DNA of 64,000 bases, from positions 5,146,001-5,210,000 of the forward strand of contig NZ_CP018620.1 in the NCBI RefSeq assembly GCF_001908275.1, given 5' to 3'. The position numbers were made by a program, and so were the translations under genes. Shown here one piece after another: positions 1 to 64,000 of this stretch. Numbering within the stretch: position 1 is the first letter of the stretch; each line of letters begins with the position of its first letter. This stretch comes from Paenibacillus xylanexedens. GTDB taxonomy: Bacteria > Bacillota > Bacilli > Paenibacillales > Paenibacillaceae. The notes under the pieces were generated by a model that had not been told where the DNA came from, searched no databases, and worked only from the letters and a program-made list of their open reading frames with translations.

Positions 1-575
1 AATATGCCACATACCTTGCGTCCGTCAATCAACACATCATTTGGCCATTTGATGCCTGCATCAGCTCCTGAACAAGCTCGAACGGCACGACATACAGCCA
101 CTCCTGTTAATAAAGTTAGCTGCGGCGTATGCTGAAGTGGTAGATCAGGGCGTAACAGGACACTCATCCAGATTCCTTTACCAGGAGGAGAGAACCACTG
201 TCGACCGAAACGTCCTCTTCCTCCTGTTTGCTCTTCCGCAATGACCACAGCACCTTCTGCCTGCCCTTGCTCAGCTAGCTTGAGAACATCCCCTTGCGTA
301 GACAGGGTCGAGGTTAACAAAACAGCCTTACGGCCAAATACGGTTGTATCCAGAGCCAATTGGAGGCCAGTAGCGTCAATGCTATCCGGCTTCGTTACCA
401 GACGGTATCCTTTGCGGGATACAGCTTCAAACTCATAACCCATGTCTCGCAACTTGTTCACATGTTTCCACACAGCGGTCCGACTGATGGACAGATTACG
501 GCTGATCTCTTCACCCGATACGAATCGTCCTTCTGCATTTAATAACATATGTAACAGATCTTCATGTTTGGTCAT
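1..575 (-). CDS. birA: Bifunctional biotin ligase / biotin operon repressor BirA (partial)
   Basis: Attaches biotin to biotin-dependent carboxylases and, with its N-terminal winged helix, represses biotin genes. Reading the minus strand from ATG at 575 gives 191 residues before the window edge; the family is about 325 aa, so the C-terminus is missing. Residues 1-60 form the helix-turn-helix part (ISRTAVWKHVNKL). The catalytic domain shows the ATP/biotin loop GGRGRFGRQW (about 118-127) and KWPNDV (about 176-181). The start overlaps the end of cca by 14 bp, so the two are translationally coupled at the end of the dapB-to-birA run. The frame has no stop inside the window. Confidence 0.93.
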   Translation of the reverse strand, partial: MTKHEDLLHMLLNAEGRFVSGEEISRNLSISRTAVWKHVNKLRDMGYEFEAVSRKGYRLVTKPDSIDATGLQLALDTTVFGRKAVLLTSTLSTQGDVLKLAEQGQAEGAVVIAEEQTGGRGRFGRQWFSPPGKGIWMSVLLRPDLPLQHTPQLTLLTGVAVCRAVRACSGADAGIKWPNDVLIDGRKVCGI

Positions 576-1863
576 CTTGAACCACCCGCTTCACTTCTGC
601 ACTTAGTGCTTCATGCTGATTCGCTATCGTTCCAATCGCTGTTTCTCGTAACAAATGTTTCATCAGTTGACCCAGCCAAGGCCCGCCTTTGCGCTGCACC
701 ATTTGTAACACTTGTTCCCCTGTGATATCCAGCTCTTTCAAGTCATGCACAGGAATCGATTGACTCCATTCGGCTGCAAGCTCTTGAACCAAAACAACCT
801 GCATTTCTGCCAGTTCGGACTGATTCCGCCATCCTGCTGGCAGTGTAGACTGTATTCGAAGCCAATCATCCGCAGCCTGAACGCCACAAGCCAGAACCGT
901 AACGATCCAATCGGAACGGAGACTGACCGTATCCTTCGGCTCCTGCACGGAATTATGAATCAACTGTTCCACCTGAAGGACACCTGTTATACGAGAACGA
1001 TGTTCATTGGAGAATGTCCACTGACGTAATAATACATCTGCTTCATCCTTGCTATAACCGCCAGCAATCAGGATGAGTGACCAACGAAGCAACACATGCT
1101 GACCTGACAATTGTTCCAAATTGGATAACAACATCTTGTTAAATCGGGTCGAGCTTACCGGCGCTTTGATATGCGCAAGGGAATCACTTCTGTATAACAG
1201 CTCCAACCCTCTTAAAGGATGCGGTCCAGACATCATTTTTACCATCTCGGTACGTACCCGTTCCATTGCTATATGTTGAAGCAGGTCTTTCTTCCTTGCA
1301 AGACCCTTCCACGTGTTATGGGCAATTTTGAAATCAAATACGGAAGCAAACCGGACACAGCGGAGCATCCGCAGTGCATCTTCACCAAATCGTTCCATCG
1401 CAGAACCCACACATCTGACTCGCTCTTCCTTGATATCTGCCTGTCCACCGAATGGGTCAACGATTGTCCCAGTGACGTCCATAGCAAGAGCGTTCATCGT
1501 GAAGTCGCGCCGCTGTAAGTCTTCCTTGATATCCTGAACAAATTGAACCGCAGCAGGTCTGCGGTTATCCTGATATTCGGATTCTGTTCGAAACGTGGTC
1601 ACTTCAAAGTAATAACCGCCTGAACGAACGGTCACCGTACCGTGTTGCAAACCTGTAGGAATACAATCGTCAAACAGTTCCATGACTTGCTCAGGAGAAG
1701 CAGATGTCGTGATATCCATATCGTCCACAACACGTTCCAGCAATTCGTCACGAACGCAACCACCTACCCAATATGCCTTGTAGCCATGTTTGTTTAATGT
1801 TGTGAGTACATTCTCACTTTGCATTGCCATTTCACGATCTACCTGTGTCCATTGAACCACCAC
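562..1863 (-). CDS. cca: CCA-adding enzyme (tRNA nucleotidyltransferase)
   Basis: Adds or repairs the 3'-CCA end of tRNAs in the cytoplasm. The 433-aa product has the class II nucleotidyltransferase signature: GG at residues 34-35 (VGGCVRD), the metal-binding DxD (DMD, 48-50) and the RRDFTMNALAMD motif near 117. The C-terminal half is the helical tRNA-binding part. Start chosen as GTG at 1863 because AGAGGTGA lies about 6 nt upstream. It sits between bshA and birA, the usual Bacillales order. Confidence 0.94.
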   Translation of the reverse strand: MVVQWTQVDREMAMQSENVLTTLNKHGYKAYWVGGCVRDELLERVVDDMDITTSASPEQVMELFDDCIPTGLQHGTVTVRSGGYYFEVTTFRTESEYQDNRRPAAVQFVQDIKEDLQRRDFTMNALAMDVTGTIVDPFGGQADIKEERVRCVGSAMERFGEDALRMLRCVRFASVFDFKIAHNTWKGLARKKDLLQHIAMERVRTEMVKMMSGPHPLRGLELLYRSDSLAHIKAPVSSTRFNKMLLSNLEQLSGQHVLLRWSLILIAGGYSKDEADVLLRQWTFSNEHRSRITGVLQVEQLIHNSVQEPKDTVSLRSDWIVTVLACGVQAADDWLRIQSTLPAGWRNQSELAEMQVVLVQELAAEWSQSIPVHDLKELDITGEQVLQMVQRKGGPWLGQLMKHLLRETAIGTIANQHEALSAEVKRVVQDDQT

Positions 1864-1922
1864 ATATCACCTCTTCTCTTGCCTGTTGTGGTATGCACAG
1901 TATGATTTCGTCTAAGAAATGA

Positions 1923-3083
1923 TTAACCGCAAACCGGCTTCAGATTCGGAACTTCCCTTCCCAACACCCGGTAATATATCTGTTCATATTCATGCCGAAT
2001 AGCATCATTGCAAAAGTCGTGATGCGCGCGCTGAAGACATGCTTCCCTGAACTCAGCAGCCAAACGATCGTCCGTCAATAAACGGATGGTGTTCTCGGCC
2101 ATGGATTGTGTATCCCCGATCGCGGATAAATACCCCGTCTTACCATGTAAGACCAGTTCCGGAATTCCTCCGGCCTGTGAACCGATCGTGGGTACGCCAC
2201 AAGCCATTGCTTCGAGCGCCACAAGTCCGAAACTTTCCTTCTCCGATGGAAGCATCAACACGTCCGCCATGGAGATGACCTGAGCAATGTCATCCTGTTT
2301 GCCAAGGAAATGAACTTTATCATTCAACCCAAGATCATTAATTTTCCATTGCATCTTCGGCAAATCAGGTCCTTCACCAACAAATAACAGTTTGGCAGGA
2401 ACCTGCTCCTGTACCTGACGGAAGACCTCTACCACATCCTGAGTTCTTTTCACCGGTCGGAAATTGGAGATGTGCATTAATATTTTTTCGTCGGGCGCAG
2501 CAAAATCTCTTCGCAAACTGGCAGCATCACGCGGATAATATATTCGTTTGTCAATAAAATTATAGGTCAGATCGATTGGACGCTGAATATCCAGCAGTTC
2601 GACCGTTTCCCGAATCAAATCTTTTGATACGGCAGTAACCGCGTCACTTTCATTAATGGCTAGACGGATCAGATCCTTCAGAGATTCATCCTGAGCCAGA
2701 ACCGTAATATCCGTTCCGTGTAACGTGGTAACCACTTTAAGGCCGTCCCCTACCATTTGTTTCGCAAGAAAGGCACATACTGCGTGTGGCACGGCATAAT
2801 GAACATGCAGCAGATCCAGCTGCTGTGACTTAGCCACCTGAGCCATCTTTGTTGCCAGGGACAGGTCATACGGAGGGTAACGGAAAACATAATAATCATT
2901 TACTTCAACTTCGTGATAAAAAATATTCTTCTGGAACGTACCCAGTCTGAACGGGATACTGTTGGCAATAAAATGAACCTGATGCCCCTGTTCGGCAAGT
3001 AATTTGCCCAGCTCCGTTGCGACAACGCCAGACCCGCCGAGGGACGGATAACAGGTGATGCCGATTTTTAGCTTTTTATCCAT
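1923..3083 (-). CDS. bshA: N-acetyl-alpha-D-glucosaminyl L-malate synthase BshA
   Basis: GT4-family glycosyltransferase for the first step of bacillithiol synthesis: UDP-GlcNAc plus L-malate gives GlcNAc-malate. The 386-aa product opens with KIGITCYPSLGGSGVVATELG (glycine-rich acceptor loop) and has the C-terminal GT4 motif SEKESFGLVALEAMACGVP. An upstream in-frame ATG at 3134 would add 17 residues, but AAAGGAG lies about 10 nt before the ATG at 3083, so the shorter start is preferred. Next to bshB1, the following pathway enzyme. Confidence 0.94.
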   Translation of the reverse strand: MDKKLKIGITCYPSLGGSGVVATELGKLLAEQGHQVHFIANSIPFRLGTFQKNIFYHEVEVNDYYVFRYPPYDLSLATKMAQVAKSQQLDLLHVHYAVPHAVCAFLAKQMVGDGLKVVTTLHGTDITVLAQDESLKDLIRLAINESDAVTAVSKDLIRETVELLDIQRPIDLTYNFIDKRIYYPRDAASLRRDFAAPDEKILMHISNFRPVKRTQDVVEVFRQVQEQVPAKLLFVGEGPDLPKMQWKINDLGLNDKVHFLGKQDDIAQVISMADVLMLPSEKESFGLVALEAMACGVPTIGSQAGGIPELVLHGKTGYLSAIGDTQSMAENTIRLLTDDRLAAEFREACLQRAHHDFCNDAIRHEYEQIYYRVLGREVPNLKPVCG

Positions 3084-3182
3084 CCTGTGGACGCTCCTTT
3101 GATCTCCCGCTTCATGCAGGTTGATATAATACAATGGAATAATGAAACCCTTCGTTTCATTAGACGTAAAATGTGAAATCGC

Positions 3183-3881
3183 TTATTGGGCACCCGAGCC
3201 AAATTGATGAACCACGTAAGGCGTAATTGTAGCAAAACCTTCTGCAAACGGGATGAGACTGCGTTGTCCGAGCAAGGAATCACGGGCTCTTACACGTTCA
3301 ATATACCCTTGATTCAATGGCGTCGAGACCGCTCCGTCTCCCAGTTCGAATTGGGAACGATAAGAGAGCAATGATGTTTCTTTTTGCTCATAGTGTTCCG
3401 TAATATCAACAATCAAATCCGTAGGACCGATGTCATTAATAAAGTAAAAATAAAATTCCTTCACCTGCACGGCAGGCATGTCCGGCATGTAGTTGCGAAG
3501 CTTGGCGTTAAATACAGCCTCCTGCACAAGCTTACTGCAATTGACATGATCCGGATGACGATCTTCCCAATACGGAGCAAACACCATCCGAGGGGCATGA
3601 CGCCGTATCTCAGCCGTCACCGCCTGTACATGTTCAGGCGTAAGATATAAGCCACGATCAGGAAGCCCCAGATTCGTTCGACACGAAAGACCGAGGACGC
3701 GGGAGGCTTGCTCCGCTTCCTCGGTTCTGCGCTCTACTGTTCCGTTGGAAGACATCTCAGCACGAGTCAGATCACACACGCCTACTTTTAAGCCGGCAGC
3801 GGTATGTTTGGCAATCGTTCCACCCATACCAATCTCCGCATCGTCTGCATGTGCTCCAAAGATGAGAATATCCAGACTCAT
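3183..3881 (-). CDS. bshB1: Bacillithiol biosynthesis deacetylase BshB1
   Basis: Zinc-dependent LmbE/PIG-L-family enzyme that deacetylates GlcNAc-malate to GlcN-malate. The 232-aa protein begins [21 protein letters not shown], where H-x-D-D is the zinc and catalytic motif; a second motif, ADRHPDH-like ([10 protein letters not shown]), is near residue 110. Its ATG overlaps the mgsA stop by 4 bp (ATGA), so the two are translationally coupled. About 100 bp separate it from bshA. Confidence 0.94.
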
Positions 3882-4318
3882 TCGGAATCACCCGAATTCA
3901 ATCCAGCCTCCGGCTTGTACTTATGTACCAGCTCTCTCCAGGCAAAATCGCCACGATCCAGAGCCTTGACCAGAATCTCAGCGGTTGCGATATTGGTGGC
4001 AAGTGGGATTCCCTGCACATCACAAAGACGTAGCAACGCATTAATATCCGGCTCGTGAGGTTGTGCCATCAGTGGATCGCGTAAGAAAATAATCAGATCC
4101 ATCTCATTTTGCGCAACCAAAGCTCCGATCTGCTGATCTCCGCCCAATGGGCCTGATTCGAATCGATGAATCTTCAGCGACGTTCCTTCCATAATACGAA
4201 GGCCTGTTGTTCCTGTAGAATATAATTGATGGTCCGTAAAAACAGGCTCATATGCCGTCACGAAGTTAACCATCTCTTCTTTTTTACGATCATGGGCGAT
4301 AAATGCTATTTTCAACAT
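3878..4318 (-). CDS. mgsA: Methylglyoxal synthase
   Basis: Converts dihydroxyacetone phosphate to methylglyoxal and phosphate, a bypass that relieves sugar-phosphate stress. The 146-aa product has the family's N-terminal [11 protein letters not shown], the phosphate-binding STGTTG, and [13 protein letters not shown] around the active site. Starts 11 bp downstream of dapB and overlaps bshB1 by 4 bp. Linking mgsA with bacillithiol genes is typical of Bacillales, where bacillithiol helps detoxify methylglyoxal. Confidence 0.95.
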
Positions 4319-4329
4319 GACAATCTCCT

Positions 4330-5133
4330 TTAGTCGATAAAGTGGTCAAATCCGTAGATCATTCCTGTATACTCCATAACCTTTTGCACACCAATCTTAA
4401 CACCAGGCATATAACCTGCGCGTTCGTAGGAGTCATGCCGAATTTTGAGTGACTGTCCATAGTCTCCGAAAACAACTTCCTGCTGCGCGAATACGCCAGG
4501 CAATCGGACACTGTGAATTCGGAAGCCATTGTAATACCCGCCTCGTGCTCCTTCAATCGTTTCTTCCTCATTTGGATTACCTTGACGAAGTTCTTCACGA
4601 TTGGCAGCAATCAGTTCCGCTGTTTTGATCGCAGTTCCGGAAGGAGCATCCAGCTTCTGATCTCCGTGATATTCGATAATCTCCACATTTGGCATATGTT
4701 TGGCAGCCTGTGCTGCGAATCGCATCATCAAAATGGCACCAATCGAGAAGTTAGGGGCAATAAGCCCTCCAATTCCTTTGTCCTGGCACTGCTTGTCCAA
4801 CTGTTCGATCTGCTCCGGCGTGAAGCCGGTAACACCCATGACAGGTCTGACTCCATGACGGATCGCGATCTCAGTATGTGCAAACGCAAATTGTGGTACT
4901 GTAAAATCAACCATAACCTGAGGTTTTGTTTCGGCAAAAGCCATTTCGATATCATCAGTCACCAGCACACCACACTCTGGCAAACCAACAAGGGTTCCTG
5001 CATCCGTGCCTGCTCCGGAGCGGTTGACAGCCGCTGCAAGCTCCAATTCCGGGTCCTGAAGTACCAATTTCACAACTTCACGGCCCATACGGCCAGCCGC
5101 TCCGATCACGGCAACTCTGATTACTTCACTCAT
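4330..5133 (-). CDS. dapB: 4-hydroxy-tetrahydrodipicolinate reductase
   Basis: NAD(P)H-dependent reductase of the diaminopimelate/lysine and dipicolinate pathway. The 267-aa product has the Rossmann motif [15 protein letters not shown] at residues 7-21, the catalytic [15 protein letters not shown] segment (normally E-x-H-H; here EYHGDQK), and a C-terminal substrate domain. First gene of the run dapB-mgsA-bshB1-bshA-cca-birA; a sigma-A-type promoter lies at 5162-5190. Confidence 0.95.
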
Positions 5134-5161
5134 ATTGACTGCATCTCCTCGCTATGTTGGG

Positions 5162-5190
5162 ATCATATCGTTGAATCCATTTCTACTCAA
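5162..5190 (-). promoter_or_regulatory. Sigma-A promoter of the dapB operon
   Basis: On the minus strand TTGAGT-N17-TATGAT, 29 bp upstream of the dapB ATG, with predicted start near 5155. Correct 17-nt spacing and 5/6 match in the -10. It lies after the stop of the TPR gene, so dapB can be transcribed independently. Confidence 0.6.
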
Positions 5191-5214
5191 AAGAAATCTT
5201 TGCAAAATGAATTC

Positions 5215-5739
5215 TTATTGAATGGATTTCATACGTTGCTTGATTTCCTGTAACATCTGATGCAGTTGCCCATTCTGTGGGTCCAGCAAAATTGCCTCAC
5301 GCAGCGCCTGAATTGCATAGTTAAATTCATTCAAATCACTGTAAGCCAGCGCAAGCATAACATGAGCTTCCACTGAGAGCGGATCAAGTTTGACCGCTTC
5401 TTGCAGAAGCGTAGACGCTTCCACATAGCGCTCCTGTGTTGCAATACCCGCCTGCTCCAACAGCAACTTCGCTCTGGAGGTCAATTCTTTTGCTTCCAAC
5501 GTCTGCAGATGCAAAATATACTCTTCTGTTCCTGGCGACAATTCAACCGACTTGCGCGCATATTCAAGTGCCGGAACCAGATGTTTGCTGCGGGCGTGTG
5601 TAATGGAACAGCGATAATATAACTCCGCATGTTTTGGATGAGCATGAATGGCTGATTCGAACCAACGAATGGCCTGCTCAAAATCATTTTGCAATATACA
5701 GCGGTAAGCCTGCTGCATATATTCTTCCGGTTTCATCAT
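5215..5739 (-). CDS. Tetratricopeptide repeat protein
   Basis: A 174-aa soluble protein made of TPR-like helical pairs: QAYRCILQNDFEQAIRWFESAI, HAELYYRCSITHARSKHLVPALEYARKSVEL and, at the C-terminus, AHVMLALAYSDLNEFNYAIQALREAILLDP. Such repeats usually mediate protein-protein contacts; no enzymatic motif is seen. An in-frame upstream ATG (5814) would overlap ypjD; the ATG at 5739 is preferred because GGGGAGGG lies about 9 nt upstream. It sits between ypjD and dapB, where B. subtilis has no TPR gene. Specific role unknown. Confidence 0.8.
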   Translation of the reverse strand: MMKPEEYMQQAYRCILQNDFEQAIRWFESAIHAHPKHAELYYRCSITHARSKHLVPALEYARKSVELSPGTEEYILHLQTLEAKELTSRAKLLLEQAGIATQERYVEASTLLQEAVKLDPLSVEAHVMLALAYSDLNEFNYAIQALREAILLDPQNGQLHQMLQEIKQRMKSIQ

Positions 5740-5789
5740 TAAGCTGACCCTCCCCGATCGGGTGATGGTACAGCATATGTAATCTACGC

Positions 5790-6119
5790 CTAATCGGTGT
5801 TTTTGGGAGTCCACCGATTGGCATCGCGGGTGTTAAATTTATGCATGACTTTATCGTGCGCCTCAGCTAGATCAATTCCCAGTGAGTTCGCAAAACAAAT
5901 CGTGATAAATAAAATATCTCCAAGCTCAAGTTCAATGGAATTGGCTGCTTCGGAAGATTTCTTCGGCTTCTCGCCGAATTCATGATTCACTTCCCTGGCG
6001 AGCTCCCCAACCTCTTCAGACATCCGGGCCAACATGGCCAGAGGACTGAAATATCCCTCCTTGAACTGGGAGATATACTGATCAACCTCACGCTGCATTT
6101 CTGCGATGCTTTTCTCCAT
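5790..6119 (-). CDS. ypjD: MazG-type nucleotide pyrophosphohydrolase YpjD
   Basis: A 109-aa single MazG domain. The metal-binding pattern is E-E-x-x-E in MSEEVGELARE (about residues 34-44) and E-x-x-D in IELELGDILF (about 62-71). Members hydrolyse non-canonical or surplus NTPs to NMP and pyrophosphate. Same position as ypjD next to dapB in B. subtilis. It is preceded by AAGGAGAAT at about 6 nt and is divergent from ypjC. Confidence 0.88.
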   Translation of the reverse strand: MEKSIAEMQREVDQYISQFKEGYFSPLAMLARMSEEVGELAREVNHEFGEKPKKSSEAANSIELELGDILFITICFANSLGIDLAEAHDKVMHKFNTRDANRWTPKNTD

Positions 6120-6290
6120 GAGAACGGATTCTCCTTTGAAATGATGTCGTATTTGTTCCTAATAATATCAGTTATTTAGATTCACTTCCACCATCATCAG
6201 CGACAAATCATTTTTAAAGAATCAATAAACAGGTATACTAGATGGGAATGATTGCTTCTTCATTCTAATTTATCTACAGCGAGGGATCTT

Positions 6291-7160
6291 ATGAGCACTG
6301 CCAAAACCTGGATACAAGTTAAACTGGTTCTTCCCATCGTGCTGGGTACAGCCTTATATGCCTTTGGGCTCCTCTATTTCATTATCCCCAACCAGCTTAT
6401 GGAAGGTGGCCTCACCGGGGTTACGGTGCTGATCAATTACGCTTTTGGCATCTCACCTTCACTTACAACCTTGATTCTGAATGTTCCCCTCTTTCTGATC
6501 GGGCTCAAAATTTTGGGCGGCAGACAGATGATCTATACGGGTATCGGAATCGGGGCACTGACTGTTTTTCTGTGGTTGTTTGAGAAGTTGATTCATCTGG
6601 GCTGGATTGAACCATTACATACCGAGAATGACTTACTGTTAGCAGCCCTATATGCAGGTGTCACCCTCGGAGCAGGCCTTGGCATTGTATTCCGTTGGGG
6701 CGGAACGACGGGCGGTTCAGACATCATTGCCCGTATTCTCAACCGCAAGTATGGATGGAGTATGGGCCGAGTATTACTGGGCATCGACTTCGTCATTATC
6801 GGGCTCTCTCTCATCTACATCCCCAAAGAAAAAATTCTGTATACGCTTGTAGCTGTATTCATCGCCTCTAAAGTCATCGACTTTATTCAGGAAGGTGCAT
6901 ATTCTGCCCGAGCATTTATGATCATTAGTGACCATGCACCCGAGATTGCGGATCAGATCACACGGGATATGGATCGTGGCGTTACTCTCATTCCAGCCAT
7001 TGGCGCGTACTCTAAACAGGCCAAACACATGGCCTACTGCGTGATCTCCAGGCAAGAGTTCAGGCGATTGCAGACCATTGTACGTTCCATTGACCCGAGA
7101 GCTTTTGTCATCATCAGCGATGTTCACGATGTACATGGCGAAGGTTTCAAAGAAAGCTGA
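6291..7160 (+). CDS. ypjC: YitT-family membrane protein (YpjC)
   Basis: A 289-aa inner-membrane protein with about six hydrophobic segments in the first 190 residues and a cytoplasmic C-terminal DUF2179 domain (SARAFMIISDHAPEIADQI...VISDVHDVHGEGF). Function is not established in the family. Start chosen at ATG 6291 because GAGGGA lies 4-9 nt upstream; a TTG at 6252 lacks a ribosome binding site. It is one of very few plus-strand genes here and ends at a shared terminator with ypjB. Confidence 0.85.
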   Translation: MSTAKTWIQVKLVLPIVLGTALYAFGLLYFIIPNQLMEGGLTGVTVLINYAFGISPSLTTLILNVPLFLIGLKILGGRQMIYTGIGIGALTVFLWLFEKLIHLGWIEPLHTENDLLLAALYAGVTLGAGLGIVFRWGGTTGGSDIIARILNRKYGWSMGRVLLGIDFVIIGLSLIYIPKEKILYTLVAVFIASKVIDFIQEGAYSARAFMIISDHAPEIADQITRDMDRGVTLIPAIGAYSKQAKHMAYCVISRQEFRRLQTIVRSIDPRAFVIISDVHDVHGEGFKES

Positions 7161-7178
7161 TATAACACAGAAACTACA

Positions 7179-7243
7179 AAAAAACCTCTTTTACATGAAG
7201 AGCCGTTAGCGTGGCTGTTCATGCGGAAAGAGGTCTTTTTTTA
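7179..7243. terminator. Bidirectional terminator between ypjC and ypjB
   Basis: Long imperfect hairpin: AAAAAACCTCTTTTACATGAA pairs with TTCATGCGGAAAGAGGTCTTTTTT around a GC-rich centre. It has T runs on both strands, fitting the two convergent genes. Confidence 0.8.
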
Positions 7244-7280
7244 TATACCACTTATAGACCAGGATCAAGTTCATATCCGA

Positions 7281-8150
7281 TTAGCGCCGAAAAGGAAAAA
7301 TCCCTTGTTGCTGCGCACGATACTTACGGTATCCGGCGTAACTAAGCGTTGCCACAATGACCGAACTGATGAGCAACCCGGCCGCCCTGCGATCAGGGCC
7401 CTGTACAAATGGTACGAACGCACTCTCATCCTTCTCCCGACCAAATAACTGGTTCACCAGTTCCTCCCCATGGCCCACCATGCTCTTTAATTGAGCCAGA
7501 TCTGGCTGCTTTGCATTGGTAAGCCCTTTGGTATGAGATAACCAAGCGTCCATCTGAGCAATTTCATACGGTTCACGGCGAATCAGTGCGGCAGGACGAA
7601 TCGTCTCATAATGCTCCTCCAGAACGGTGTAGCGGTTTGCCAGTACGGCCGCAGTTTGCCCTTGATTTGTAGCAGCGGATAAAGCGTCCAGATCGTTTTT
7701 CACGATTTTATAATACTGAAGCCATAAAGGCTTGGTTGGATTCGCGAGACTATCTGCTGCAAGTCTGAGCTTGGCTGAGGACTGCTGAAGGGAAGCATCG
7801 TCATTTTTCACCTTCACAACGGCTTGTTTCACTTCGACTATGGTTTCGGACAAGGCGTGAATGCCCTCGACTGTTGTTTGTCCCTCAAAGGAGATATGCT
7901 CCAGACTTTTACTGATACGCAGAATGCTTCCGCGCACTTCTTCAATATTATTCTCGAGCGCCTGACGATACAATATGGCTGCTTCCTCATTCAATTGTGC
8001 AATTGAATTGCTTGTGGACACTTGCTGATTTGAATTCGAATCTAATGCTTCACTTTGCGCGGATACACGATATGCTAAGTTCGTCCAAAGCAGCAGAGCC
8101 ATGAACGATACCACCAATAAGCCAGTTTTGATCCCAAACGTTCTCTTCAT
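7281..8150 (-). CDS. ypjB: Sporulation protein YpjB
   Basis: A 289-aa protein with an N-terminal membrane or signal segment (about 6-30, KTGLLVVSFMALLLWTNLA), a long helical extracytoplasmic region and a second membrane helix near the C-terminus (GLLISSVIVATLSYAGY), followed by a basic tail. This matches the SpoYpjB family of endospore formers, which is expressed during sporulation and has no known activity. ATG 8150 is preferred over upstream in-frame starts because GGGAGGG lies about 7 nt before it. Confidence 0.78.
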   Translation of the reverse strand: MKRTFGIKTGLLVVSFMALLLWTNLAYRVSAQSEALDSNSNQQVSTSNSIAQLNEEAAILYRQALENNIEEVRGSILRISKSLEHISFEGQTTVEGIHALSETIVEVKQAVVKVKNDDASLQQSSAKLRLAADSLANPTKPLWLQYYKIVKNDLDALSAATNQGQTAAVLANRYTVLEEHYETIRPAALIRREPYEIAQMDAWLSHTKGLTNAKQPDLAQLKSMVGHGEELVNQLFGREKDESAFVPFVQGPDRRAAGLLISSVIVATLSYAGYRKYRAQQQGIFPFRR

Positions 8151-8244
8151 GGACATCCCTCCCACCACCAATGTATGGCGTGGGACAGATCGTTAGAACA
8201 AGCAGAGGACGATTACGTATCCTACTAGACTTATGACACTTCAT

Positions 8245-9990
8245 TTAGAAAACGATACCTAAACCTGTTACATTATTTCCGCTTTTTTGAATGGAATAGT
8301 TTATACTTTGACCATCGTAAAATTCGATTCTGAGCTTAATTTGCCCATTCGGAACCGAGGCGTTAAAAGCATCTTTCAGAAGGCTGAATGTTCCTTCATT
8401 GTAGTCGGCTGTAAACTCACCGCCAAACATCATATATGGAAACCAGGAATTGCTGCCTAATCGGTTGCCAGATAAATCGAAGAGGGAGGCACGTCTTACG
8501 TAGGTCCCGTTATATTGGACCGGAATGACGATTCCCTCTGTTATCGTGCCTGCTGCCATTTCAAACACAGGCGTTGAATATTTGATGATAAGCTGATGCC
8601 AGTCTGCGCCTTTCGAGAATACAAAAACCAAATCAGCAATGGTGCCGTTTGAAGCCTGATTGAATTTCTCGTTTATAAATTCTTTAGAGATCGTAAGTGT
8701 TGAGGTTGCTGTATCGAATGAATAATATTTTTTATGAACTCCCTTAACGTGCTTAAAGCTGTTTCCATTCAGAGTAAGCGGAATTTGGATATCGTTTGCA
8801 GCTTGTTGATTAACATAGATTTCATTTAGACCTGTGGAGTAGGAAGAACGCTGTTTCATATTAGCTGCTTGAATGGTGGTTCCATATTCATCATGCCAGT
8901 CAAAAGGTGGAACTCGCCAGAACGCTCCTGGCCATATCATTGAGCTAACTCCGTATTGGGATGCCTTGTAGTTCAGATATTCAAGATATTTCCGTTTTTC
9001 ACCTGACTGCATTTTCGCCGCGCCATCATCAGGGGATAACCAGCCATATTCACCAATGACAACTCCAATCCCCTTGGAAATTAAGGCATGATTTAATGTG
9101 TTAAACATCTGGTCTATATTGCTTCTTGGCGTATCTTGAACTCCATCGTAAAGCTTTTCATCAAAGCCCGTTCTACCCAAGTTGCCGCTGAAGACCCAGT
9201 CGCTATAAAAATGCACAGTGGCTATCAAGTTCGGATCGTTCAGCTCCGCGATAAAATGATAGGCTGCGTCAGCTTTATCCATATCTGCGCTTGTAGAATA
9301 CGTTGGAATAACAATCATTCTTGTTGCATTATTTCCACCAGAGCTGCGGATAACATCATATGCAGCTTGATTGATCATATCCAATTTCTCCTGTTTGGTG
9401 ATGGTTCCTGTATCATTTTCAAAATAAGGTTCATTCATTGTCTCAAACATGACCCGCTCAGGTTCATTCTTAAAATGATTAGCAAGCTGTGTCCAGAGAT
9501 CTACATATCTTTTATACTCCTCTGACGCCTTATTTCCATCCCAATTGGAAAGCCATGTCCAGGAATCGTGATGAAGGTTAATCATTACATAAAGGTCTGC
9601 ATCAACTGCCCAATCAACCACTTGCTTATATTTGGCCAACCATTCGGAATGAATTACATAGTGTCCATCTGCACCTAGTGTATACCTTGTATAGGCAGTC
9701 ATTGGAATCCGAATACTATCAAAGCCTTTTGCTTTGGCTGATAATATCAATTCTTGGGTTACTATTGGCTGCCCCCAGGAGGTTTCGTCAGACAGGGAGA
9801 GATCATCGGTTCTAAAACTGTCATAGGTATTGAATACGTTCCAGCCTTTGCCCATTTTCTGCACATATGCCTGAGATGGAGTTTGTGGAGCGGCATTGGC
9901 TTGAGAATTCCCCTCATCAACTTGATATGAAAAGGACAGCGCTATCAAAAATAAAGTTAATAGTTTTACTATTCTTGTTCTCTTCATCAT
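8245..9990 (-). CDS. Secreted GH5 endo-beta-1,4-glucanase with C-terminal Ig/X2- and CBM46-like modules
   Basis: A 581-aa secreted glycoside hydrolase. Signal peptide of about 34 residues ends at ANAA. The catalytic (beta/alpha)8 domain (about 45-370) shows the GH5 acid/base glutamate in MNEP (E187), the nucleophile in VIGEYGW (E314), and the conserved NLHHDSW and VHFYSDW segments. This resembles GH5_4 cellulases and xyloglucanases. Residues of about 385-480 look like an X2/Ig module (NGNSFKHV...TISKEF) and the last 100 residues like CBM46, the layout of Bacillus Cel5B enzymes. ATG 9990 is chosen for AAGGTGA upstream. It interrupts the ypjB-ypjA pair and looks more AT-rich than its neighbours, suggesting later acquisition. 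Exact substrate cannot be told by eye. Confidence 0.88.
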   Translation of the reverse strand: MMKRTRIVKLLTLFLIALSFSYQVDEGNSQANAAPQTPSQAYVQKMGKGWNVFNTYDSFRTDDLSLSDETSWGQPIVTQELILSAKAKGFDSIRIPMTAYTRYTLGADGHYVIHSEWLAKYKQVVDWAVDADLYVMINLHHDSWTWLSNWDGNKASEEYKRYVDLWTQLANHFKNEPERVMFETMNEPYFENDTGTITKQEKLDMINQAAYDVIRSSGGNNATRMIVIPTYSTSADMDKADAAYHFIAELNDPNLIATVHFYSDWVFSGNLGRTGFDEKLYDGVQDTPRSNIDQMFNTLNHALISKGIGVVIGEYGWLSPDDGAAKMQSGEKRKYLEYLNYKASQYGVSSMIWPGAFWRVPPFDWHDEYGTTIQAANMKQRSSYSTGLNEIYVNQQAANDIQIPLTLNGNSFKHVKGVHKKYYSFDTATSTLTISKEFINEKFNQASNGTIADLVFVFSKGADWHQLIIKYSTPVFEMAAGTITEGIVIPVQYNGTYVRRASLFDLSGNRLGSNSWFPYMMFGGEFTADYNEGTFSLLKDAFNASVPNGQIKLRIEFYDGQSINYSIQKSGNNVTGLGIVF

Positions 9991-10171
9991 ACATGTCACC
10001 TTCCCTTTCCGAATTATCTTACAAAGCCGATCATTCATCACCTCTTTCAATATTAAGTAATTATGTTAAATAATTTCAAAATTCAGTTTCAATTTTATTA
10101 TAAGGTGCAGAATGGAGATATCCTTAATTTTCAAGCCATGAAATAGCACAATATGGACACATTTTGGACAC

Positions 10172-10199
10172 AAAAAAAGCCGCTAAAATAGCGACTTTT
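10172..10199 (-). terminator. Terminator of ypjA
   Basis: Minus-strand hairpin GTCGCTA-TTT-TAGCGGC followed by TTTTTTTG, 35 bp after the ypjA stop. Confidence 0.85.
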
Positions 10200-10234
10200 C
10201 ATGAGACATGTTATTCTCTCTCCAAAGTATGAGG

Positions 10235-10861
10235 TCAGGTTCGTTTCGCCTGTCTTAAGGCCAGCCACGCGCACAGAATGCTTACCAGTGTCAGTCCGAA
10301 TGTGAAATTACGCACAGCTTCTACATGATCATAGAGGGAAGCGGGTAACCAAGGGTAAATATCATATGTATAATCCATCGTATCGTTCAACAGTGTCCAG
10401 AGACCTGCAACGACAAGGGAAGCCCAGCGGAAGCCGAAAAAGCGTACATAAATTAGAGCTTCAATGGCCATCGCACTATGCGAAGCAATCAACATCCAGT
10501 CTTGCCAGTGCTGTGTACCGCCTTGCATCCAGCCAGCGAAAATAATGGATACGGCCCACACGCCATATTTCACAGATGTGACCACGGCAAGCGCCTGAAT
10601 CACATGTCCGATCCGTTTGATAATGATGGACCGTGGTGGGTACAAGACCCATAACAACGCTAAAGTAAAAAACAAACTCGCTGTTGGACTATCTGGCACA
10701 AATACGATCTGCCACACCGGCTGCTCAGCCAGCGTCAATTTCATTTGCTCTCCGTACCAGATGTATCCATATACGGTTCCTACTGCATTACACCAAAATA
10801 ATAGCCACAGGAAATAACGATTGGTTAGAAATTCCCTACTCCAAAAATACGATAAAGCCAT
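10235..10861 (-). CDS. ypjA: DUF1405 membrane protein YpjA
   Basis: A 208-aa integral membrane protein with about six hydrophobic helices, starting MALSYFWSREFLTNRYFLWLLFWCNAVG, a typical DUF1405 opening. Found next to qcrC in B. subtilis and here too. No function is established. ATG 10861 is preferred because GGAAGGGG lies about 8 nt upstream; the upstream in-frame start falls inside the qcrC terminator. Confidence 0.82.
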   Translation of the reverse strand: MALSYFWSREFLTNRYFLWLLFWCNAVGTVYGYIWYGEQMKLTLAEQPVWQIVFVPDSPTASLFFTLALLWVLYPPRSIIIKRIGHVIQALAVVTSVKYGVWAVSIIFAGWMQGGTQHWQDWMLIASHSAMAIEALIYVRFFGFRWASLVVAGLWTLLNDTMDYTYDIYPWLPASLYDHVEAVRNFTFGLTLVSILCAWLALRQAKRT

Positions 10862-10924
10862 ATTCCCTGCCCCTTCCTTCATCATATATTGTGCACGATA
10901 CAGTGCTGTCCAAAAAAACACTTC

Positions 10925-10955
10925 AAAAAACCTGACCGCATAAACGATCAGGTTT
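10925..10955 (-). terminator. Terminator of qcrABC
   Basis: Minus-strand stem AAACCTGA/TCAGGTTT with a 12-nt loop, followed by TTTTTT, directly after qcrC. Confidence 0.8.
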
Positions 10956-10972
10956 CATTGGTTATTTCGATT

Positions 10973-11857
10973 TTACTGTTCTGCTTTCTGTTTCGCAAGC
11001 CATTCGGTCAGATGAGTAATCTCTTCATCCGTAACACCTTGAGCAATAGCATTATTGTACTGAGGCTGCATCTCGTTGTAGCCTTCTTTGATAATGGTCA
11101 GAATCTCTTCCTGGCTGTGCTTGTCACCTATGCCTCGAAGCGAAGGTCCAGTTGCGCCCTTCATATCAGCCGCATGGCAGCCAATACATCCGGCCTTCTT
11201 GTACGTTTCCATTGCAGGATCATCCTGTTCCACGATCGCAACTTCTTCTTGCTGTCCAGGTGCATTGGAAACGGGTGGGAGCCCCTGTTCACGCCTCTCC
11301 AGCGCTTCTTCTTCACGTTGAATATGTTCAGGCTTCTGTCCACTTGCTTCCAACTCATGCTCGTAGTGCGTCCACGCTACATTTGTCAGGTAGAATACAG
11401 AAATGACCGACAAAATCATCAGTGATGAAGCAATTGGGCGTTTATAGAAACGCCGCTCCTTGCCTGTGTCCAGGAATGGTGCCAGCAGCAAAGCTCCAAA
11501 AGCGACTCCGCTGACCCCCAGTACCCCGAGCAGAACGTAATCGCCCGATGCGTATGGATACTTCAAGTACTGATACAGAAAAAGGAAGTACCAGTCCGGC
11601 ATAGGAATTACGGATGCGCTCGGATTGGCCGGATAGCCTAAAGGTGCAGGTTCTGAGATCGTGAGAACCAGAATCCCCACCAATACAACGACACCAACCA
11701 TCCATTCTTTCAGCAGGAAGTTGGGGATAAAGGCTTCTGATTTGCCGGGATACGCCGTGTAATCCGGCGGGGTAATAAATCCCGCCCCTTTACGGACCCG
11801 TGAATCACCGACAAAGATAACCTTTTCCTCATCATCCTTCTTATGTCCGTGAGCCAT
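10973..11857 (-). CDS. qcrC: Menaquinol:cytochrome c reductase cytochrome b/c subunit QcrC
   Basis: A 294-aa membrane subunit of the bc-type complex that passes electrons from menaquinol to cytochrome c. The N-terminal half is subunit-IV-like with three hydrophobic segments (FLLKEWMVGVVVLVGI..., MPDWYFLFLYQYLKYP...). The C-terminal extracytoplasmic domain is a c-type cytochrome with haem motif CIGCH (about residue 224) and a distal methionine in the MQPQY region. Last gene of qcrABC; starts 21 bp after qcrB. Confidence 0.94.
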   Translation of the reverse strand: MAHGHKKDDEEKVIFVGDSRVRKGAGFITPPDYTAYPGKSEAFIPNFLLKEWMVGVVVLVGILVLTISEPAPLGYPANPSASVIPMPDWYFLFLYQYLKYPYASGDYVLLGVLGVSGVAFGALLLAPFLDTGKERRFYKRPIASSLMILSVISVFYLTNVAWTHYEHELEASGQKPEHIQREEEALERREQGLPPVSNAPGQQEEVAIVEQDDPAMETYKKAGCIGCHAADMKGATGPSLRGIGDKHSQEEILTIIKEGYNEMQPQYNNAIAQGVTDEEITHLTEWLAKQKAEQ

Positions 11858-11878
11858 TGCGATTCCTCCCTTCTCAGT

Positions 11879-12550
11879 TTATAGTGGTCCCGAAATGCCC
11901 TGTCTGCGGATCATGATAAAGTGTCCGACCAGAAGCACCAGAAGCACAGCGGGGAGGAAGAATACGTGCAGGGCAAAGAATCGGGTTAGTGTCTGTGCAC
12001 CAACAATCGTACCGCCTTGCAGGAATTCTTTAATAATCGGTCCCAGCCAAGGAACCGTATTGGCAATCTCCAGTGTTACTTTTGTTGCAAAATAGGCTTT
12101 GTTATCCCATGGCAACAAGTACCCTGTCAGCCCCAGGCCCAACATGACGAAAAAGATCAGCATGCCGACAACCCAGTTCATTTCACGCGGTGCCTTGTAA
12201 GAGCCTGTAAAGAACACACGCATCGTATGTAAGAACATCATTACGATAACCAGACTGGCTCCCCAGTGGTGCATGCCGCGAACAATTTGGCCAAAAGCTA
12301 CTTTGGTCTGCAGGTACTCCACACTTGCGTAGGCATTGATAATATCAGGTACATAATACATGGTCAGGAACATGCCTGACAGAATCTGAATAACAGTAAT
12401 AAAGAACGTCAATCCACCAAAGCAGTACACGAATGCGGAAAAGTGATGAGCCGGATTTACATGCTCTGGAACTTCATGATCCGCAACGTCCCGCCAGATT
12501 GGCGTGATGTCAAGACGCTCGTCAATCCAGTCATAGACATTTTTAAACAT
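11879..12550 (-). CDS. qcrB: Menaquinol:cytochrome c reductase cytochrome b subunit QcrB
   Basis: A 223-aa cytochrome b6-type subunit with four membrane helices. Haem-ligand histidines sit in HHWGASLVIVMMFLHTMRV (second helix) and ALHVFFLPAVLLVLLVGHF (fourth helix), and the PRE(M)NWVVG loop follows. It forms the quinone-binding core with QcrC and the Rieske protein QcrA. Starts 15 bp after qcrA. Confidence 0.95.
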   Translation of the reverse strand: MFKNVYDWIDERLDITPIWRDVADHEVPEHVNPAHHFSAFVYCFGGLTFFITVIQILSGMFLTMYYVPDIINAYASVEYLQTKVAFGQIVRGMHHWGASLVIVMMFLHTMRVFFTGSYKAPREMNWVVGMLIFFVMLGLGLTGYLLPWDNKAYFATKVTLEIANTVPWLGPIIKEFLQGGTIVGAQTLTRFFALHVFFLPAVLLVLLVGHFIMIRRQGISGPL

Positions 12551-12565
12551 CTGCGTTCACGCCTC

Positions 12566-13105
12566 CTAATTCACTCGGGTGTTCGGAACAATGTCGCCCA
12601 GATATACCCAACCCTGCTCTTCCTTGACTACGTACTCATCCAGCGGTTTGGGGGCTACGGCAAGATTCTTCCCTTCCTTGTCATAGTGCGCGCCATGGCA
12701 GGGGCAATGATACTCGTCAGGGTACTGCTTGTCACTATTCCAGCCTACTGTACATCCCAGATGTTTACAGATAGGTGAGAGTGCATAAATTTTACCCTGC
12801 TCGTCTTTGCGAATCCACGCCACTAACGATGCATTACTCAGATACCAACCATCCTGTTGTTTAAGTTCAAAGGTGAATTCTTGAGGCTCATTCGTAATTT
12901 TGCTGATTTCAGCTACTTTGACAGAGGTGCCTTCTCCCTTATGTTGCAAAATCGGGTCCACCGCAAAACGGACCATAGGAAGGATTGCACCGGCGGCCAT
13001 GTAGGCTGTAGCTCCACCAAGCGTGTACGTCAAAAACTGCCTGCGTGACATCTCCATGCGGCTTGGCAATTTCAATGAAGCTTCGTGGTCATGCTCACTG
13101 CTCAT
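12566..13105 (-). CDS. qcrA: Rieske iron-sulfur subunit QcrA
   Basis: A 179-aa 2Fe-2S protein. The N-terminus has SRRQFLTYTLGGATAYMAAG, a twin-arginine-like signal anchor. The two Rieske cluster motifs are CKHLGC (near residue 113) and CPCHGAHYD (near 133), giving two Cys and two His ligands. Accepts electrons from menaquinol in the bc complex. First gene of qcrABC with a sigma-A-type promoter at 13188-13216. Confidence 0.95.
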   Translation of the reverse strand: MSSEHDHEASLKLPSRMEMSRRQFLTYTLGGATAYMAAGAILPMVRFAVDPILQHKGEGTSVKVAEISKITNEPQEFTFELKQQDGWYLSNASLVAWIRKDEQGKIYALSPICKHLGCTVGWNSDKQYPDEYHCPCHGAHYDKEGKNLAVAPKPLDEYVVKEEQGWVYLGDIVPNTRVN

Positions 13106-13187
13106 ACTGTCTCCAACCCCCTTTTTCAGCCAACTCTCTCAAACGTTTTCATTTTCATAAATTCCACGACTTACTAGAACATACATA

Positions 13188-13216
13188 ATCATATAGTAGC
13201 CCTAGAACACCGTCAA
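13188..13216 (-). promoter_or_regulatory. Sigma-A promoter of qcrABC
   Basis: Minus strand TTGACG-N17-TATGAT, 83 bp upstream of qcrA, predicted start near 13181. Strong match and exact spacing. Confidence 0.7.
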
Positions 13217-13244
13217 GAATTTGTCACACATTTTTAAGGTTCAA

Positions 13245-13259
13245 TTGTAAGCGTTATTA
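13245..13259. promoter_or_regulatory. Weak cre-like (CcpA) site upstream of qcrA
   Basis: TTGTAAGCGTTATTA matches the degenerate cre consensus WTGNAANCGNWNNCW except at one conserved position (T for C near the end). It lies about 65-80 bp upstream of the predicted qcrA start. Suggestive only. Confidence 0.3.
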
Positions 13260-13297
13260 AAAAATTGTTGTAAAATTGTCACATTTGTCGCTAAAAA

Positions 13298-13720
13298 CTA
13301 TTTTTTCCACAACTCGCGTATCTTTTCCCCTACAAATCTCGCAATCCCTTCTTCTCCAACCTCATGAGTTAAGACGGGCCGACTCAAAATCAGATCAGCA
13401 GCTGGAATTTCTACGCCATCCAAATGACCATCTGATGACATAATAACCACATATTTGAATCCCGAGGATTTAAGCTGTGCGGACAAGGAATTTAATGTCA
13501 TTGACAATTCCGAATTAGCATAATGATAGGCTGGATAAGTCATGATTCTCCCTTTGAAAGGAATTTCAACCAGATCCAGAAAATCTCTCAGCCGCTCCAA
13601 CGCCTCGGTAGCTTCAACTGGCGACTGCTCACCGCTAAGAGCTGTGTATGGAATAAGGCATGTATCCAGATAGAGTTGCAGTTCAGCCCAGCTGTCTTGA
13701 GTCATCTCACTGAATTTCAA
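13298..13720 (-). CDS. ypiF: DUF2487 protein YpiF
   Basis: A 140-aa soluble protein of the DUF2487/YpiF family, with LKFSEMTQDSWAELQLYLDTCLIPYTALSG at the N-terminus and a mid-protein YVVIMSSDGHLDG strand. Function is unknown. The same gene lies next to qcrA in B. subtilis. An ATG at 13756 is in frame, but the TTG at 13720 has AGAGGGG about 10 nt upstream and gives the usual family N-terminus. Start confidence moderate. Confidence 0.72.
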   Translation of the reverse strand: MKFSEMTQDSWAELQLYLDTCLIPYTALSGEQSPVEATEALERLRDFLDLVEIPFKGRIMTYPAYHYANSELSMTLNSLSAQLKSSGFKYVVIMSSDGHLDGVEIPAADLILSRPVLTHEVGEEGIARFVGEKIRELWKK

Positions 13721-13811
13721 TTCCCTATATCCCCTCTCTATCCATTTTATTCCCATATTATATATGACTATATCTTATAAATCCAGACATTCATTTTGGA
13801 ATTACACATAT

Positions 13812-13848
13812 CAAAAAAAGGAAACACGCATCTGCGCATTCCCTTTTA
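13812..13848 (-). terminator. Terminator after the IDEAL-domain gene
   Basis: Minus strand hairpin with arms AAAGGGAATGCGC and TGCGTGTTTCCTTT around AGA, then TTTTTTT. Confidence 0.7.
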
Positions 13849-13873
13849 TCTCAGAAAGGAACTATTTTGCTAA

Positions 13874-14053
13874 TCAGTTTATGGTCCTCAGTTCATCCGT
13901 CAGACTCCGGAAAGCTACTTCGTCTCCGGTAGCTAACGCTTTATCGATTTCCAAATAGAGCTTCTCGCTGCGCTGTTTGCGAAGCGCTTCGTCCCAAACC
14001 ATCTCAGCTGCCAGCCCCAACATGACTTCATACGTAACTTTCATTTTATCCAA
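13874..14053 (-). CDS. IDEAL-domain small protein
   Basis: A 59-aa protein read directly from the sequence: TTG start at 14053 with GGAGGTG 7 nt upstream, and TGA at 13874-13876. Residues 30-56 (EKLYLEIDKALATGDEVAFRSLTDEL) match the IDEAL domain, a roughly 40-residue module found in small Bacillales proteins and at the C-terminus of YpiB. Here the N-terminal UPF0302 part of YpiB is absent, so only the IDEAL module remains. Followed by a terminator; 23 bp after the gamma-carbonic-anhydrase-like gene. Molecular role unknown. Confidence 0.72.
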   Translation of the reverse strand: MDKMKVTYEVMLGLAAEMVWDEALRKQRSEKLYLEIDKALATGDEVAFRSLTDELRTIN

Positions 14054-14076
14054 TAGGATGCACCTCCAAAACGGAT

Positions 14077-14583
14077 TTAAGAGCTCCTATATTCTTTTCC
14101 TTTGGTAACGTAACCCAGTGAAGTTCTGGACATCCGCTCCAGATCGGCATCAGTCAGCTCACGTATCACTTTGGCAGGTGTCCCCAAAGCAAGAGTATAG
14201 GGCGGAATTTTACTATTCTCAGTAACAACAGAACCGGCTCCAATCAGCGTATATTTGCCAATATCGGCTCCATTCAGCAGAATGGCTCCCATGCCGATTA
14301 ATGATCCTGTTCCAATACAACAACCATGAATGATCGCTGTATGTCCTACTGAGACATCATCTCCTACAATCAAAGGTTGATCAGTATTGACATGCCCGAC
14401 AACGTTATCTTGAATATTACAGCGCTTTCCAATGATAATAGGAGCCAAATCAGCCCGAAGGACTGCATTGAACCAGACGGAAGACTCTTCTCCCATCCTC
14501 AAATCACCGATCAGTTTTGCACCTTCAGCCATATATACCGAAGGGTGTAACTGAGGTTGTAGACCTTTGTATGGAATTATCAT
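14077..14583 (-). CDS. Gamma-carbonic anhydrase-like hexapeptide-repeat protein
   Basis: A 168-aa left-handed beta-helix protein with hexapeptide repeats throughout (VGDDVSVGHTAIIHGCCIG, GMGAILLNGADIGKYTLIGAG). Zinc-ligand histidines of gamma carbonic anhydrases appear at H68 (VVGHVN), H85 (VGHTAI) and H90 (IIHGC). YrdA/PaaY/YtoA-type members are trimeric; some have carbonic anhydrase activity and others are acyl transferases or thioesterases. ATG 14583 is preferred (AAGGAG 8 nt upstream). Substrate uncertain. Confidence 0.82.
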   Translation of the reverse strand: MIIPYKGLQPQLHPSVYMAEGAKLIGDLRMGEESSVWFNAVLRADLAPIIIGKRCNIQDNVVGHVNTDQPLIVGDDVSVGHTAIIHGCCIGTGSLIGMGAILLNGADIGKYTLIGAGSVVTENSKIPPYTLALGTPAKVIRELTDADLERMSRTSLGYVTKGKEYRSS

Positions 14584-14627
14584 TATTATCACTCCTTAAT
14601 TTGGGAGTGATTTTAGCAACTTGTCCT

Positions 14628-15746
14628 TCAGTTGTCAAACATAATAGGCGTAATGTCTCCTGAGATGGAGCGACAGGATGCAGCAAGACGTGTGCCCCAG
14701 GCTGTCATTTGTATAGTCCTGCCTTCCTCATGTTCCCCAATACGGACCATGCCAAGATGCAACATCATTTTAACAATTCTGTTATCATAAATGGCCTCGG
14801 CCGTATCATAGTAAAACGGCTGAATGAACGGACCGATCTGACGAAACAGCGACTCGGCGGTTGACCATTCTTGGGCACATTCGCCTGTCCAATACACAAT
14901 AGAGGACAGATTGGGAATAGCACCTTTATACAATCTTAACCAAAACCTAAATAGCTGTATCATTTCGGCTGTTTTCTCAGCTCCCAGCTTGTCTTCTCCA
15001 GCTGATGATAACTTCAGCGTGCCTTGCTCCTCACGAACCAGCCGATGGTGAAATGCATAGTCGTAGAGAAGTGCGAAACGATCCGGGTAATCCTTGAAGG
15101 AACGGCCATATCCGAATCTCCATCCACCTTTGCCCACCAATTCCTCACTAATGTGCAGATGCTCCATAATCTGCTGTTGAGAGCGACGGTACATCATGCC
15201 TTCAGCGTTAAGGGCAATTTCGTGCTGCTGGACAAACTGCAGGAACAACTTGAGATCATCCGCTAAGAGATGATATTCATCCCGATACATGGGTGGTTCC
15301 GTTGTTTTGGTAATCCCTGCTCGCAGATGTGTGGATAACACATCCCTGAATCTTAATTTCAGATCCTGGGGTACCTGATACAAATACCTGGTCTGCTGCG
15401 TTGTCCCATTGAACAACCATCCACTCTTATTGAAGCGAACGATGAGATCACGTGGACTCGCGCCAGCCTCACTCTCCTTTTTGTCCATCGATTGACGGGC
15501 TATGGCAATGAGTTCTTCCATACCATAATACTGGCGAGGGTCAAACAACAAGTTGTTCAAAAAGCGCTGATCTGCTTGATTCAGTTGACGTACCTGCTGC
15601 TCAAAAAAGGGTCTGCTGCCCAATGTAGTGAGAATACTCTGGATGAGTTCATGTTTGGAATTGGGCTTGCATTCACATTGGTAATAGTCTGCTATTCGAT
15701 TAAGCTGGCCAATATCGGCAAAAGTAAGCATATCCGCTAGATTCAT
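14628..15746 (-). CDS. Conserved hypothetical protein, possible XPB/Ssl2-like helicase-associated fold
   Basis: A 372-aa soluble protein that I do not firmly recognise. The N-terminus (NLADMLTFADIGQLNRIADYYQCE...KHELIQSILTTLG) resembles the opening of helicase XPB N-terminal-like domains, with several winged-helix-like stretches after it, but there are no helicase ATPase motifs. It sits between the gamma-carbonic-anhydrase-like gene and the phosphatase, roughly where B. subtilis carries the unrelated TPR gene ypiA. No signal or membrane segment. Function unknown. Confidence 0.6.
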   Translation of the reverse strand: MNLADMLTFADIGQLNRIADYYQCECKPNSKHELIQSILTTLGSRPFFEQQVRQLNQADQRFLNNLLFDPRQYYGMEELIAIARQSMDKKESEAGASPRDLIVRFNKSGWLFNGTTQQTRYLYQVPQDLKLRFRDVLSTHLRAGITKTTEPPMYRDEYHLLADDLKLFLQFVQQHEIALNAEGMMYRRSQQQIMEHLHISEELVGKGGWRFGYGRSFKDYPDRFALLYDYAFHHRLVREEQGTLKLSSAGEDKLGAEKTAEMIQLFRFWLRLYKGAIPNLSSIVYWTGECAQEWSTAESLFRQIGPFIQPFYYDTAEAIYDNRIVKMMLHLGMVRIGEHEEGRTIQMTAWGTRLAASCRSISGDITPIMFDN

Positions 15747-15958
15747 GGGTCCATCGCCTCGCCCGTTAACTACTTCGACTACTGATTCGGAGCCTGAAAT
15801 AGTTTGGTTTTGTAAACATCGTTGACGGAATTCCCATAATCTAAACCTCTTTTTGGAAATCTTTTATGTTTTAAACCATACTATGCCCCGAGTTGGTCAA
15901 TCAGAAGAAAAATGAGAGGTTTGAAATCATATAAAGTCTTTATTTCCCCATAAAACGC

Positions 15959-15994
15959 AAAAAAACAACCCAAGTTGGATTACTCAGGTTGTTT
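15959..15994 (-). terminator. Terminator of the sigma/anti-sigma/phosphatase transcript
   Basis: Minus strand AAACAACC/GGTTGTTT stem (with extra inner pairs) followed by TTTTTTT. The hairpin overlaps the last codons of the phosphatase gene. Confidence 0.8.
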
Positions 15995-16579
15995 CGCTGT
16001 GTCCAAAGACAGATGTCGTGTGCAATTATACAACAGCGGACTCCAGTCATCACGTTCCTTTTCCAGGATCGTCAGTGACAGGTTTCCAATCCGTTCTGTA
16101 TACCGATCTTTAAACAAAGCTGTTAAAAGGTTGGCTAAGAAAGCTCCGTGAGTGACAATGAGTACGTTTTGGTCCGGATAGGCCGACCATAGATCTTCCA
16201 GAAACGCCAGTGCACGAATCTGGATATCCGCTATCTGCTCCTGTCCCAAGTCTAATGTCTCCCAGGCTTGGCCCCAACGGGCAACCCGTTCTTCTGAAGT
16301 CAGACCTTCAATCTGACCAAAAGCCCTTTCTTTCAACCGTGCGTCTGGCTCAAGCAAAGGTACATTCAACAGCTTGGAGATAATCTCCCCTGTTTCCTGT
16401 GCCCGCGATAATCCACTTGTGATGATATAGTCCCATTGGTATTCTTCCGTCAGCAGACGTCTTCCCAGGCGCTCTGCCTGTTCACGACCTTCTCCATTCA
16501 AAGGAATATCCGTCTGACCCTGTATACGGCCCGCCGCATTCCAGTCTGTAAGACCGTGACGAATAAGCCCGATTCGCAC
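15980..16579 (-). CDS. Histidine phosphatase family protein (phosphoglycerate mutase-like)
   Basis: A 199-aa member of the histidine phosphatase superfamily. The catalytic RHG is in MRIGLIRHGLTDWNAAGRIQGQTDIPLN (H8), followed by TSGLSRAQETGEI, the acid ERAFGQIEG, and the second histidine in VLIVTHGAF. The size fits broad-specificity or cobalamin-pathway-type phosphatases (PhoE/CobC); substrate cannot be assigned. Third gene after the ECF sigma and anti-sigma genes, ending in a terminator. Confidence 0.85.
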   Translation of the reverse strand: MRIGLIRHGLTDWNAAGRIQGQTDIPLNGEGREQAERLGRRLLTEEYQWDYIITSGLSRAQETGEIISKLLNVPLLEPDARLKERAFGQIEGLTSEERVARWGQAWETLDLGQEQIADIQIRALAFLEDLWSAYPDQNVLIVTHGAFLANLLTALFKDRYTERIGNLSLTILEKERDDWSPLLYNCTRHLSLDTAKQPE

Positions 16580-16622
16580 TTACATCCCTCATTTCTCCAC
16601 ACGGCGAACGAAAGGTTATTAC

Positions 16623-17258
16623 CTATGCACTCGCACCTTGTTTGCGTTTATTCGTTGTTCGATGCATACGTCCAAGAGAAAATAACGCCATTCCTATTGC
16701 AAGTAAAGAGAGGGCCATCCAATACTGCGGATAAGCAGGTCCCATGCTCACAACAAAAGGTTCTATGATACTTCCTCTGTCCGCTCCAGTCATGTTGTAC
16801 TGATACATTCCAGAGGACGATGGTCCGCTTCCGGCAACCCCTGTCTCCAGGATACCCGTAGTAACAACTTTGGTTTGCTCAGCTTCTGATACGTCTGGCT
16901 TAAACATTGCCATATACAGAAAGCTGCATAAAAAAATAGCCAGGAACGCGGCAATCCACAAAGACATATGCTTGCGGATCACAGCAGAGAAACGATTAAC
17001 CTTTACCTCTTCCGGCAGTAACCATGGAGACTCCGCGTAGATCCGGTCCATAACGTTACGGTTCACTCTCTCTGCTTGTTGTTCTGTCACTGGAACCGGA
17101 ATGCTGTGCAGCAAGATCTGAGCTTCTTCCCAGACCTCAAACTGCTCAGAGCACTCTTCACAACCAACGAGATGAGCATGAAATGCAATCCGCTGAGGAT
17201 GAGTTTCCGGCAAGTCCCAGACCAGTGCAAACAGTTCCTGGGCTTCATTGCAATTCAT
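16623..17258 (-). CDS. Anti-sigma factor with zinc-finger (ZAS-like) domain
   Basis: A 211-aa predicted membrane protein. The cytoplasmic N-terminus has the zf-HC2 pattern H-x3-C-x2-C (HLVGCEEC, about residues 29-36) seen in RsiW-type anti-sigma factors. Hydrophobic segments at about 100-117 (LWIAAFLAIFLCSFLYMAMF) and 180-195 give two likely membrane passes around an extracytoplasmic loop. It overlaps the ECF sigma gene by 4 bp (ATGA), so it is the probable cognate regulator. The inducing signal is unknown. Confidence 0.8.
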   Translation of the reverse strand: MNCNEAQELFALVWDLPETHPQRIAFHAHLVGCEECSEQFEVWEEAQILLHSIPVPVTEQQAERVNRNVMDRIYAESPWLLPEEVKVNRFSAVIRKHMSLWIAAFLAIFLCSFLYMAMFKPDVSEAEQTKVVTTGILETGVAGSGPSSSGMYQYNMTGADRGSIIEPFVVSMGPAYPQYWMALSLLAIGMALFSLGRMHRTTNKRKQGASA

Positions 17259-17848
17259 CGGTTCTTCATCCCTTCATATGGCTCGTACACCGGTTCGAAG
17301 AAATAAGGTTCCAATTGAGTTTTTACGCTTGATCTTGCTCTGAATAATAGCGATTTCACAGAACTGACGCTCTGCCCAAGAATATTCGCAATCTCTTGGT
17401 AGTCTAGTTGATCATACTCACGGAGTATAATCGCAGAACGCTGCTTCTCCGGCAAATTGTTAATCGCATCCCTAACCAGCATCACCCGCTCGCTGCGTAG
17501 TACAGCATACTCCGGTGTATTCTCCGAAGGAGCAACGGGAACAATCCCGCTCTCTTCAAGTGGGACATTTCCGCTGCGCTGTTTGCGAAGCTCACTCAGT
17601 ACCGTATTTCTCGCAATGGTATATAACCAAGTTGAGAATGAGGCATCCACCTCACGGAAAGAGTGCAGACTGCGGAACGCCTTATAGAAAGTCTCAGAAC
17701 AGAGATCTTCCGCAAGCAGCTCCATATTGGAACTTTTCAACATATGATATACGAAAGCCAGTATTTTACGCTGATAACGACTCATCAGCTCGGAATATAA
17801 CTCCAGGTTACCTTCCTTGATCTCTCGAATCAACTGGGAATCCGTCAT
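17255..17848 (-). CDS. ECF-type RNA polymerase sigma factor
   Basis: A 197-aa group 4 sigma factor. Region 2 (about 20-90) contains LLAEDLCSETFYKAFRSLHSF and FSTWLYTIARNTVLSELRK. Region 4 (about 125-180) contains LPEKQRSAIILREYDQLDYQEIANILGQSVSSVKSLLFRAR. ATG 17848 is chosen (GGAGGGG about 10 nt upstream). Co-transcribed with its anti-sigma gene. A good ECF-type promoter lies at 18166-18194, indicating autoregulation. Confidence 0.9.
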   Translation of the reverse strand: MTDSQLIREIKEGNLELYSELMSRYQRKILAFVYHMLKSSNMELLAEDLCSETFYKAFRSLHSFREVDASFSTWLYTIARNTVLSELRKQRSGNVPLEESGIVPVAPSENTPEYAVLRSERVMLVRDAINNLPEKQRSAIILREYDQLDYQEIANILGQSVSSVKSLLFRARSSVKTQLEPYFFEPVYEPYEGMKNR

Positions 17849-18165
17849 TTGAGTGCGACCCCTCCTCGCCCATCCATGTGCTTCTCCCCGTTCGACTCTA
17901 TCCATGTATTACCGAACAGGCACAAAAAAGTTGCGGTTCTCACCGCATATAAAAAGCGTTCAGCGCCATAACTGGCCTTCCCGCCAAATTCCCCTATGTA
18001 ATGGCAATTTCCCCAACGTTTCTACATTAACAGTATTTATTGTACAACGGTCTGCATCATCCTGGCAAATCCATTGCTATCCTCAGAACCCGACCTGTCA
18101 TTCATATGCAGTCATTTTCACGTTCATGACTTCATTTTGAGCCTTTTTGTTAACCCTTGCTTATA

Positions 18166-18194
18166 CAGACGCTCGACATACTGAAAAGGTTACA
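18166..18194 (-). promoter_or_regulatory. ECF-type autoregulatory promoter of the sigma factor operon
   Basis: Minus strand TGTAACCTTTT...N...CGTCTG: -35 TGTAAC, 17 nt, -10 CGTCTG, close to the TGAAAC-N16/17-CGTC pattern used by B. subtilis ECF factors (SigW/X/M/V). It is 318 bp before the sigma gene's ATG, so the leader would be long. Confidence 0.55.
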
Positions 18195-18295
18195 AAAATG
18201 TGATATTTATTTGATCTAAGGTATCCCTAAAAATAGGAGTTATTATCCTGAATTACCGAAAGATATAATTAATTCAAACAATTTTACTGAAAGTG

Positions 18296-18324
18296 TTGAC
18301 AAAATGAAAACGTATACATATAAT
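18296..18324 (+). promoter_or_regulatory. Consensus sigma-A promoter of a candidate small RNA
   Basis: TTGACA (18296-18301), exactly 17 nt, TATAAT (18319-18324): perfect consensus hexamers and spacing. No coding region follows. Predicted start A18331, where a hairpin begins. Confidence 0.8.
18304..18318 (+). promoter_or_regulatory. Catabolite-responsive element (cre) for CcpA inside the promoter spacer
   Basis: ATGAAAACGTATACA fits every defined position of the cre consensus WTGNAANCGNWNNCW. It fills the spacer between the -35 and -10 of the small-RNA promoter, where bound CcpA would block RNA polymerase. Confidence 0.6.
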
Positions 18325-18330
18325 AAGGGT

Positions 18331-18414
18331 ACAGTATGGTTTCTCTCCACTCCTATCCAATAACTGTATTGCTCCACGTGAGCAATGGCCGCTTTTGTAA
18401 GCGGTCTTTTTTTT
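18331..18414 (+). ncRNA. Candidate CcpA-regulated small regulatory RNA, about 84 nt
   Basis: No open reading frame, but a complete transcription unit. Predicted RNA: hairpin 1 with ACAGT (18331-18335) paired to ACTGT (18363-18367), closing a C/U-rich loop (TTTCTCTCCACTCCTATCC); hairpin 2 ATTGCTC/GAGCAAT (18368-18386); and an intrinsic terminator (18387-18414). The pyrimidine-rich unpaired stretch resembles the C-rich targeting loops of Gram-positive sRNAs that pair with G-rich ribosome binding sites. I do not recognise it as FsrA, RoxS/RsaE, SR1 or 6S RNA. It lies alone between tyrA and the ECF sigma gene. Confidence 0.65.
18387..18414 (+). terminator. Intrinsic terminator of the candidate small RNA
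   Basis: GGCCGCTT/AAGCGGTC (8 bp with one G-U pair), loop TTGT, then eight T residues. Confidence 0.88.
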
Positions 18415-18517
18415 GCCTTTAAAAAGATGTTTATATGTTAATATTTATATAATCCCTACATAAAACCCTCTTTGATCTGTGACTGAAAATCAAATAAGAA
18501 CTCCAATATAACCTCAC

Positions 18518-18543
18518 AAAAAAGAGGGCTTTCGCCCTCTTTC
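18518..18543 (-). terminator. Terminator of the trp-hisC-tyrA transcript
   Basis: Minus strand AGAGGGC-GAAA-GCCCTCT followed by TTTTTG, just after tyrA. Confidence 0.88.
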
Positions 18544-18548
18544 TCGTC

Positions 18549-19643
18549 TTATATCCACACTTGATAGCCTAAGGAATCCAATAACGTCTTGGCTCGTTCC
18601 ATATCTTCTTCCTGACGGAAAGACAGACGCATAATGCCCGGCACATCCACCCGGTTTTCGATAATCTCCAAGTTGCTCAAGTTGATATCATTCGCCCCAA
18701 GCTCAGTTGCGATCTTACCGATCATACCCGGTGCATCCTGGACATCAGTATATAGATCAAATAACGGCGAAATCATACCTTTGCGTCGTTCTGGTAATAT
18801 ACTGCGGAACTCGCGGGCCTGACGGAATGCCTCCTCTATGCCTTCACCGTTCTTATGCTCCAGCATATCCGTAAAGGCCGTCATCTGGCTATTCCAGTCC
18901 TTAAGCAAGCCCAGCAGTACATCACGGTTGCTAAGCAAGATATCTCTCCACACAATCGCATCACTGGACGCAATCCGGGTAATATCCCGAAAACCACCTG
19001 CAGCCAGCATTTTATACAGTGGATTCGACTCATTATATTCACGCACCTGATTCACCAGTGCAACAGCAATAACATGTGGCAGATGACTAATCGCCCCCAC
19101 GATGTCATCGTGCAGCAGAGGCTCCACACGCACGATCTGTGCCCGCGTATACGCAAGCAGCTCAGACAACCTGCTGTAGGCTTCCTCAGGTACATGTTCT
19201 GAAGGGGTTAAGACATAGTATGCATTCTCAAACAACACAGCTGAGGCCGCATCTACGCCTGCACGCTCCGACCCTGCCATAGGATGACCACCAATGAAAT
19301 AAGCGTCAGTCAACCGCACATGCTCGGCACAAGCGGCAATGGAAGCTTTAGTGCTTCCTACGTCCGTGATGATACATCCTTTTTTCAATGGCAGCTTGGA
19401 GAGCTTTTCGAAATAGGATTCTAGCAAACCTACGGGAACGCACAAAAAAATAAAGTCGGCATCCTCTACCGCTTCTTCCAGAGAGAGCGTAGCATCATCC
19501 ACTACACCGCTCGCTATGTACTTGTCCTTCAGTTCATCCAAGTGGGCGTAGCCCATCACGGTTACACCTGGCTTGCCTTTGAAGCAGAGCGCCAGTGAAC
19601 CGCCGATGAGTCCTACACCAATCATTGCAATTTTTAGTTTCAT
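18549..19643 (-). CDS. tyrA: Prephenate dehydrogenase with C-terminal ACT domain
   Basis: Oxidative decarboxylation of prephenate to 4-hydroxyphenylpyruvate in tyrosine synthesis. The 364-aa product has the NAD-binding GVGLIGGSLAL (8-18), the GGHPMAGSERAGVDAA motif near 130 carrying the catalytic histidine, and a C-terminal ACT domain (from about 290, LYTDVQDAPGMIGKIATELGANDINLSNLEI), the usual site for tyrosine feedback. Last gene of the supraoperon; in B. subtilis aroE follows, but here a terminator and the candidate small RNA do. Confidence 0.95.
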   Translation of the reverse strand: MKLKIAMIGVGLIGGSLALCFKGKPGVTVMGYAHLDELKDKYIASGVVDDATLSLEEAVEDADFIFLCVPVGLLESYFEKLSKLPLKKGCIITDVGSTKASIAACAEHVRLTDAYFIGGHPMAGSERAGVDAASAVLFENAYYVLTPSEHVPEEAYSRLSELLAYTRAQIVRVEPLLHDDIVGAISHLPHVIAVALVNQVREYNESNPLYKMLAAGGFRDITRIASSDAIVWRDILLSNRDVLLGLLKDWNSQMTAFTDMLEHKNGEGIEEAFRQAREFRSILPERRKGMISPLFDLYTDVQDAPGMIGKIATELGANDINLSNLEIIENRVDVPGIMRLSFRQEEDMERAKTLLDSLGYQVWI

Positions 19644-19669
19644 GGGTCCTCACTCTTTCATCGCCAGTA

Positions 19670-20770
19670 TTAAGGGCGTGCTACCGCCTTCTCAGCCAGC
19701 GTGTTCTCCAGTGCCGTGACAAATGCACGGTTCTGTTCTGATGTTCCGACGGACACACGAATGTAAGTTGGGTATACGTGGAATCCTGAGCGAACGATAA
19801 TGCCTTGTTTGAGCAAGGATTGGAACGCAATTGCCGAAGGCATATTCAGGTCAACCATAATGAAATTACCCTGTGAAGGGAAATACGACAATCCGAGCCG
19901 TATAAATTCATTTTGAAGGTAATCCCGATCCGTTGCATTCCGCTTCGAGCACTCTTGAACAAAATCCTGATCCAGTAGTGCAGCTTTTGCCGCAACCTGT
20001 CCAAAACGGGAGGTGTTAAACGGTTCACGTACACGGTTAATCAAATCAATAATTTCGGGACGTGCAATACCATATCCGATCCGAAGCGAAGCCAAACCGT
20101 AAATTTTGGAGAATGTCCGCAGTATGACCAAGTTCGGATACCGTTCGATCAATGGTACACTTTGCGGGTATGCTTCATCGGTTACGAATTCATAATAAGC
20201 TTCGTCCAGTATGACCATCACATGAGCAGGCACACGGTCCATAAAGGCTGTAAGTTCCTGCTCGGAGATAATCGTACCTGTCGGATTATTTGGATTACAC
20301 ACCCATACTGCTTTGGTTTTGTCGTTAATTTGCGCCAGCATCGCGCTCAGATCATGCGTGCCATCTTTCAGAGGCACTTCGATGGACACGGCACCCTCAA
20401 TATCTGCATTGCTTTTATATACAGAAAATGTCTGATCTGCCATAATGTTCTCATCACCCGGCAAGAAGAAAGCTCTCGTGATCAAAGCAATAATCTCATC
20501 GGAACCACAACCAAATATTAAGTTGTTCCGTTCAACGCCAAGATGCTTGGCAAGAACTCCCGTCAGCTCAACCGAGCTACCGTCTGGGTATATGCTTATA
20601 TTAGTCATTTCTTTCGTAATGGCTTCCAGAGCGGCAGGAGAACTGCCGTACGGGTTTTCGTTGGAGGCCAGCTTGATGACTTGTTCAAGCCCCAGTTCAC
20701 GTTTCACTTCTTCAATCGGTTTGCCCGGCTGGTACACAGGCAGATTGACAATCTGGGATTTCGGTTTCAA
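19670..20770 (-). CDS. hisC: Histidinol-phosphate aminotransferase (also aromatic aminotransferase)
   Basis: PLP-dependent class I/II aminotransferase; in this operon HisC serves both histidine and Phe/Tyr synthesis. The 366-aa product has SNENPYGSSPAA near 36, the NPNNPTGT motif near 157, and the PLP lysine in RTFSKIYGLASLRIGYG (K about 220). The start is TTG at 20770 with AGGAGG 8 nt upstream. An 86-bp gap after trpA holds a GACACG/CGTGTC hairpin and a second one, possibly for mRNA processing. Confidence 0.94.
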   Translation of the reverse strand: MKPKSQIVNLPVYQPGKPIEEVKRELGLEQVIKLASNENPYGSSPAALEAITKEMTNISIYPDGSSVELTGVLAKHLGVERNNLIFGCGSDEIIALITRAFFLPGDENIMADQTFSVYKSNADIEGAVSIEVPLKDGTHDLSAMLAQINDKTKAVWVCNPNNPTGTIISEQELTAFMDRVPAHVMVILDEAYYEFVTDEAYPQSVPLIERYPNLVILRTFSKIYGLASLRIGYGIARPEIIDLINRVREPFNTSRFGQVAAKAALLDQDFVQECSKRNATDRDYLQNEFIRLGLSYFPSQGNFIMVDLNMPSAIAFQSLLKQGIIVRSGFHVYPTYIRVSVGTSEQNRAFVTALENTLAEKAVARP

Positions 20771-20856
20771 CCCGACCGCCTCCTGTTATTGAAATAATGT
20801 TAGACACGAATCAGCGTGCACCTTACGTGTCCAAAAGATGTCTTTTCAGGACATAT

Positions 20857-21663
20857 CTATCCCTTTAATTGTGCCACAAAGTTGCGAATTTGCAACAGTC
20901 CCGCTGCACGCGTATCCGGATTTTCAAGCAGAGGAATCGCATCTTCCACTTGACGAACAATGGCACTACCTACAACAACGCCATCGCAGATGCGGGAGAA
21001 ATGTGCCACCTGCTCATGACTGGAGATACCAAAACCTACTGCTACAGGGAGGTCTGTCAGGCTTTTCACCGTCTCAATGAAGCTCTCTACGCCATCAAAG
21101 AAAGAAGCTCTCTCTCCGGTTACCCCAAGAGAAGATACACAATAGATAAAGCCACTCGCTCCCGTTACAATCCGCTCAATCCGGGCATTAGATGTAGGTG
21201 CAACAAGCGGCACCAGATGCACACCAGCACGATTTGCGCGTTCTCGCATCTCTTCCGCTTCCTCAATTGGCAGGTCCGGAATGATCATGCCACTAATATC
21301 GTGTTTGACCAATTCATCAAAGAATACATCCAGTCCTGTCTGCAATACCGGATTATAATAGGTGAACAGTACAAACGGCAGTTTCACACCTGCCTTACGA
21401 GCTTTTGCAGCGGTTTCCATAACAGTACGAATGGTAATCTGGCTTTTCAGCGCACGTTCGGAAGCACGCTGAATGACTGGGCCATCTGCAAGCGGATCGG
21501 AATAGGGAACACCCAGTTCCAAAATATCCGCTCCAGCCTGTTCAAGCTCCTTAATGATATCAATCGTTGTGTCCACATCCGGGTCTCCCACGGTTAAAAA
21601 TGGAATAAGTGCCGTACGATTCTGTTCCTTCAATTGCTGGAAGGTCTGGTCCATCAGATTCAT
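20857..21663 (-). CDS. trpA: Tryptophan synthase alpha chain
   Basis: Cleaves indole-3-glycerol phosphate to indole and glyceraldehyde-3-phosphate. The 268-aa TIM barrel has [11 protein letters not shown], the catalytic glutamate in [16 protein letters not shown] (about E49), D in [10 protein letters not shown], and phosphate-binding GFGIS and VGSAIV. Overlaps trpB by 4 bp; partner of TrpB. Confidence 0.96.
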
Positions 21664-22859
21664 CCCAAGTCACCTCCCGTGTATTTCATGATCGATTCAA
21701 CATCCTTGTCTCCACGTCCCGACAGACAAATGACTACAATATCATCTGCTGTAAGTTCAGGCGCCAGTTTGACAACTTGGGCAACCGCATGTGCAGACTC
21801 CAGAGCAGGAATGATTCCCTCCGTCCGACATAGGAGTTGCAGGGCATCCAGTGCTTCCTGATCCGTGATCGGTACATATTTTGCCCGTTCAATATCCTTA
21901 AGATAGGAATGCTCTGGACCAACACCCGGATAATCAAGTCCAGCCGAGATGGAATGCGCTGGCTGAACCTGCCCATACTCATCCTGCAACAGGTAACTCA
22001 TAGATCCCTGGAATACACCATGCGTACCTTTGGTCATTGTCGCAGCGTGATACTCGGTTTCGACCCCTTTGCCTGCGGCTTCAACACCAACAAGCTTCAC
22101 ATCCTGATCACCGATAAATGGATAGAACATACCGATCGCATTACTTCCTCCACCAACAGCGGCTACAATTACATCCGGCAAACGCCCTTCGATCTCCTGA
22201 ATCTGACGACGGGTCTCATCACCAATCACACGTTGGAAATTTCGCACCATCATCGGATATGGATGAGGACCAACCACTGATCCGAGCACATAGAATGTAT
22301 CCTCCACATTGCTGACCCAGTAACGAAGTGCTTCATTACCAGCATCCTTCAGTGTCCGTGTTCCGGACGTCACCGGAATCACTTCTGCTCCGAGCAGCTT
22401 CATCCGAAATACGTTTAACTGCTGACGCTCTGTATCTTCTTCGCCCATAAATACTTTGCATTCCAATCCAAGTAATGCGGCTACGGTTGCCGTTGCAACG
22501 CCATGTTGACCTGCACCTGTTTCGGCAATAACTTTCTTTTTGCCCATCCGTTTGGCTAACAATCCTTGTCCAATGGCGTTGTTAATTTTGTGCGCGCCTG
22601 TATGATTGAGATCTTCACGTTTCAGATAAATTTTCGGTCCGCCCAATCGGCGTGACAATTGCTCTGCATGATACAATGGCGTTTCACGTCCAGAATACTC
22701 GCTTAGCAGATAGTTCAGTTCCTTGTTGAATTCCTCATCTTTAGAGAAGTGGCTATATGCCTCCTCCAACTCTATGAGTGCGTTCATTAGTGTCTCAGGT
22801 ACAAAGCGGCCTCCGAAGTGACCGAAACGCCCGTGTTGATCCGGCAATTGATGTGTCAT
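21660..22859 (-). CDS. trpB: Tryptophan synthase beta chain
   Basis: PLP enzyme condensing indole with serine to tryptophan. The 399-aa product has the PLP lysine in [15 protein letters not shown] (K about 90), the substrate loop [11 protein letters not shown], and the glycine-rich phosphate loop GGGSNAIG. Overlaps trpF by 4 bp and trpA by 4 bp, favouring equal subunit synthesis. Confidence 0.97.
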
Positions 22860-23596
22860 GCCTGCTTCACCCTTTCTACGAATGCTGTAATTTTGGCAAT
22901 ATCCTTCACACCTTCTGTCTCCACGCCGCTGGATACATCGACGCCGAAAGGTGCATATGTCTGTATTAGTTGTTGTACATTGTCCGGCTGCAAACCTCCT
23001 GCAACGAACAGAGCAATTTCACGACTTTTCGCCCATTCAGCATAGGCAGGGATTCGCTCCCAGGCAAACGTTTTCCCGGAGCCCCCTCCATATAGAGGAT
23101 CATGGGTATCAAGCAATATCGCATCCACGAATTTATCGTAACTATCAAGATCCCTTATGGCTGCATCATCAGCTTCCGGTCCCGTTTCTTCTTTGGGAAA
23201 AGAAAAAACTTTGAACACTTTGGCATTCCACCGCTGCTTCACCTGCTGGCAAAATTCCGCAGTCTCCTGTCCATGCAGCTGAATAACATCCAAGTGAGCA
23301 ATCTCCATAATGTGTTCCAGCTCTTCGATCGTAGGATTCACAAATACACCCGCAAGCTTCGGCCGATCATAGGTAGACCATTCGAACAACACCGTTCTTA
23401 ATGCAGCGGCCTGCTCGGGTTCGATTCGGCGGCGTGATTTGGCAAAAACAACACCAATGTAATCCACAGGCAAGTTTATCATCGATTTTAGCACTTCAAC
23501 GTCCTGAAGTCCACATATTTTTACGGCCGCTGGCAGCGGGTTTCTCAGTTCTGACATACTGTCGCCTGTGCCATCTTGTATGGAAGTATTCATCAT
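22856..23596 (-). CDS. trpF: Phosphoribosylanthranilate isomerase
   Basis: Amadori rearrangement of phosphoribosyl-anthranilate to CdRP. The 246-aa barrel has [11 protein letters not shown] (general-base cysteine, about 28), [19 protein letters not shown], and AGGLQPDNV near the C-terminus. The ATG at 23596 overlaps the trpC stop (ATGA), giving about 14 extra residues before the conserved core; an internal ATG at residue 14 is the alternative start. Confidence 0.95.
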
Positions 23597-24381
23597 TTGG
23601 GTCCCATTAAATCATATACAGCCGCCTCGACATCATCCTTGCGCATGAGATGCTCACCTACGAGAATACCATGAACACCGGCCTGGATCAGAGGTACGGT
23701 TGATTCTGGTCCGTCAATACCACTTTCGCTAATCAAGGTAACGCCACTTGGAATCAATTCCATCAAATCCAGTGTCGTGTTCAGACTGGTTTCGAATGTT
23801 TTCAAATTACGATTATTGATACCCACTAGTGTTGCCTGCGGAATCTCCAATACATGCTCCAATTCTGTTCGATCATGGACTTCAATCAAAGCGTCCAGCC
23901 CCAAACTTTTGGCAAATTCCAGATATTGACGAATCTGTTCAGGTGTCAGAATGCTGGCAATCAGCAGTATCGCATCCGCACCCAGTAATCTTGCCTCAGC
24001 AATCTGTCGTTCATCTATAATAAAATCCTTGCGTAACAGCGGAATGTTCACCGCCTGATGAATCGCCTGCAAGTACTCGTTGCTGCCTTGAAAATACGAC
24101 ACATCCGTTAATACGGAGATGCAGTCTGCACCCGCTCGCTCATAAGCAGCAGCAATCTCTACCGGATGAAAATCCGGACGAATTAACCCTTTGGATGGCG
24201 AAGCCTTCTTCACTTCAGCAATAAGGCCGAGTTTGCGATTGCGTCCGCTTGATAGTGCTTGTTCAAACCCCCGGGTTGCGGGTAGTTGTTCGATTTGTTG
24301 GATAGCTTCATCCATGTTAAATGTTTGTGCCAGAACTTCAACTTCTTTATGTTTGGTTGCAACGATTCGATCAAGATACAT
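23593..24381 (-). CDS. trpC: Indole-3-glycerol phosphate synthase
   Basis: Ring closure of CdRP to indole-3-glycerol phosphate. The 262-aa barrel has LIAEVKKASPSKG (catalytic lysine), ISVLTDVSYFQGS, LLRKDFIID, VGINNRNLKTF and LISESGIDGPE. Its start overlaps trpD by 11 bp. Confidence 0.96.
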   Translation of the reverse strand: MYLDRIVATKHKEVEVLAQTFNMDEAIQQIEQLPATRGFEQALSSGRNRKLGLIAEVKKASPSKGLIRPDFHPVEIAAAYERAGADCISVLTDVSYFQGSNEYLQAIHQAVNIPLLRKDFIIDERQIAEARLLGADAILLIASILTPEQIRQYLEFAKSLGLDALIEVHDRTELEHVLEIPQATLVGINNRNLKTFETSLNTTLDLMELIPSGVTLISESGIDGPESTVPLIQAGVHGILVGEHLMRKDDVEAAVYDLMGPK

Positions 24382-25462
24382 GACTGTACGCCTCCGTTGT
24401 ATGAATTAACTGTTCAAGCTTCCCGGCAGCTTTGCCCGAATCTACCGCTTCTGCGGCAAGTGTCACCCCTTCAGCAATGCTATCTGCAAGACCGGATACA
24501 TAGATGCACGCTCCGGCATTCAACAGAACGACATCACGATAGGCACTCTGCTCACCCTGGAAGATCCTCTTAATAATTTCGGCATTCTGTGCCGCATCTC
24601 CTCCAAGTACCGCTTCAAGCGGATGCAGAGACAAACCCATATCACGTGGATCAATATCATAGGTGTGCACTTCACCATTGCGAAGTTCAGATACCTGAGT
24701 CGGTGCCGAGATACTGATTTCATCCAGACCATCATGGCTGGCCACGACCAACGCTCTTTTGAGACCAAGACGATTCAGTACTTCAGCAATCATCGGCGTC
24801 CGGGAACGATCATACAGGCCAAGTAATTGGCGATCTGCTCCCGCAGGATTCGTTAACGGTCCGAGCATATTGAAAATGGTACGAACCCCCAGCTCTTTTC
24901 TTGGTCCTGCCGCATGTCGCATGGAAGGGTGATATACCTGGGCAAAACAGAAGCAGATTCCGATATCATCCAGACATTGTCTGGCCTGCTCCCCGTTCAG
25001 ATGGATATTTACACCGAGTGCCTCTAATACATCTGCACTACCCGCTTTGCCTGAAGCTGAACGGTTGCCATGTTTGGCGACCCGAACCGAGACGGCCGAA
25101 GCAATGATCGCGGATGCTGTGGAAATGTTGAATTTGTGAATACCCGATCCACCTGTCCCACAAGTGTCCAGCAATCCGCTGCCATCCGTTAGAATTCGTC
25201 CGCCCTGACCACGCATGGCTTCAGCAAAACCGGTGATCTCATCTACCGTTTCACCCTTCATCCGTAGCGCCATCAGCAAACCTCCGATTTGAGCCGGCGT
25301 TGCCTCACCTCTCATGATCGAGTACATCAACTCTCTTGCTTCGGCTTGCTCCAGATGGCTGCCCTCTAGAATTTTCGCCAGGCCATTTTTCATGCCTTCC
25401 TCACGAGTAATCTCAGCAATAGGGGTTATAGGGTTCTCATTCATTATTGGGTTTATGTTCAT
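24371..25462 (-). CDS. trpD: Anthranilate phosphoribosyltransferase
   Basis: Transfers the phosphoribosyl group of PRPP to anthranilate. The 363-aa product has the PRPP-binding DTCGTGGSGIHKFNIST (about 99-115), KHGNRSASGKAGSADVLEALG, and FCFAQVYHPSMRHAAGPRKELGVRTIFNMLGPLTNPA. The start at 25462 gives about 20 residues before the conserved helix; a later ATG is possible. Starts 17 bp after trpE. Confidence 0.95.
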   Translation of the reverse strand: MNINPIMNENPITPIAEITREEGMKNGLAKILEGSHLEQAEARELMYSIMRGEATPAQIGGLLMALRMKGETVDEITGFAEAMRGQGGRILTDGSGLLDTCGTGGSGIHKFNISTASAIIASAVSVRVAKHGNRSASGKAGSADVLEALGVNIHLNGEQARQCLDDIGICFCFAQVYHPSMRHAAGPRKELGVRTIFNMLGPLTNPAGADRQLLGLYDRSRTPMIAEVLNRLGLKRALVVASHDGLDEISISAPTQVSELRNGEVHTYDIDPRDMGLSLHPLEAVLGGDAAQNAEIIKRIFQGEQSAYRDVVLLNAGACIYVSGLADSIAEGVTLAAEAVDSGKAAGKLEQLIHTTEAYSHVS

Positions 25463-25479
25463 CTCCGGTCTCTCCTCTC

Positions 25480-27048
25480 TCAGTTCTTAGCGGCCGCTGG
25501 TGTGACAAAGTAGTCTGCATTCGCCAGTCTCAACGTGCTGTCCTTTTCTTTGGCAGGAAACATTGCTTCTGCTGTTCGAATCGCCTTGAGCAATGCTTTA
25601 GCTTTGTTAACCGTTTCCTCATATTCATTCTCAGGCACAGAATCCCATACGATTCCCGCTCCGGCCTGTACATACGCTTTTCCTTTTTTAAAAATAATCG
25701 TACGAATCGTAATACAGGAGTCCATGTTACCCGAGAAACCAAGGTATCCGATTGCTCCTGCATAAGCTCCACGTGCCTCTTTCTCCAGTTCCGCGATAAT
25801 CTCCATTGCACGCAGTTTCGGTGCTCCGGATACAGTACCCGCTGGCAAGCAAGAGAGGAATGCATCGAAGAAATCCTTATCTTCTCTAAGCTCGCCCGTA
25901 ACGTTGGATACCATGTGCATAACGTGAGAATACCGTTCAATCTCCATGAACATGTCACACTTCACACTGCCGAAGCTGGATACCCGGCCCAGATCGTTAC
26001 GACCCAGATCAACCAGCATCAGATGCTCCGCGCGTTCCTTCTCATCCTGGAGCAGATCAGCAGCGAGTGCACGATCTTCCGCTTCTGTTGCCCCCCTTGG
26101 ACGTGTACCTGCAATCGGTCGTGTCTCAACACGATTCCCGTCCACCTTGACCAGCGCTTCAGGCGAAGTACCCACGATAATCTCATCATCCATTTTGAGG
26201 TAGTACATATAAGGTGATGGATTCAGGGTCCGAAGCACACGATACACGTGAAGCGGAGAAACTTCCGTATCAATGTGAAAACGCTGGGATAATACCACTT
26301 GAAAAATATCACCTGCGCGAATGTAATCTTTGGCTTGCTCCACATTACCGATAAACTGCTCTTTCGTGAGATTGGAGCGAATATCCCCCAGTTCCACGTC
26401 TCCCGGAATGGAACGCGGATTCAGGTTCTCCCCTGGTCCTTGCTGCTGCAAACGTTCTGCGGCCTGCTCCAGCTTCTCCGAAGTCACTGCATACGCTTGA
26501 CGTATCTCGTCATCCGTTGCACCGTCCTTGACGTGTACATTACCAACGAGCAGCATCTGCTGCTTCACATGGTCAAACACGATAATCTGGTCACAGAACA
26601 TAAAGCGAATGTCATCCATATTCAGGTCATCCAGCGCGTGAGCTGGAAGTTTCTCATAATAGGACAGCAGATCATATCCGAAGAAACCAATTGCCCCACC
26701 TGTGAATGGTGGCAGTTCATCATCTTTTGGACTGCGGTACTTACGCAGCAGTGCTTTCAGTTCTTCGATCGGTTTGCCTGGCAATTCACGAGTTTTCCCT
26801 GCTTCTTCTACAACGATTCGACCCTTCTTGGCCGAAATCATCAGGAACGGATCTGTACCGATGAACGAGTATCTCGCCCATTGGATCCCCCCCTCTACAC
26901 TTTCCAACAGGAATGCCCGGTCGTTGTCAGCATAACGGCGGAATATTCGAATCGGAGTCTCCATATCTGCCAGAATCCGTTTGACTACCGGAATCAGATT
27001 ATACTCATTCGACATTTTCAGTACTTGATTAACGTTTGGCGTTATCAT
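25480..27048 (-). CDS. trpE: Anthranilate synthase component I
   Basis: Chorismate to anthranilate, using ammonia from a separate glutaminase subunit; no trpG lies in this operon, as in B. subtilis, where pabA serves. The 522-aa product has LLESVEGGIQWARYSFIG (tryptophan-binding LLES), FQVVLSQRF, TSPEALVKV, RPIAGTRPRG, DLGRNDLGRV and CLPAGTVSGAPKLRAMEII. ATG 27048 has AAAGGA 9 nt upstream. It follows a roughly 690-nt leader with a TRAP array and a MITE-like insertion. Confidence 0.95.
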   Translation of the reverse strand: MITPNVNQVLKMSNEYNLIPVVKRILADMETPIRIFRRYADNDRAFLLESVEGGIQWARYSFIGTDPFLMISAKKGRIVVEEAGKTRELPGKPIEELKALLRKYRSPKDDELPPFTGGAIGFFGYDLLSYYEKLPAHALDDLNMDDIRFMFCDQIIVFDHVKQQMLLVGNVHVKDGATDDEIRQAYAVTSEKLEQAAERLQQQGPGENLNPRSIPGDVELGDIRSNLTKEQFIGNVEQAKDYIRAGDIFQVVLSQRFHIDTEVSPLHVYRVLRTLNPSPYMYYLKMDDEIIVGTSPEALVKVDGNRVETRPIAGTRPRGATEAEDRALAADLLQDEKERAEHLMLVDLGRNDLGRVSSFGSVKCDMFMEIERYSHVMHMVSNVTGELREDKDFFDAFLSCLPAGTVSGAPKLRAMEIIAELEKEARGAYAGAIGYLGFSGNMDSCITIRTIIFKKGKAYVQAGAGIVWDSVPENEYEETVNKAKALLKAIRTAEAMFPAKEKDSTLRLANADYFVTPAAAKN

Positions 27049-27073
27049 CAGATCACGTCCTTTCAGATTTAGG

Positions 27074-27294
27074 TAAGTTCAACTAAAGAGGTTTACACTG
27101 AGCACTCCGATGACAGAACAACCTTCCGATCGCTGTTATCCCCAGATTTTTTTGATTCCCTTTCTAAAGGGAAAATCCGGTGATAGCGTATGCTTCCGAT
27201 GTAGCTTTCTTTCAGAAAGCTTTTAGGCGAACGCTTCGCTTCTTCACGTTATTTCTGTCCTCTTCGTTTTTGTGTAAAAGTTTAGTTGAACTTA
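27074..27294. mobile_element. MITE-like element in the trp leader, 221 bp
   Basis: Bounded by a perfect 14-bp inverted repeat, TAAGTTCAACTAAA (27074-27087) and TTTAGTTGAACTTA (27281-27294). The outermost TA on each side could be a TA target duplication, as made by IS630/Tc1-type transposases. No coding capacity. The interior has several short perfect hairpins: TTCCCTTT/AAAGGGAA near 27155-27173, AGCTTTCT/AGAAAGCT near 27202-27221, and GCGAA/TTCGC. It ends 26 bp before the trpE start. I have the impression of similar intergenic repeats in other Paenibacillus genomes, but this was not checked. Confidence 0.65.
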
Positions 27295-27322
27295 TAGGGG
27301 GAGAAGAAACAATTCAATGTAC

Positions 27323-27352
27323 AAAAAAACCTCTACCATCAGGTAGAGGTTT
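27323..27352 (-). terminator. Intrinsic terminator in the trp leader (candidate TRAP attenuator)
   Basis: Minus strand AAACCTCTACC-TGAT-GGTAGAGGTTT followed by TTTTTTTG. Its 5' arm contains CUCUAC, complementary to two GUAGAG segments in the upstream TRAP array, so an antiterminator is possible. It lies about 370 nt downstream of the array, and no other gene ends nearby. Confidence 0.75.
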
Positions 27353-27558
27353 GGTTATAAGCTGTATTTAACAGGGTGATGCTTCATAAATAACAAGTCC
27401 CTATACTTCGCTGTCGGATTATTCACAGGTCGCTGAATTGATGCATCTCACATCATCCAAATCGGGAAAATAAATTAGTTATAACACTTCAACTACTCAT
27501 TCCAATATTACGTAAAATATAGGAGAGTGCATTGATTGTGTTTGTACCAAAATATATC

Positions 27559-27591
27559 AAAACAAAAGATGTCCTATGACACGTTTGTTTT
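27559..27591. other. Hairpin in the trp leader, possible weak terminator
   Basis: Minus strand AAAACAAA-C-GTGTC-ATAG-GACAT-C-TTTTGTTTT: a mostly A-T stem ending in a T-rich run, about 80 nt after the TRAP array. It may be an alternative attenuator or a pause hairpin. Confidence 0.35.
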
Positions 27592-27670
27592 CCCTGTTCC
27601 TGTTACCTATTCCGTAGCACGACGTACCGTGAATCAGTTGACCGGTTTCTGTTGCCCCGGTTACCACCCA

Positions 27671-27735
27671 CTGGACTCTGCTATATACTCCACTAGCTCA
27701 GCTGCTCTCAGCTCAATCTCTACTCTACTCAACTG
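27671..27735 (-). promoter_or_regulatory. TRAP (MtrB) binding array in the trp leader RNA
   Basis: Minus-strand RNA carries thirteen NAG triplets (GAG, TAG or CAG) between 27735 and 27671, nearly all separated by 2-3 nt (one gap of 1, one of 4). TRAP's 11-mer ring binds about eleven (G/U)AG triplets with 2-3 nt spacing. The array begins at the predicted transcription start. mtrB is present at 37206-37427. Confidence 0.85.
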
Positions 27736-27741
27736 GTTCTC

Positions 27742-27770
27742 ACTATACATCATTATGATCGGTTTGACAA
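27742..27770 (-). promoter_or_regulatory. Sigma-A promoter of the trp operon
   Basis: Minus strand TTGTCA-N17-TATAGT, 9 bp after the aroH stop, predicted start near 27735. No terminator separates aroH from it, so read-through from aroC-aroB-aroH is likely, as in the B. subtilis supraoperon. Confidence 0.75.
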
Positions 27771-27778
27771 CCCACTAT

Positions 27779-28165
27779 TTAAGAGCCAGAAGGTGTTGCC
27801 AAATCCGGACGTAATGCCTGTGCACCGTTCAGATACACATGGTTGATTTCATTCTGAGCTTTGTTTGTATTCACATGCACCATGAAACGAATGCACTGCG
27901 CCAAGGCACCTTTAACAGGAACCTCCAGTGCACACATTAGTGGTACGAGTTCCCAACCATCCAGTTGACGAATAGCTTTTGCCGGGAAAGCAGCATCCAG
28001 ATCCCCAGTTAACGTAATCCACACACTGCAGATATCTTCCGGTTGGATCTCATTGCGATCCACGATCTCCTGCAACAATACAGCCGTTTCCTTCAAAATC
28101 TGTTCTTCGTTGTTCTGCGTGACTGTTGTAGCCCCGCGAATTCCCCGTGTGACCATTGCTGTCAT
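27779..28165 (-). CDS. aroH: Chorismate mutase AroH
   Basis: Monofunctional chorismate mutase of the AroH fold, converting chorismate to prephenate. The 128-aa product has VTRGIRGATTVTQN (active-site R7 in family numbering), SVWITLTGDLDAAFPAKAIR, MCALEVPVKGALAQCIRFMVH and the HVYLNGAQALRPDL tail. Overlaps aroB by 4 bp. Ends just before the trp promoter. Confidence 0.95.
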   Translation of the reverse strand: MTAMVTRGIRGATTVTQNNEEQILKETAVLLQEIVDRNEIQPEDICSVWITLTGDLDAAFPAKAIRQLDGWELVPLMCALEVPVKGALAQCIRFMVHVNTNKAQNEINHVYLNGAQALRPDLATPSGS

Positions 28166-29256
28166 TCTCCCTTCCTGAGCATTTCAATGACGTCCCGAAC
28201 TTCCGACACAGGTACGTCCTTCACAATTCTTGCAGCCCCAATCCGATCAGGAATGATAAACACCATATGACCTTCACGGAACTTTTTGTCATGCATCATC
28301 GCTTCCATTAATGCATCCGTGTCGAGATGCGCAGGCATCGTTGTTGGAAGGCGAAGTGAACGCAGCATGCGGACCGTATCTTCATAGAGCCCTGCTGGCG
28401 CACCAAGCTTCTCACCAAGCAATGCTGATCCAGCCATACCGATCGAGATCGCTTCTCCGTGCAGGAATTCTCCATAACCGGCAATCGCTTCAATGGCATG
28501 ACCAATCGTATGTCCCAGGTTCAACAACGCACGTTCTCCATTTTCACGTTCGTCTCTGGATACAATCTCTGCCTTAATACCACAACCGCGCTCCAAGCCG
28601 TATCCCAATGCTTCCGGATTAAGCGCAAGCAACTCCTCCGCATGCTCCTCACACCAATGTGCAAAAGCCTCATCACGGATCAGCCCGTGCTTCAGCATCT
28701 CTGACAACCCTGCCGATACATCTCGTGGCGGCAAGGATTGAAGTGTGTCCACATCATAGAGCACTAGCTCGGGCTGGTGGAATGCACCAATCATATTTTT
28801 GGCCAGCGGATGATTGACAGCCACCTTGCCGCCTACACTGCTGTCATGCGCCAAAATCGTTGTAGGTACTTGAACAAACTTGATTCCACGCATATATGTA
28901 GCGGCAACAAAACCAGCCAGATCACCTACGACACCACCACCTAAGGCCAGAATCGCAGAACTCCGATCCAGTTTGCCTTCGATCGCAACGGTCATCATAT
29001 CCTGGTACACCGAAAGGGATTTCGATGTTTCACCAGAGGGTACAACCGCCGATACGACTGTATAACCAGCCGTACGCAGCGTTTGCTCCAAACCTGACAA
29101 GTATTTGGGAGCCACATTTTCATCTGTAATGATGAGTAACGGACTTTTTTTGGTTAAGCCATATTGCTCAAAATATTGAGGGGCTTGTGCCAATAGGCCG
29201 CTACCAATCAGAATCGGATATGAGCGTTCCTCCAACTGTACCGTCAGCTGACGCAT
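28162..29256 (-). CDS. aroB: 3-dehydroquinate synthase
   Basis: Second shikimate-pathway step (DAHP to 3-dehydroquinate), NAD- and metal-dependent. The 364-aa product has PSGETSKSL, GGGVVGDLAGFVAATYMRG, VPTTILAHDSSVGGKVAVNHPLAKN and NLGHTIGHAIEA metal-binding motifs. ATG 29256 begins 1 nt after the aroC stop; a longer in-frame start at 29352 would lie inside aroC. Confidence 0.96.
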   Translation of the reverse strand: MRQLTVQLEERSYPILIGSGLLAQAPQYFEQYGLTKKSPLLIITDENVAPKYLSGLEQTLRTAGYTVVSAVVPSGETSKSLSVYQDMMTVAIEGKLDRSSAILALGGGVVGDLAGFVAATYMRGIKFVQVPTTILAHDSSVGGKVAVNHPLAKNMIGAFHQPELVLYDVDTLQSLPPRDVSAGLSEMLKHGLIRDEAFAHWCEEHAEELLALNPEALGYGLERGCGIKAEIVSRDERENGERALLNLGHTIGHAIEAIAGYGEFLHGEAISIGMAGSALLGEKLGAPAGLYEDTVRMLRSLRLPTTMPAHLDTDALMEAMMHDKKFREGHMVFIIPDRIGAARIVKDVPVSEVRDVIEMLRKGE

Positions 29257-29257
29257 A

Positions 29258-30427
29258 TTAGTAATTCTCCAGTTGAGCGTTATAGCTAGCAACATTGGCA
29301 CGGATCTCTTCCATGGAATCCCCGCCGAATTTCTCCAGGAATGCTTTGGCAATTTCCCACGCTACAACATGCTCCATCACGACACTCGCTGCTGGTACAG
29401 CACAAGCGTCTGAGCGCTCAACCTGAGCCGTAAATGCTTCTTTTGTATCAATATCGACACTTTGCAGTGGCTTATACAACGTTGGGATCGGCTTCATCAC
29501 ACCACGTACAACCACTGGCATACCGTTTGTCATACCACCTTCGAATCCACCCAGACGGTTGGTTGCCCGGTGGTAGCCGCGCTCATCCGTATGCATGATT
29601 TCATCATGCACCTGTGATCCCCGAATGACTCCGGCTTCGAATCCGATACCAATCTCTACACCTTTGAATGCATTAATGGACATTACGCCTTGAGCGATTC
29701 GTGCATCCAGCTTGCGATCGTATTGAACATAACTACCAAGACCAATAGGTACACCTTCAACGATACATTCCACGATTCCTCCGATGGAATCGCCTTCTTG
29801 TTTAATCTGGTCGATGTAGGCTTCCATCTTCTTCTCTGTCTCAGCATCCGTAACACGTACAGAGGAAGCTTCTGTCACTGCGATCAATTCATCAATCGGA
29901 AGGTCCTGATACGGAGCTTCGATCTCTCCAATACGAAGTACACGTCCAGCTACCTTGATTCCGAATTCAGCCAGGAATTGACGTGCAATGGCACCACATG
30001 CCACACGTACCGTTGTCTCACGCGCACTGGAGCGCTCCAGTACGTTACGCAAGTCTTTGAGATTATACTTGAGTCCACCGTTCAAGTCAGCGTGTCCAGG
30101 ACGAGGACGATGAACGCGACGTTTCTCTTCGTCACTGCCTTCAATAGGCTCAATATTCATAATATTCTGCCAATGTTTCCAGTCATTATTTTGAACAACC
30201 AGCGCTACCGGAGCACCTGTTGTATATCCATGACGGATACCACCAACGAAATTCGCCTGATCTTTCTCGATCTGCATCCGGCGTCCACGGCCATATCCCT
30301 TTTGACGGCGGTGAAGCTGGAAATTCAGTTCTTCAAAATCAATCGTCAAATTACTTGGCAATCCTTCAATAATAGCGGTCAATTGGGGTCCGTGCGTCTC
30401 CCCTGCGGTTAAATAGCGTAAACTCAT
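29258..30427 (-). CDS. aroC: Chorismate synthase
   Basis: FMN-dependent last step of the shikimate pathway (EPSP to chorismate); called aroF in B. subtilis. The 389-aa product has [17 protein letters not shown] (family signature), [36 protein letters not shown] and [25 protein letters not shown] 30427 has AAAGGGGGA upstream. First gene of the aro block, with its own promoter and a dyad at -35. Confidence 0.96.
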
Positions 30428-30489
30428 AATACGTTCCCCCTTTAAACTGTTAAACTTCACATTGCTAAAATCCCATAATTTCTTTGCTT

Positions 30490-30518
30490 ATTATAGTATA
30501 GCTGACCGGCTTTGACAA
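30490..30518 (-). promoter_or_regulatory. Sigma-A promoter of aroC-aroB-aroH
   Basis: Minus strand TTGTCA-N17-TATAAT, start predicted near 30483. A 9-bp inverted repeat (ACAAGAAAG at 30515-30523, CTTTCTTGT at 30530-30538) overlaps the -35. Confidence 0.75.
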
Positions 30519-30550
30519 GAAAGTCGGCTCTTTCTTGTACTTGGTTATAC

Positions 30551-30590
30551 AAATAACCGCCTGAAGCACATGTACATGTGCTTCAGACGG
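30551..30590 (-). terminator. Hairpin terminator after cheR
   Basis: Very stable stem, CTGAAGCACATGT paired with ACATGTGCTTCAG and extended by CCG/CGG, followed on the minus strand by only a short TTATTTG. Confidence 0.65.
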
Positions 30591-30607
30591 CTGAACAACC
30601 AGTATCG

Positions 30608-31402
30608 TTATTTTTTTCGATAGAAGAATGTCTCTGCTGTCTCCAGACCATATTGTCCCGGGGAGAAGATCTGCTCCGTACTGCCCACAAACAAAATACC
30701 GCCTGGACGCAAACTTGCTGCAAATTTGTGATACAACAGGTTTTTGGCTTCCTCGGTAAAATAGATCATGACATTTCGGCACACAATCAGATCGTACCCA
30801 TCGTCAAAACGGTCCACGAGCAAATTTTGTTTCATGAACTTGATCGAATTTTTGAGTTGCTCATCAATACGGTATACCAAGCCATCCTGCTTGAAGTAAC
30901 GGTTCGCCGTTTCCTTTGGCACATCCTTAAGCGAGCGTTCCATATAACGCCCTTCCTTGGCTTTGGCCAATGCACCTTCATCCAGATCACTTGCCGTAAT
31001 GGAGCTCTCCTTCAAAATGCCCATCGTGTCCAGAATCATGGCGAGTGTATAAGGTTCTTCACCTGTCGAACAGGCTGCACTCCAAACTTTAGCACGACGC
31101 TTGGACCCCAGCAGTTCAGGCAGAATCTCGTCTCGCAGCACTTCCCAACGATTGGGATTACGCCAGAATTCCGACACGTTAATCGTCATACGATCAAGGA
31201 ACTCGTAAAACAATGATTTATCTTTCTGCATAGCTTCAAAAAAGTTAGAAAATGTATGAAACCCGTTTTTGTTGCGAAGTGTGGTCAGCCTTCTTTTCAT
31301 CTGGCCTTCCTTGTATTGAGCAAGATCAATGCCTGTGCTCTCTTTGATTTTACGAATGAATCCGGTGTAATCCGGGTCTAGTAGTTGTTCTTGCTCCAGC
31401 AT
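30608..31402 (-). CDS. cheR: Chemotaxis protein methyltransferase CheR
   Basis: S-adenosylmethionine-dependent methylation of glutamates on chemoreceptors. The 264-aa product has the N-terminal helical CheR_N domain ([18 protein letters not shown]) and the methyltransferase core with [31 protein letters not shown] (SAM site), [12 protein letters not shown] and [11 protein letters not shown]. It lies between ndk and aroC, as in B. subtilis. Confidence 0.95.
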
Positions 31403-31427
31403 CGTGTATCACCCTTTTGGCTAATAA

Positions 31428-31871
31428 TTACAACCAGGCTGCGATGCTCTTGTCGTATACCACCAGTTCATCTGAAGCAAAGAAATTTGCTGCTTCACGG
31501 GAAGCACTTTCCGGTGAATCTGCCCCATGAATCAGATTATGTGGTGTGTGGCTGGCGAAGTCTCCGCGAATGGTACCCGGAGCCGCTTCCTTCACATTGG
31601 TTTTTCCGATGACGATGCGCGCAAGCGCCACAATATCGTCGCCTTCCCACACCATGGCAAATACAGGCCCAGATGTGATAAAACGAACCAGATCATCGAA
31701 AAATGGTTTACCCTCATGTTCAGCATAATGGCGTTTTGCCTGATCCTCAGACATCTGCACCAATTTGCCTGCCACCAACTTAAATCCTTTGTCTTCCAGA
31801 CGGCTAATAATTCGACCGATCAATCCACGCTGCACACCATCCGGCTTCACCATCAAAAATGTACGATCCAT
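31428..31871 (-). CDS. ndk: Nucleoside diphosphate kinase
   Basis: Transfers gamma-phosphate from ATP to NDPs through a phospho-histidine. The 147-aa product begins [19 protein letters not shown] and has the active histidine in [22 protein letters not shown] (NxIHGSD motif with A for S). ATG 31871 has GAGGAG upstream. Confidence 0.96.
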
Positions 31872-31928
31872 CAGCTCACTCCTCACTCACGGTTCAAAGT
31901 TAATCACTATGTAAACGCAATCCCTCTG

Positions 31929-31958
31929 ATTGTAACATACATGTCCAAATCCTCCCAA
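31929..31958 (-). promoter_or_regulatory. Extended -10 promoter of ndk-cheR
   Basis: Minus strand TTGGGA-N18-TACAAT with a TG one nucleotide before the -10 (TGTTACAAT); 57 bp upstream of ndk. Confidence 0.5.
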
Positions 31959-32025
31959 TGAGGAATCTCACAGTTCTGTTCAACTTTGGGTATGAGTAAT
32001 CTGAGAGTCGAAGGTCATACATTGT

Positions 32026-33000
32026 TTAATGCGTACGTTTAACCACAAAATGAGCGATATCACGCAGGTTTTTGGTCGTCTTGATGTTAGGTAGCTGATC
32101 GAGAGCATCGAGCGCTTTCTTCATATATCGGTCAGCAAGGGCTTCAGCTTTAGCAATTCCTTGACTTTGGCGAATCATTCCAATTGCATCCGATGCACTT
32201 GCCCGTCCTTCTTCATGCTGGACACGGGAAATCTCCTTAAGCAAAGGTTCCCGCAGATCGGATTCTTCCAAGGCATAAAGTACAGGAAGAGTGATATTTC
32301 CTTGCTTCATGTCACTGCCAGGTGGCTTGCCAAGTTGTTTCTCAGTACCTACCAGATCAAGTACATCATCTTGAATCTGGAAAGCCATCCCCACATTGTA
32401 TCCGTAAGTATACAACAGGGAAGATACATGCTCAGGCGCACGTGTAGCCAATGCCCCCAACTGACAGCTAACCGCAATCAGAAGTGCTGTTTTGCGGCGA
32501 ATCCGCAGCAGATAGTTACGAACACTTTGTCCCGTATTGAAAAAGTCGCGAATTTGCTCCATCTCACCAATGGACATCTGTACCATAGCTTTGGCAAGGA
32601 TACGATGAATCGCTGGATCGGATAATCCGGCAGTCATTTCAAGTGCCTTACCGTAGATATAGTCTCCAGTGTACATGGCAATCCGGTTATCCCATTTTGA
32701 CTTCACCGTGGGTTTGCCACGGCGTGTCTCCGCATTATCAATGACATCATCATGAACGAGGGATGCCGAATGGATGAGTTCCAGCGGAACCGCAACCAGC
32801 TTCAGACGTTCAATGTCGTATGTACCAAATTTCCCACCAAGTAACACAAAAACGGGCCGCAACCGTTTTCCTCCTGCTTTGAGCAAATGAAGTGACGTTT
32901 CACTCAACAGCTTCTGTTCTCCTCGAACACTGCGATACAACTCTTTCTCAATGTAATCCATGTCCTTTTTTAACAACCCGAAAATATCCAATAGTTTCAT
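32026..33000 (-). CDS. hepT: Heptaprenyl diphosphate synthase component II
   Basis: Catalytic subunit of the prenyl chain elongase that makes the C35 side chain of menaquinone-7. The 324-aa product has the first aspartate-rich motif in LVHDDVIDNAETRRGKP (near 90) and the second in FQIQDDVLDLVG (near 215), plus GGKRLRP. Partner subunit HepS is at 35568-36431. A 14-codon reading frame with a strong ribosome site overlaps its ATG. Confidence 0.95.
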   Translation of the reverse strand: MKLLDIFGLLKKDMDYIEKELYRSVRGEQKLLSETSLHLLKAGGKRLRPVFVLLGGKFGTYDIERLKLVAVPLELIHSASLVHDDVIDNAETRRGKPTVKSKWDNRIAMYTGDYIYGKALEMTAGLSDPAIHRILAKAMVQMSIGEMEQIRDFFNTGQSVRNYLLRIRRKTALLIAVSCQLGALATRAPEHVSSLLYTYGYNVGMAFQIQDDVLDLVGTEKQLGKPPGSDMKQGNITLPVLYALEESDLREPLLKEISRVQHEEGRASASDAIGMIRQSQGIAKAEALADRYMKKALDALDQLPNIKTTKNLRDIAHFVVKRTH

Positions 33001-33041
33001 TCGTTCACCCGTATCAGCGTATTGTCAGTCCATAAATTCAT
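32997..33041 (-). CDS. Putative 14-aa upstream peptide overlapping the hepT start
   Basis: ATG at 33041 preceded by GGAGGGGAAGG, encoding MNLWTDNTLIRVNE and ending in TGA that overlaps the hepT ATG (ATGA). The hepT ATG itself has only a weak upstream GTGAACG, so coupling through this peptide is plausible. The 75-aa frame that contains it has no ribosome site at its own start. Whether it is translated is unknown. Confidence 0.4.
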   Translation of the reverse strand: MNLWTDNTLIRVNE

Positions 33042-33343
33042 GCTTACCTTCCCCTCCAGCAAGTCGGACCTGCAGGCATTACGAAAAACCCGGCTTACCG
33101 TTCTTGCTTGTGTTGTTCTATAAGGTAATCTAACGTGTTTTTCTTCACCGAATGTCATAGCCGACACCCGAAAATTAAACTCTGCGACTTGTTCTGAAAC
33201 AAAATACAGAAGTTGCCGGAGCATGGGTCAAGACTGTGGTTCATGAAGACTCACCATCAGTGCTCACCAATACCCCGGGATTCGGGGGACAAATAAACCG
33301 AGCAACACTTTGGCAAAAAACAGCCTTGTATCGAACTCAGTCG
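33001..33343. other. Intergenic region between hepT and ubiX, 343 bp
   Basis: Apart from the short peptide frame at 32997-33041, I see no convincing gene here. A C/G-rich imperfect palindrome (CCCCGGGATTCGGGGG, near 33274) is the only other feature and has no T run. Confidence 0.5.
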
Positions 33344-33964
33344 TTATCCCCGTTCATCCGGTTCTCCCCATCTTGTAAACAGTTGATGTGGGATGCGCAA
33401 GCTATCCAGCACTTTCCCCACCAAAAACAGAATCAACTCATCCATAGTCTGAGGTTTGTAATAAAAAGCAGGCATAGCCGGTATCATTCGTACACCAAGA
33501 CGAGAAAGCTTCAGCATGTTCTCCAGATGGATTGCATGAAGAGGCGTCTCACGTGGTACGAGGATCAATGTTCTTCCCTCTTTCATCATAACATCGGCTG
33601 CGCGAGACATCAGATTATCCGATGATCCCTGCGCGATGGACGAAAGAGTTCCCATCGAACATGGCATGATAATCATGCCGTCGGCCAGATAAGAACCACT
33701 TGCAATGGAGGCCCCTATATCACTCACAGGATGATAGATCAGAGAACCGGCACGGTTGCCGAATTTTTCTTCCAGCACCGCGTCCCGATTCGTCACATCC
33801 CAGTCCAATTCTTCTTTCAGTACACGCCACCCTGCATTGGATATGACCAGATGAACGTTATATTCCAAATCAAGCAGCGTTTCAATTAATCGAATGCCAT
33901 ATATGCTGCCACTCGCTCCGGTAATTCCGACAACCAGTCGTTTATTGTCCGGCTGCTTCACCAT
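33344..33964 (-). CDS. ubiX: UbiX-type flavin prenyltransferase
   Basis: Makes prenylated FMN, the cofactor of UbiD-type decarboxylases. The 206-aa product begins KRLVVGITGASGSIYGIRLIE (FMN site) and has MIIMPCSMGTLSSIAQGSSDNLMSRAADVMMKEGRTLILVPRETPLHAIHLENM, the family signature. Adjacent to (0 bp) the UbiA-like gene. Close to menG and the hep genes it suggests a role in menaquinone synthesis by the futalosine route. No ubiD is visible here. Confidence 0.92.
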   Translation of the reverse strand: MVKQPDNKRLVVGITGASGSIYGIRLIETLLDLEYNVHLVISNAGWRVLKEELDWDVTNRDAVLEEKFGNRAGSLIYHPVSDIGASIASGSYLADGMIIMPCSMGTLSSIAQGSSDNLMSRAADVMMKEGRTLILVPRETPLHAIHLENMLKLSRLGVRMIPAMPAFYYKPQTMDELILFLVGKVLDSLRIPHQLFTRWGEPDERG

Positions 33965-34831
33965 TTATTTCACCGCCAGATCAATCAGAGTGAACGTAAA
34001 TACAATTAAACTAAGCAAACTGTTCATGGTAAAAAACGCCGTTTGAACACGGCTCATATCATTAGGCGATACAATATAGTGTTGATAGAACAGAATTCCA
34101 TACGTCACCAACATGCCTGCGCCATACCACCAGCTCAGATCTGTCATCAACAATAACGCAAGAAAACCAATTGCAGTAATCACATGGAAGAACTTAGCGA
34201 TCTGCAAGGATTTAACCAGGCCAAAACGGGAAGGTATGGAGTGAAGACCCTCTCCCTGATCGAATTCCAGATCCTGACATGCATAGATAATATCAAAGCC
34301 CGCTGTCCAGAACACAATCGTAACGTACAGCACAATCGCTGTCCAATCCATCGTTCCTGTTACAGCTACCCAGCCACCAAGTGGTGCCAAACCAATCGTC
34401 ATTCCGAGAACAATGTGGCATAACCATGTGAATCGTTTGGTGTACGAATACAGTACCAACATAAACACAGCAATAGGCAACAGCTGCATCGATAATACAT
34501 TAAGATTGGATGAGGCCCAGAATAACAATATAAATGAGATAATGACAAATATAACAACTTCCCCATTTTTCAACAGTCCTGCCGGGATGGCTCTCATCGC
34601 GGTACGCGGGTTTTTGCTATCAATCGCTTGGTCAATAATTCGGTTCAAACCAAAAGCCGCACTACGTGCGCCGACCATCGCAAGCAATACCCACATGATC
34701 TGCATCCAGCTTGGGAAGGTATCATTCACTACCATGGAGCCGAGGATCGCCCCCATAAATGCAAAAGGTAAAGCAAAAAGCGTGTGTTCAATCTTGATCA
34801 TTTCTAAAAAGATGCGAATTTTCCTAAACAT
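33965..34831 (-). CDS. UbiA-like polyprenyltransferase (MqnP type)
   Basis: A 288-aa integral membrane prenyltransferase with about eight helices. The aspartate motifs are near residue 65 (NRIIDQAIDSKNPRTAMR, N/D-x3-D) and near 185 (DIIYACQDLEFDQGEGLHS, D-x3-D). Such UbiA relatives attach the prenyl chain in the futalosine menaquinone pathway (MqnP). Neighbours ubiX, menG, hepS and hepT support this. ATG 34831 (AAGGAG upstream) overlaps the menG end by 8 bp. The classical MenA is a different, distant family member. Confidence 0.86.
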   Translation of the reverse strand: MFRKIRIFLEMIKIEHTLFALPFAFMGAILGSMVVNDTFPSWMQIMWVLLAMVGARSAAFGLNRIIDQAIDSKNPRTAMRAIPAGLLKNGEVVIFVIISFILLFWASSNLNVLSMQLLPIAVFMLVLYSYTKRFTWLCHIVLGMTIGLAPLGGWVAVTGTMDWTAIVLYVTIVFWTAGFDIIYACQDLEFDQGEGLHSIPSRFGLVKSLQIAKFFHVITAIGFLALLLMTDLSWWYGAGMLVTYGILFYQHYIVSPNDMSRVQTAFFTMNSLLSLIVFTFTLIDLAVK

Positions 34832-35552
34832 GCTGATTCTCCTTGGTTCCAATATGCAGTGCCGCGATACCTCCGGTCAGAGGGTAGGCCTGCACTTGTT
34901 GTAATCCAGTTTCTGCAAAAATGTCTGCCAGTTCCTGCCTTCCCGGGAAAATGGCCAGTGAGTCCGGTAGCCATTTGTACTGCTCAAAACTTTTAGCAAA
35001 CACTTTGGCAAGATTCGGTAAAACCTTCTCAAAATAAAAATAATAAATGCCTTTGAACGGCTGCCATGTTGGCTTGGACAATTCCAGGCACACAACCATA
35101 CCACCCGGTTTGACCACACGTTTCATTTCAGACAACACTTGTCTGAGATCAGGTACATTACGCAACCCAAACCCGATCGTCACATAATCAAACGAATTGT
35201 CTTCAAAAGGAAGTGACATGGCATTTCCCTGTGTCAGGGTAATCTGCTTTTGACGTTGCACTGCATTGATCTTTGTCTGGCCAACCTCCAGCATGTTGCT
35301 ACTAAAATCAAGTCCATGCATGTGCCCCGTTTCACTTGCCTCTGCCATAGCAAGAGTCCAGTCACATGTGCCGCAACACAAATCAAGACCGGTATCGCCT
35401 TTGGACATATTCATCTTTTTCATGGTGAATTTACGCCAAGCCTTATGCCTGCGGAAACTTAGAATATCATTCATGACATCATATTTTCCGGCTATACTCT
35501 GAAAAACCGAATGGACATATTCTTCTTTCGGTTTGGTCTCTCCGCTCCCCAT
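34824..35552 (-). CDS. menG: Demethylmenaquinone methyltransferase MenG
   Basis: SAM-dependent C-methylation, the last step to menaquinone. The 242-aa product has the UbiE/MenG signatures YDVMNDILSFRRHKAWR (near 25) and NVPDLRQVLSEMKRVVKPGG, and the SAM motif LDLCCGTCDWT. It starts 15 bp after hepS. Confidence 0.95.
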   Translation of the reverse strand: MGSGETKPKEEYVHSVFQSIAGKYDVMNDILSFRRHKAWRKFTMKKMNMSKGDTGLDLCCGTCDWTLAMAEASETGHMHGLDFSSNMLEVGQTKINAVQRQKQITLTQGNAMSLPFEDNSFDYVTIGFGLRNVPDLRQVLSEMKRVVKPGGMVVCLELSKPTWQPFKGIYYFYFEKVLPNLAKVFAKSFEQYKWLPDSLAIFPGRQELADIFAETGLQQVQAYPLTGGIAALHIGTKENQHV

Positions 35553-35567
35553 TCGTCTGTCTCCCCC

Positions 35568-36431
35568 TCAATCTTCCCTTACTGCCGCATGTGAAGGCTG
35601 CAAATATGCCAAGTAAGGCTCTAGAATTGCATGTATCTCATGTAAGCCCATCCGCCCTTCCTCGTCTTGCAACAACAGTTGAATGCGGTGTGTACACTCG
35701 CGAAGCTTGTCCAGCAAAACCTCGCCAACCCTATGCTTCAGCACCATAGCGTTCCATGCACGTGCATCCGGTTCAGACTGACGCAACACACTGCGCTCAT
35801 CGTCATTACCATGCTCGTATATGTGCCAGTATGCATAGCTGTGAAGATATTGTTTTGCGTCATTCATCCGCTTCAGTTCTTCCACGATCGTTTCGCAGGA
35901 GCTGAATTCGGTCAACAGGCTGTTCCATAATGACTCTTCGTTATGTTGAATCATGCCTGTAAATGAAAGAAACAGCTGCATCCTCAGCTGTACCGTTTCA
36001 CGCAAGTATTCGTCAGCCGAAACGAGAAGCTTCTTCATCCGTTCATACAGCGTCATCTTGCGTGCGTTCACTCCGGATACAGCACCACTGAGTTTGCCAA
36101 TCATTTCAATTCTGCCCGCTTGGGCAAGCAATTGATAAAAACGGCTACTTAAATAATCCCCGGCGAGTACATTCAACTGGCGTGAACGCATCTCCTGCTC
36201 TCTCCGCTCACCGGAAATGGTATCGATTCGATCATGCGTATCCATGGCCAACTGAACGAGCGAAGTTGCAAGAGCATATAACTCTTGATGCACCTTTTCG
36301 TCTGTGCGGCCCACAAATACCTGCAACAGACGTGCCCGGCTATCCGGAAATGATGGGATTTCCGTATGTTGTCGAATCATGTCGTAATCCGTATATTTCT
36401 TTGCTAGTTGGGGTACGCGATATGAATTCAT
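35568..36431 (-). CDS. hepS: Heptaprenyl diphosphate synthase component I
   Basis: Non-catalytic regulatory subunit needed with HepT for C35 chain synthesis. The 287-aa helical protein starts MNSYRVPQLAKKYTDYDMIRQHTEIPSFPDSR, and the mid part (LNVLAGDYLSSRFYQLLAQAGRIEMIGKLSGAVS) matches HepS. ATG 36431 is preferred (CGGAGG upstream); an upstream in-frame start at 36515 lies in the promoter. Confidence 0.9.
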   Translation of the reverse strand: MNSYRVPQLAKKYTDYDMIRQHTEIPSFPDSRARLLQVFVGRTDEKVHQELYALATSLVQLAMDTHDRIDTISGERREQEMRSRQLNVLAGDYLSSRFYQLLAQAGRIEMIGKLSGAVSGVNARKMTLYERMKKLLVSADEYLRETVQLRMQLFLSFTGMIQHNEESLWNSLLTEFSSCETIVEELKRMNDAKQYLHSYAYWHIYEHGNDDERSVLRQSEPDARAWNAMVLKHRVGEVLLDKLRECTHRIQLLLQDEEGRMGLHEIHAILEPYLAYLQPSHAAVRED

Positions 36432-36486
36432 TCTCAGCCTCCGAGCCTTAACATTGTTAAACCATTTCTGCACTACAATCTTATAT

Positions 36487-36495
36487 ATTATAGCA
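36487..36495 (-). promoter_or_regulatory. Extended -10 promoter element upstream of hepS
   Basis: Minus strand TGCTATAAT (TGnTATAAT) about 55 bp before the hepS ATG. No clear -35, as expected for extended -10 promoters. Confidence 0.5.
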
Positions 36496-36532
36496 TATGT
36501 TGAACGGGCACGCACTGAATCCTGCTATTCTA

Positions 36533-37084
36533 TTACCCCTGACTTGTCATTTCGAATTGCTTCTTCCAGAGTTCGGTCTCCATCAAATGAAACCAGTCCT
36601 TCAATTCATCTGAAAAGGCCGCACTTTTCCAGTTCCGTAATGTTTCAATCGCATACAGAGGCCACTCTCCACGCCGAATATCAGCAGCAAGTAACAGATG
36701 TCGTTTATGCATCCATTCATCTTCTGCCATCACACGTAGCAGCACCTGATCCACGTTATCCAGACTCCGAAAGCCCAGATCCGCCACAGCTGCCATGTTC
36801 TCATAGATTTCAGTGTAACTTGTACCCGTTCCTTTAACTTTGAGGTCCAGTGTCAAAATGGACTGTTTCCATTCCACTCTTGCAATGGGGGTAGATAGTT
36901 GCATGGAGCTTAGAACATCAACCAGATTATCATTCGTTAGCTGACCTGGATGATGTGATGCAGAGACAGGTTGTACGTTTTCCCCGCCCAATGTACGCAT
37001 ATGTAAGGTTTGTATCGCAACAAGCAGAAAGACCGCCGCAACCGTTGCCAGGATTGAAGCAGTAACAATCATCCGCGGTTTCAT
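36533..37084 (-). CDS. Conserved hypothetical membrane-anchored protein
   Basis: A 183-aa protein with one N-terminal membrane segment (about 7-27, VTASILATVAAVFLLVAIQTLH) and an extracytoplasmic mixed domain containing SILTLDLKVKGTGTSYTEIYENMAAVADLGF. I do not recognise a family. It sits between mtrB and hepS, a position occupied by mtrA (GTP cyclohydrolase I) near mtrB in B. subtilis, but it has no FolE motifs. Function unknown. Confidence 0.7.
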   Translation of the reverse strand: MKPRMIVTASILATVAAVFLLVAIQTLHMRTLGGENVQPVSASHHPGQLTNDNLVDVLSSMQLSTPIARVEWKQSILTLDLKVKGTGTSYTEIYENMAAVADLGFRSLDNVDQVLLRVMAEDEWMHKRHLLLAADIRRGEWPLYAIETLRNWKSAAFSDELKDWFHLMETELWKKQFEMTSQG

Positions 37085-37152
37085 ATACGCCTCCCTGCCT
37101 TTACCTGTTAGTGTAGTCTGTCCGGTAAAGGCTCATACCTCATTGTACAATG

Positions 37153-37174
37153 AAAAAAAGCAGGCTATGCCTGC
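37153..37174 (-). terminator. Terminator of mtrB
   Basis: Minus strand GCAGGC-ATA-GCCTGC followed by TTTTTTT, 32 bp after mtrB. Confidence 0.88.
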
Positions 37175-37205
37175 AATCTTCATTTGATTGTATTCAATCT
37201 GTCCA

Positions 37206-37427
37206 TTACTCCGATTCAATCTGTCCATGCTTGGTAATCAGCGTGGCTTTGCCCCGGATTTTAATAGCTGAAGTATGGGTGGTAAATTGGGCAAACATCA
37301 CTTCACCTTTGTCCAATTTCTCGGTGTGGTGAAAACGTGTATCCTGACCTCGGGTTAATCCGATCACCTGGACACCATTTTCCTCTGCCTTAATTACAAT
37401 ATAATCATTGCCGGTTGGATGATCCAT
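37206..37427 (-). CDS. mtrB: trp RNA-binding attenuation protein (TRAP)
   Basis: Tryptophan-activated 11-mer RNA-binding ring that terminates trp operon transcription and blocks trp translation. The 74-aa product [20 protein letters not shown]...[14 protein letters not shown]...[18 protein letters not shown] is nearly colinear with B. subtilis TRAP, including RNA-contact residues K37, K56 and R58 of the KIRG motif. ATG 37427 is preferred (AAGGGGA upstream). Its probable target array is in this window at 27671-27735. Confidence 0.96.
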
Positions 37428-37461
37428 CACGCATGTCCCCTTCTTTAGTTCGATAGCGTTA

Positions 37462-37490
37462 ATGATGATTAAGATTGTTTCATTTGTCAA
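37462..37490 (-). promoter_or_regulatory. Probable promoter of mtrB
   Basis: Minus strand TTGACA-N17-CATCAT, start predicted near 37455, 28 nt before the mtrB ATG. Confidence 0.5.
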
Positions 37491-37574
37491 CCTGCGCCTT
37501 ATACGAATGAACCGTAAGAATCAGCTACCCTCGGGTCACACTACAGTTGTACAGCCACAGAAAGGAGAATCTGC

Positions 37575-37736
37575 ATGAAGTACACCCCTGCCGCACTTAC
37601 AGACGAGCATATTCATCAGTTAAAAGAAATCGAACAGCATCTGTCTGCAGTTGCTGGCGAAGAACTGATTCTGGTTGCTTATACCGGGCAACCGGAGGAT
37701 CCTGAGCACTCGGATAGCCGCAAGAATCATCGTTAA
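37575..37736 (+). CDS. Small conserved hypothetical protein, 53 aa
   Basis: Plus-strand ATG with AAAGGAG 7 nt upstream, ending at TAA 37734-37736. The product is acidic to neutral: LTDEHIHQLKEIEQHLSAVAGEELILVAY followed by a charged, disordered-looking tail (PEDPEHSDSRKNHR). No signal or membrane segment, and no family recognised. It is convergent with hup and shares a bidirectional terminator. A clean start, stop and terminator argue that it is real. Confidence 0.65.
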   Translation: MKYTPAALTDEHIHQLKEIEQHLSAVAGEELILVAYTGQPEDPEHSDSRKNHR

Positions 37737-37744
37737 AGGGCAAA

Positions 37745-37776
37745 AGAAAAGGCCGTGAACAAGTCACGGTCTTTTT
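37745..37776. terminator. Bidirectional terminator between the 53-aa gene and hup
   Basis: GGCCGTGA/TCACGGTC stem with loop ACAAG, T run on the plus strand (TCTTTTTG) and TTTTCTTTTG on the minus strand. Confidence 0.85.
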
Positions 37777-37802
37777 GTCGACATATGGAATATGTAGAAA
37801 TC

Positions 37803-38075
37803 TTATTTAATTCCGTCTTTGAGCGCTTTACCTGGTTTGAATGCAGGAATTTTGCTCGCAGGAATTTCGATTTCTTCACCTGTTTGCGGGTTGCGTCCTT
37901 TACGTGCAGAGCGCTCGCGAACTTCGAAGTTCCCAAAACCAACCAATTGTACTTTATCTCCGCTTTGAAGAGCCTCAGAGATTGCTTCGAATACGGCATC
38001 AACCGCTTTCGTTACATCTTTCTTGGACAATTCAGTCGCTTCAGATACGTGTGTAATCAAGTCTGATTTGTTCAT
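37803..38075 (-). CDS. hup: HU-type DNA-binding protein
   Basis: Nucleoid-associated dimer that bends DNA; essential HBsu homologue. The 90-aa product [28 protein letters not shown]... has the bacterial histone-like signature [29 protein letters not shown] 38075 has AGGAGGTGA upstream; longer in-frame reading is leader sequence. Long leader with a 9-bp hairpin. Confidence 0.97.
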
Positions 38076-38227
38076 TTGTTTTTCACCTCCTGTATCAATG
38101 TCCTGAATGTTATACTGTGTTTCCGTTTTATAGCGAAATATACGTTCATACGCAAAAAATCTACGTACATCTTGAGCGATGAACACAAATCTCCGCCTGC
38201 GGTCAACAGTCATTTTCGGCAGAATGT

Positions 38228-38254
38228 CGTCTGAAACCACGGGCATTTCAGACG
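38228..38254 (-). other. Perfect 9-bp hairpin in the hup leader
   Basis: CGTCTGAAA (38228-38236) and TTTCAGACG (38246-38254) with a 9-nt loop, just downstream of the predicted hup start. No T run follows, so it is not a clear terminator. Confidence 0.45.
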
Positions 38255-38267
38255 CCGAACAAATTTC

Positions 38268-38296
38268 ATACTAATACAGACAGCCCACAATTTCAA
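38268..38296 (-). promoter_or_regulatory. Probable sigma-A promoter of hup
   Basis: Minus strand TTGAAA-N17-TAGTAT, overlapping the last codon of the permease gene; start near 38261 gives a roughly 185-nt leader. Confidence 0.5.
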
Positions 38297-39279
38297 GTCC
38301 GGTTGCGGTTTAAGACGTAAAATGTAACCGCCAGGGCAAGCACGAGAACCCCACCTTTTACAATATCATGTGTGAAATACTGTACGTTCATCATCGTTAA
38401 ACCGTTCACAAGTACACCAATCAGAACCGAACCAATGAAGGTTCCAATGACATTGGGTTTACCCGCACCAAACACAGAGAAACCGACAAATACTGCAGCT
38501 ACGGATTCCATTAACAACGGTGAACCCGCATCAATTTGCCCGGATCCTACTTTGGAGGCATAGATGATACCCCCGATTGCTGCAAACACTCCAGCGGCTA
38601 CATAGGCCAGTGTACGCACCTTTTTCACCTTGATTCCAGACAACCGTGCAGCTTCCTCATTACCACCTGTAATGTACATCTGGCGACCATATTTCGTATA
38701 CGTCAAAAAGATATGCACACCTATTACCGCAATAAGTAGCATGATAACTGATATCGGCATACCAAGCCATTTACCCTGCCCTATAAGCAGGAATGTCAGG
38801 TCCATCTCTCCAGCAGCTTTGCTCCCATCAGGGAACTGCATGTGATTGTAAATGGTATATCCCTGTGCATACGTTTTGTGAATACCACCGATGATGTACA
38901 TCGTGGCAAGGGTTGCCAGCAAATCCGGAATACGCAATTTTACAATTAGCAAAGCGTTCAGTAAACCAATAACAGCGCCGATAATCAATGGCACGATAAT
39001 GACGATCGCAAGTGGTTGTTGATACCAAATCATTAACGAAGCAGTAACAACGGTAGTTAATGAGACAGTCGCCCCAACCGAGAGATCAAATCCATCAACA
39101 ATGAGAGATAACGTAACACCGATCGCTACAAACGTAACGATAGAGATCGAGCCCAAAATATCGGTCAAGTTACTGTACGTAAAGAAATAAGGCAATTTAA
39201 TGCCGAAAAATGCGATAACACCTATGATGACTATAATCGCCCCGTAACGGAACGCAAAATCCAGTGATTTATCCTTCAT
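38293..39279 (-). CDS. Sugar ABC transporter permease (RbsC/MglC family)
   Basis: A 328-aa permease with 8-10 hydrophobic helices and the carbohydrate-uptake-2 family motif GGIIYASKVGSGQIDAGSPLLMESVAAVFVGFSVFGAGKPNVIGTFIGSVLIGVL. Overlaps the ATPase gene by 4 bp. Together with the binding protein and dual-ATPase gene it forms a complete ribose/galactose-like import system. Substrate not readable. Inserted between hup and spoIVA. Confidence 0.9.
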   Translation of the reverse strand: MKDKSLDFAFRYGAIIVIIGVIAFFGIKLPYFFTYSNLTDILGSISIVTFVAIGVTLSLIVDGFDLSVGATVSLTTVVTASLMIWYQQPLAIVIIVPLIIGAVIGLLNALLIVKLRIPDLLATLATMYIIGGIHKTYAQGYTIYNHMQFPDGSKAAGEMDLTFLLIGQGKWLGMPISVIMLLIAVIGVHIFLTYTKYGRQMYITGGNEEAARLSGIKVKKVRTLAYVAAGVFAAIGGIIYASKVGSGQIDAGSPLLMESVAAVFVGFSVFGAGKPNVIGTFIGSVLIGVLVNGLTMMNVQYFTHDIVKGGVLVLALAVTFYVLNRNRT

Positions 39280-40793
39280 GATTGCACCTCTTGTCCACCG
39301 CTTGCATAGTATAGCAGCTGTTCTTGGTTAGTCTCGCCTCGTTTGAACTCTTTTACGATAACACCCTCACACATGACAGCGATTCGGTCACCAATTCCCA
39401 TGCCTTCATCCAGTTCACAGGTGAAATAGATTACACCCTTGCCCGCCAAAGCCAGTTCATTAATGATGCGGAAAATGTCACTTTTTGCCCCAATATCTAC
39501 GCCTTTGGTTGGCTCATCAAATATAAATACATCCGCATCCGCATTAAGCCATTTACCAATGGCTACCTTCTGCTGATTACCACCGCTTAGATATTTCACT
39601 TCCTGTTTCACGGACGATGTTTTAATTCCAAGCTGTTTCACCAATGACTCTGCGTTTAGACGTTCCCGCTTACGGCTTACGAAACCTAATGTACTAAGAC
39701 GACTTAGCAAAGGAAGACTTAAATTCCGTTCCACGTTCTCCTGAATCAGGATTCCTTGTTTACGTCGCTCCTCCGGTACAGAAACAATCCCCAGAGCCGC
39801 CGCATCCGCAGGCTGAGACAGGCGGAGATTACGGTTGTTAAGCCGGATCTCGCCTCCCTCCAGCCGATCTGCACCAATCAGCAAACGAGAGCTTTCCGTT
39901 TTACCCGCGCCTACCAGACCCACCACAGCGAGGACCTCACCTCGGCTTACAGAGAGGTTAACACCTTTAACCTTCACTCCACGACGAAGCCCACGCGCCT
40001 CCAACAGCAGTTCCCCCACGGGTGCTTCCGTCTTCGGAAACTCTTCTTCGAATGGTTTGCCCAGCATCTGTGTAACCAAATCGTTGATCGTCAGTCCCTT
40101 TGCTTCACCGGTAAATACATGTTGTCCATCTCTCATAACCGTAACGCGATCACAGTGACCCGTCACTTCAGCAAGACGATGGGTAATGAAAATACAGGCT
40201 ACGCCCCGATCCTTCAGGAGATGAACAATCCGGAAAAATGCATCCGTTTCTTCCTGACTCAGCGGTGCAGTCGGTTCATCAAAAATGATGACTTTGGCAT
40301 CCTGAATCAAAATCCGTGCCAGCAAAATCATCTGTTTTTCTGCAAGCGTCAGATCGGCCACTTTTTGGTGAACGGATATGTCCGCCCCTAATTGCTTCAA
40401 TGCCTCAACCGCACGCTGTTGCAGTTTTCGTGGACTTTTCCACCAACCCCCGGCAGATGAAGCCAGCTGATCCAACATGATGTTCTCCGCAGCCGTCAGC
40501 TGTGGCACCAGTGCAGCATCCACTTCCTGATAGACACAGTGAATCCCACTTGCCTTCGCGTCTCCCGGAGAACTCAAGTGAAGCGCTTGTCCACTTAACT
40601 GAATCGTACCCTGATCCAATGGATAGGCACCGGACAAAATTTTCATTAACGTGCTTTTACCGGCACCATTGGCACCCAGCAGCGCATGAATCTCCCCACC
40701 TTTTACAGAGAAATCCACATCCTTCAGTGCAGGAATACCTGAAAACTGCTTGTGGATATGTTCCATTTGAAGCAGAATCGGTGCAGTGCTCAT
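39276..40793 (-). CDS. Sugar ABC transporter ATP-binding protein (RbsA/MglA family)
   Basis: A 505-aa protein with two fused ABC domains. The first has Walker A GANGAGKST (about 38-46), Walker B VIIFDEPTAPL and a degenerate signature DLTLAEKQMI. The second has VGLVGAGKTES, LSGGNQQKV and VFIFDEPTKGVDIG. Typical of the ribose/galactose class. ATG 40793 has TGGAGG upstream. Separated from the binding-protein gene by an internal terminator hairpin. Confidence 0.92.
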   Translation of the reverse strand: MSTAPILLQMEHIHKQFSGIPALKDVDFSVKGGEIHALLGANGAGKSTLMKILSGAYPLDQGTIQLSGQALHLSSPGDAKASGIHCVYQEVDAALVPQLTAAENIMLDQLASSAGGWWKSPRKLQQRAVEALKQLGADISVHQKVADLTLAEKQMILLARILIQDAKVIIFDEPTAPLSQEETDAFFRIVHLLKDRGVACIFITHRLAEVTGHCDRVTVMRDGQHVFTGEAKGLTINDLVTQMLGKPFEEEFPKTEAPVGELLLEARGLRRGVKVKGVNLSVSRGEVLAVVGLVGAGKTESSRLLIGADRLEGGEIRLNNRNLRLSQPADAAALGIVSVPEERRKQGILIQENVERNLSLPLLSRLSTLGFVSRKRERLNAESLVKQLGIKTSSVKQEVKYLSGGNQQKVAIGKWLNADADVFIFDEPTKGVDIGAKSDIFRIINELALAGKGVIYFTCELDEGMGIGDRIAVMCEGVIVKEFKRGETNQEQLLYYASGGQEVQS

Positions 40794-40867
40794 GATGTTA
40801 ACCTCCAATCGTTCCCATACGGGAGTATCCCTTTTTCATCCAGACTACACATATCTTCATTATGGTT

Positions 40868-40893
40868 AAAAAAGCGCGCCTTGCGGCGCGCTT
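40868..40893 (-). terminator. Intercistronic terminator/attenuator in the ABC operon
   Basis: Minus strand AAGCGCGCC-GCAA-GGCGCGCTT followed by TTTTTT, between the binding-protein and ATPase genes. Partial termination here would give more binding protein than transporter. Confidence 0.88.
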
Positions 40894-40905
40894 CCCATAC
40901 GCTGC

Positions 40906-42003
40906 TTATTTAGCAGTAATTCCGTATTCGCTCATCCAGTCCTTGATTCCTTGTGTGCTGCCACCCCAACCTTCAACGAACTCAGACAGCTCCGAAGTGG
41001 AGATTTGTTTATCTGGCAGAGCTTCACGTTGAACATAGACCGGGTTAAGAACAACTGCATCTTCTGTCTCGTCCCCGTTCAATTTCTGATAAGCATAACG
41101 TACCTGGACGCGACCAATATCTGTTGGATCAACAGCAGCTGAAGCTACCCAAGGATTTTTCGGGTCCTGAATCATTTGCAGGTCCTCGTCACTCATATCG
41201 ATACCATACACTTTGATCTCATCACGTCCAGCTTGTTGAATCGCACGCGCTGCACCTTTTGCGAACTCATCCCATGCAGTCCATACAGCTGTAATTTCAC
41301 CTTTTGGATATTGCTTGAGAATAGCTTCCATTTTGGCTTGTGTATCCAGCGCCGGATTCTGTGCAGAACCGAATGTTGCTATTTCCTTGATGTCCGGATT
41401 GGCTTTCATGAATTCACCGTATGCAATCTGACGGCGTTCCATCGGTGCGAAACCAGCTACCCATACTTTGACAATATTACCTTGTCCATTGATATCTTTT
41501 TTCATTTGCTCCAGCGTCAGTTCAGCCATCTTCTGGTCATCCTGCGACAGGACTGTAGCTCCTGGAACACTAATAGCTGCGTCAAACACGACCACTGGAA
41601 TATTCTGTTCTACTGCCTTCTTCACGCCTGGCTCTAATAGCGAATCCCCGTGATCCGTGAGAATGGCATCAAATTTCTGGTTAATTGCGCTATCAAGCAA
41701 GGATACCATCTTTGCTTTGTCGTTATCGGCAACAAACGTTGTCAGTTCTCCACCGAATTTTTCGATTTCTTCTTTTACACCTTGTACATATTGCTGCGAG
41801 AAAGTACCTGTATTAAACTCCATAATAAGTGCGATCCGCTTGCCGCTTAGAGGGCCTGTAACTGCTTCCGTTTTTGGTGTATCATCTGATGCACCCGAAG
41901 CCGGAGTGGCTGCCGGTTCTTTTTTGATTCCGCAAGCGGACAGCGCCAATGTAAATACTAATAACACACTCAACCATAGCCATTTTGTCTCTCTTCTTTT
42001 CAT
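40906..42003 (-). CDS. Sugar ABC transporter substrate-binding lipoprotein
   Basis: A 365-aa lipoprotein: signal peptide with lipobox LALSAC (Cys near 24), a Thr/Pro-rich linker, then a periplasmic-binding-protein-like type 1 fold (KRIALIMEFNTGTFSQQYVQGVKEEIEKFGG..., ILTDHGDS, VVVFDAAI, AVWTAWDEFAKGAARAIQQAG, VYGIDMSDEDL). The family binds ribose, galactose, xylose, autoinducer-2 or similar; the ligand is unknown. ATG 42003 has GGGGGA upstream; the longer frame would include the operator palindrome. Confidence 0.88.
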   Translation of the reverse strand: MKRRETKWLWLSVLLVFTLALSACGIKKEPAATPASGASDDTPKTEAVTGPLSGKRIALIMEFNTGTFSQQYVQGVKEEIEKFGGELTTFVADNDKAKMVSLLDSAINQKFDAILTDHGDSLLEPGVKKAVEQNIPVVVFDAAISVPGATVLSQDDQKMAELTLEQMKKDINGQGNIVKVWVAGFAPMERRQIAYGEFMKANPDIKEIATFGSAQNPALDTQAKMEAILKQYPKGEITAVWTAWDEFAKGAARAIQQAGRDEIKVYGIDMSDEDLQMIQDPKNPWVASAAVDPTDIGRVQVRYAYQKLNGDETEDAVVLNPVYVQREALPDKQISTSELSEFVEGWGGSTQGIKDWMSEYGITAK

Positions 42004-42027
42004 CTCTGTATCCCCCTGTCCAATCTC

Positions 42028-42043
42028 TGTGATCTCGATCACA
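42028..42043. promoter_or_regulatory. CRP/Fnr-type palindrome in the ABC operon leader
   Basis: TGTGATCTCGATCACA, a perfect 16-bp palindrome with TGTGA-N6-TCACA arms, the consensus of the CRP/Fnr family. It lies about +7 to +22 from the predicted start, a position expected to repress. Confidence 0.5.
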
Positions 42044-42056
42044 ATAGTTGAATATT

Positions 42057-42085
42057 AATATAACGGCTAATCCCCAGTATGTAAA
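42057..42085 (-). promoter_or_regulatory. Sigma-A promoter of the ABC transporter operon
   Basis: Minus strand TTTACA-N17-TATATT, start near 42050. Confidence 0.6.
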
Positions 42086-42088
42086 TGG

Positions 42089-42112
42089 GTTTTAGCAATT
42101 TAAAGCTAAAAC
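42089..42112. promoter_or_regulatory. Inverted repeat immediately upstream of the ABC operon -35
   Basis: GTTTTAGC (42089-42096) and GCTAAAAC (42105-42112) with an AT-only 8-nt centre, 3 bp upstream of the -35. Possible activator or repressor site. Confidence 0.45.
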
Positions 42113-42176
42113 TCGCTAAGTTTTTTCGAAAGTACTATTCTTCCTATCCATTTCATCCAAAAAAAAGAAATCACGT

Positions 42177-42214
42177 AAAAAAGACCGCGAGGGGATGCCC
42201 CCTTACGGTCTTTT
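42177..42214 (-). terminator. Terminator of spoIVA
   Basis: Minus strand AAAGACCG...CGGTCTTT stem with inner GGGGG/CCCC pairs, followed by TTTTTT. Confidence 0.88.
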
Positions 42215-42220
42215 GATGTC

Positions 42221-43699
42221 TTACAGAATGATAGCGATCAAGCCGCCCGAACCTTCGTTAATGATTCTTCCCAGCGTCTCTTGCAATTTGTATCTTGCAT
42301 TATCCGGCATCATGGCAATTTTGCCCTGAATCCCCTCTCGCACAATGGAGTGCAGCGAACGACCAAACATGTCTGAATCCCATACCTTGATCGGGTCGTT
42401 CTCGAAATCCTGCATCAGGTATCTCACCAGTTCCTCACTTTGTTTCTCCGTACCGATGATTGGAGCGAACTCCGATTCCACATCAACCCGGATCATGTGA
42501 ATGGACGGTGCTGTTGCTTTCAGACGTACGCCAAATTTGGTGCCCTGACGAATGAGCTCAGGTTCATCCAGAGCCATCTCGGCAAGAGATGGAGCAGCAA
42601 TGCCGTATCCGGTCGTTTTGACCATCTCCAGCGCTTCTGCGAAGCGGTCATATTCTCTCTTCGCATGCGAGAATTCCTGCATCAATTGCAGCAGATGATC
42701 CTTACCGCGAATCTCGATGCCAACCACTTCCACGAGAATCTGATCATACAGTTCATCCGGCGCGTACAGGTCAATTTCGGCTACACCCTGCCCCATATTC
42801 ATGCCACTCAGGCCTGCGCGATCAATGAATTCATATTCCATGAACTGAGCGACAACCCGATCCACGTCACGAAGTCTGCGAATATCCTTGACGGTATCCC
42901 GTACGGAATTTTCGTAGTTGCTACGCAGCCAGTGAGTCTCATTGAGCACCATAACCCAGCTCGGCAAGTTTACATTCACTTCATGCACAGGGAACTCATA
43001 GAGCACTTCACGAAGTACACCCGTCACATCATCTTCCGTCATGGTGGCTGCACTGAGTGTCATCACCGGAATGTCGTATTTGGCAGCAAGCTCACTGCGC
43101 AATTGCAGGGCTTCTTCACTGCGAGGGCGAGTGGAGTTGATGACCAGGACAAACGGTTTACCCACTTCTTTTAATTCCGCAATGACCCGTTCTTCAGATT
43201 CCACATAGGAACTGCGGGCAATTTCGGCGATTGTGCCGTCTGTTGTTACCACAACACCCAGTGTAGAATGCTCCTGAATGACTTTGCGAGTACCAATCTC
43301 GGCGGCTTCCTGGAATGGAATTGGTTCCTCGAACCAAGGCGTGGAGATCATGCGTGGACCATTCTCATCCTCGTATCCCTTGGCTCCTTCCACTGCGTAA
43401 CCTACACAATCCACCAAACGTACATTGACATCGAGTCCTTCTGCCACCTTGATCTGGACTGCGTTATTTGGTACGAATTTTGGTTCGGTAGTCATGATGG
43501 TTTTACCTGCTGCACTCTGTGGAAGTTCATCCACTGCACGGGCACGATCAGCCTCGCTTGCGATGTTAGGCAATACGATCGTTTCCATGAATCGTTTAAT
43601 AAATGTTGATTTTCCCGTCCGGACTGCGCCGACAACCCCGAGATAAATATCCCCTCCGGTCCGCTCAGCTATGTCCTTAAAAATGTCCACTTTCTCCAA
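42221..43699 (-). CDS. spoIVA: Stage IV sporulation protein A (spore coat ATPase)
   Basis: Cytoskeletal ATPase that polymerises on the forespore surface and forms the basement layer for the coat. The 492-aa product has Walker A GAVRTGKSTFIKRF (24-37), VDCVGYAVEGAKGYEDENGPRMI, a switch-like TTEPKFVPN, and the conserved C-terminus INEGSGGLIAIIL needed for outer-membrane anchoring via SpoVM. A sigma-E-type promoter lies 200 bp upstream. Confidence 0.97.
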   Translation of the reverse strand: MEKVDIFKDIAERTGGDIYLGVVGAVRTGKSTFIKRFMETIVLPNIASEADRARAVDELPQSAAGKTIMTTEPKFVPNNAVQIKVAEGLDVNVRLVDCVGYAVEGAKGYEDENGPRMISTPWFEEPIPFQEAAEIGTRKVIQEHSTLGVVVTTDGTIAEIARSSYVESEERVIAELKEVGKPFVLVINSTRPRSEEALQLRSELAAKYDIPVMTLSAATMTEDDVTGVLREVLYEFPVHEVNVNLPSWVMVLNETHWLRSNYENSVRDTVKDIRRLRDVDRVVAQFMEYEFIDRAGLSGMNMGQGVAEIDLYAPDELYDQILVEVVGIEIRGKDHLLQLMQEFSHAKREYDRFAEALEMVKTTGYGIAAPSLAEMALDEPELIRQGTKFGVRLKATAPSIHMIRVDVESEFAPIIGTEKQSEELVRYLMQDFENDPIKVWDSDMFGRSLHSIVREGIQGKIAMMPDNARYKLQETLGRIINEGSGGLIAIIL

Positions 43700-44061
43700 T
43701 GAAATCCCCTCCCTAAATTACTCCGAAGGAAAAATGCTAAAGAGCATCCGCTTCGTTTTTTCAATCAGAAGACTGAAATCCCTGCAACGGTAGAGCCGCC
43801 TTTGTGAGTGCCCGGAAGTCGTCCGCCGCCGAACGTTGCATTCTGATGAAACCGGCGAGAGCGGCGTTAACTCGTACATGCAATTGGACTAGTATCATCT
43901 TATGTATCCGTATGCGGCAATATGACGCGTATTTTTGTTTTTTTATCTTAAGGTGATGACATTAGGAGAATCCCCCGATCTCGGACTGCGCGTCTTTATT
44001 TCAATCTACTTTATGTGATCCGTGAAGCTTTTATGACGGTTATTGCTCAGACTGACAAAAG
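43700..44061. other. Intergenic region between spoIVA and yphF, about 360 bp
   Basis: Holds the sigma-E-type promoter (43897-43925) and the spoIVA 5' leader. No coding frame with a ribosome site was found. Confidence 0.6.
43897..43925 (-). promoter_or_regulatory. Sigma-E-type promoter of spoIVA
   Basis: Minus strand TCATATT (-35; consensus KMATATT), 14 nt, CATAAGAT (-10; consensus CATACAHT, 6 of 8). spoIVA is under mother-cell sigma-E in B. subtilis. Leaves a leader of about 190 nt. Confidence 0.6.
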
Positions 44062-44098
44062 AAAAAAGAGATATCCCTTATTTGGAATATCTCTTTTT
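44062..44098 (-). terminator. Terminator of yphF
   Basis: Minus strand AAAGAGATATTCC paired with GGGATATCTCTTT, then TTTTT. Confidence 0.88.
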
Positions 44099-44153
44099 GA
44101 ACCATTAGAGCCATAGTGGTCATACAGCTAAATCATTTGAATTGCAACCATGC

Positions 44154-44933
44154 TTATTTTATGGGCTGGGCAACCGGCGCATTATTTTGCCAAGCGTAGA
44201 AAACCGATTTTACAGGTACGAAGTAGGAGTGTTCCACCAGCAAATCTCGAACATCTTCTGTCTCTGCTGGAGACACGTCAGACTTTTCCACTGCCTGCAT
44301 AATGTCAAAAGCATAATCTACATAGACCTTGCCTTCGTCATCCATCATAAAAGGTAAGGCCTGACCTGAATATACACTATTCAGCGTAATGGAAGGACTC
44401 CCTGCCTGAGCAGCCTGCTCCATATCCACAGCATATAACCCCGGATACAGTTCTTCCCCGCTTGGCAGCTTATTGTTATGTACGGACTTATATTGATTAA
44501 CCATTCGTTGCACATCGTTTACTTTCTGTACGGTCAGAAGATCCATCACTTTAACGGTCGGATTCACTTCTTCGTCCTGAATAAGGAAGTGAGCGCTCCC
44601 ACCACTTTCAAAAGCAGTCCCCGGTATTTCATCCAGATACCCCAGTTGTTTCAACTTGGGCAGATCCACTCTGAACTTTTCATATTTTGGCGTTTCCATA
44701 TCTGCATTGATGATTGGCAAAATTCCCTCATCTTGCTGGAATGCCTCGACCGCAATCTGGATACGGCTCACGCTTTCCCGATAGGCTATCTTAGGGTCCG
44801 AATTGCTCTGGGATGGATACATACAACCACTTGCTGTAAAAGCAAACAACAGGAATAACAGCAGACCGCCCGTCTGATGTTTCAGACGCTGCCGTCTGCT
44901 TCCTTCCACACATTTTGGCTTGTTCCTAATCAT
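44154..44933 (-). CDS. yphF: YphF-like lipoprotein
   Basis: A 259-aa predicted lipoprotein: basic N-terminus, hydrophobic stretch LLLFLLFAFTASGC with the lipidation cysteine near 37, then a soluble domain (RESVSRIQIAVEAFQQDEGILPI..., LKQLGYLDEIPGTAFESGGSAHFLIQDE). Position beside spoIVA matches yphF. Function unknown. ATG 44933 is chosen for AAGGAGG 6 nt upstream. Symbol assigned by synteny. Confidence 0.7.
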   Translation of the reverse strand: MIRNKPKCVEGSRRQRLKHQTGGLLLFLLFAFTASGCMYPSQSNSDPKIAYRESVSRIQIAVEAFQQDEGILPIINADMETPKYEKFRVDLPKLKQLGYLDEIPGTAFESGGSAHFLIQDEEVNPTVKVMDLLTVQKVNDVQRMVNQYKSVHNNKLPSGEELYPGLYAVDMEQAAQAGSPSITLNSVYSGQALPFMMDDEGKVYVDYAFDIMQAVEKSDVSPAETEDVRDLLVEHSYFVPVKSVFYAWQNNAPVAQPIK

Positions 44934-44979
44934 TCGTGTCCTCCTTGAATAACTCATTAGAGAATCAATGTTATAACGC

Positions 44980-45330
44980 TCAGAACCAGTCGTCTTCCTG
45001 TTGTTGACGTTCCAGTTGTTTCCGAATGGCTGCCTTCAGCGGGTCCTCTGGAACATGAACAGATAGAGATCCACACACCTTGGCCTGACAGGACAGTCGT
45101 GTACCTGCTTCCAACAGTGAACCCAGCTTGCGCTTTTCTGCATCTGTTGGTGGATACAGTTCCGCCCGATGTTCTTCATCCACATTCACTTTGCACATCA
45201 GGCAAGCCGCTTTACCATCACATCGAGTCGTAATCTTGACTCCAGCACGTCGTGCTGCATGCAGAAGTGTTGCCCCTGGTTTGAGCGCTATCGATTTGTT
45301 CATAGGTAAAAAAGTAACTTTATAGTCCAT
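44980..45330 (-). CDS. 2Fe-2S ferredoxin-type protein
   Basis: A 116-aa protein with a plant-type 2Fe-2S fold. Cluster ligands are C-x5-C-x2-C (CDGKAACLMC, near 37-46) and a later cysteine in LSCQAKVCG. The C-terminal tail is charged (RKQLERQQQEDDWF). A small electron carrier; partner unknown. Two adjacent ATGs exist; the second (45330) has the better spacing from GGAGG. Starts 17 bp after the nucleotidyltransferase-like gene. Confidence 0.85.
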   Translation of the reverse strand: MDYKVTFLPMNKSIALKPGATLLHAARRAGVKITTRCDGKAACLMCKVNVDEEHRAELYPPTDAEKRKLGSLLEAGTRLSCQAKVCGSLSVHVPEDPLKAAIRKQLERQQQEDDWF

Positions 45331-45347
45331 CATTTTCCTCCCTCAAC

Positions 45348-45965
45348 CTACTGGGGCCATGCAAAGCCAACAAGCTCTTCCACTTCGGCTCTGAAGCGGG
45401 CTGTCCATACATTCTGTTGACTTAACAGCATCATTATAGGTTGATGTGCATGTGGTTGCTGACGCATCTGTGTCGCAATGGGGACATAACGATCTTCACG
45501 ACCTCGCAGCAGATTAAACAAAAGCTCATGCGCAAGCGGCATCAGTCGCAGGGTATATGAACCCACTTGTGCTACTGGTGCATGCGGAGCAAGTACATGT
45601 TCAATCTCGATACGGTACCAACTTTTGCGAGCCCATATTTCGAAACCACCAACCAATTCCAGCGCACATTCACCCACCTGATAGTGGCTCAGCAGAGAAG
45701 CATACGGTCCTGTCTTGTCCACTGTAGGCTCGTCAAGCATTTCCCCCGGAGCGCTACGGTGAAGTTCTTTAGCAGCAGCAACATCCGCATAGATATCAAT
45801 ATCTCTCGGAGCCTGTTGCAACTCCACCCCTTGAAGCAGCAACCCACAACTTCCTCCAAGTAACCATGTCTGCGGCTGTGTGTTCCAGGCTTTGGCCGTT
45901 TCCAGCAAAGCCGCGTGTAATTCCGGATAACGCTCTGTCCGACCCTCCGTATCATGCGGCCTCAT
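45348..45965 (-). CDS. Nucleotidyltransferase-fold protein, uncharacterised
   Basis: A 205-aa protein with LLGGSCGLLLQGVE (about 35-48) followed by RDIDIYAD (about 54-61), a GS/GG plus DxD arrangement as in minimal nucleotidyltransferases. The C-terminal half is helical (LMPLAHELLFNLLRGREDRYVPIATQM). No known substrate. Next to a ferredoxin gene and yphE/spoIVA genes. Confidence 0.65.
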   Translation of the reverse strand: MRPHDTEGRTERYPELHAALLETAKAWNTQPQTWLLGGSCGLLLQGVELQQAPRDIDIYADVAAAKELHRSAPGEMLDEPTVDKTGPYASLLSHYQVGECALELVGGFEIWARKSWYRIEIEHVLAPHAPVAQVGSYTLRLMPLAHELLFNLLRGREDRYVPIATQMRQQPHAHQPIMMLLSQQNVWTARFRAEVEELVGFAWPQ

Positions 45966-46048
45966 AGGCTCACACTCCCCTCATCCGTGTTCATTGTGTC
46001 AGTTCTTATGATGTGCTTATGCGGATGTTATCTTTCAGGCATGGGAAA

Positions 46049-46228
46049 TCAGGTCAAAGAAGCGATTCCACCGAAAAAGCCAATCAGCATAATCAAAAAT
46101 GCAATCAGAGAAAGAATCCCCCGTACAATACCTTTTGTTTTGGCACGAGCAAACGTAATCAGGAATACAGATAGTCCCATAATGAGGATGGCCACCAATG
46201 ACAGCCACATCTTGTCCATTGCGCTCAT
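46049..46228 (-). CDS. yphE: DUF2768 small membrane protein (YphE-like)
   Basis: A 59-aa protein read on the minus strand from ATG 46228 to TGA 46049-46051: MSAMDKMWLSLVAILIMGL... with two membrane helices (about 8-26 and 38-57) separated by a basic loop RAKTKGIVR. Size, topology and place between spoIVA/yphF and gpsA match B. subtilis YphE (DUF2768), a sporulation-linked protein of unknown role. AAGGGGAG lies about 11 nt upstream. Confidence 0.75.
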   Translation of the reverse strand: MSAMDKMWLSLVAILIMGLSVFLITFARAKTKGIVRGILSLIAFLIMLIGFFGGIASLT

Positions 46229-46320
46229 AATCCAGCAGTCTCCCCTTCAGTCCGATATTCATCACTGACACTGTGACAATTGCAACCATTATAACACGAA
46301 ATTCAGCTCAACTTTCCAAA

Positions 46321-46369
46321 AAAAAGACAAAAAAGCAAGCCGGCAGAAGCCGACTCGTCTTTTTGTCTT
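46321..46369 (-). terminator. Terminator of spoVIF-like gene
   Basis: Minus strand GAGTCGGC-TTCT-GCCGGCTTG stem within outer AAGACAAAAAG/CTTTTTTGTCTT pairing, with T runs. Confidence 0.82.
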
Positions 46370-46401
46370 ACTGGATCACCTGCACATGCAGGTGTGATCT
46401 A

Positions 46402-46677
46402 TTATTTTTTCATCATCATTTTCATTAACGATTCCATACTGCTCGGATTCAATCCGCTTTTCTTGACCGCACTCACAATATCCTTAACCGTATCCTCAGA
46501 TACCGGAACTTTCGCCATGGCGGATACTTGTTTGATCAATTGGCGCAACTGAGCTTCATTCTGAATCGTCGTTGGTTTCACCGTGCTTGCCAATTTCTTA
46601 ACGGCACCTTCCGTTATCGTTTTACCCGTTTTCTTATTGATTGCATTCAGTGCATCTTTGGAAATGTTGTTACCCAT
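46402..46677 (-). CDS. Stage VI sporulation protein F (SpoVIF)-like
   Basis: A 91-aa soluble helical protein: MGNNISKDALNAINKKTGKTITEGAVKKLASTV..., QLRQLIKQVSAMAKVPVSEDTVKDIVSAVKK, ending LMKMMMKK. The NKKTGKT, LRQLIKQVSxMA and C-terminal SxxxLxKMM pattern match SpoVIF, which acts in late coat assembly in B. subtilis. ATG 46677 has GGAGGGG upstream. Confidence 0.75.
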   Translation of the reverse strand: MGNNISKDALNAINKKTGKTITEGAVKKLASTVKPTTIQNEAQLRQLIKQVSAMAKVPVSEDTVKDIVSAVKKSGLNPSSMESLMKMMMKK

Positions 46678-46780
46678 TCGTCTCCCCTCCTCCGGCAATA
46701 CTCATGTGTATAGTATGAGTCTGCTACAGAAAAGGTGAATAAGCTTCTTATTTCACAAGGTACGTTTAGGCTGATTACAA

Positions 46781-47821
46781 TCAGGAATGCCACTGCTCCC
46801 AGGTTTCAAGCTTCATGACTTCCATTTCAGTCTTCGGGTCACGTCCCATCAAGGCTTCAACCGCATCACGCGGCTGTCTCTTCTGGAATAAAACGTGATA
46901 TAACTGATCCGCAATTGGCATTTGTACACCGTATTTTTGTGAGATGAAATAGGCAGCTTGCGTAGTTCGAATGCCTTCTACCACCATGCCCATGGACTTC
47001 AGAACATCATCCAGCTTCTGTCCCTGGCCTAACATGGAACCTGCTCTCCAGTTCCGACTGTGCTGACTTGTAGCCGTTACAACCAGATCCCCGATTCCAG
47101 CAAGTCCCGAAAACGTTAGCGGATTTGCTCCCATCTCAACACCAATACGTGTGATCTCTGCCAAACCGCGTGTTAGCAAAGCGGCTTTGGCATTATCACC
47201 AAATTGAAGACCATCGGACATGCCTGCACCAAGAGCAATGATATTTTTGAATGCACCCGCCAGCTCAACACCGATCATATCCCGATTCGTGTAAACCCGG
47301 AAATAAGCATTCATAAACAAAGCTTGGGCAGACTCGGCAGATGCCTTATCCAGTGAAGCTACAACCACTGTCGTTGGACAACGCTTCACCACTTCTTCCG
47401 CATGGCTTGGGCCAGAAAGAACAACCACACGTCCTTCTTCACATTCAAGCTCTTCTGAAATGACTGTGGACATCCGTTTGAGGCTTTCTGTCTCAAAACC
47501 TTTGGTTGCATGAATGACTAACATCTCAGGCTTGTAATAAGCCTTAAGCTGGTTCGTAACTGCACGCATGGCTGATGAAGGCGCAACAATTAACACAGCT
47601 ATAGCGCCTTCCACCGCAGCTTCCATATCAGTTGTTGCTTGAATCCGTGGTGAAAGCTCCGCATCCGGAAGATAGCGAGTATTAGTGTGCTTGTTATTGA
47701 TTTCGTTAGCCTGGTCTTCACCACGTGTCCACATCATCACATCCAACTGATTGGCGGCGAGTACACTGGCCAAAGCTGTTCCCCAGCTCCCAGCGACTAG
47801 AACAGCAACTTTTTTAGACAA
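46781..47821 (-). CDS. gpsA: Glycerol-3-phosphate dehydrogenase [NAD(P)+]
   Basis: Reduces dihydroxyacetone phosphate to sn-glycerol-3-phosphate for phospholipids. The 346-aa product has the nucleotide-binding VLVAGSWGTALAS (first glycine of GxGxxG is V), ATKGFE, VLSGPSHAEEV, the catalytic lysine in ELAGAFKNIIALGAG and a C-terminal helical domain. TTG start at 47821 with GGAGGGGG 8 nt upstream; overlaps plsY by 8 bp. Confidence 0.95.
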   Translation of the reverse strand: MSKKVAVLVAGSWGTALASVLAANQLDVMMWTRGEDQANEINNKHTNTRYLPDAELSPRIQATTDMEAAVEGAIAVLIVAPSSAMRAVTNQLKAYYKPEMLVIHATKGFETESLKRMSTVISEELECEEGRVVVLSGPSHAEEVVKRCPTTVVVASLDKASAESAQALFMNAYFRVYTNRDMIGVELAGAFKNIIALGAGMSDGLQFGDNAKAALLTRGLAEITRIGVEMGANPLTFSGLAGIGDLVVTATSQHSRNWRAGSMLGQGQKLDDVLKSMGMVVEGIRTTQAAYFISQKYGVQMPIADQLYHVLFQKRQPRDAVEALMGRDPKTEMEVMKLETWEQWHS

Positions 47822-48437
47822 CTCGTTTACCCCCTCCAGGGTTTTTCGATCCCAATTTATTTTCCTGTCCTTTGGCGAGCTTCGCAATATTGGTACGATG
47901 TCTCCAGAACGCAAACAGACAAATAATCAGACTCCCCCAGAAGATATTCATTGAATATCCGGGTAATACCATGATAAAGATGGGTGTAAATGCTACAAAA
48001 ATCAGAGAGCCCAATGAAACATAGCGTGTCAATACAATAGACAGAATGGCGATCACCCCAGCACATAACGCAGGCAGGAAAGCAAGACTCACCAGAACAC
48101 CAATGGCTGTGGCAACGCCTTTTCCTCCACGAAAATGGAAGTAAAGCGGCCAGTTATGTCCTGCAATGGCTGCTATACCACTGAGTGCAGGAATCCAGGC
48201 AGAACCGTCGCTCAACCAGATTCCAATCCATACAGCTGCAACACCCTTAAGTACATCAAGTAACAGAACAGCAATTGCCGGTCCTTTACCCAAAATACGC
48301 AATGTATTGGTAGCTCCCGCGTTTCCACTTCCGTGCTGACGAATATCGATCCCCCGTATCGCTTTGGCAAGGAGGACACTAAAGCTGATCGAACCGAGCA
48401 GATAACTCAGTACAATCGCTGCGATTTGTAAAATCAC
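47814..48437 (-). CDS. plsY: Acyl-phosphate:glycerol-3-phosphate acyltransferase PlsY
   Basis: Membrane enzyme for the first acylation of glycerol-3-phosphate, using acyl-phosphate from PlsX. The 207-aa product has five helices and the loops LLGSISFSVLLAKAIRGIDIRQHGSGNAGATN and GHNWPLYFHFRGGKGVAT characteristic of PlsY. Directly upstream of gpsA, which supplies its substrate. Confidence 0.95.
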   Translation of the reverse strand: MILQIAAIVLSYLLGSISFSVLLAKAIRGIDIRQHGSGNAGATNTLRILGKGPAIAVLLLDVLKGVAAVWIGIWLSDGSAWIPALSGIAAIAGHNWPLYFHFRGGKGVATAIGVLVSLAFLPALCAGVIAILSIVLTRYVSLGSLIFVAFTPIFIMVLPGYSMNIFWGSLIICLFAFWRHRTNIAKLAKGQENKLGSKNPGGGKRVV

Positions 48438-48448
48438 ACACTTCTCCC

Positions 48449-49771
48449 CTAACTTTCGTCGGACTTCTTCCGAGTAAATATGCGAATTGGTGTTCCTTCG
48501 AAATCAAACGCTGCACGGATTTTATTTTCCAGATAGCGCTCATATGAGAAGTGCATCAACTCAGGGTCGTTCACAAAAATAACCATGGTCGGTGGCTTAA
48601 CGGCAACCTGAGTCACATAGTTAATTCTCATTCTCCGTCCTTTATCCGTTGGCGGAGGGTTAATTGCAACCGCATCAGACACCACATCGTTAAGTAGATG
48701 TGTTTGTACACGTAACGAGTGTTGATCTGCAACCCTTTTCACAACCGGCAACAATTTTTGTAAGCGTTGTTTTGTGAGGGCTGACAAGAATACGACTGGA
48801 GCATAAGTCATAAACAGGAAGTGATCCCGAATTTTTCTCTCAAACTCTTTCATCGTTTTGTCATGCTTCTCTACCACGTCCCATTTGTTCACAACAAACA
48901 ATGACGCTTTACCAGCTTCGAATGCATATCCTGCAATATGCTTGTCCTGTTCAATAATGCCTTCTTCACCATTAATGACAATCAGAACAACATCTGCACG
49001 CTCAATCGCACGCATCGCACGCATTACACTGTATTTCTCAGTTGTTTCATATACTTTACCACGCTTACGCATACCTGCTGTATCAATCAGCACGTAACGT
49101 TGGCCGTCTTTTTCAAAAGGTGTATCAATCGCATCCCGGGTCGTTCCAGCCACGTCACTTACAATGACACGCTCTTCACCCAGAATAGCGTTCACCAGTG
49201 AAGATTTACCTACATTAGGACGTCCGATCAGAGCTACACGAATGACATCTTCATCGTAAGTCTCTTCCTCAAGTTCTGGCAACTTCTCCACAATTGCATC
49301 AAGCAAGTCACCTACACCTGTACCGTGACTTCCGGATACGCCGATGGGATCACCGAAACCAAATCCATAAAACTCATAAATGAGCTCACTTCGTCCGATA
49401 TTATCCACTTTGTTAACGGCTACAACAATAGGCTTGCCTGAGCGGTAGAGCATCTCTGCTACCTCTTCATCCGATTGAGTAATACCTGCTTTTGCATCAC
49501 ACATGAATACAATAACATCCGCTTCTTCAATAGCGAGCTCTGCTTGCATCCGAATCGATTTTAAAATTACATCTTCACCATCAATTTCGATACCACCTGT
49601 ATCAATGATACTAAATGGTTTACCGTTCCATTCACCGATTCCATATATGCGGTCACGGGTAATGCCCGGCTTGTCTTCCACAATGGCCAGTCTGTCGCCG
49701 ATGATCCGATTGAAAATGGTGGATTTACCCACGTTCGGTCGTCCGACAATTGCCACAACGGGTCTTGCCAT
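48449..49771 (-). CDS. der: Ribosome biogenesis GTPase Der (EngA)
   Basis: Essential double-GTPase for 50S assembly. The 440-aa product has two G domains: G1 GRPNVGKST (8-16) and second G1 GRPNVGKSS near 183, with DTGG and DTAG, NKVD and NKWD motifs, and a C-terminal KH-like domain. ATG 49771 is used; AGGAGGAG lies upstream. Confidence 0.97.
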
Positions 49772-49861
49772 ACATTCCACTCCTCCTGTCCATACTTACG
49801 ATACTCATCATAGCAAAAAAGATATATCTTGGCTAACGTTTCATGCCAAATTACTCGCAAT

Positions 49862-49899
49862 AAAAACAATCGGCGAACCCGCCTTGGGCTCGCCGATCT
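49862..49899 (-). terminator. Terminator of the ypfD gene
   Basis: Minus strand ATCGGCGA...TCGCCGAT stem with inner GCCC/GGGT pairs, then TGTTTTTA. Confidence 0.82.
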
Positions 49900-49956
49900 T
49901 GCTTTTGTTATTCAGCAAAATATGCAGTATATAACTTAGAACCATGCATTGTTAAC

Positions 49957-51171
49957 TTATTTGAATTTGCTGAGTTTGTCTCCAAACAGTTCGCCAAGCG
50001 TAGTGCTCATACCTTGATTGTTCAAGGAAACGTTTGGATTGTTGATTTCTTCACGCGGAGCGTTGTTTCTTGAAGGTCTTTCTGATTTTTGTGGTTGAGC
50101 TGGAGCTTCTTCTGTTTCTTTGATGCTCAAGCTTACACGTTGCTCAGAAGGGTTCATGTCCAAGATTTTAACTTGAACTTCTTGTCCTTCTTTCAGCACT
50201 TCATGAGGAGTGCCGATGTGTTTGTGGGAGATTTGCGAGATATGCACAAGTCCCTCAACACCAGGAGCGATTTCAACAAATGCACCGAAGTCTACCAGAC
50301 GTTTTACAACACCCGTTACGATATCGCTGGAATTGAATTTTTCGCTTGCTGTTTCCCAAGGACCTGGTTGAACAGCTTTCATGCTCAGGCTGATTTTGCC
50401 TTTTTCAGGGTCAACTTTCAGCACTTTCACACTAACTTTATCACCTTCAGACAGTACGTCGGATGGTTTTTCAACGTGTGTCCAAGCAAGCTCGGATACG
50501 TGAACCAAACCGTCAACTCCGCCCACATCAACAAATGCACCGAATTGAGTCAAACGTTGTACTGTACCTTCGATCACTTGACCTTCTTGCAAACCAGCCA
50601 TTACTGTAGCTTTGTTTGCTTCGAATTCTTGCTCCAGTACGTCTTTTTGGGAAAGGATCACTTTGTTGTTCTCACGGTCGATCTCTTTCACTTTAACACG
50701 CAGTGTGCGTCCTTTGTAGTCGCTGAAGTCTTCAACGAAATGGCGTTCAACCATGGAAGCCGGGATAAATCCACGTACGCCCACGTCTGCTACCAGACCG
50801 CCTTTAACAACATCACCTACAACAACTTCGAATACGTCTTGGTCTTCAAAATGCTTTTGCAATTGATCCCATGCGTTTTCGCTGTCGATTGCACGTTTGG
50901 AGAGAACGAGTTTTTCTTTCTCGTCGTCGATGCTAAGAACTTTAGCTTCAACTTCTTGTCCAACTTCTACTGCGTCAGACGCGCTGTCAACATGTAATGA
51001 AGACAGTTCACGAATTGGAATGACACCGTCATATTTATATCCAATGCTCACATAGGCTTGGTTATCTTCCAATTTGACGATGGTTCCTTTTACGGTATCT
51101 CCTTTTTTCAAGGAAACGAATTGATCCAACTCATCTTGGGTTGCTTCTTGATTTTTCATTTCTTCCGACAT
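49957..51171 (-). CDS. ypfD: S1 RNA-binding domain protein (30S ribosomal protein S1 homologue, YpfD)
   Basis: A 404-aa protein with four S1 domains starting near 20, 105, 190 and 275, e.g. GDTVKGTIVKLEDNQAYVSIGYKYDGVIP and FGAFVEIAPGVEGLVHISQIS. Shorter than the six-domain Gram-negative S1, as usual in Bacillales; involved in mRNA binding on the ribosome. The disordered tail (EEAPAQPQKSERPSRN) is typical. ATG 51171 has GAGGAGGG upstream. Confidence 0.93.
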   Translation of the reverse strand: MSEEMKNQEATQDELDQFVSLKKGDTVKGTIVKLEDNQAYVSIGYKYDGVIPIRELSSLHVDSASDAVEVGQEVEAKVLSIDDEKEKLVLSKRAIDSENAWDQLQKHFEDQDVFEVVVGDVVKGGLVADVGVRGFIPASMVERHFVEDFSDYKGRTLRVKVKEIDRENNKVILSQKDVLEQEFEANKATVMAGLQEGQVIEGTVQRLTQFGAFVDVGGVDGLVHVSELAWTHVEKPSDVLSEGDKVSVKVLKVDPEKGKISLSMKAVQPGPWETASEKFNSSDIVTGVVKRLVDFGAFVEIAPGVEGLVHISQISHKHIGTPHEVLKEGQEVQVKILDMNPSEQRVSLSIKETEEAPAQPQKSERPSRNNAPREEINNPNVSLNNQGMSTTLGELFGDKLSKFK

Positions 51172-51313
51172 GTCAAATACCCTCCTCAATTCAAAAACCC
51201 CATTATATTCAAACCTGCCTGTAGCAGAGTTCAAAACACTTTCATCACTGAGTGCTCAAACTTTAGTCTCCCTCAAAAATATGGAAACATGCACTCAGCT
51301 ACTGACGAAGCCA

Positions 51314-51901
51314 TTACTTGCTTGGCACGCCCGTTTGCACCATTTCGTTAATCTTGGACATAATCTTTTCAGTCGCCTTCTCCAGAGCTTCTCCTGATGG
51401 GTCTTCCTTGAACTCGTCCAAACTTACTGGTGCTCCATATACAACTTTCATCTTACGAAAAACTTTGTAGTTACCGATAATAGCAGTAGGAATAACTGTA
51501 GCGCCACTGCGGAGAGCAAAACTCGCTGCCCCTTTTTTGCCGATACCTCCATCATTGTGACGGCTTCCCGAGGGGAAAATTCCAAGCACTTGACCATCAC
51601 GCAAAATATTGAGTGAGGTTTTGATGGATTCCTTGCTGACACCTCCACGTTTAACGGGGAAAGCGCCCACGGCTTTAATAATTCGGCCGAGTACCGGAAT
51701 TTCAAACAATTCGCTTTTGGCCATGAAACGCACCTGACGGCGAAGTTTGATACCAACGGTTGGAGGATCGAAGTTACTAATATGATTGGAACATAAAAGT
51801 ACGCCGCCTTCTTTCGGAATATTCTCCCGTCCAACGGCCTCCAAGCGGAAAAGAATGGTATAAATGATCCGCAGTAATGTGCTGCAAAATGTGTAAATCA
51901 T
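51314..51901 (-). CDS. plsC: 1-acyl-sn-glycerol-3-phosphate acyltransferase PlsC
   Basis: Second acylation step, lysophosphatidate to phosphatidate, at the membrane. The 195-aa product has the acyltransferase motifs CSNHISNFDPP (H-x4-D), FPVKRGGVSKESIK, GIFPSGSRH (usually FPEGTR) and VIPTAIIG. Overlaps the cmk stop (ATGA). ATG 51901 has GAGGAG upstream. Confidence 0.93.
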   Translation of the reverse strand: MIYTFCSTLLRIIYTILFRLEAVGRENIPKEGGVLLCSNHISNFDPPTVGIKLRRQVRFMAKSELFEIPVLGRIIKAVGAFPVKRGGVSKESIKTSLNILRDGQVLGIFPSGSRHNDGGIGKKGAASFALRSGATVIPTAIIGNYKVFRKMKVVYGAPVSLDEFKEDPSGEALEKATEKIMSKINEMVQTGVPSK

Positions 51902-52602
51902 AGACCGATCTCTCCTCTGACCATTGTGCAATAAGATACGATTTTGTCAACCACTTCATGAATGTTCATCTCCGTTGTATCAAGGACGATAGCATCCTCA
52001 GCACAACGCAATGGGGAAATTTCCCGATTCTCATCCAATCTGTCACGGGTGGCAATGTCTCGCTCCAGCTGTTGCAACGTCAGTCCTTCAGAGGGGTCCA
52101 GTTCTTTGAAGCGGCGAAGCGCACGCTCTTCGACACTGGCAGTCATGAAGATTTTCACTTCCGCATCGGGCAATACTGTCGTTCCGATATCGCGTCCATC
52201 CATGACGACGCCCTTGCGCAAAGCCATTTGCCGCTGAGTATCCACTAATTGCGTACGCAGCCCCTCGATTTGCGCATATCGGGACACGATTCCCGTCACT
52301 TCACGGGAGCGGATTTCCGAGGTTACTTCTTCCCCATTACAGAACACTTTCTGTCCGTCGGGATCCGGTTGTAAATCAATGACCAGCTTTTGGGCTTCCT
52401 GAAGTACCTGTGTCACATCTTCCGGTGTAATACCTTTCCGAAGCATATGCAAGGTTACCGCACGGTACATTGCGCCTGTGTCGACGTATACATACGCGAG
52501 CGCCTCTGCAACCAATCGGGCCACCGTGCTTTTCCCGGCACCGGCAGGTCCGTCAATTGCAACGTTCATTTTCCCGTTCTCTGATGTGTTCTGGCTTGCC
52601 AA
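51898..52602 (-). CDS. cmk: (d)CMP kinase
   Basis: Phosphorylates CMP and dCMP. The 234-aa product has the P-loop AIDGPAGAGKST, YVDTGAMYRAVT, VVMDGRDIGTTVLPDAEVKIFMTAS and DRLDENREISPL. Start chosen at TTG 52602, because GAGGAGGA lies about 9 nt upstream; the ATG at 52569 (223 aa, closer to the usual length) lacks a good ribosome site. A promoter and start-proximal hairpin lie just upstream. Confidence 0.93.
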   Translation of the reverse strand: MASQNTSENGKMNVAIDGPAGAGKSTVARLVAEALAYVYVDTGAMYRAVTLHMLRKGITPEDVTQVLQEAQKLVIDLQPDPDGQKVFCNGEEVTSEIRSREVTGIVSRYAQIEGLRTQLVDTQRQMALRKGVVMDGRDIGTTVLPDAEVKIFMTASVEERALRRFKELDPSEGLTLQQLERDIATRDRLDENREISPLRCAEDAIVLDTTEMNIHEVVDKIVSYCTMVRGEIGL

Positions 52603-52635
52603 CGGGGCATTCCTCCTCAAACGATAAACCTCAAT

Positions 52636-52656
52636 AAAAAAACAGGCATTGCCTGC
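52636..52656 (-). terminator. Intrinsic hairpin directly after the cmk promoter start
   Basis: Minus strand CAGGCAATGCCTG followed by TTTTTTT. It would terminate ypfB transcripts, and also lies only a few nucleotides after the predicted cmk start. Confidence 0.72.
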
Positions 52657-52665
52657 ATCGTGAAA

Positions 52666-52694
52666 ATTATACCACACTCTACACATGGATGCAA
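52666..52694 (-). promoter_or_regulatory. Promoter of cmk-plsC
   Basis: Minus strand TTGCAT-N17-TATAAT with extended TGG before the -10; start predicted near 52659, immediately before the hairpin at 52636-52656. Confidence 0.65.
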
Positions 52695-52705
52695 AAACAG
52701 ACAAA

Positions 52706-52930
52706 TCAACGACGGTTGTAATCATTCATCGTTTGCACTTCAATTGGCGTTCCTTCCAGGCGGTCAATGGTGGTCAAATTCTTTTTGAAGCCGGGTACCA
52801 ACAGCAGCAATTGATATACCACAAGCAGGATTAGAAGGGCTGTAATCAGAATCGCAACCTTTCGTTCCATTCGCCTGGAGAAAACATAATAAAGCCGTTC
52901 ATATCTGCGGGTTGCATGACGACGATTCAA
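52706..52930 (-). CDS. ypfB: YpfB-family small membrane protein
   Basis: A 74-aa protein with a basic N-terminus (NRRHATRRYERLYYVFSRRMER) and one membrane helix (about 25-45, VAILITALLILLVVYQLLLLV), then a short outside tail. Matches B. subtilis YpfB in place and layout, between cmk and the PilZ gene. TTG start at 52930 with GGAGG 8 nt upstream. Function unknown. Confidence 0.75.
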   Translation of the reverse strand: MNRRHATRRYERLYYVFSRRMERKVAILITALLILLVVYQLLLLVPGFKKNLTTIDRLEGTPIEVQTMNDYNRR

Positions 52931-52992
52931 GGCAATACCTCCGTTTTTTCATTACGGTACCCGCAGTTCCCTCTCTTTATGCCACAACATTC

Positions 52993-53661
52993 CTATTTCG
53001 TGCGATAGTCAAGTTGCCGTTCAAAACAAAACTTGATAATTTTCTGGCGCTCCGAATCTGAAATCTGTACAAATTTCAGCATGCATAGCTGTCTGCCGGT
53101 TTCCAGTGTTTTGATCCGCACAACTTCAGCTTCAAAATTCACATGTTCAATGGTTGAATTCCGGTAGGGTACCAGCAACCAGCATTTCAATTTTTGACCT
53201 TCAGCTATTGAAAAACCTGTTTCGCCGTAGATGGACAATCCACCGCCACCAATATCTTCAGTCATTCCGACGGCACGGGTCAGGTCTTCACTCTGGATGG
53301 CCAATTCGAGGTTTGCATGAACACGAAGAAAGCTGCGCCGTTGTATTTTGGATATATCGCTCGGAAGCGGTTTGCGGATACGGACAAGACGGACCACATC
53401 TTCCTCAAATCCCGTGACATAGGTATTAAAATAATGCCTGACCCCATCCTCCGTAATATATGAAATGGACAATTCCTCTCCGAAAAAGAGCCTTTTCAGA
53501 CGGCTGCTTCCTTGTTGCATCGGGACCTCAATCAGAAAACCGCTGTCATCCATATCTGCAATGCGTGATTTGTACTCTTTGTGTTCCTCTTTTTCATCTG
53601 CAGAGGCAATCTGGATGTATAAAATTTCATTTATTTTAGGAAACAAGCTGTTCACCGCCAC
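52993..53661 (-). CDS. ypfA: c-di-GMP receptor with YcgR and PilZ domains (YpfA/MotI-like)
   Basis: A 222-aa cytoplasmic protein. The N-terminal YcgR-like domain is at about 5-95, and the PilZ domain from about 100 has the R-x3-R motif in QRRSFLRVHANLE and EDIGGGGLSIYG (D-x-S-x-x-G variant with G for S). In B. subtilis the orthologue (MotI/DgrA) binds c-di-GMP and disengages the flagellar stator. GTG start 53661 lacks a clear ribosome site; a GTG six bases later is possible. Confidence 0.86.
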   Translation of the reverse strand: MAVNSLFPKINEILYIQIASADEKEEHKEYKSRIADMDDSGFLIEVPMQQGSSRLKRLFFGEELSISYITEDGVRHYFNTYVTGFEEDVVRLVRIRKPLPSDISKIQRRSFLRVHANLELAIQSEDLTRAVGMTEDIGGGGLSIYGETGFSIAEGQKLKCWLLVPYRNSTIEHVNFEAEVVRIKTLETGRQLCMLKFVQISDSERQKIIKFCFERQLDYRTK

Positions 53662-53725
53662 TTTATGTATTTATCTTCGTATGTACAAGGACTATTATAC
53701 CATGACCTTTCTCACATTGAACAAG

Positions 53726-53751
53726 AAAAAAACAGACCACATTGTGGTCTG
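53726..53751 (-). terminator. Terminator of ypeB
   Basis: Minus strand CAGACCA...TGGTCTG stem (near-perfect palindrome) followed by TTTTTTT. Confidence 0.88.
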
Positions 53752-53794
53752 CCGCAGTTATTCGCTCAACTTCAAATTGAGATTATCCATCTTT

Positions 53795-55141
53795 TTATGA
53801 GGTTGCATTGACCGGTTTGATCTCTTCAACCGCTTCTTCTAATCCTGTATTCGCATTAATGTATATCCGGTAACGAGAACCGTTAATTTTCCCTCCGAAT
53901 TCATAACACAATACTTCTTTACTGTAATCATTCTCAATCAGGGATTTGCGAACATAATTTTCTTCGAACTCCGAATTAAGTTTTTTCCGCGCCTGTTGCT
54001 CCGTAAGAGTTGCTTTCGGAATTTTGCGCATGTCATTATGTTCGTAAACAAAGTCACTCGCCTGGAAGCCGGTTATTTCGCCTGTATCCAAACCTACACG
54101 AACTGACATTTTCTCGGGATAGATCAAAGTGTCTCCTTGCTTACGCACATAAGTAAGGTTACCCAGATTACCATATTCATCGTAGTTTACAGCCTTCATA
54201 TCCTTATAGCCTTTGTTCATTAGAAATTGTTCTGCTTTAGCCATGGCATTCTGACGAGACACTTTTTTGGTTCCGATTGGACGCGTATCACTGTAAGAGA
54301 TCAGCATTCCGCCATTACGGGTGAAATCCATCATCAGTTTGCCATTATTGGCATGATCAATCGTGGCAGTGTAGGACTCCCAGTCTGTTCCTTTGCCGTT
54401 CTCCTGCACTTGGATTTTGCTACGATCCGCATCAGAGAATTTTGCAGCCTTGCTCTGAATCTGTTCTTTAGTCACCGGCAAGCCGTCCAGTTTCTTGACT
54501 GATCGTTTTGCATAGATATTGGATACGGAAGGACCCCAATCAAGCTCCGGGTATTCCTGTACCTTTTTGTTCACTGTTCGAAAACCATCAACGATCGTGT
54601 TGTCCATGGTTTGCTCTTGCGTTGCCATGGCAGTCTCTGCATCCATCCAGCGCAATCGGTCCGTCAGGACTTTCTGCTGCACATCCTGCAGATTCTTGGT
54701 AATTTCGGATGAATTCTGATACAGCTTTTTCAGGTTGCCCATTTCCTTCTCACTTAGCGGTTCGTTCGTCAAATCACGCATCGACGCCCGATAGGCAAAG
54801 TTGGAAATACGCGAGAGAAACTCCTCTGTCTCGTTAAATGGTAGCATGGTGAGTGGCAGTTGGTTGATCTCATTCTGCGCTTCACTGGTGAGTCGCCATA
54901 CATTCATCAAACCTTTGCGATGCATCCCCTGTGATGTAGAGTGAACCGCCAAGGTGTTGCCAATCTCCGAATGCAATTTGTCCATATGAAAAGATAAATC
55001 GTGAAAGGCACGCTGATATTGATTCTCTGCCTTGATCAGAATTGCATTCTTCTCCTGATTCTCCTGATAGCCCCACACGAGCGCACCGACCAGCAGAACC
55101 GCAAATATCGGAAACATAACTGAACTTAATCGTTTATACAT
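53795..55141 (-). CDS. ypeB: Germination protein YpeB
   Basis: Spore protein required to place and stabilise the cortex-lytic enzyme SleB. The 448-aa product has an N-terminal membrane anchor (about 8-24), a helical N-terminal domain and three C-terminal PepSY-type repeats (VSRQNAMAKAEQFLMNKGYKDMKAVNY..., TLTEQQARKKLNSEFEENY...). sleB is not next to it here, unlike in B. subtilis. Confidence 0.93.
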   Translation of the reverse strand: MYKRLSSVMFPIFAVLLVGALVWGYQENQEKNAILIKAENQYQRAFHDLSFHMDKLHSEIGNTLAVHSTSQGMHRKGLMNVWRLTSEAQNEINQLPLTMLPFNETEEFLSRISNFAYRASMRDLTNEPLSEKEMGNLKKLYQNSSEITKNLQDVQQKVLTDRLRWMDAETAMATQEQTMDNTIVDGFRTVNKKVQEYPELDWGPSVSNIYAKRSVKKLDGLPVTKEQIQSKAAKFSDADRSKIQVQENGKGTDWESYTATIDHANNGKLMMDFTRNGGMLISYSDTRPIGTKKVSRQNAMAKAEQFLMNKGYKDMKAVNYDEYGNLGNLTYVRKQGDTLIYPEKMSVRVGLDTGEITGFQASDFVYEHNDMRKIPKATLTEQQARKKLNSEFEENYVRKSLIENDYSKEVLCYEFGGKINGSRYRIYINANTGLEEAVEEIKPVNATS

Positions 55142-55262
55142 CGGTAGAGTCTCCTTTCTTCTAAACCACTACCTCTATTGTGGATCGAAGAAAGATCTCT
55201 TATGCATGCGATTTCCAGTCCTTACACAAGCAGGCTGCTAAAGTACCGTTTGGGTCCTCCTT

Positions 55263-55433
55263 TTAATTCAGCTGAATCCCAGTTACCATGCCCTCTTCTT
55301 CAATTTCGAACTGGTCTCTGTTATCACATAGGCACTGCTTGAATCCCGTCTCAATCCGGCCCCGATCTTTCTTGCCTCGTAATGTAAATCGTTCACCGCA
55401 TTGTTTGCATCTGATTTTAATTTTAATTCTCAT
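55263..55433 (-). CDS. Small Cys-rich (zinc-ribbon-like) protein, 56 aa
   Basis: Minus-strand ATG 55433, with CGGAGAT about 7 nt upstream, to TAA 55263-55265. Has two cysteine pairs, CKQC (residues 9-12) and CLC (35-37), in a basic context (RGKKDRGRIETGFKQC), and ends in an acidic stretch EIEEEGMVTG. Looks like a small zinc-binding protein. Family not recognised. Lies alone between prsW and ypeB. Confidence 0.6.
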   Translation of the reverse strand: MRIKIKIRCKQCGERFTLRGKKDRGRIETGFKQCLCDNRDQFEIEEEGMVTGIQLN

Positions 55434-55482
55434 CACAACGATCTCCGTTTCTGTTGGTCATTCCCCGGGAGTTTTATCTGTA

Positions 55483-55541
55483 AAAATAAAAACACACCGG
55501 AGCCATAGGCGCAATATGCGCTTTATGTCCACCAGTGTGTC
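55483..55541 (-). terminator. Terminator of prsW
   Basis: Minus strand ACACACTGG paired with CCGGTGTGT, enclosing GCGCA-TAT-TGCGC, followed by TTTTTATTTTT. Confidence 0.75.
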
Positions 55542-55548
55542 CGTATTT

Positions 55549-56244
55549 TTATAATTTAACCTCTTCCTCCCGCTTCACAAAACGAAAAGGAGAACGGTTA
55601 TTAGCTCGTGTGATTTTACCCATTGCCCCATACCACAGGCCCGCCATTAGCGGCGCTATAAACCACAACCAATGATTCACCATGGTGTTCATGATGACAT
55701 CGTACAATGCATGCCAGAAAAAAGGTAACACCAGAGAAAGAACCAGATACCACCGCTTTTTCTTACCACCGATAAACTTGGCTTTACCCATATAATAACC
55801 CATGATTACCGCAAACATAGCGTGCCCTGAAACAGGGAGCAGTGCCCGAAGGAACATGGCTGAGACGGATGCATTCCCCGCAAAGGCATACAACACATTC
55901 TCAACAGTGGCAAATCCAAGTGAAACAGCGACTGCGTATAAGATCCCGTCATACGGCTCATCAAATTCGGTGTGATTATAGATGATATGATAAAGTACGA
56001 ACCATTTAACGAATTCCTCCACACCACCTGAGATCATAATGGCCTCAAGATAAGGATTATCCCCGAGCCACATCATCATGCCACGCTGAATAATCATCAC
56101 AGGCAGTACCATCAGAATCCCCATGAGGAAAACCCGCAATACCATATGAAGTGGCTCATAATCATAACGGTCTTTCAGGTAAAAGTATGTTAACAAGGCG
56201 AGACCCGGAGCAACTGCTGCCGCTAAGACCGAAAACAAAAGCAC
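55549..56244 (-). CDS. prsW: Intramembrane glutamic protease PrsW
   Basis: Multi-pass membrane protease; in B. subtilis it makes the first cut of anti-sigma-W (RsiW). The 231-aa product has the PrsW motifs GGVEEFVKWFVLYHI (EExxK type), EFDEPYDGILYAVAVSLGFATVENVLY, GHAMFAVIMGYYMG and HALYD. An ECF sigma/anti-sigma pair is in this window (17 kb), but no evidence ties the two. Confidence 0.94.
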   Translation of the reverse strand: MLLFSVLAAAVAPGLALLTYFYLKDRYDYEPLHMVLRVFLMGILMVLPVMIIQRGMMMWLGDNPYLEAIMISGGVEEFVKWFVLYHIIYNHTEFDEPYDGILYAVAVSLGFATVENVLYAFAGNASVSAMFLRALLPVSGHAMFAVIMGYYMGKAKFIGGKKKRWYLVLSLVLPFFWHALYDVIMNTMVNHWLWFIAPLMAGLWYGAMGKITRANNRSPFRFVKREEEVKL

Positions 56245-56287
56245 CGAAATTCCCTCCTCTGACTAAAGACGCGATTACAACTAGAGA

Positions 56288-56902
56288 TTAATCCTGGCGT
56301 TTGAAGTGGGTGCAGATAACATCAATCGCTTGTGCAGGAATAACAACCTTACCATACTCTTCCATAACTGCCGGAGTAACTGAGGAGCCTTCGCCAAATT
56401 CAGCAAGCAAGGCAATCAATGCCGCATGTTTGGTGGAATCTACCTCATCTGGCTCCAAATGCAAGAACCACTTGTCTTTATAAGAATAAAGTCTCCCAGC
56501 ATCCGTAACATGCTGACGCAACATATGTGCAGCTTCAATGAGCACTTCAAAGTCCTTGAATGCATAAACAATGGAATCGCTTTGCTCGAGTGTAACTTCC
56601 ATTTCATATACTTCTTCAGGAAGATCATCTTCATGACCTAAACCATATTGTTGCGGATCATATTTCCCACGTGTGACAATGACAACCATCCCTTGAGCGG
56701 GAAGTGCGAATACTTCGACAGCGAGTGGACCTGTGGCATCAAATCCAAGTTCGGAATAGGCCTGATCCATCATTTCAGTGAACAGTTCATGAACCTTAGG
56801 TATTTCCTGCCACATATCTTCTTTTTGTATTCCGCGCTCGCTCAGATCGTCAAAGGTCAGGAAAATCCGTATCTTATCGTGACTTAGTCGTTCTATTTTC
56901 AT
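56288..56902 (-). CDS. mecA: Adaptor protein MecA/YpbH
   Basis: Adaptor that delivers substrates to ClpCP. The 204-aa product starts MKIERLSHDKIRIFLTFDDLSERGI, the MecA opening, with a linker of acidic residues (GHEDDLPEEVYEMEV) and a C-terminal domain (HMLRQHVTDAGRLYSYKDKWFLHLEPDE) that binds ClpC. By synteny it could correspond to YpbH. ATG 56902 has AAAGGGGAG upstream. Confidence 0.9.
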   Translation of the reverse strand: MKIERLSHDKIRIFLTFDDLSERGIQKEDMWQEIPKVHELFTEMMDQAYSELGFDATGPLAVEVFALPAQGMVVIVTRGKYDPQQYGLGHEDDLPEEVYEMEVTLEQSDSIVYAFKDFEVLIEAAHMLRQHVTDAGRLYSYKDKWFLHLEPDEVDSTKHAALIALLAEFGEGSSVTPAVMEEYGKVVIPAQAIDVICTHFKRQD

Positions 56903-57028
56903 ACAGGATCTCCCCTTTATAAGCAAGTCTTATAACAGATTATGAAGCACAAAACAATATGTGCTGAAAATAAATCTATGTAGTTATGTTATCATTTTAT
57001 ACCTCTAAATGCACGAAGTAAAATCGAC

Positions 57029-57074
57029 AAAAAAAGAATCATTCCACAGCAAATCAAGACTGTGGATGATTCTA
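57029..57074 (-). terminator. Terminator after the small anchored protein
   Basis: Minus strand AGAATCATCCACAG paired with CTGTGGAATGATTCT, followed by TTTTTTTG. Confidence 0.88.
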
Positions 57075-57089
57075 ATTGGAGGTTTTGGT

Positions 57090-57443
57090 TTATAAACCCG
57101 GTACTGTTGTGTTTGTTTGGCTTAAAATTTGCTCAACTTCATGCTTCACATCGGGATTGGTGCGAATAAAATCTTTGAGCATGCTCATATTCGCTTCTTT
57201 TTCCTGCGGTGTGATTGCTCTTGCGGTCTTTGCTGCCGGATTTTTGTGGGATTCACCATGTTGATTTTGCTTGCTTGTGAACCCGTCCATACCCGGGAAA
57301 GTCATTTCCATCATCTTATGTTTTGCCTGATCCATCATATTTCTTGATGAACCCGATGACATCATGGGCAATTTGCCTTTAGACAGCCATGAACTGGCTG
57401 CAACACCAATGACAATGCCCCAAAAAAAGGATGAAGCCTTCAT
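57090..57443 (-). CDS. Small membrane-anchored hypothetical protein
   Basis: A 117-aa protein: N-terminal membrane segment MKASSFFWGIVIGVAASSWLSKG (about 4-19) followed by a polar region (SSGSSRNMMDQAKHKMMEMTFPGMD) and a charged helical C-terminus. Superficially like YtxH-type proteins. Family not recognised. ATG 57443 has AAGGAGG upstream. Confidence 0.68.
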   Translation of the reverse strand: MKASSFFWGIVIGVAASSWLSKGKLPMMSSGSSRNMMDQAKHKMMEMTFPGMDGFTSKQNQHGESHKNPAAKTARAITPQEKEANMSMLKDFIRTNPDVKHEVEQILSQTNTTVPGL

Positions 57444-57537
57444 TACACCAACCTCCTTCAAGTGTTAAAATCATATTTAGTGTTTGCGGTAGTGAGCGAT
57501 CTCATTCCGTATAATTACAGGAAAGCGAGTTGAAATC

Positions 57538-58434
57538 ATGTTTAGACATACCGCCGCATTGATCATTGCTGCAAGTTTGCTGTTGTCAGCTTGTGGGACA
57601 GCGGAAGAAAAAACATCTGATAATTCCACACCAGCGGGCGAATCAACTACCACGGTTCAAGAAGAGCAAGGTAACTCTAACCCAACTGAAACAGGAGAAC
57701 CCGGAACTGGTGTGCCCGAGTCTTCAACGGAAGATTCAACTGCGACAGAAAAAGAACCTGAATCTTCGGAGAAGGTTTCTACAGAAGAGAAAGTGGAAAA
57801 GACGTATCATATGAATGAAAATTATTATATTAAACCAAACGATGAAGCGAGCCCAAGCAAAGTGGTCTTGTTAACTTTTGATGATGGACCCAAAGAAGAA
57901 AAAATGATTACTTCACTTATCGACACTTTAGTTAAACATAACGCTAAAGCGATATTTTTCGTCAATGGATATCGGGTGAAAAGCCATCCGGAATTACTCA
58001 AACTCATACATGATCGGGGTCAGATTGTAGGCAATCATGCCTGGGATCATGAGGATCTCCAAAAAATGTCCAACACTGAGGCGGCAAAACAGGTTTCAGA
58101 TGTCCAAAAAATAGTAAAGGATACCATTGGTGAGGAACCGCAATTCTTCCGTCCACCTTTTGGTTCGGGAAATGATGCACTGAAGGCTGCTGTGAAGAAA
58201 AATGGCATGTTATATATGACTTGGTCTAATGGTTCGCTCGATTGGGATAAAAGCACCAAAGACAAACCGGAAAAAGTAATTCAAAATGTACTGGACCAGT
58301 TAAATCCCGGAAGCAATATTTTGATGCATGAGTTGCCATGGACGGTTGAAGCATTGGATGAGTTGCTGACGAAGCTCGAAAAGAAAGGTTATTCCTTTGT
58401 TGATCCGCGTGCAATTGAATTGGAAGCTCGTTAA
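57538..58434 (+). CDS. Polysaccharide deacetylase (NodB-domain) lipoprotein
   Basis: A 298-aa exported lipoprotein: lipobox LLLSAC (Cys 19), then a low-complexity Ser/Thr/Glu linker (to about 85), then a CE4 NodB domain. Metal and catalytic motifs seen: LTFDDGP (motif 1), NHAWDHEDL (motif 2, H-x3-H), FRPPFGSGN (motif 3), SNGSLDWD (motif 4) and ILMHE (motif 5, usually LxH). Likely deacetylates peptidoglycan or a related glycan outside the cell. It is one of few plus-strand genes; own transcript. Confidence 0.9.
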   Translation: MFRHTAALIIAASLLLSACGTAEEKTSDNSTPAGESTTTVQEEQGNSNPTETGEPGTGVPESSTEDSTATEKEPESSEKVSTEEKVEKTYHMNENYYIKPNDEASPSKVVLLTFDDGPKEEKMITSLIDTLVKHNAKAIFFVNGYRVKSHPELLKLIHDRGQIVGNHAWDHEDLQKMSNTEAAKQVSDVQKIVKDTIGEEPQFFRPPFGSGNDALKAAVKKNGMLYMTWSNGSLDWDKSTKDKPEKVIQNVLDQLNPGSNILMHELPWTVEALDELLTKLEKKGYSFVDPRAIELEAR

Positions 58435-58458
58435 ATTGTAATTTTGCGCATTAAAATA

Positions 58459-58491
58459 AAACAGCCCTGATCCATTGGATCAAGGCTGTTT
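58459..58491. terminator. Bidirectional terminator between deacetylase and phosphoesterase genes
   Basis: AAACAGCC-CTGATCC-ATT-GGATCA-AGGCTGTTT, T-rich on both sides (better on the minus strand). Confidence 0.75.
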
Positions 58492-59364
58492 CTATGTGAG
58501 TGCTTTTTCCGCGGGCACTCTTAACGTAATGATGTGCATCTCCGCAGGACAACCTAGTCGGAGAGGAAGATGATTGGTACCGTATCCTCTGCTAACCAGC
58601 ATTTTGCCTTCTTGATGAACGTCCTCCGGACTGCGCTTCAGGGAGTACCACCCATTCGATATGGGACGATACGCTTTGCTCAGGAACACAGGTCCGAAAA
58701 AAGGTAATACCAATTGTCCGCCATGTGTATGGCCGCTCAAGATAAGATCTGCATTTTGCTCCAAGCGAAGGGCCTGTAAAGGATCATGAACGATGGCTAA
58801 TTTGCAAAAATGGTCGCCGACCTGCTCTAACAATACATCTCCCTGTTTGGAACGATAGTCTATACCGATCAGGCTCACTCTGTCGTTGCCCCTACTCAGA
58901 TATTCCACGCTATCCTGCAGGAGCTGAACGCCCGATTCCCGAAGGATTCGAGCAAGCTGAGCGGTACCAGCCCTCTTATCATGGTTCCCATACACGGTAA
59001 AAGAAGGAGCAATGTTCGATAAGAGTTTCATATTATGTCTAACTATGGACCATGGGATTCCTTTTTCCGCAACATCCCCACCGATCAGAACCCAGTCCAC
59101 CTTGTTTTTAAAATTTTCCAGATCCTTCTGTTTCAGCTTGCGCTTGTGCGTATCCGATACATACAAAATCATAGCACCGTCAAAGGATGGTGGCAGATGA
59201 GGAACTTCAACCTCTTCTTCAATCACTTGATGAATATGGGCTTCACGCCACATATGAAAAAATAGTACAACTCCCATCAAAATGATTAAACCTGCGATGA
59301 ACAGCATTACCACGGCAATGGAAGGAACGTATTCAGAGCGGGTGCCCCTTTTACCCCCCACCAA
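58492..59364 (-). CDS. Membrane-anchored metallophosphoesterase
   Basis: A 290-aa calcineurin-like phosphoesterase with an N-terminal membrane helix (about 18-38). Metal-ligand motifs: VSDTHKRKL (D-x-H), IGGDVAEKG (GD), VYGNHDKR (GNHD), LAIVHDPL (H) and LSGHTHGGQ (GHxH). Resembles YkuE/YaeI-type enzymes acting at the membrane. Start TTG at 59364 overlaps the preceding gene by 58 bp and lacks a clean ribosome site; start uncertain. Confidence 0.86.
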   Translation of the reverse strand: MVGGKRGTRSEYVPSIAVVMLFIAGLIILMGVVLFFHMWREAHIHQVIEEEVEVPHLPPSFDGAMILYVSDTHKRKLKQKDLENFKNKVDWVLIGGDVAEKGIPWSIVRHNMKLLSNIAPSFTVYGNHDKRAGTAQLARILRESGVQLLQDSVEYLSRGNDRVSLIGIDYRSKQGDVLLEQVGDHFCKLAIVHDPLQALRLEQNADLILSGHTHGGQLVLPFFGPVFLSKAYRPISNGWYSLKRSPEDVHQEGKMLVSRGYGTNHLPLRLGCPAEMHIITLRVPAEKALT

Positions 59365-59759
59365 ACCAAACTAATCGTTAACATGACAAAAATAAAAATG
59401 AGTGAATTGACAAACCTCTTGCTCAATTTTAACCGACGTGAAGGATGTAATTCTGTCCGTGTAGGAAGCGAACCCGCTTCGGGGATCGATTCTTCCGTTG
59501 TTTTTGGCGTTTTTTTGGAGCGTGATGGTGCTCTCTGTGGTAATACTGGACTTTCCAGCGTTTCTGTATAGGTCTTTCGCTGTGATCTAGGTATGGAAAC
59601 GGAAGTTATTGGTGTGATTCCCCCAACTTCAGCAGCCGCTGCCGTTTCAGCAACCAGGCTTACTTGAGAAGCCACCTGACGCTCGGATGTCTCTTTTTTA
59701 TCCGATTGACGATGGCGCTGACTGCCATATGTCTTCATTCTGCTTAATGGCTGATTCAT
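59307..59759 (-). CDS. Hypothetical basic protein with C-terminal membrane helix
   Basis: A 150-aa protein, mostly polar and disordered (many Ser, Thr, Arg, Lys), with one hydrophobic helix near the C-terminus (about 117-137, FVNSLIFIFVMLTISLVWWG). No family recognised. Its ATG overlaps the CPBP gene stop by 4 bp and has GGAGGGG upstream. It overlaps the phosphoesterase gene, suggesting a three-gene operon. Confidence 0.65.
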   Translation of the reverse strand: MNQPLSRMKTYGSQRHRQSDKKETSERQVASQVSLVAETAAAAEVGGITPITSVSIPRSQRKTYTETLESPVLPQRAPSRSKKTPKTTEESIPEAGSLPTRTELHPSRRLKLSKRFVNSLIFIFVMLTISLVWWGVKGAPALNTFLPLPW

Positions 59760-60349
59760 GATCCCCTCCGAAAACGTATCGCTAATCCGGACACCAAATC
59801 AATTATAAAGTGACATAATATAGGCGCCCATAATGTGCCGGATTGCATGTAAATCCAACCCAATCCATAACTTGAGACAAACACCCAACCTGTTGGAATC
59901 CAGTGCCGCAAATAACGAATGTGGATAACTGCAAATAAAATACTCGTCCAGTATGGACCGATGGCATGTTGAATAGCTCCACGGAATAATAATTCCTCAC
60001 ATACAGCTACAATGGCTGCTATACATACAATGTGCCAGATCGGACGCCCACGGAACAACATCTCATTAATTCCACCGTCATCCATGCTTTCCTGAGGTAT
60101 AACATACGACAGTACCAAGTCCATAATAAGCATTACGCCAGCAAGACCAAGACCCCACCATATAAATTGGTAATTGTCGGGCCATGCGAGTACATCTAAC
60201 AAGTTTCGTTTCTGTAGTAAAATCCATACAACCCCGATTATCAGTGTCAGACCTTGTGTAAAGTATAGATTGATTAAAAGCAAACGCTCGGTAAGCTGCT
60301 GTGGCTCAGCCTTCTGAATCTTGAACTTGGGAAACTTGAATTTTTTCAT
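59756..60349 (-). CDS. CPBP family intramembrane metalloprotease
   Basis: A 197-aa membrane protein of the ABI/CPBP family. Conserved motifs: CEELLFRGAIQ (E-E-x3-R, near 126), FAVIHIRY (F-x3-H) and LCHFIID (H-x3-D/N near the end). Members process membrane or prenylated proteins. ATG 60349 begins MKKFKFPKFKIQK. Confidence 0.86.
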   Translation of the reverse strand: MKKFKFPKFKIQKAEPQQLTERLLLINLYFTQGLTLIIGVVWILLQKRNLLDVLAWPDNYQFIWWGLGLAGVMLIMDLVLSYVIPQESMDDGGINEMLFRGRPIWHIVCIAAIVAVCEELLFRGAIQHAIGPYWTSILFAVIHIRYLRHWIPTGWVFVSSYGLGWIYMQSGTLWAPILCHFIIDLVSGLAIRFRRGS

Positions 60350-60410
60350 CGGATGCGTCTGTCCTCTTGAGTTAAATTTGATGGATAACAATTACGTTGT
60401 CCAATCGGAT

Positions 60411-60439
60411 AGTATACTAAATGATAGCCAAAAAACCAA
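60411..60439 (-). promoter_or_regulatory. Probable promoter of the CPBP-hypothetical-phosphoesterase operon
   Basis: Minus strand TTGGTT-N17-TATACT, start near 60404. Confidence 0.45.
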
Positions 60440-60636
60440 ATAGGTTCAAGGCCTGCCCGAAGTCCCGGTTTTGAGTCAATACCATTACTTCATTAAAGCA
60501 GTAAAATCCGGTTCATCAAACAGCACATATTCCATCTCATTCTGGTATGTGCAGTAACTGTTTCATGGCTTATAGTGACTTTGACTATGTCTGAATCGAA
60601 AGACATCTGCAATTCATTTTAAAACATTTAAGCCTA

Positions 60637-60666
60637 TTGACATGCTCATGTCAGCCATGATACATT
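60637..60666 (+). promoter_or_regulatory. Extended -10 promoter of serA
   Basis: TTGACA-N18-TACATT with TGA before the -10 (TGnTACATT); transcription would begin near 60673, just before the T-box. Confidence 0.65.
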
Positions 60667-60689
60667 ATGAAAAAATTAGTCACGTTAAA

Positions 60690-60950
60690 CACGATGATGG
60701 AAAAAAGACGTTGCTTCGTCTTCCAGAGAGCCGATGGTAGGTGTGAATCGGTGGCAGGCAAATGGTCTTGAGCGCTCCTGAGTTATTGCATTGAAATTGG
60801 AGTAGGTGCAATCGGTTTAGACCCGTTATCCTCTTCGGTCTTCATTGACCGCTAAGACTGTCGTTGCGAAACGGCGGTGAATTAGGGTGGTACCACGACA
60901 ACTCTCGTCCCTTATTGCGCAAGCAGTATGTGGATTGAGAGTTTTTTGAT
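60690..60950 (+). promoter_or_regulatory. T-box riboswitch upstream of serA
   Basis: The T-box core AGGGTGGTACCACG is at 60884-60897. Upstream is stem I with AGAGAG and a GGTG-type distal loop (60724-60750). Downstream is an intrinsic terminator, AACTCTC (60900-60906) pairing with GAGAGTT (60937-60943), then TTTTTT. Uncharged tRNA pairing with the T-box should prevent termination. Serine codons AGC (60771-60773) and TCC (60776-60778) fall in the expected specifier area, but I could not fold it well enough to choose. Serine control of serA is the natural inference. Confidence 0.88.
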
Positions 60951-61114
60951 TTATTTTAAAGGATATCTGTGGGATCACTCTATTTGCTTCACCTTCCCCC
61001 TCTGTTGCGACACCGCGTTGTTGGGCGGAAGAATCAACCTGGTTTTAAGGAATACCTCTTCGCGGAGGTCAGACCTTGACGATATAGATACACATACCTA
61101 AGGAGGAAGAAACC
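60951..61114. other. Leader between T-box terminator and serA, about 164 nt
   Basis: No coding frame. Contains a short hairpin ACCTC-TTCGCG-GAGGT near 61049-61064 and ends in the serA ribosome site AAGGAGG. Unusually long for a post-T-box spacer. Confidence 0.5.
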
Positions 61115-62710
61115 ATGTACAAAGTGTTAGTGTCGGACCCAATCAGTGATCTGGGGATCCAGCAACTGGTGGATGCAAATGATGTTGTTGTTGAGAAGAA
61201 AACCGGTCTTAGTGAAGATGAACTTGTTGCCATTATTGGTGATTATGATGCCCTCTTGGTTCGCAGCCAGACTCGTGTTACAGATCGTATTATGACAGCT
61301 GGTACCAACCTTAAGGTGATCGGACGTGCAGGTGTTGGTGTAGATAACATTGATCTGGAAGCTGCTACACAGCGCGGTATCATCGTTATTAATGCACCTG
61401 ATGGCAATACCATCACAACCTGTGAGCACACGTTTGCCATGATGATGGCATTGGCACGACACATTCCTCAGGCATACGCTAAGACAATTCAGGGTACGTG
61501 GGATCGTAAAACCTTCCTGGGTGTGGAATTAAGAAATAAAACGCTCGGTGTACTGGGTATGGGACGGATCGGTAGTGAAGTTGCCAAGCGCGCCAAAGCA
61601 TTTGGAATGGACATTCTTGCTTACGACCCGTTCCTCACGGAGGAGCGTGCCGAGAAGCTGCAAGTGAAGCTGGCTAGTGTAGATGATATCATTCGCAATG
61701 CGGACTTCATGACCGTTCACACGCCATTAACACCGGAAACACGGCATATGATTTCACGTCCACAATTCGAAGTGATGAAAAAAGGCATGCGTATCATCAA
61801 CTGTGCTCGTGGTGGTGTAGTTGACGAGATGGCACTTGTCGAAGCCATTGATCAAGGTATTGTGGCTGGTGCAGCATTTGACGTATTCGAAAGCGAGCCG
61901 CCCGCCGCTGATCACCCGTTCCTGAATCACCCAAGCATTATCGTTACGCCTCACCTTGGTGCGTCCACAGTAGAAGCACAAGAGAACGTGGCTATCGATG
62001 TATCGGAACAAGTTCTTCATATTCTGCGCAATGAACCGTTCAAGAACGCAGTTAACATGCCTGCTGTTGCACCAACCGTGATGAACAAATTGCAGCCGTA
62101 TTTCAAACTGGGTGAAACGTTGGGTAGTTTTGCAGCACAGATTACACAAAATGCAGTGCAGGAGATTCGGATCGACTATGCTGGTGAACTTTCTGAAGTA
62201 GATACTTCTCCTCTCACACGTTACATTGTGAAAGGGATTCTCGCCAGACATTTGGGTGGGGAAGCCAACATCGTTAACTCCATGCATCTGGCCAAAATCC
62301 GTGATCTGAATGTGGTTGTAAGCCAAACCTCAACAACTAAAGGATTTACTAACCTGATTACCGTAACATTGGTTACAACTCAGGATGCTGAGGAACGTCG
62401 TGTAGCAGGTACATTGCTTGCAGGTTATGGAGAGCGTATTGTTCGTCTGGATAAATTCCCGGTAGATATCGCACCGGAAAGTCATCAAATTTTGATCTCC
62501 CACAACGATAAACCAGGTATTATCGGACGTGTAGGAACCCTGCTTGGACAAAACGATGTCAACATCGCATCCATGCAGGTTGGACGTAAAATTATTGGTG
62601 GTGCAGCGATCATGATTCTGACCGTAGATAAAGCTGTTCCAAAAGATGTGCTTGTGCAGCTTGCTGCGCTGCCTGAAATCAATACTGCTGTTGAAATTGT
62701 TCTGGAATAA
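61115..62710 (+). CDS. serA: D-3-phosphoglycerate dehydrogenase
   Basis: First step of serine synthesis: 3-phosphoglycerate to 3-phosphohydroxypyruvate. The 531-aa product is the long form with NAD-binding [17 protein letters not shown] (near 147), catalytic R in [11 protein letters not shown] in FESEPP and H in TPHLGAST. It then has the ASB intervening domain and a C-terminal ACT domain ([33 protein letters not shown]) for serine feedback. Start has AAGGAGG. Preceded by a T-box. Confidence 0.97.
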
Positions 62711-62841
62711 TCAAATATATTTCTATATGTAAAAGGAAAGACGGGACCCTAGTGGTTGGTATTATCCCCTCAAGGTAGACAGTGAAAAAAGAGATCATGT
62801 TAAAATGAACTCAACACTGAAAACCGGAGGGGATTTTTGCT

Positions 62842-63180
62842 ATGCCAGCGAAAAAAGGCCAAACTTTTAATCAATATAGTGAAGAAACGAAGAAAGAGGC
62901 TGTTCGTCTGCGATTGGAAGAAGGTTGGACATACAGTCGGATCATGGAGAAGTTTGGTATTAAGAGTGAGAGCCAGATTATTACTTGGGTACGGAAAAGC
63001 CAAAATGGAGAGAGTTTTGAGGATTATCGAGGACGTTGGACGAAGAAGCATTTTAGCAGTGCAGAAGAAGAAAATGCTTATCTGAAAGCGCAGGTAGAAT
63101 ATCTAAAAAAGCTCAATCCGAATTTGCACGGAGAGGGAAGCTGGATTTCGAAGCCCGGTGCCAGTCCGTTCGAGAAATAA
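62842..63180 (+). CDS. IS3 transposase OrfA
   Basis: A 112-aa helix-turn-helix protein (EETKKEAVRLRLEEGWTYSRIMEKFGIKSESQIITWVRKS) with a leucine-zipper-like tail (EEENAYLKAQVEYLKKL). Binds the IS ends. Near its end is the slippery A AAA AAG (63105-63111), where a -1 frameshift would give OrfAB. Ribosome site GGAGGGG. Confidence 0.9.
   Translation: MPAKKGQTFNQYSEETKKEAVRLRLEEGWTYSRIMEKFGIKSESQIITWVRKSQNGESFEDYRGRWTKKHFSSAEEENAYLKAQVEYLKKLNPNLHGEGSWISKPGASPFEK
63105..63111 (+). other. Programmed -1 frameshift site of the IS3 element
   Basis: A AAA AAG in the OrfA frame (CTA AAA AAG). Reading -1 after it continues as AQSEFARRGKLDF...EISKWAPVVW into OrfB with no stop, giving an OrfAB fusion as in other IS3 elements. 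Confidence 0.8.
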
Positions 63181-63194
63181 GTAAGTGGGCACCT

Positions 63195-63992
63195 GTGGTT
63201 TGGTTGTGTAAAATTGCTGAAATTTCTCGTGCAGGTTACTACAAATGGAAGAAGAATATCGTCCTCCGAGAGAAACGAGCAGATCGGGATGCGGATCTAA
63301 AAGCACATATTTTAGGCATTCACCGGCTTCGTCCTTATTTCGGCTACAAACGTATGCGAACCGCGTTAGGAAAGGAAGGCCTCGTGGTGAATCACAAAAA
63401 GGTACGCCGCTTAATGAGAGAACTCCAGATTCGTTCCGTGATTCGCAAGAAACGCCCATTTGCTGGCCGGAAACCGTCAGTTCTATTCCGTAATGTCTTA
63501 AATCGGGAATTCACGGCGGCAGCTCCTGTACAGAAACTCGTGACGGATATTACGTATGTCCGGATCGGGCATGATTTTGCTTATCTCTCGGTTGTGATGG
63601 ATCTATACAACAACGAGATTGTAGCTTGGGAACTCTCCGAGCGAAATGACTTAAAACTTGTGATGGAAACGGTAAAGAAACTGAAATGTGGACCGGCCTT
63701 ACTCCATTCCGACCAGGGGTTCCAGTATACAACACAGAGCTATGCCAAATTGCTTGAAGAGAAGAAGCTAACAGGAAGCCATTCTCGGCGTGGGAACTGC
63801 TATGACAATGCATGTATTGAGTCGTTCTTCTCCCACTTAAAGACAGAGAAGTTGTATTTGGAGAAGCCTCAGAATTTGGAACAAGCAAGGAACCAAATTA
63901 CAGAGTATATGTTGTTTTACAACAAGGACCGTTTCCAAAACAAACTCGGCGACCTCTCCCCAATTGAATTCCGAGAAAAAGTCGCCGCTTAA
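63195..63992 (+). CDS. IS3 transposase OrfB (DDE/rve integrase core)
   Basis: A 265-aa frame containing the IS3 catalytic core: first D in VTDITYV, second D in LLHSDQGFQY and E in NACIESFFSHLK (D-D-35-E), with the N-terminal HTH_21-type ISRAGYYKW and HRLRPYFGYKRM. The true product is probably the frameshifted OrfAB; the annotated start lacks a good ribosome site. It ends 8 bp before the window edge. Confidence 0.9.
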   Translation: MVWLCKIAEISRAGYYKWKKNIVLREKRADRDADLKAHILGIHRLRPYFGYKRMRTALGKEGLVVNHKKVRRLMRELQIRSVIRKKRPFAGRKPSVLFRNVLNREFTAAAPVQKLVTDITYVRIGHDFAYLSVVMDLYNNEIVAWELSERNDLKLVMETVKKLKCGPALLHSDQGFQYTTQSYAKLLEEKKLTGSHSRRGNCYDNACIESFFSHLKTEKLYLEKPQNLEQARNQITEYMLFYNKDRFQNKLGDLSPIEFREKVAA

Positions 63993-64000
63993 TGGAGTTT

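Follow-up and report, generated by a model that had tools for sequence, protein, structure and literature searches.

What does a promoter drive when no gene follows it? This question is raised by a segment of the Paenibacillus xylanexedens genome (NZ_CP018620.1) between tyrA and a gene for an ECF sigma factor, at positions 18296-18414 of the 64-kb stretch of DNA that we analyzed (hereafter, the window). An earlier note on this DNA had described a promoter that drives no gene and had suggested a small regulatory RNA (sRNA), possibly controlled by CcpA. The neighborhood agrees with the first statement: tyrA converges on the unit, the sigma gene diverges from it, neither is driven by its promoter, and no close co-directional gene was found on its 3′ side in the window. 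We found that the stretch of ~84 bases very probably encodes a small regulatory RNA. Judged from its sequence in many genomes, it probably represents an undescribed, widespread family of trans-acting sRNAs that occurs in many groups of the class Bacilli, is under CcpA repression and masks ribosome-binding sites.

Anatomy of the predicted sRNA gene

The promoter, which had been reported to have both hexamers at consensus (TTGACA-N17-TATAAT), was indeed the only one of the 45 promoter-like sites between positions 10000 and 28000 of the window (18 kb) to match sigma-70 at 12/12. The strong intrinsic terminator that had been said to end an RNA of ~84 nt was also recovered (Table 1). In our computed fold, the 84-nt RNA formed three hairpins at -25.0 kcal/mol (z -4.4), and none of 200 shuffled sequences folded as well. 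The most conserved portion of the RNA is the 5′ C/U-rich stretch UAUGGUUUCUCUCCACUCCUAUCC.

Table 1. Features of the predicted sRNA unit and its neighbors (positions in the window).
Feature	Position	Strand	Remark
ECF sigma factor gene	17255-17905	-	divergent neighbor of the sRNA unit
-35 hexamer TTGACA	18296-18301	+	invariant in 50/50 genus loci
cre (predicted CcpA operator) ATGAAAACGTATACAT	18304-18319	+	in the promoter spacer; full consensus match
-10 hexamer TATAAT	18319-18324	+	promoter scan; 17-nt spacer to -35
Predicted sRNA, ~84 nt	18331-18414	+	5′ end inferred from -10, 3′ end from terminator
Hairpin 1, C/U-rich stretch in loop	18331-18367	+	stem not conserved across the family
Conserved 5′ core TATGGTTTCTCTCCACTCCTATCC	18335-18358	+	invariant in 50 genus loci
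Innermost C/U-rich part of core TTTCTCTCCACTCC	18340-18353	+	lies inside the conserved core
Hairpin 2 (ATTGCTC-CACGT-GAGCAAT)	18368-18386	+	sequence replaced in relatives, hairpin often retained
Intrinsic terminator	18387-18414	+	8-bp stem (18387-18406) and T8; terminator scan
tyrA (prephenate dehydrogenase)	18549-19643	-	convergent neighbor of the sRNA unit

A coding peptide (MVSLHSYP...) was considered and rejected. In the AUG frame of the core, the third codon positions were no less invariant than the rest, the AUG comes just ~5 nt after the inferred start of the RNA, which is too near, its frame passes through the terminator in the window, and the start codon or the frame is broken in variant loci.

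Distribution and conservation

When the unit was used as a DNA query, all 75 genomes of the genus gave a match, as did all 394 genomes of the family, covering 19 of 19 genera (E ≤ 0.01; weakest match 8e-10; ranges inspected for the best ~150 places). Most family genomes had one match and about one in ten had two; the second matches listed for the genus were short and mostly pieces of the promoter. In a sample of the class Bacilli, 161 of 398 genomes matched (E ≤ 0.001), and 143 of the 161 had listed ranges that reached the RNA core. The remaining matches comprised four to the promoter/cre part only (G611, G664, G725 and G728) and 14 at E values of 3.6e-4 to 8.3e-4 with no listed range. As diverged copies escape a DNA search, 143 is a lower bound on the number of carriers. 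Among 30 genomes with no DNA match, the aroA locus was located in 26, and two of these, both from family f8, had a diverged copy downstream of aroA (GGTTTCTCTTCGCTCCTATCC in L273 and TTCTCTCCGCCCCTATCC in L271). At the other 24 aroA loci the best core match had 6-8 mismatches of 21, a result that concerns the aroA locus only, as a copy may lie elsewhere. No copies were matched in plasmids, phages or viral contigs, one of the searches being for an exact 20-mer.

Names, promoters, cre sites, terminators and neighbors were taken from 80 of at least 118 stretches that contain an exact core 19-mer. Because this 19-mer served to retrieve them, the identity of the core in these named loci is by construction. 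The carriers include Cohnella, Saccharibacillus, Thermobacillus, Brevibacillus, Aneurinibacillus, Ammoniphilus, Shouchella, Halalkalibacter, Fictibacillus, Pseudalkalibacillus, Alteribacillus, Marinococcus, Geomicrobium, Caldalkalibacillus, Thermoactinomyces, Melghirimyces and Ferroacidibacillus. In a set of 140 distinct units, all chosen for containing the exact core 19-mer, the promoter scored 12/12 in 101 and at least 9/12 in 139, the exception being Ammoniphilus L113. A Rho-independent terminator was found in all 140, compared with 3/135 and 19/136 flanking windows of the same size, and its T-run starts 48-95 nt past the core start. Each of the first eight positions of the terminator stem showed 4-6 types of base pair, i.e. 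the sequence shifts while the pairing stays; stem lengths vary widely among the units in the alignments. The unit thus has a promoter and a terminator of its own, and its core is non-coding. According to the earlier note, the idea of an sRNA would fall if the promoter-loop-terminator layout were not conserved in related genomes; the match in every family genome, together with the layout verified in the 140 units, points the other way.

Conservation is uneven along the unit. In 50 aligned loci of the genus, the promoter hexamers and the first ~28 nt of the RNA are invariant, and hairpin 2 and the terminator vary in sequence. In 20 distant loci from the class matches, TATGGTTTCTCTCCACTCCTATC is intact throughout and TATGGTTTCTCTCCACTCCTATCC is kept to the last base, save in one locus with T as its last base; the spacer, the hairpins and the terminator differ, the spacer being still similar in L110, which comes from the same order. 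Among the units listed, the stem of hairpin 1 is GUAUGG/CCAUAC in Halalkalibacter, Shouchella and similar ones, ACAGU/ACUGU in part of Paenibacillus and open in many others. Because hairpin 1 is variable, the conserved unit is the exposed C/U-rich 5′ segment and no fixed stem-loop. The earlier description of three hairpins, the first with a C/U-rich loop, was therefore right about the fold and the C/U-rich stretch, but the stem of hairpin 1 is not generally conserved and had been given too much weight. The breadth of the unit, on the other hand, had been underestimated.

These patterns also bear on whether the unit is a gene at all. A conserved DNA element, such as an operator or a replication feature, might merely resemble an sRNA gene, and it would agree with the promoter DNA being conserved as much as the RNA within the genus and with the inverse complement of the core in the spacer of some units. 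However, outside Paenibacillaceae the spacer changes while the promoter hexamers, the RNA core and the terminator stay, and the terminator stems covary. We regard such an element as highly improbable and continue with the sRNA gene.

Several units depart from the common form. In the Ammoniphilus-type units L113, L452 and L453, the -10 lies further upstream and an extra common leader, ACACCTTAACTAGCAGT, stands before or near TATGG. In L095, L096/L124 and L104, one of which is Caldalkalibacillus, the spacer carries the inverse complement of a part of the core (GGAGTGGAGAG or close to it) at the place where Paenibacillus has cre. L034 has, ~5.1 kb downstream of the core, an additional fragment of the sRNA that lacks a promoter, is exact over 23 nt and forms a fold-back hairpin with a terminator.

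The cre site and its movement

A full cre match in the promoter spacer had been reported, and it was confirmed. It is the only full match in the window to WTGNAARCGNWWWCAW, which we take to be the cre consensus, where shuffling gave an expectation of 0.13; a comparison by eye with another cre consensus, TGWNANCGNTNWCA, showed a single mismatch. Across the 50 genus loci, variation within the site is confined to the degenerate N position (T or G). With at most one mismatch, WTGNAARCGNWWWCAW was found in 115 of 135 distinct units and was perfect in 91 of them, compared with 0/135, 1/134 and 1/132 in the flanking controls.

The site is not always in the same place. Of 136 units, 97 have cre in the promoter spacer, 17 in the 3′ part or terminator, two in both places and 20 in neither. 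Paenibacillaceae have it in the promoter spacer, and Brevibacillus, Halalkalibacter, Alkalihalobacterium, Caldalkalibacillus and others have it in the terminator hairpin. Since these 3′ sites sit within the hairpin, the cre palindrome doubles as terminator stem or loop. The units with no cre include Thermoactinomyces, Melghirimyces, Aneurinibacillus, Fictibacillus and Pseudalkalibacillus. All 27 genomes tested, including seven whose units have no cre, have a ccpA gene that scores above the curated cut-off. Immediately 5′ of the -35, many Cohnella-like and related units (L112, L122, L126, L134 and similar ones) carry AGCGCTTA or AACGCTTA, which resembles half of a second cre.

CcpA binds cre together with HPr-Ser-P. 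In the 115 units, the predicted site is placed, in the spacer or the 3′ part, where CcpA, once bound, could obstruct initiation or elongation, and by the established mechanism of CcpA such positions would result in repression. The retention of the operator at differing places across lineages is strong evidence for CcpA control, which lends support to the control proposed in the earlier note. Another regulator of the LacI family might bind the spacer site instead. Operators of the LacI type can resemble one another, and up to 32 proteins per genome matched the ccpA model at E ≤ 0.001, but every genome tested has a protein that passes the ccpA cut-off, and cre occupies differing places in different lineages. 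A different regulator of this family thus seems improbable to us.

Neighboring genes and in-place inversion

TyrA or AroA adjoins the core in 87 of the 100 loci L091-L190, a few of which are one genome counted twice; it is upstream on the same strand in 75 and inverted in 12. About half of the 13 loci with no such anchor are stretches that end near the core, and the rest look relocated (e.g. in Fictibacillus and a Brevibacillus subgroup).

The genomes L001 and L002, close relatives within Paenibacillus, differ in the orientation of a segment of ~250 bp that holds the sRNA and lies between tyrA and the sigma gene; it is identical in reverse at 191/198, and the flanks are collinear (73/77 and 308/322). 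Relative to tyrA, the sRNA is in the opposite orientation in 27 of the 50 genus loci and in the same orientation in 23. On a tyrA tree we counted nine changes of orientation, six of them forced by well-supported branches, although recombination of tyrA could inflate this count and three rows were long-branched. Units of Shouchella and Halalkalibacter were also found inverted. The inverted segment corresponds to ~18220-18470 in the window, and its breakpoints, by eye, have just a short sequence in common (ACAGA/TCTGT). In L005, L018 and L021 the tyrA match was in two pieces, in different frames in L005 and L018, which suggests a broken gene or a sequencing error.

With a promoter and a terminator of its own, the RNA should not depend on orientation, which argues against a role in cis. 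A cis-acting leader or attenuator of a neighboring gene, with no free RNA, would be consistent with the frequent adjacency to tyrA/aroA. It is hard to reconcile with a terminator in every one of the 140 units, with the occurrence of both orientations, with the placement of the unit elsewhere in some lineages and with the lack of a close co-directional gene after the unit in the window. We consider it very improbable compared with an sRNA acting in trans.

Predicted base pairing and candidate targets

The core is complementary to Shine-Dalgarno regions of the type AGGAGUGGAGAG, and the masking of ribosome-binding sites is the most likely mechanism suggested by the sequence. In 22 variant or distant loci, we counted nine substitutions in the inner core TTTCTCTCCACTCC, which stem from three groups of loci; eight are transitions. 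Seven of the nine (five C>T and two A>G) would retain pairing to a fixed purine target via G-U, and the other two (T>C and T>G, both in L271) would weaken it.

Searching both strands of four genomes for the 17-nt anti-core with up to three mismatches gave 73 matches, compared with 53 for the reversed pattern (17 against 19 in G000, 15 against 6 in G433, 7 against 7 in G409 and 34 against 21 in G431, the sRNA's own complement counted). We were led to a HAD-like gene (assigned by Pfam) by one of these matches, an exact one at a gene start in Brevibacillus G433, whose genus is inferred from L162 (G516, of the same group). This start has the exact 17-nt complement of the core and, in codons 5-7, AUACUGU, which would pair with ACAGUAU of the RNA. 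In Brevibacillus and relatives, the predicted duplex at the HAD-like start reaches up to 25 pairs and -37 kcal/mol. The gene was found in 15 of 21 genomes searched, with two doubtful choices of start (L297 and L301). Ten of the 15 starts were at or below -26.4 kcal/mol and the other five at -13.7 to -24.7; eight of 432 background gene starts were at or below -26.4. Because the background holds near-match loci and the G433 start itself, this comparison is conservative. The HAD-like gene was not found in G431 or in any of five Paenibacillaceae genomes searched and therefore cannot account for the core in the latter.

A class II aldolase-like gene, which scored below the NCBIfam cut-offs, also has a start that ranks among the best candidates: -29.5 kcal/mol in the window's genome (AGGAGTGGAGAGCAACATG) and -34.6 for the ortholog in G010, a congener. 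Of the six starts located, three others were at -16.7 to -28.3 and one was at -8.8. As a universal target this gene was rejected, being present in just 8 of 31 genomes. Starts of leuB-like genes, recognized by eye, carry AAGGAGTGGA in G000, G159 and G409 and are a candidate lead. A der/engA-like start (by eye; 49769-49784 of the window, minus strand) carries AGGAGTGGAATGTATG, likewise in G010, and is a possible weak pairing site (-21.8 kcal/mol).

In six Paenibacillaceae, AGGAGTGGA-N0-11-ATG occurred 120 times compared with 50 for the reversed pattern, an excess that is expected if such sites are ribosome-binding sites. We read 115 of these loci, and 60 had an RBS-like start. Five cross-genome gene pairs with AGGAGTGGA sites had at least 84% identity, one had 64% and others were weaker; these pairs are partly between close relatives and are therefore no proof of targets. 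A search of 14 Paenibacillaceae for a bipartite target, AGGAG-N5-35-CCATACTGT, returned the sRNA's own complement in each genome and seven scattered matches. Neither this search nor the HAD-like and aldolase-like ones revealed a target common to all carriers.

It is also conceivable that the core of a CcpA-controlled sRNA mainly binds a protein or another RNA, as in titration or a sponge, and not many ribosome-binding sites. The near-invariance of the core over 24 nt in far lineages exceeds the need of Shine-Dalgarno pairing alone, which is a point against masking and in favor of such a partner, and the failure to find a universal mRNA target fits as well. CcpA-repressed sponges are known, for example RosA (PMC8216469). 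But RosA is G-rich and the core is C/U-rich, RosA's partner RsaE/RoxS was not found in the 41 carriers tested, and the seven wobble-preserving substitutions fit pairing with RNA. We think it rather unlikely that binding of this kind is the main function, and the masking of ribosome-binding sites is preferred.

Comparison with known small RNAs

The earlier note had recognized no known family. This held against Rfam 15, which gave no match at the gathering threshold at the locus or in the 20 distant loci and no credible one with the limit relaxed to E ≤ 10 (lowest sub-threshold E at the locus 0.13). Elsewhere in the window, a T-box leader (RF00230, 105.6 bits) was observed at 60685-60915 on the plus strand.

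Some known sRNAs resemble the new one. RoxS/RsaE masks ribosome-binding sites, the action proposed for the new sRNA, FsrA and CsfG are C-rich, and RsaI of Staphylococcus is repressed by CcpA on glucose, like the control proposed here. Orthology with RsaI (RsaOG), presumably represented in Rfam, was not indicated by any Rfam match at the locus or in the 20 distant loci. The covariance model of RsaE/RoxS (RF01820) had no match in the window, nor was it found in the 41 carrier genomes (18 and 23, the latter with stricter filters). Comparatively, it was found in 7 of 20 genomes with no sRNA match, five of them above the Rfam cut-off (Fisher P = 2e-4). An eighth non-carrier match at E 4e-4 is not included in this count; also outside it are seven genomes (two from f8 with diverged copies and five with weak ambiguous matches), none of which had RsaE. 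Because sRNA carriers and RsaE holders are in different families, the anticorrelation may be one event. It only suggests that the new sRNA and RsaE/RoxS fill a similar role.

According to PMC8216469, RoxS/RsaE is C-rich, linked to central metabolism and conserved across several genera, but differs in being under the control of Rex and ResDE. In the same paper, FsrA and CsfG of B. subtilis are named alongside RoxS as small RNAs, and they differ in their control by Fur, or by sigma-F and sigma-G; our sequence comparison with them was via Rfam scans alone. RsaI differs in being conserved in Staphylococcus, not Bacilli, and in its G-rich sponge segments (PMC8216469). RosA (S345) of B. subtilis shares CcpA-repressed transcription with the control proposed for the new sRNA, but is a sponge of RoxS and FsrA through G-rich regions (PMC8216469), whereas the conserved part of the new sRNA is C/U-rich. 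Sponge segments of the G-rich RosA type were not seen in the core, and the carriers tested gave no RoxS to be sponged. By the tests made, the new sRNA belongs to none of these, although its proposed control resembles that of RosA and RsaI and its C-rich segment resembles that of RoxS.

In the literature searched, where subscription papers and supplementary tables were poorly covered, we found no paper on a CcpA-linked Paenibacillus sRNA; the one text that mentions Paenibacillus, CcpA and sRNAs together is an Enterococcus genome paper. For P. riograndensis SBR5, 77 intergenic transcription start sites have been reported (PMC5670726). The core strings were not found printed, which under this limited coverage does not imply absence from print, and no paper joining aroE, ypiA and the sRNA was found with the same limited coverage.

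Proposed mechanism and implications

We propose that CcpA, together with HPr-Ser-P, would bind cre, whether in the promoter spacer, as in Paenibacillus, or in the terminator hairpin, as in some other lineages, and would repress the sRNA on preferred sugars, so that the sRNA would be made once the sugars run out. Its exposed 5′ C/U-rich segment UUUCUCUCCACUCCUAU might then pair with purine-rich Shine-Dalgarno regions of the type AGGAGUGGAG and block the translation of a set of mRNAs, while the 3′ hairpins would terminate and stabilize the sRNA.

A wider and more tentative reading, which we consider possible but doubtful, is that one ancient CcpA-repressed sRNA serves as the riboregulator of carbon control across a wide range of Bacilli (Paenibacillaceae, Brevibacillus, Thermoactinomyces, alkaliphilic genera and others), in the niche that RoxS/RsaE has in the Bacillus subtilis and Staphylococcus lineages. 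In some lineages its operator would have been re-created within the terminator hairpin, with a single palindrome acting there both as CcpA roadblock and as terminator, and the gene would flip in place with no loss of function.

Small RNAs are described as taxonomically restricted (PMC8216469), and RsaE is given as the only known trans-acting sRNA besides 6S RNA common to S. aureus and B. subtilis (PMC4409812). Against this background, a predicted sRNA gene is exceptional if, like this one, it is matched in every family genome searched and in many further families of the class and has a 5′ core that hardly changes. It offers a natural experiment in operator turnover, in which the regulator is constant and its site moves from the promoter to the terminator. 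If our reading is true, carbon catabolite control in the industrially used Paenibacillus and Brevibacillus would extend to the RNA level.
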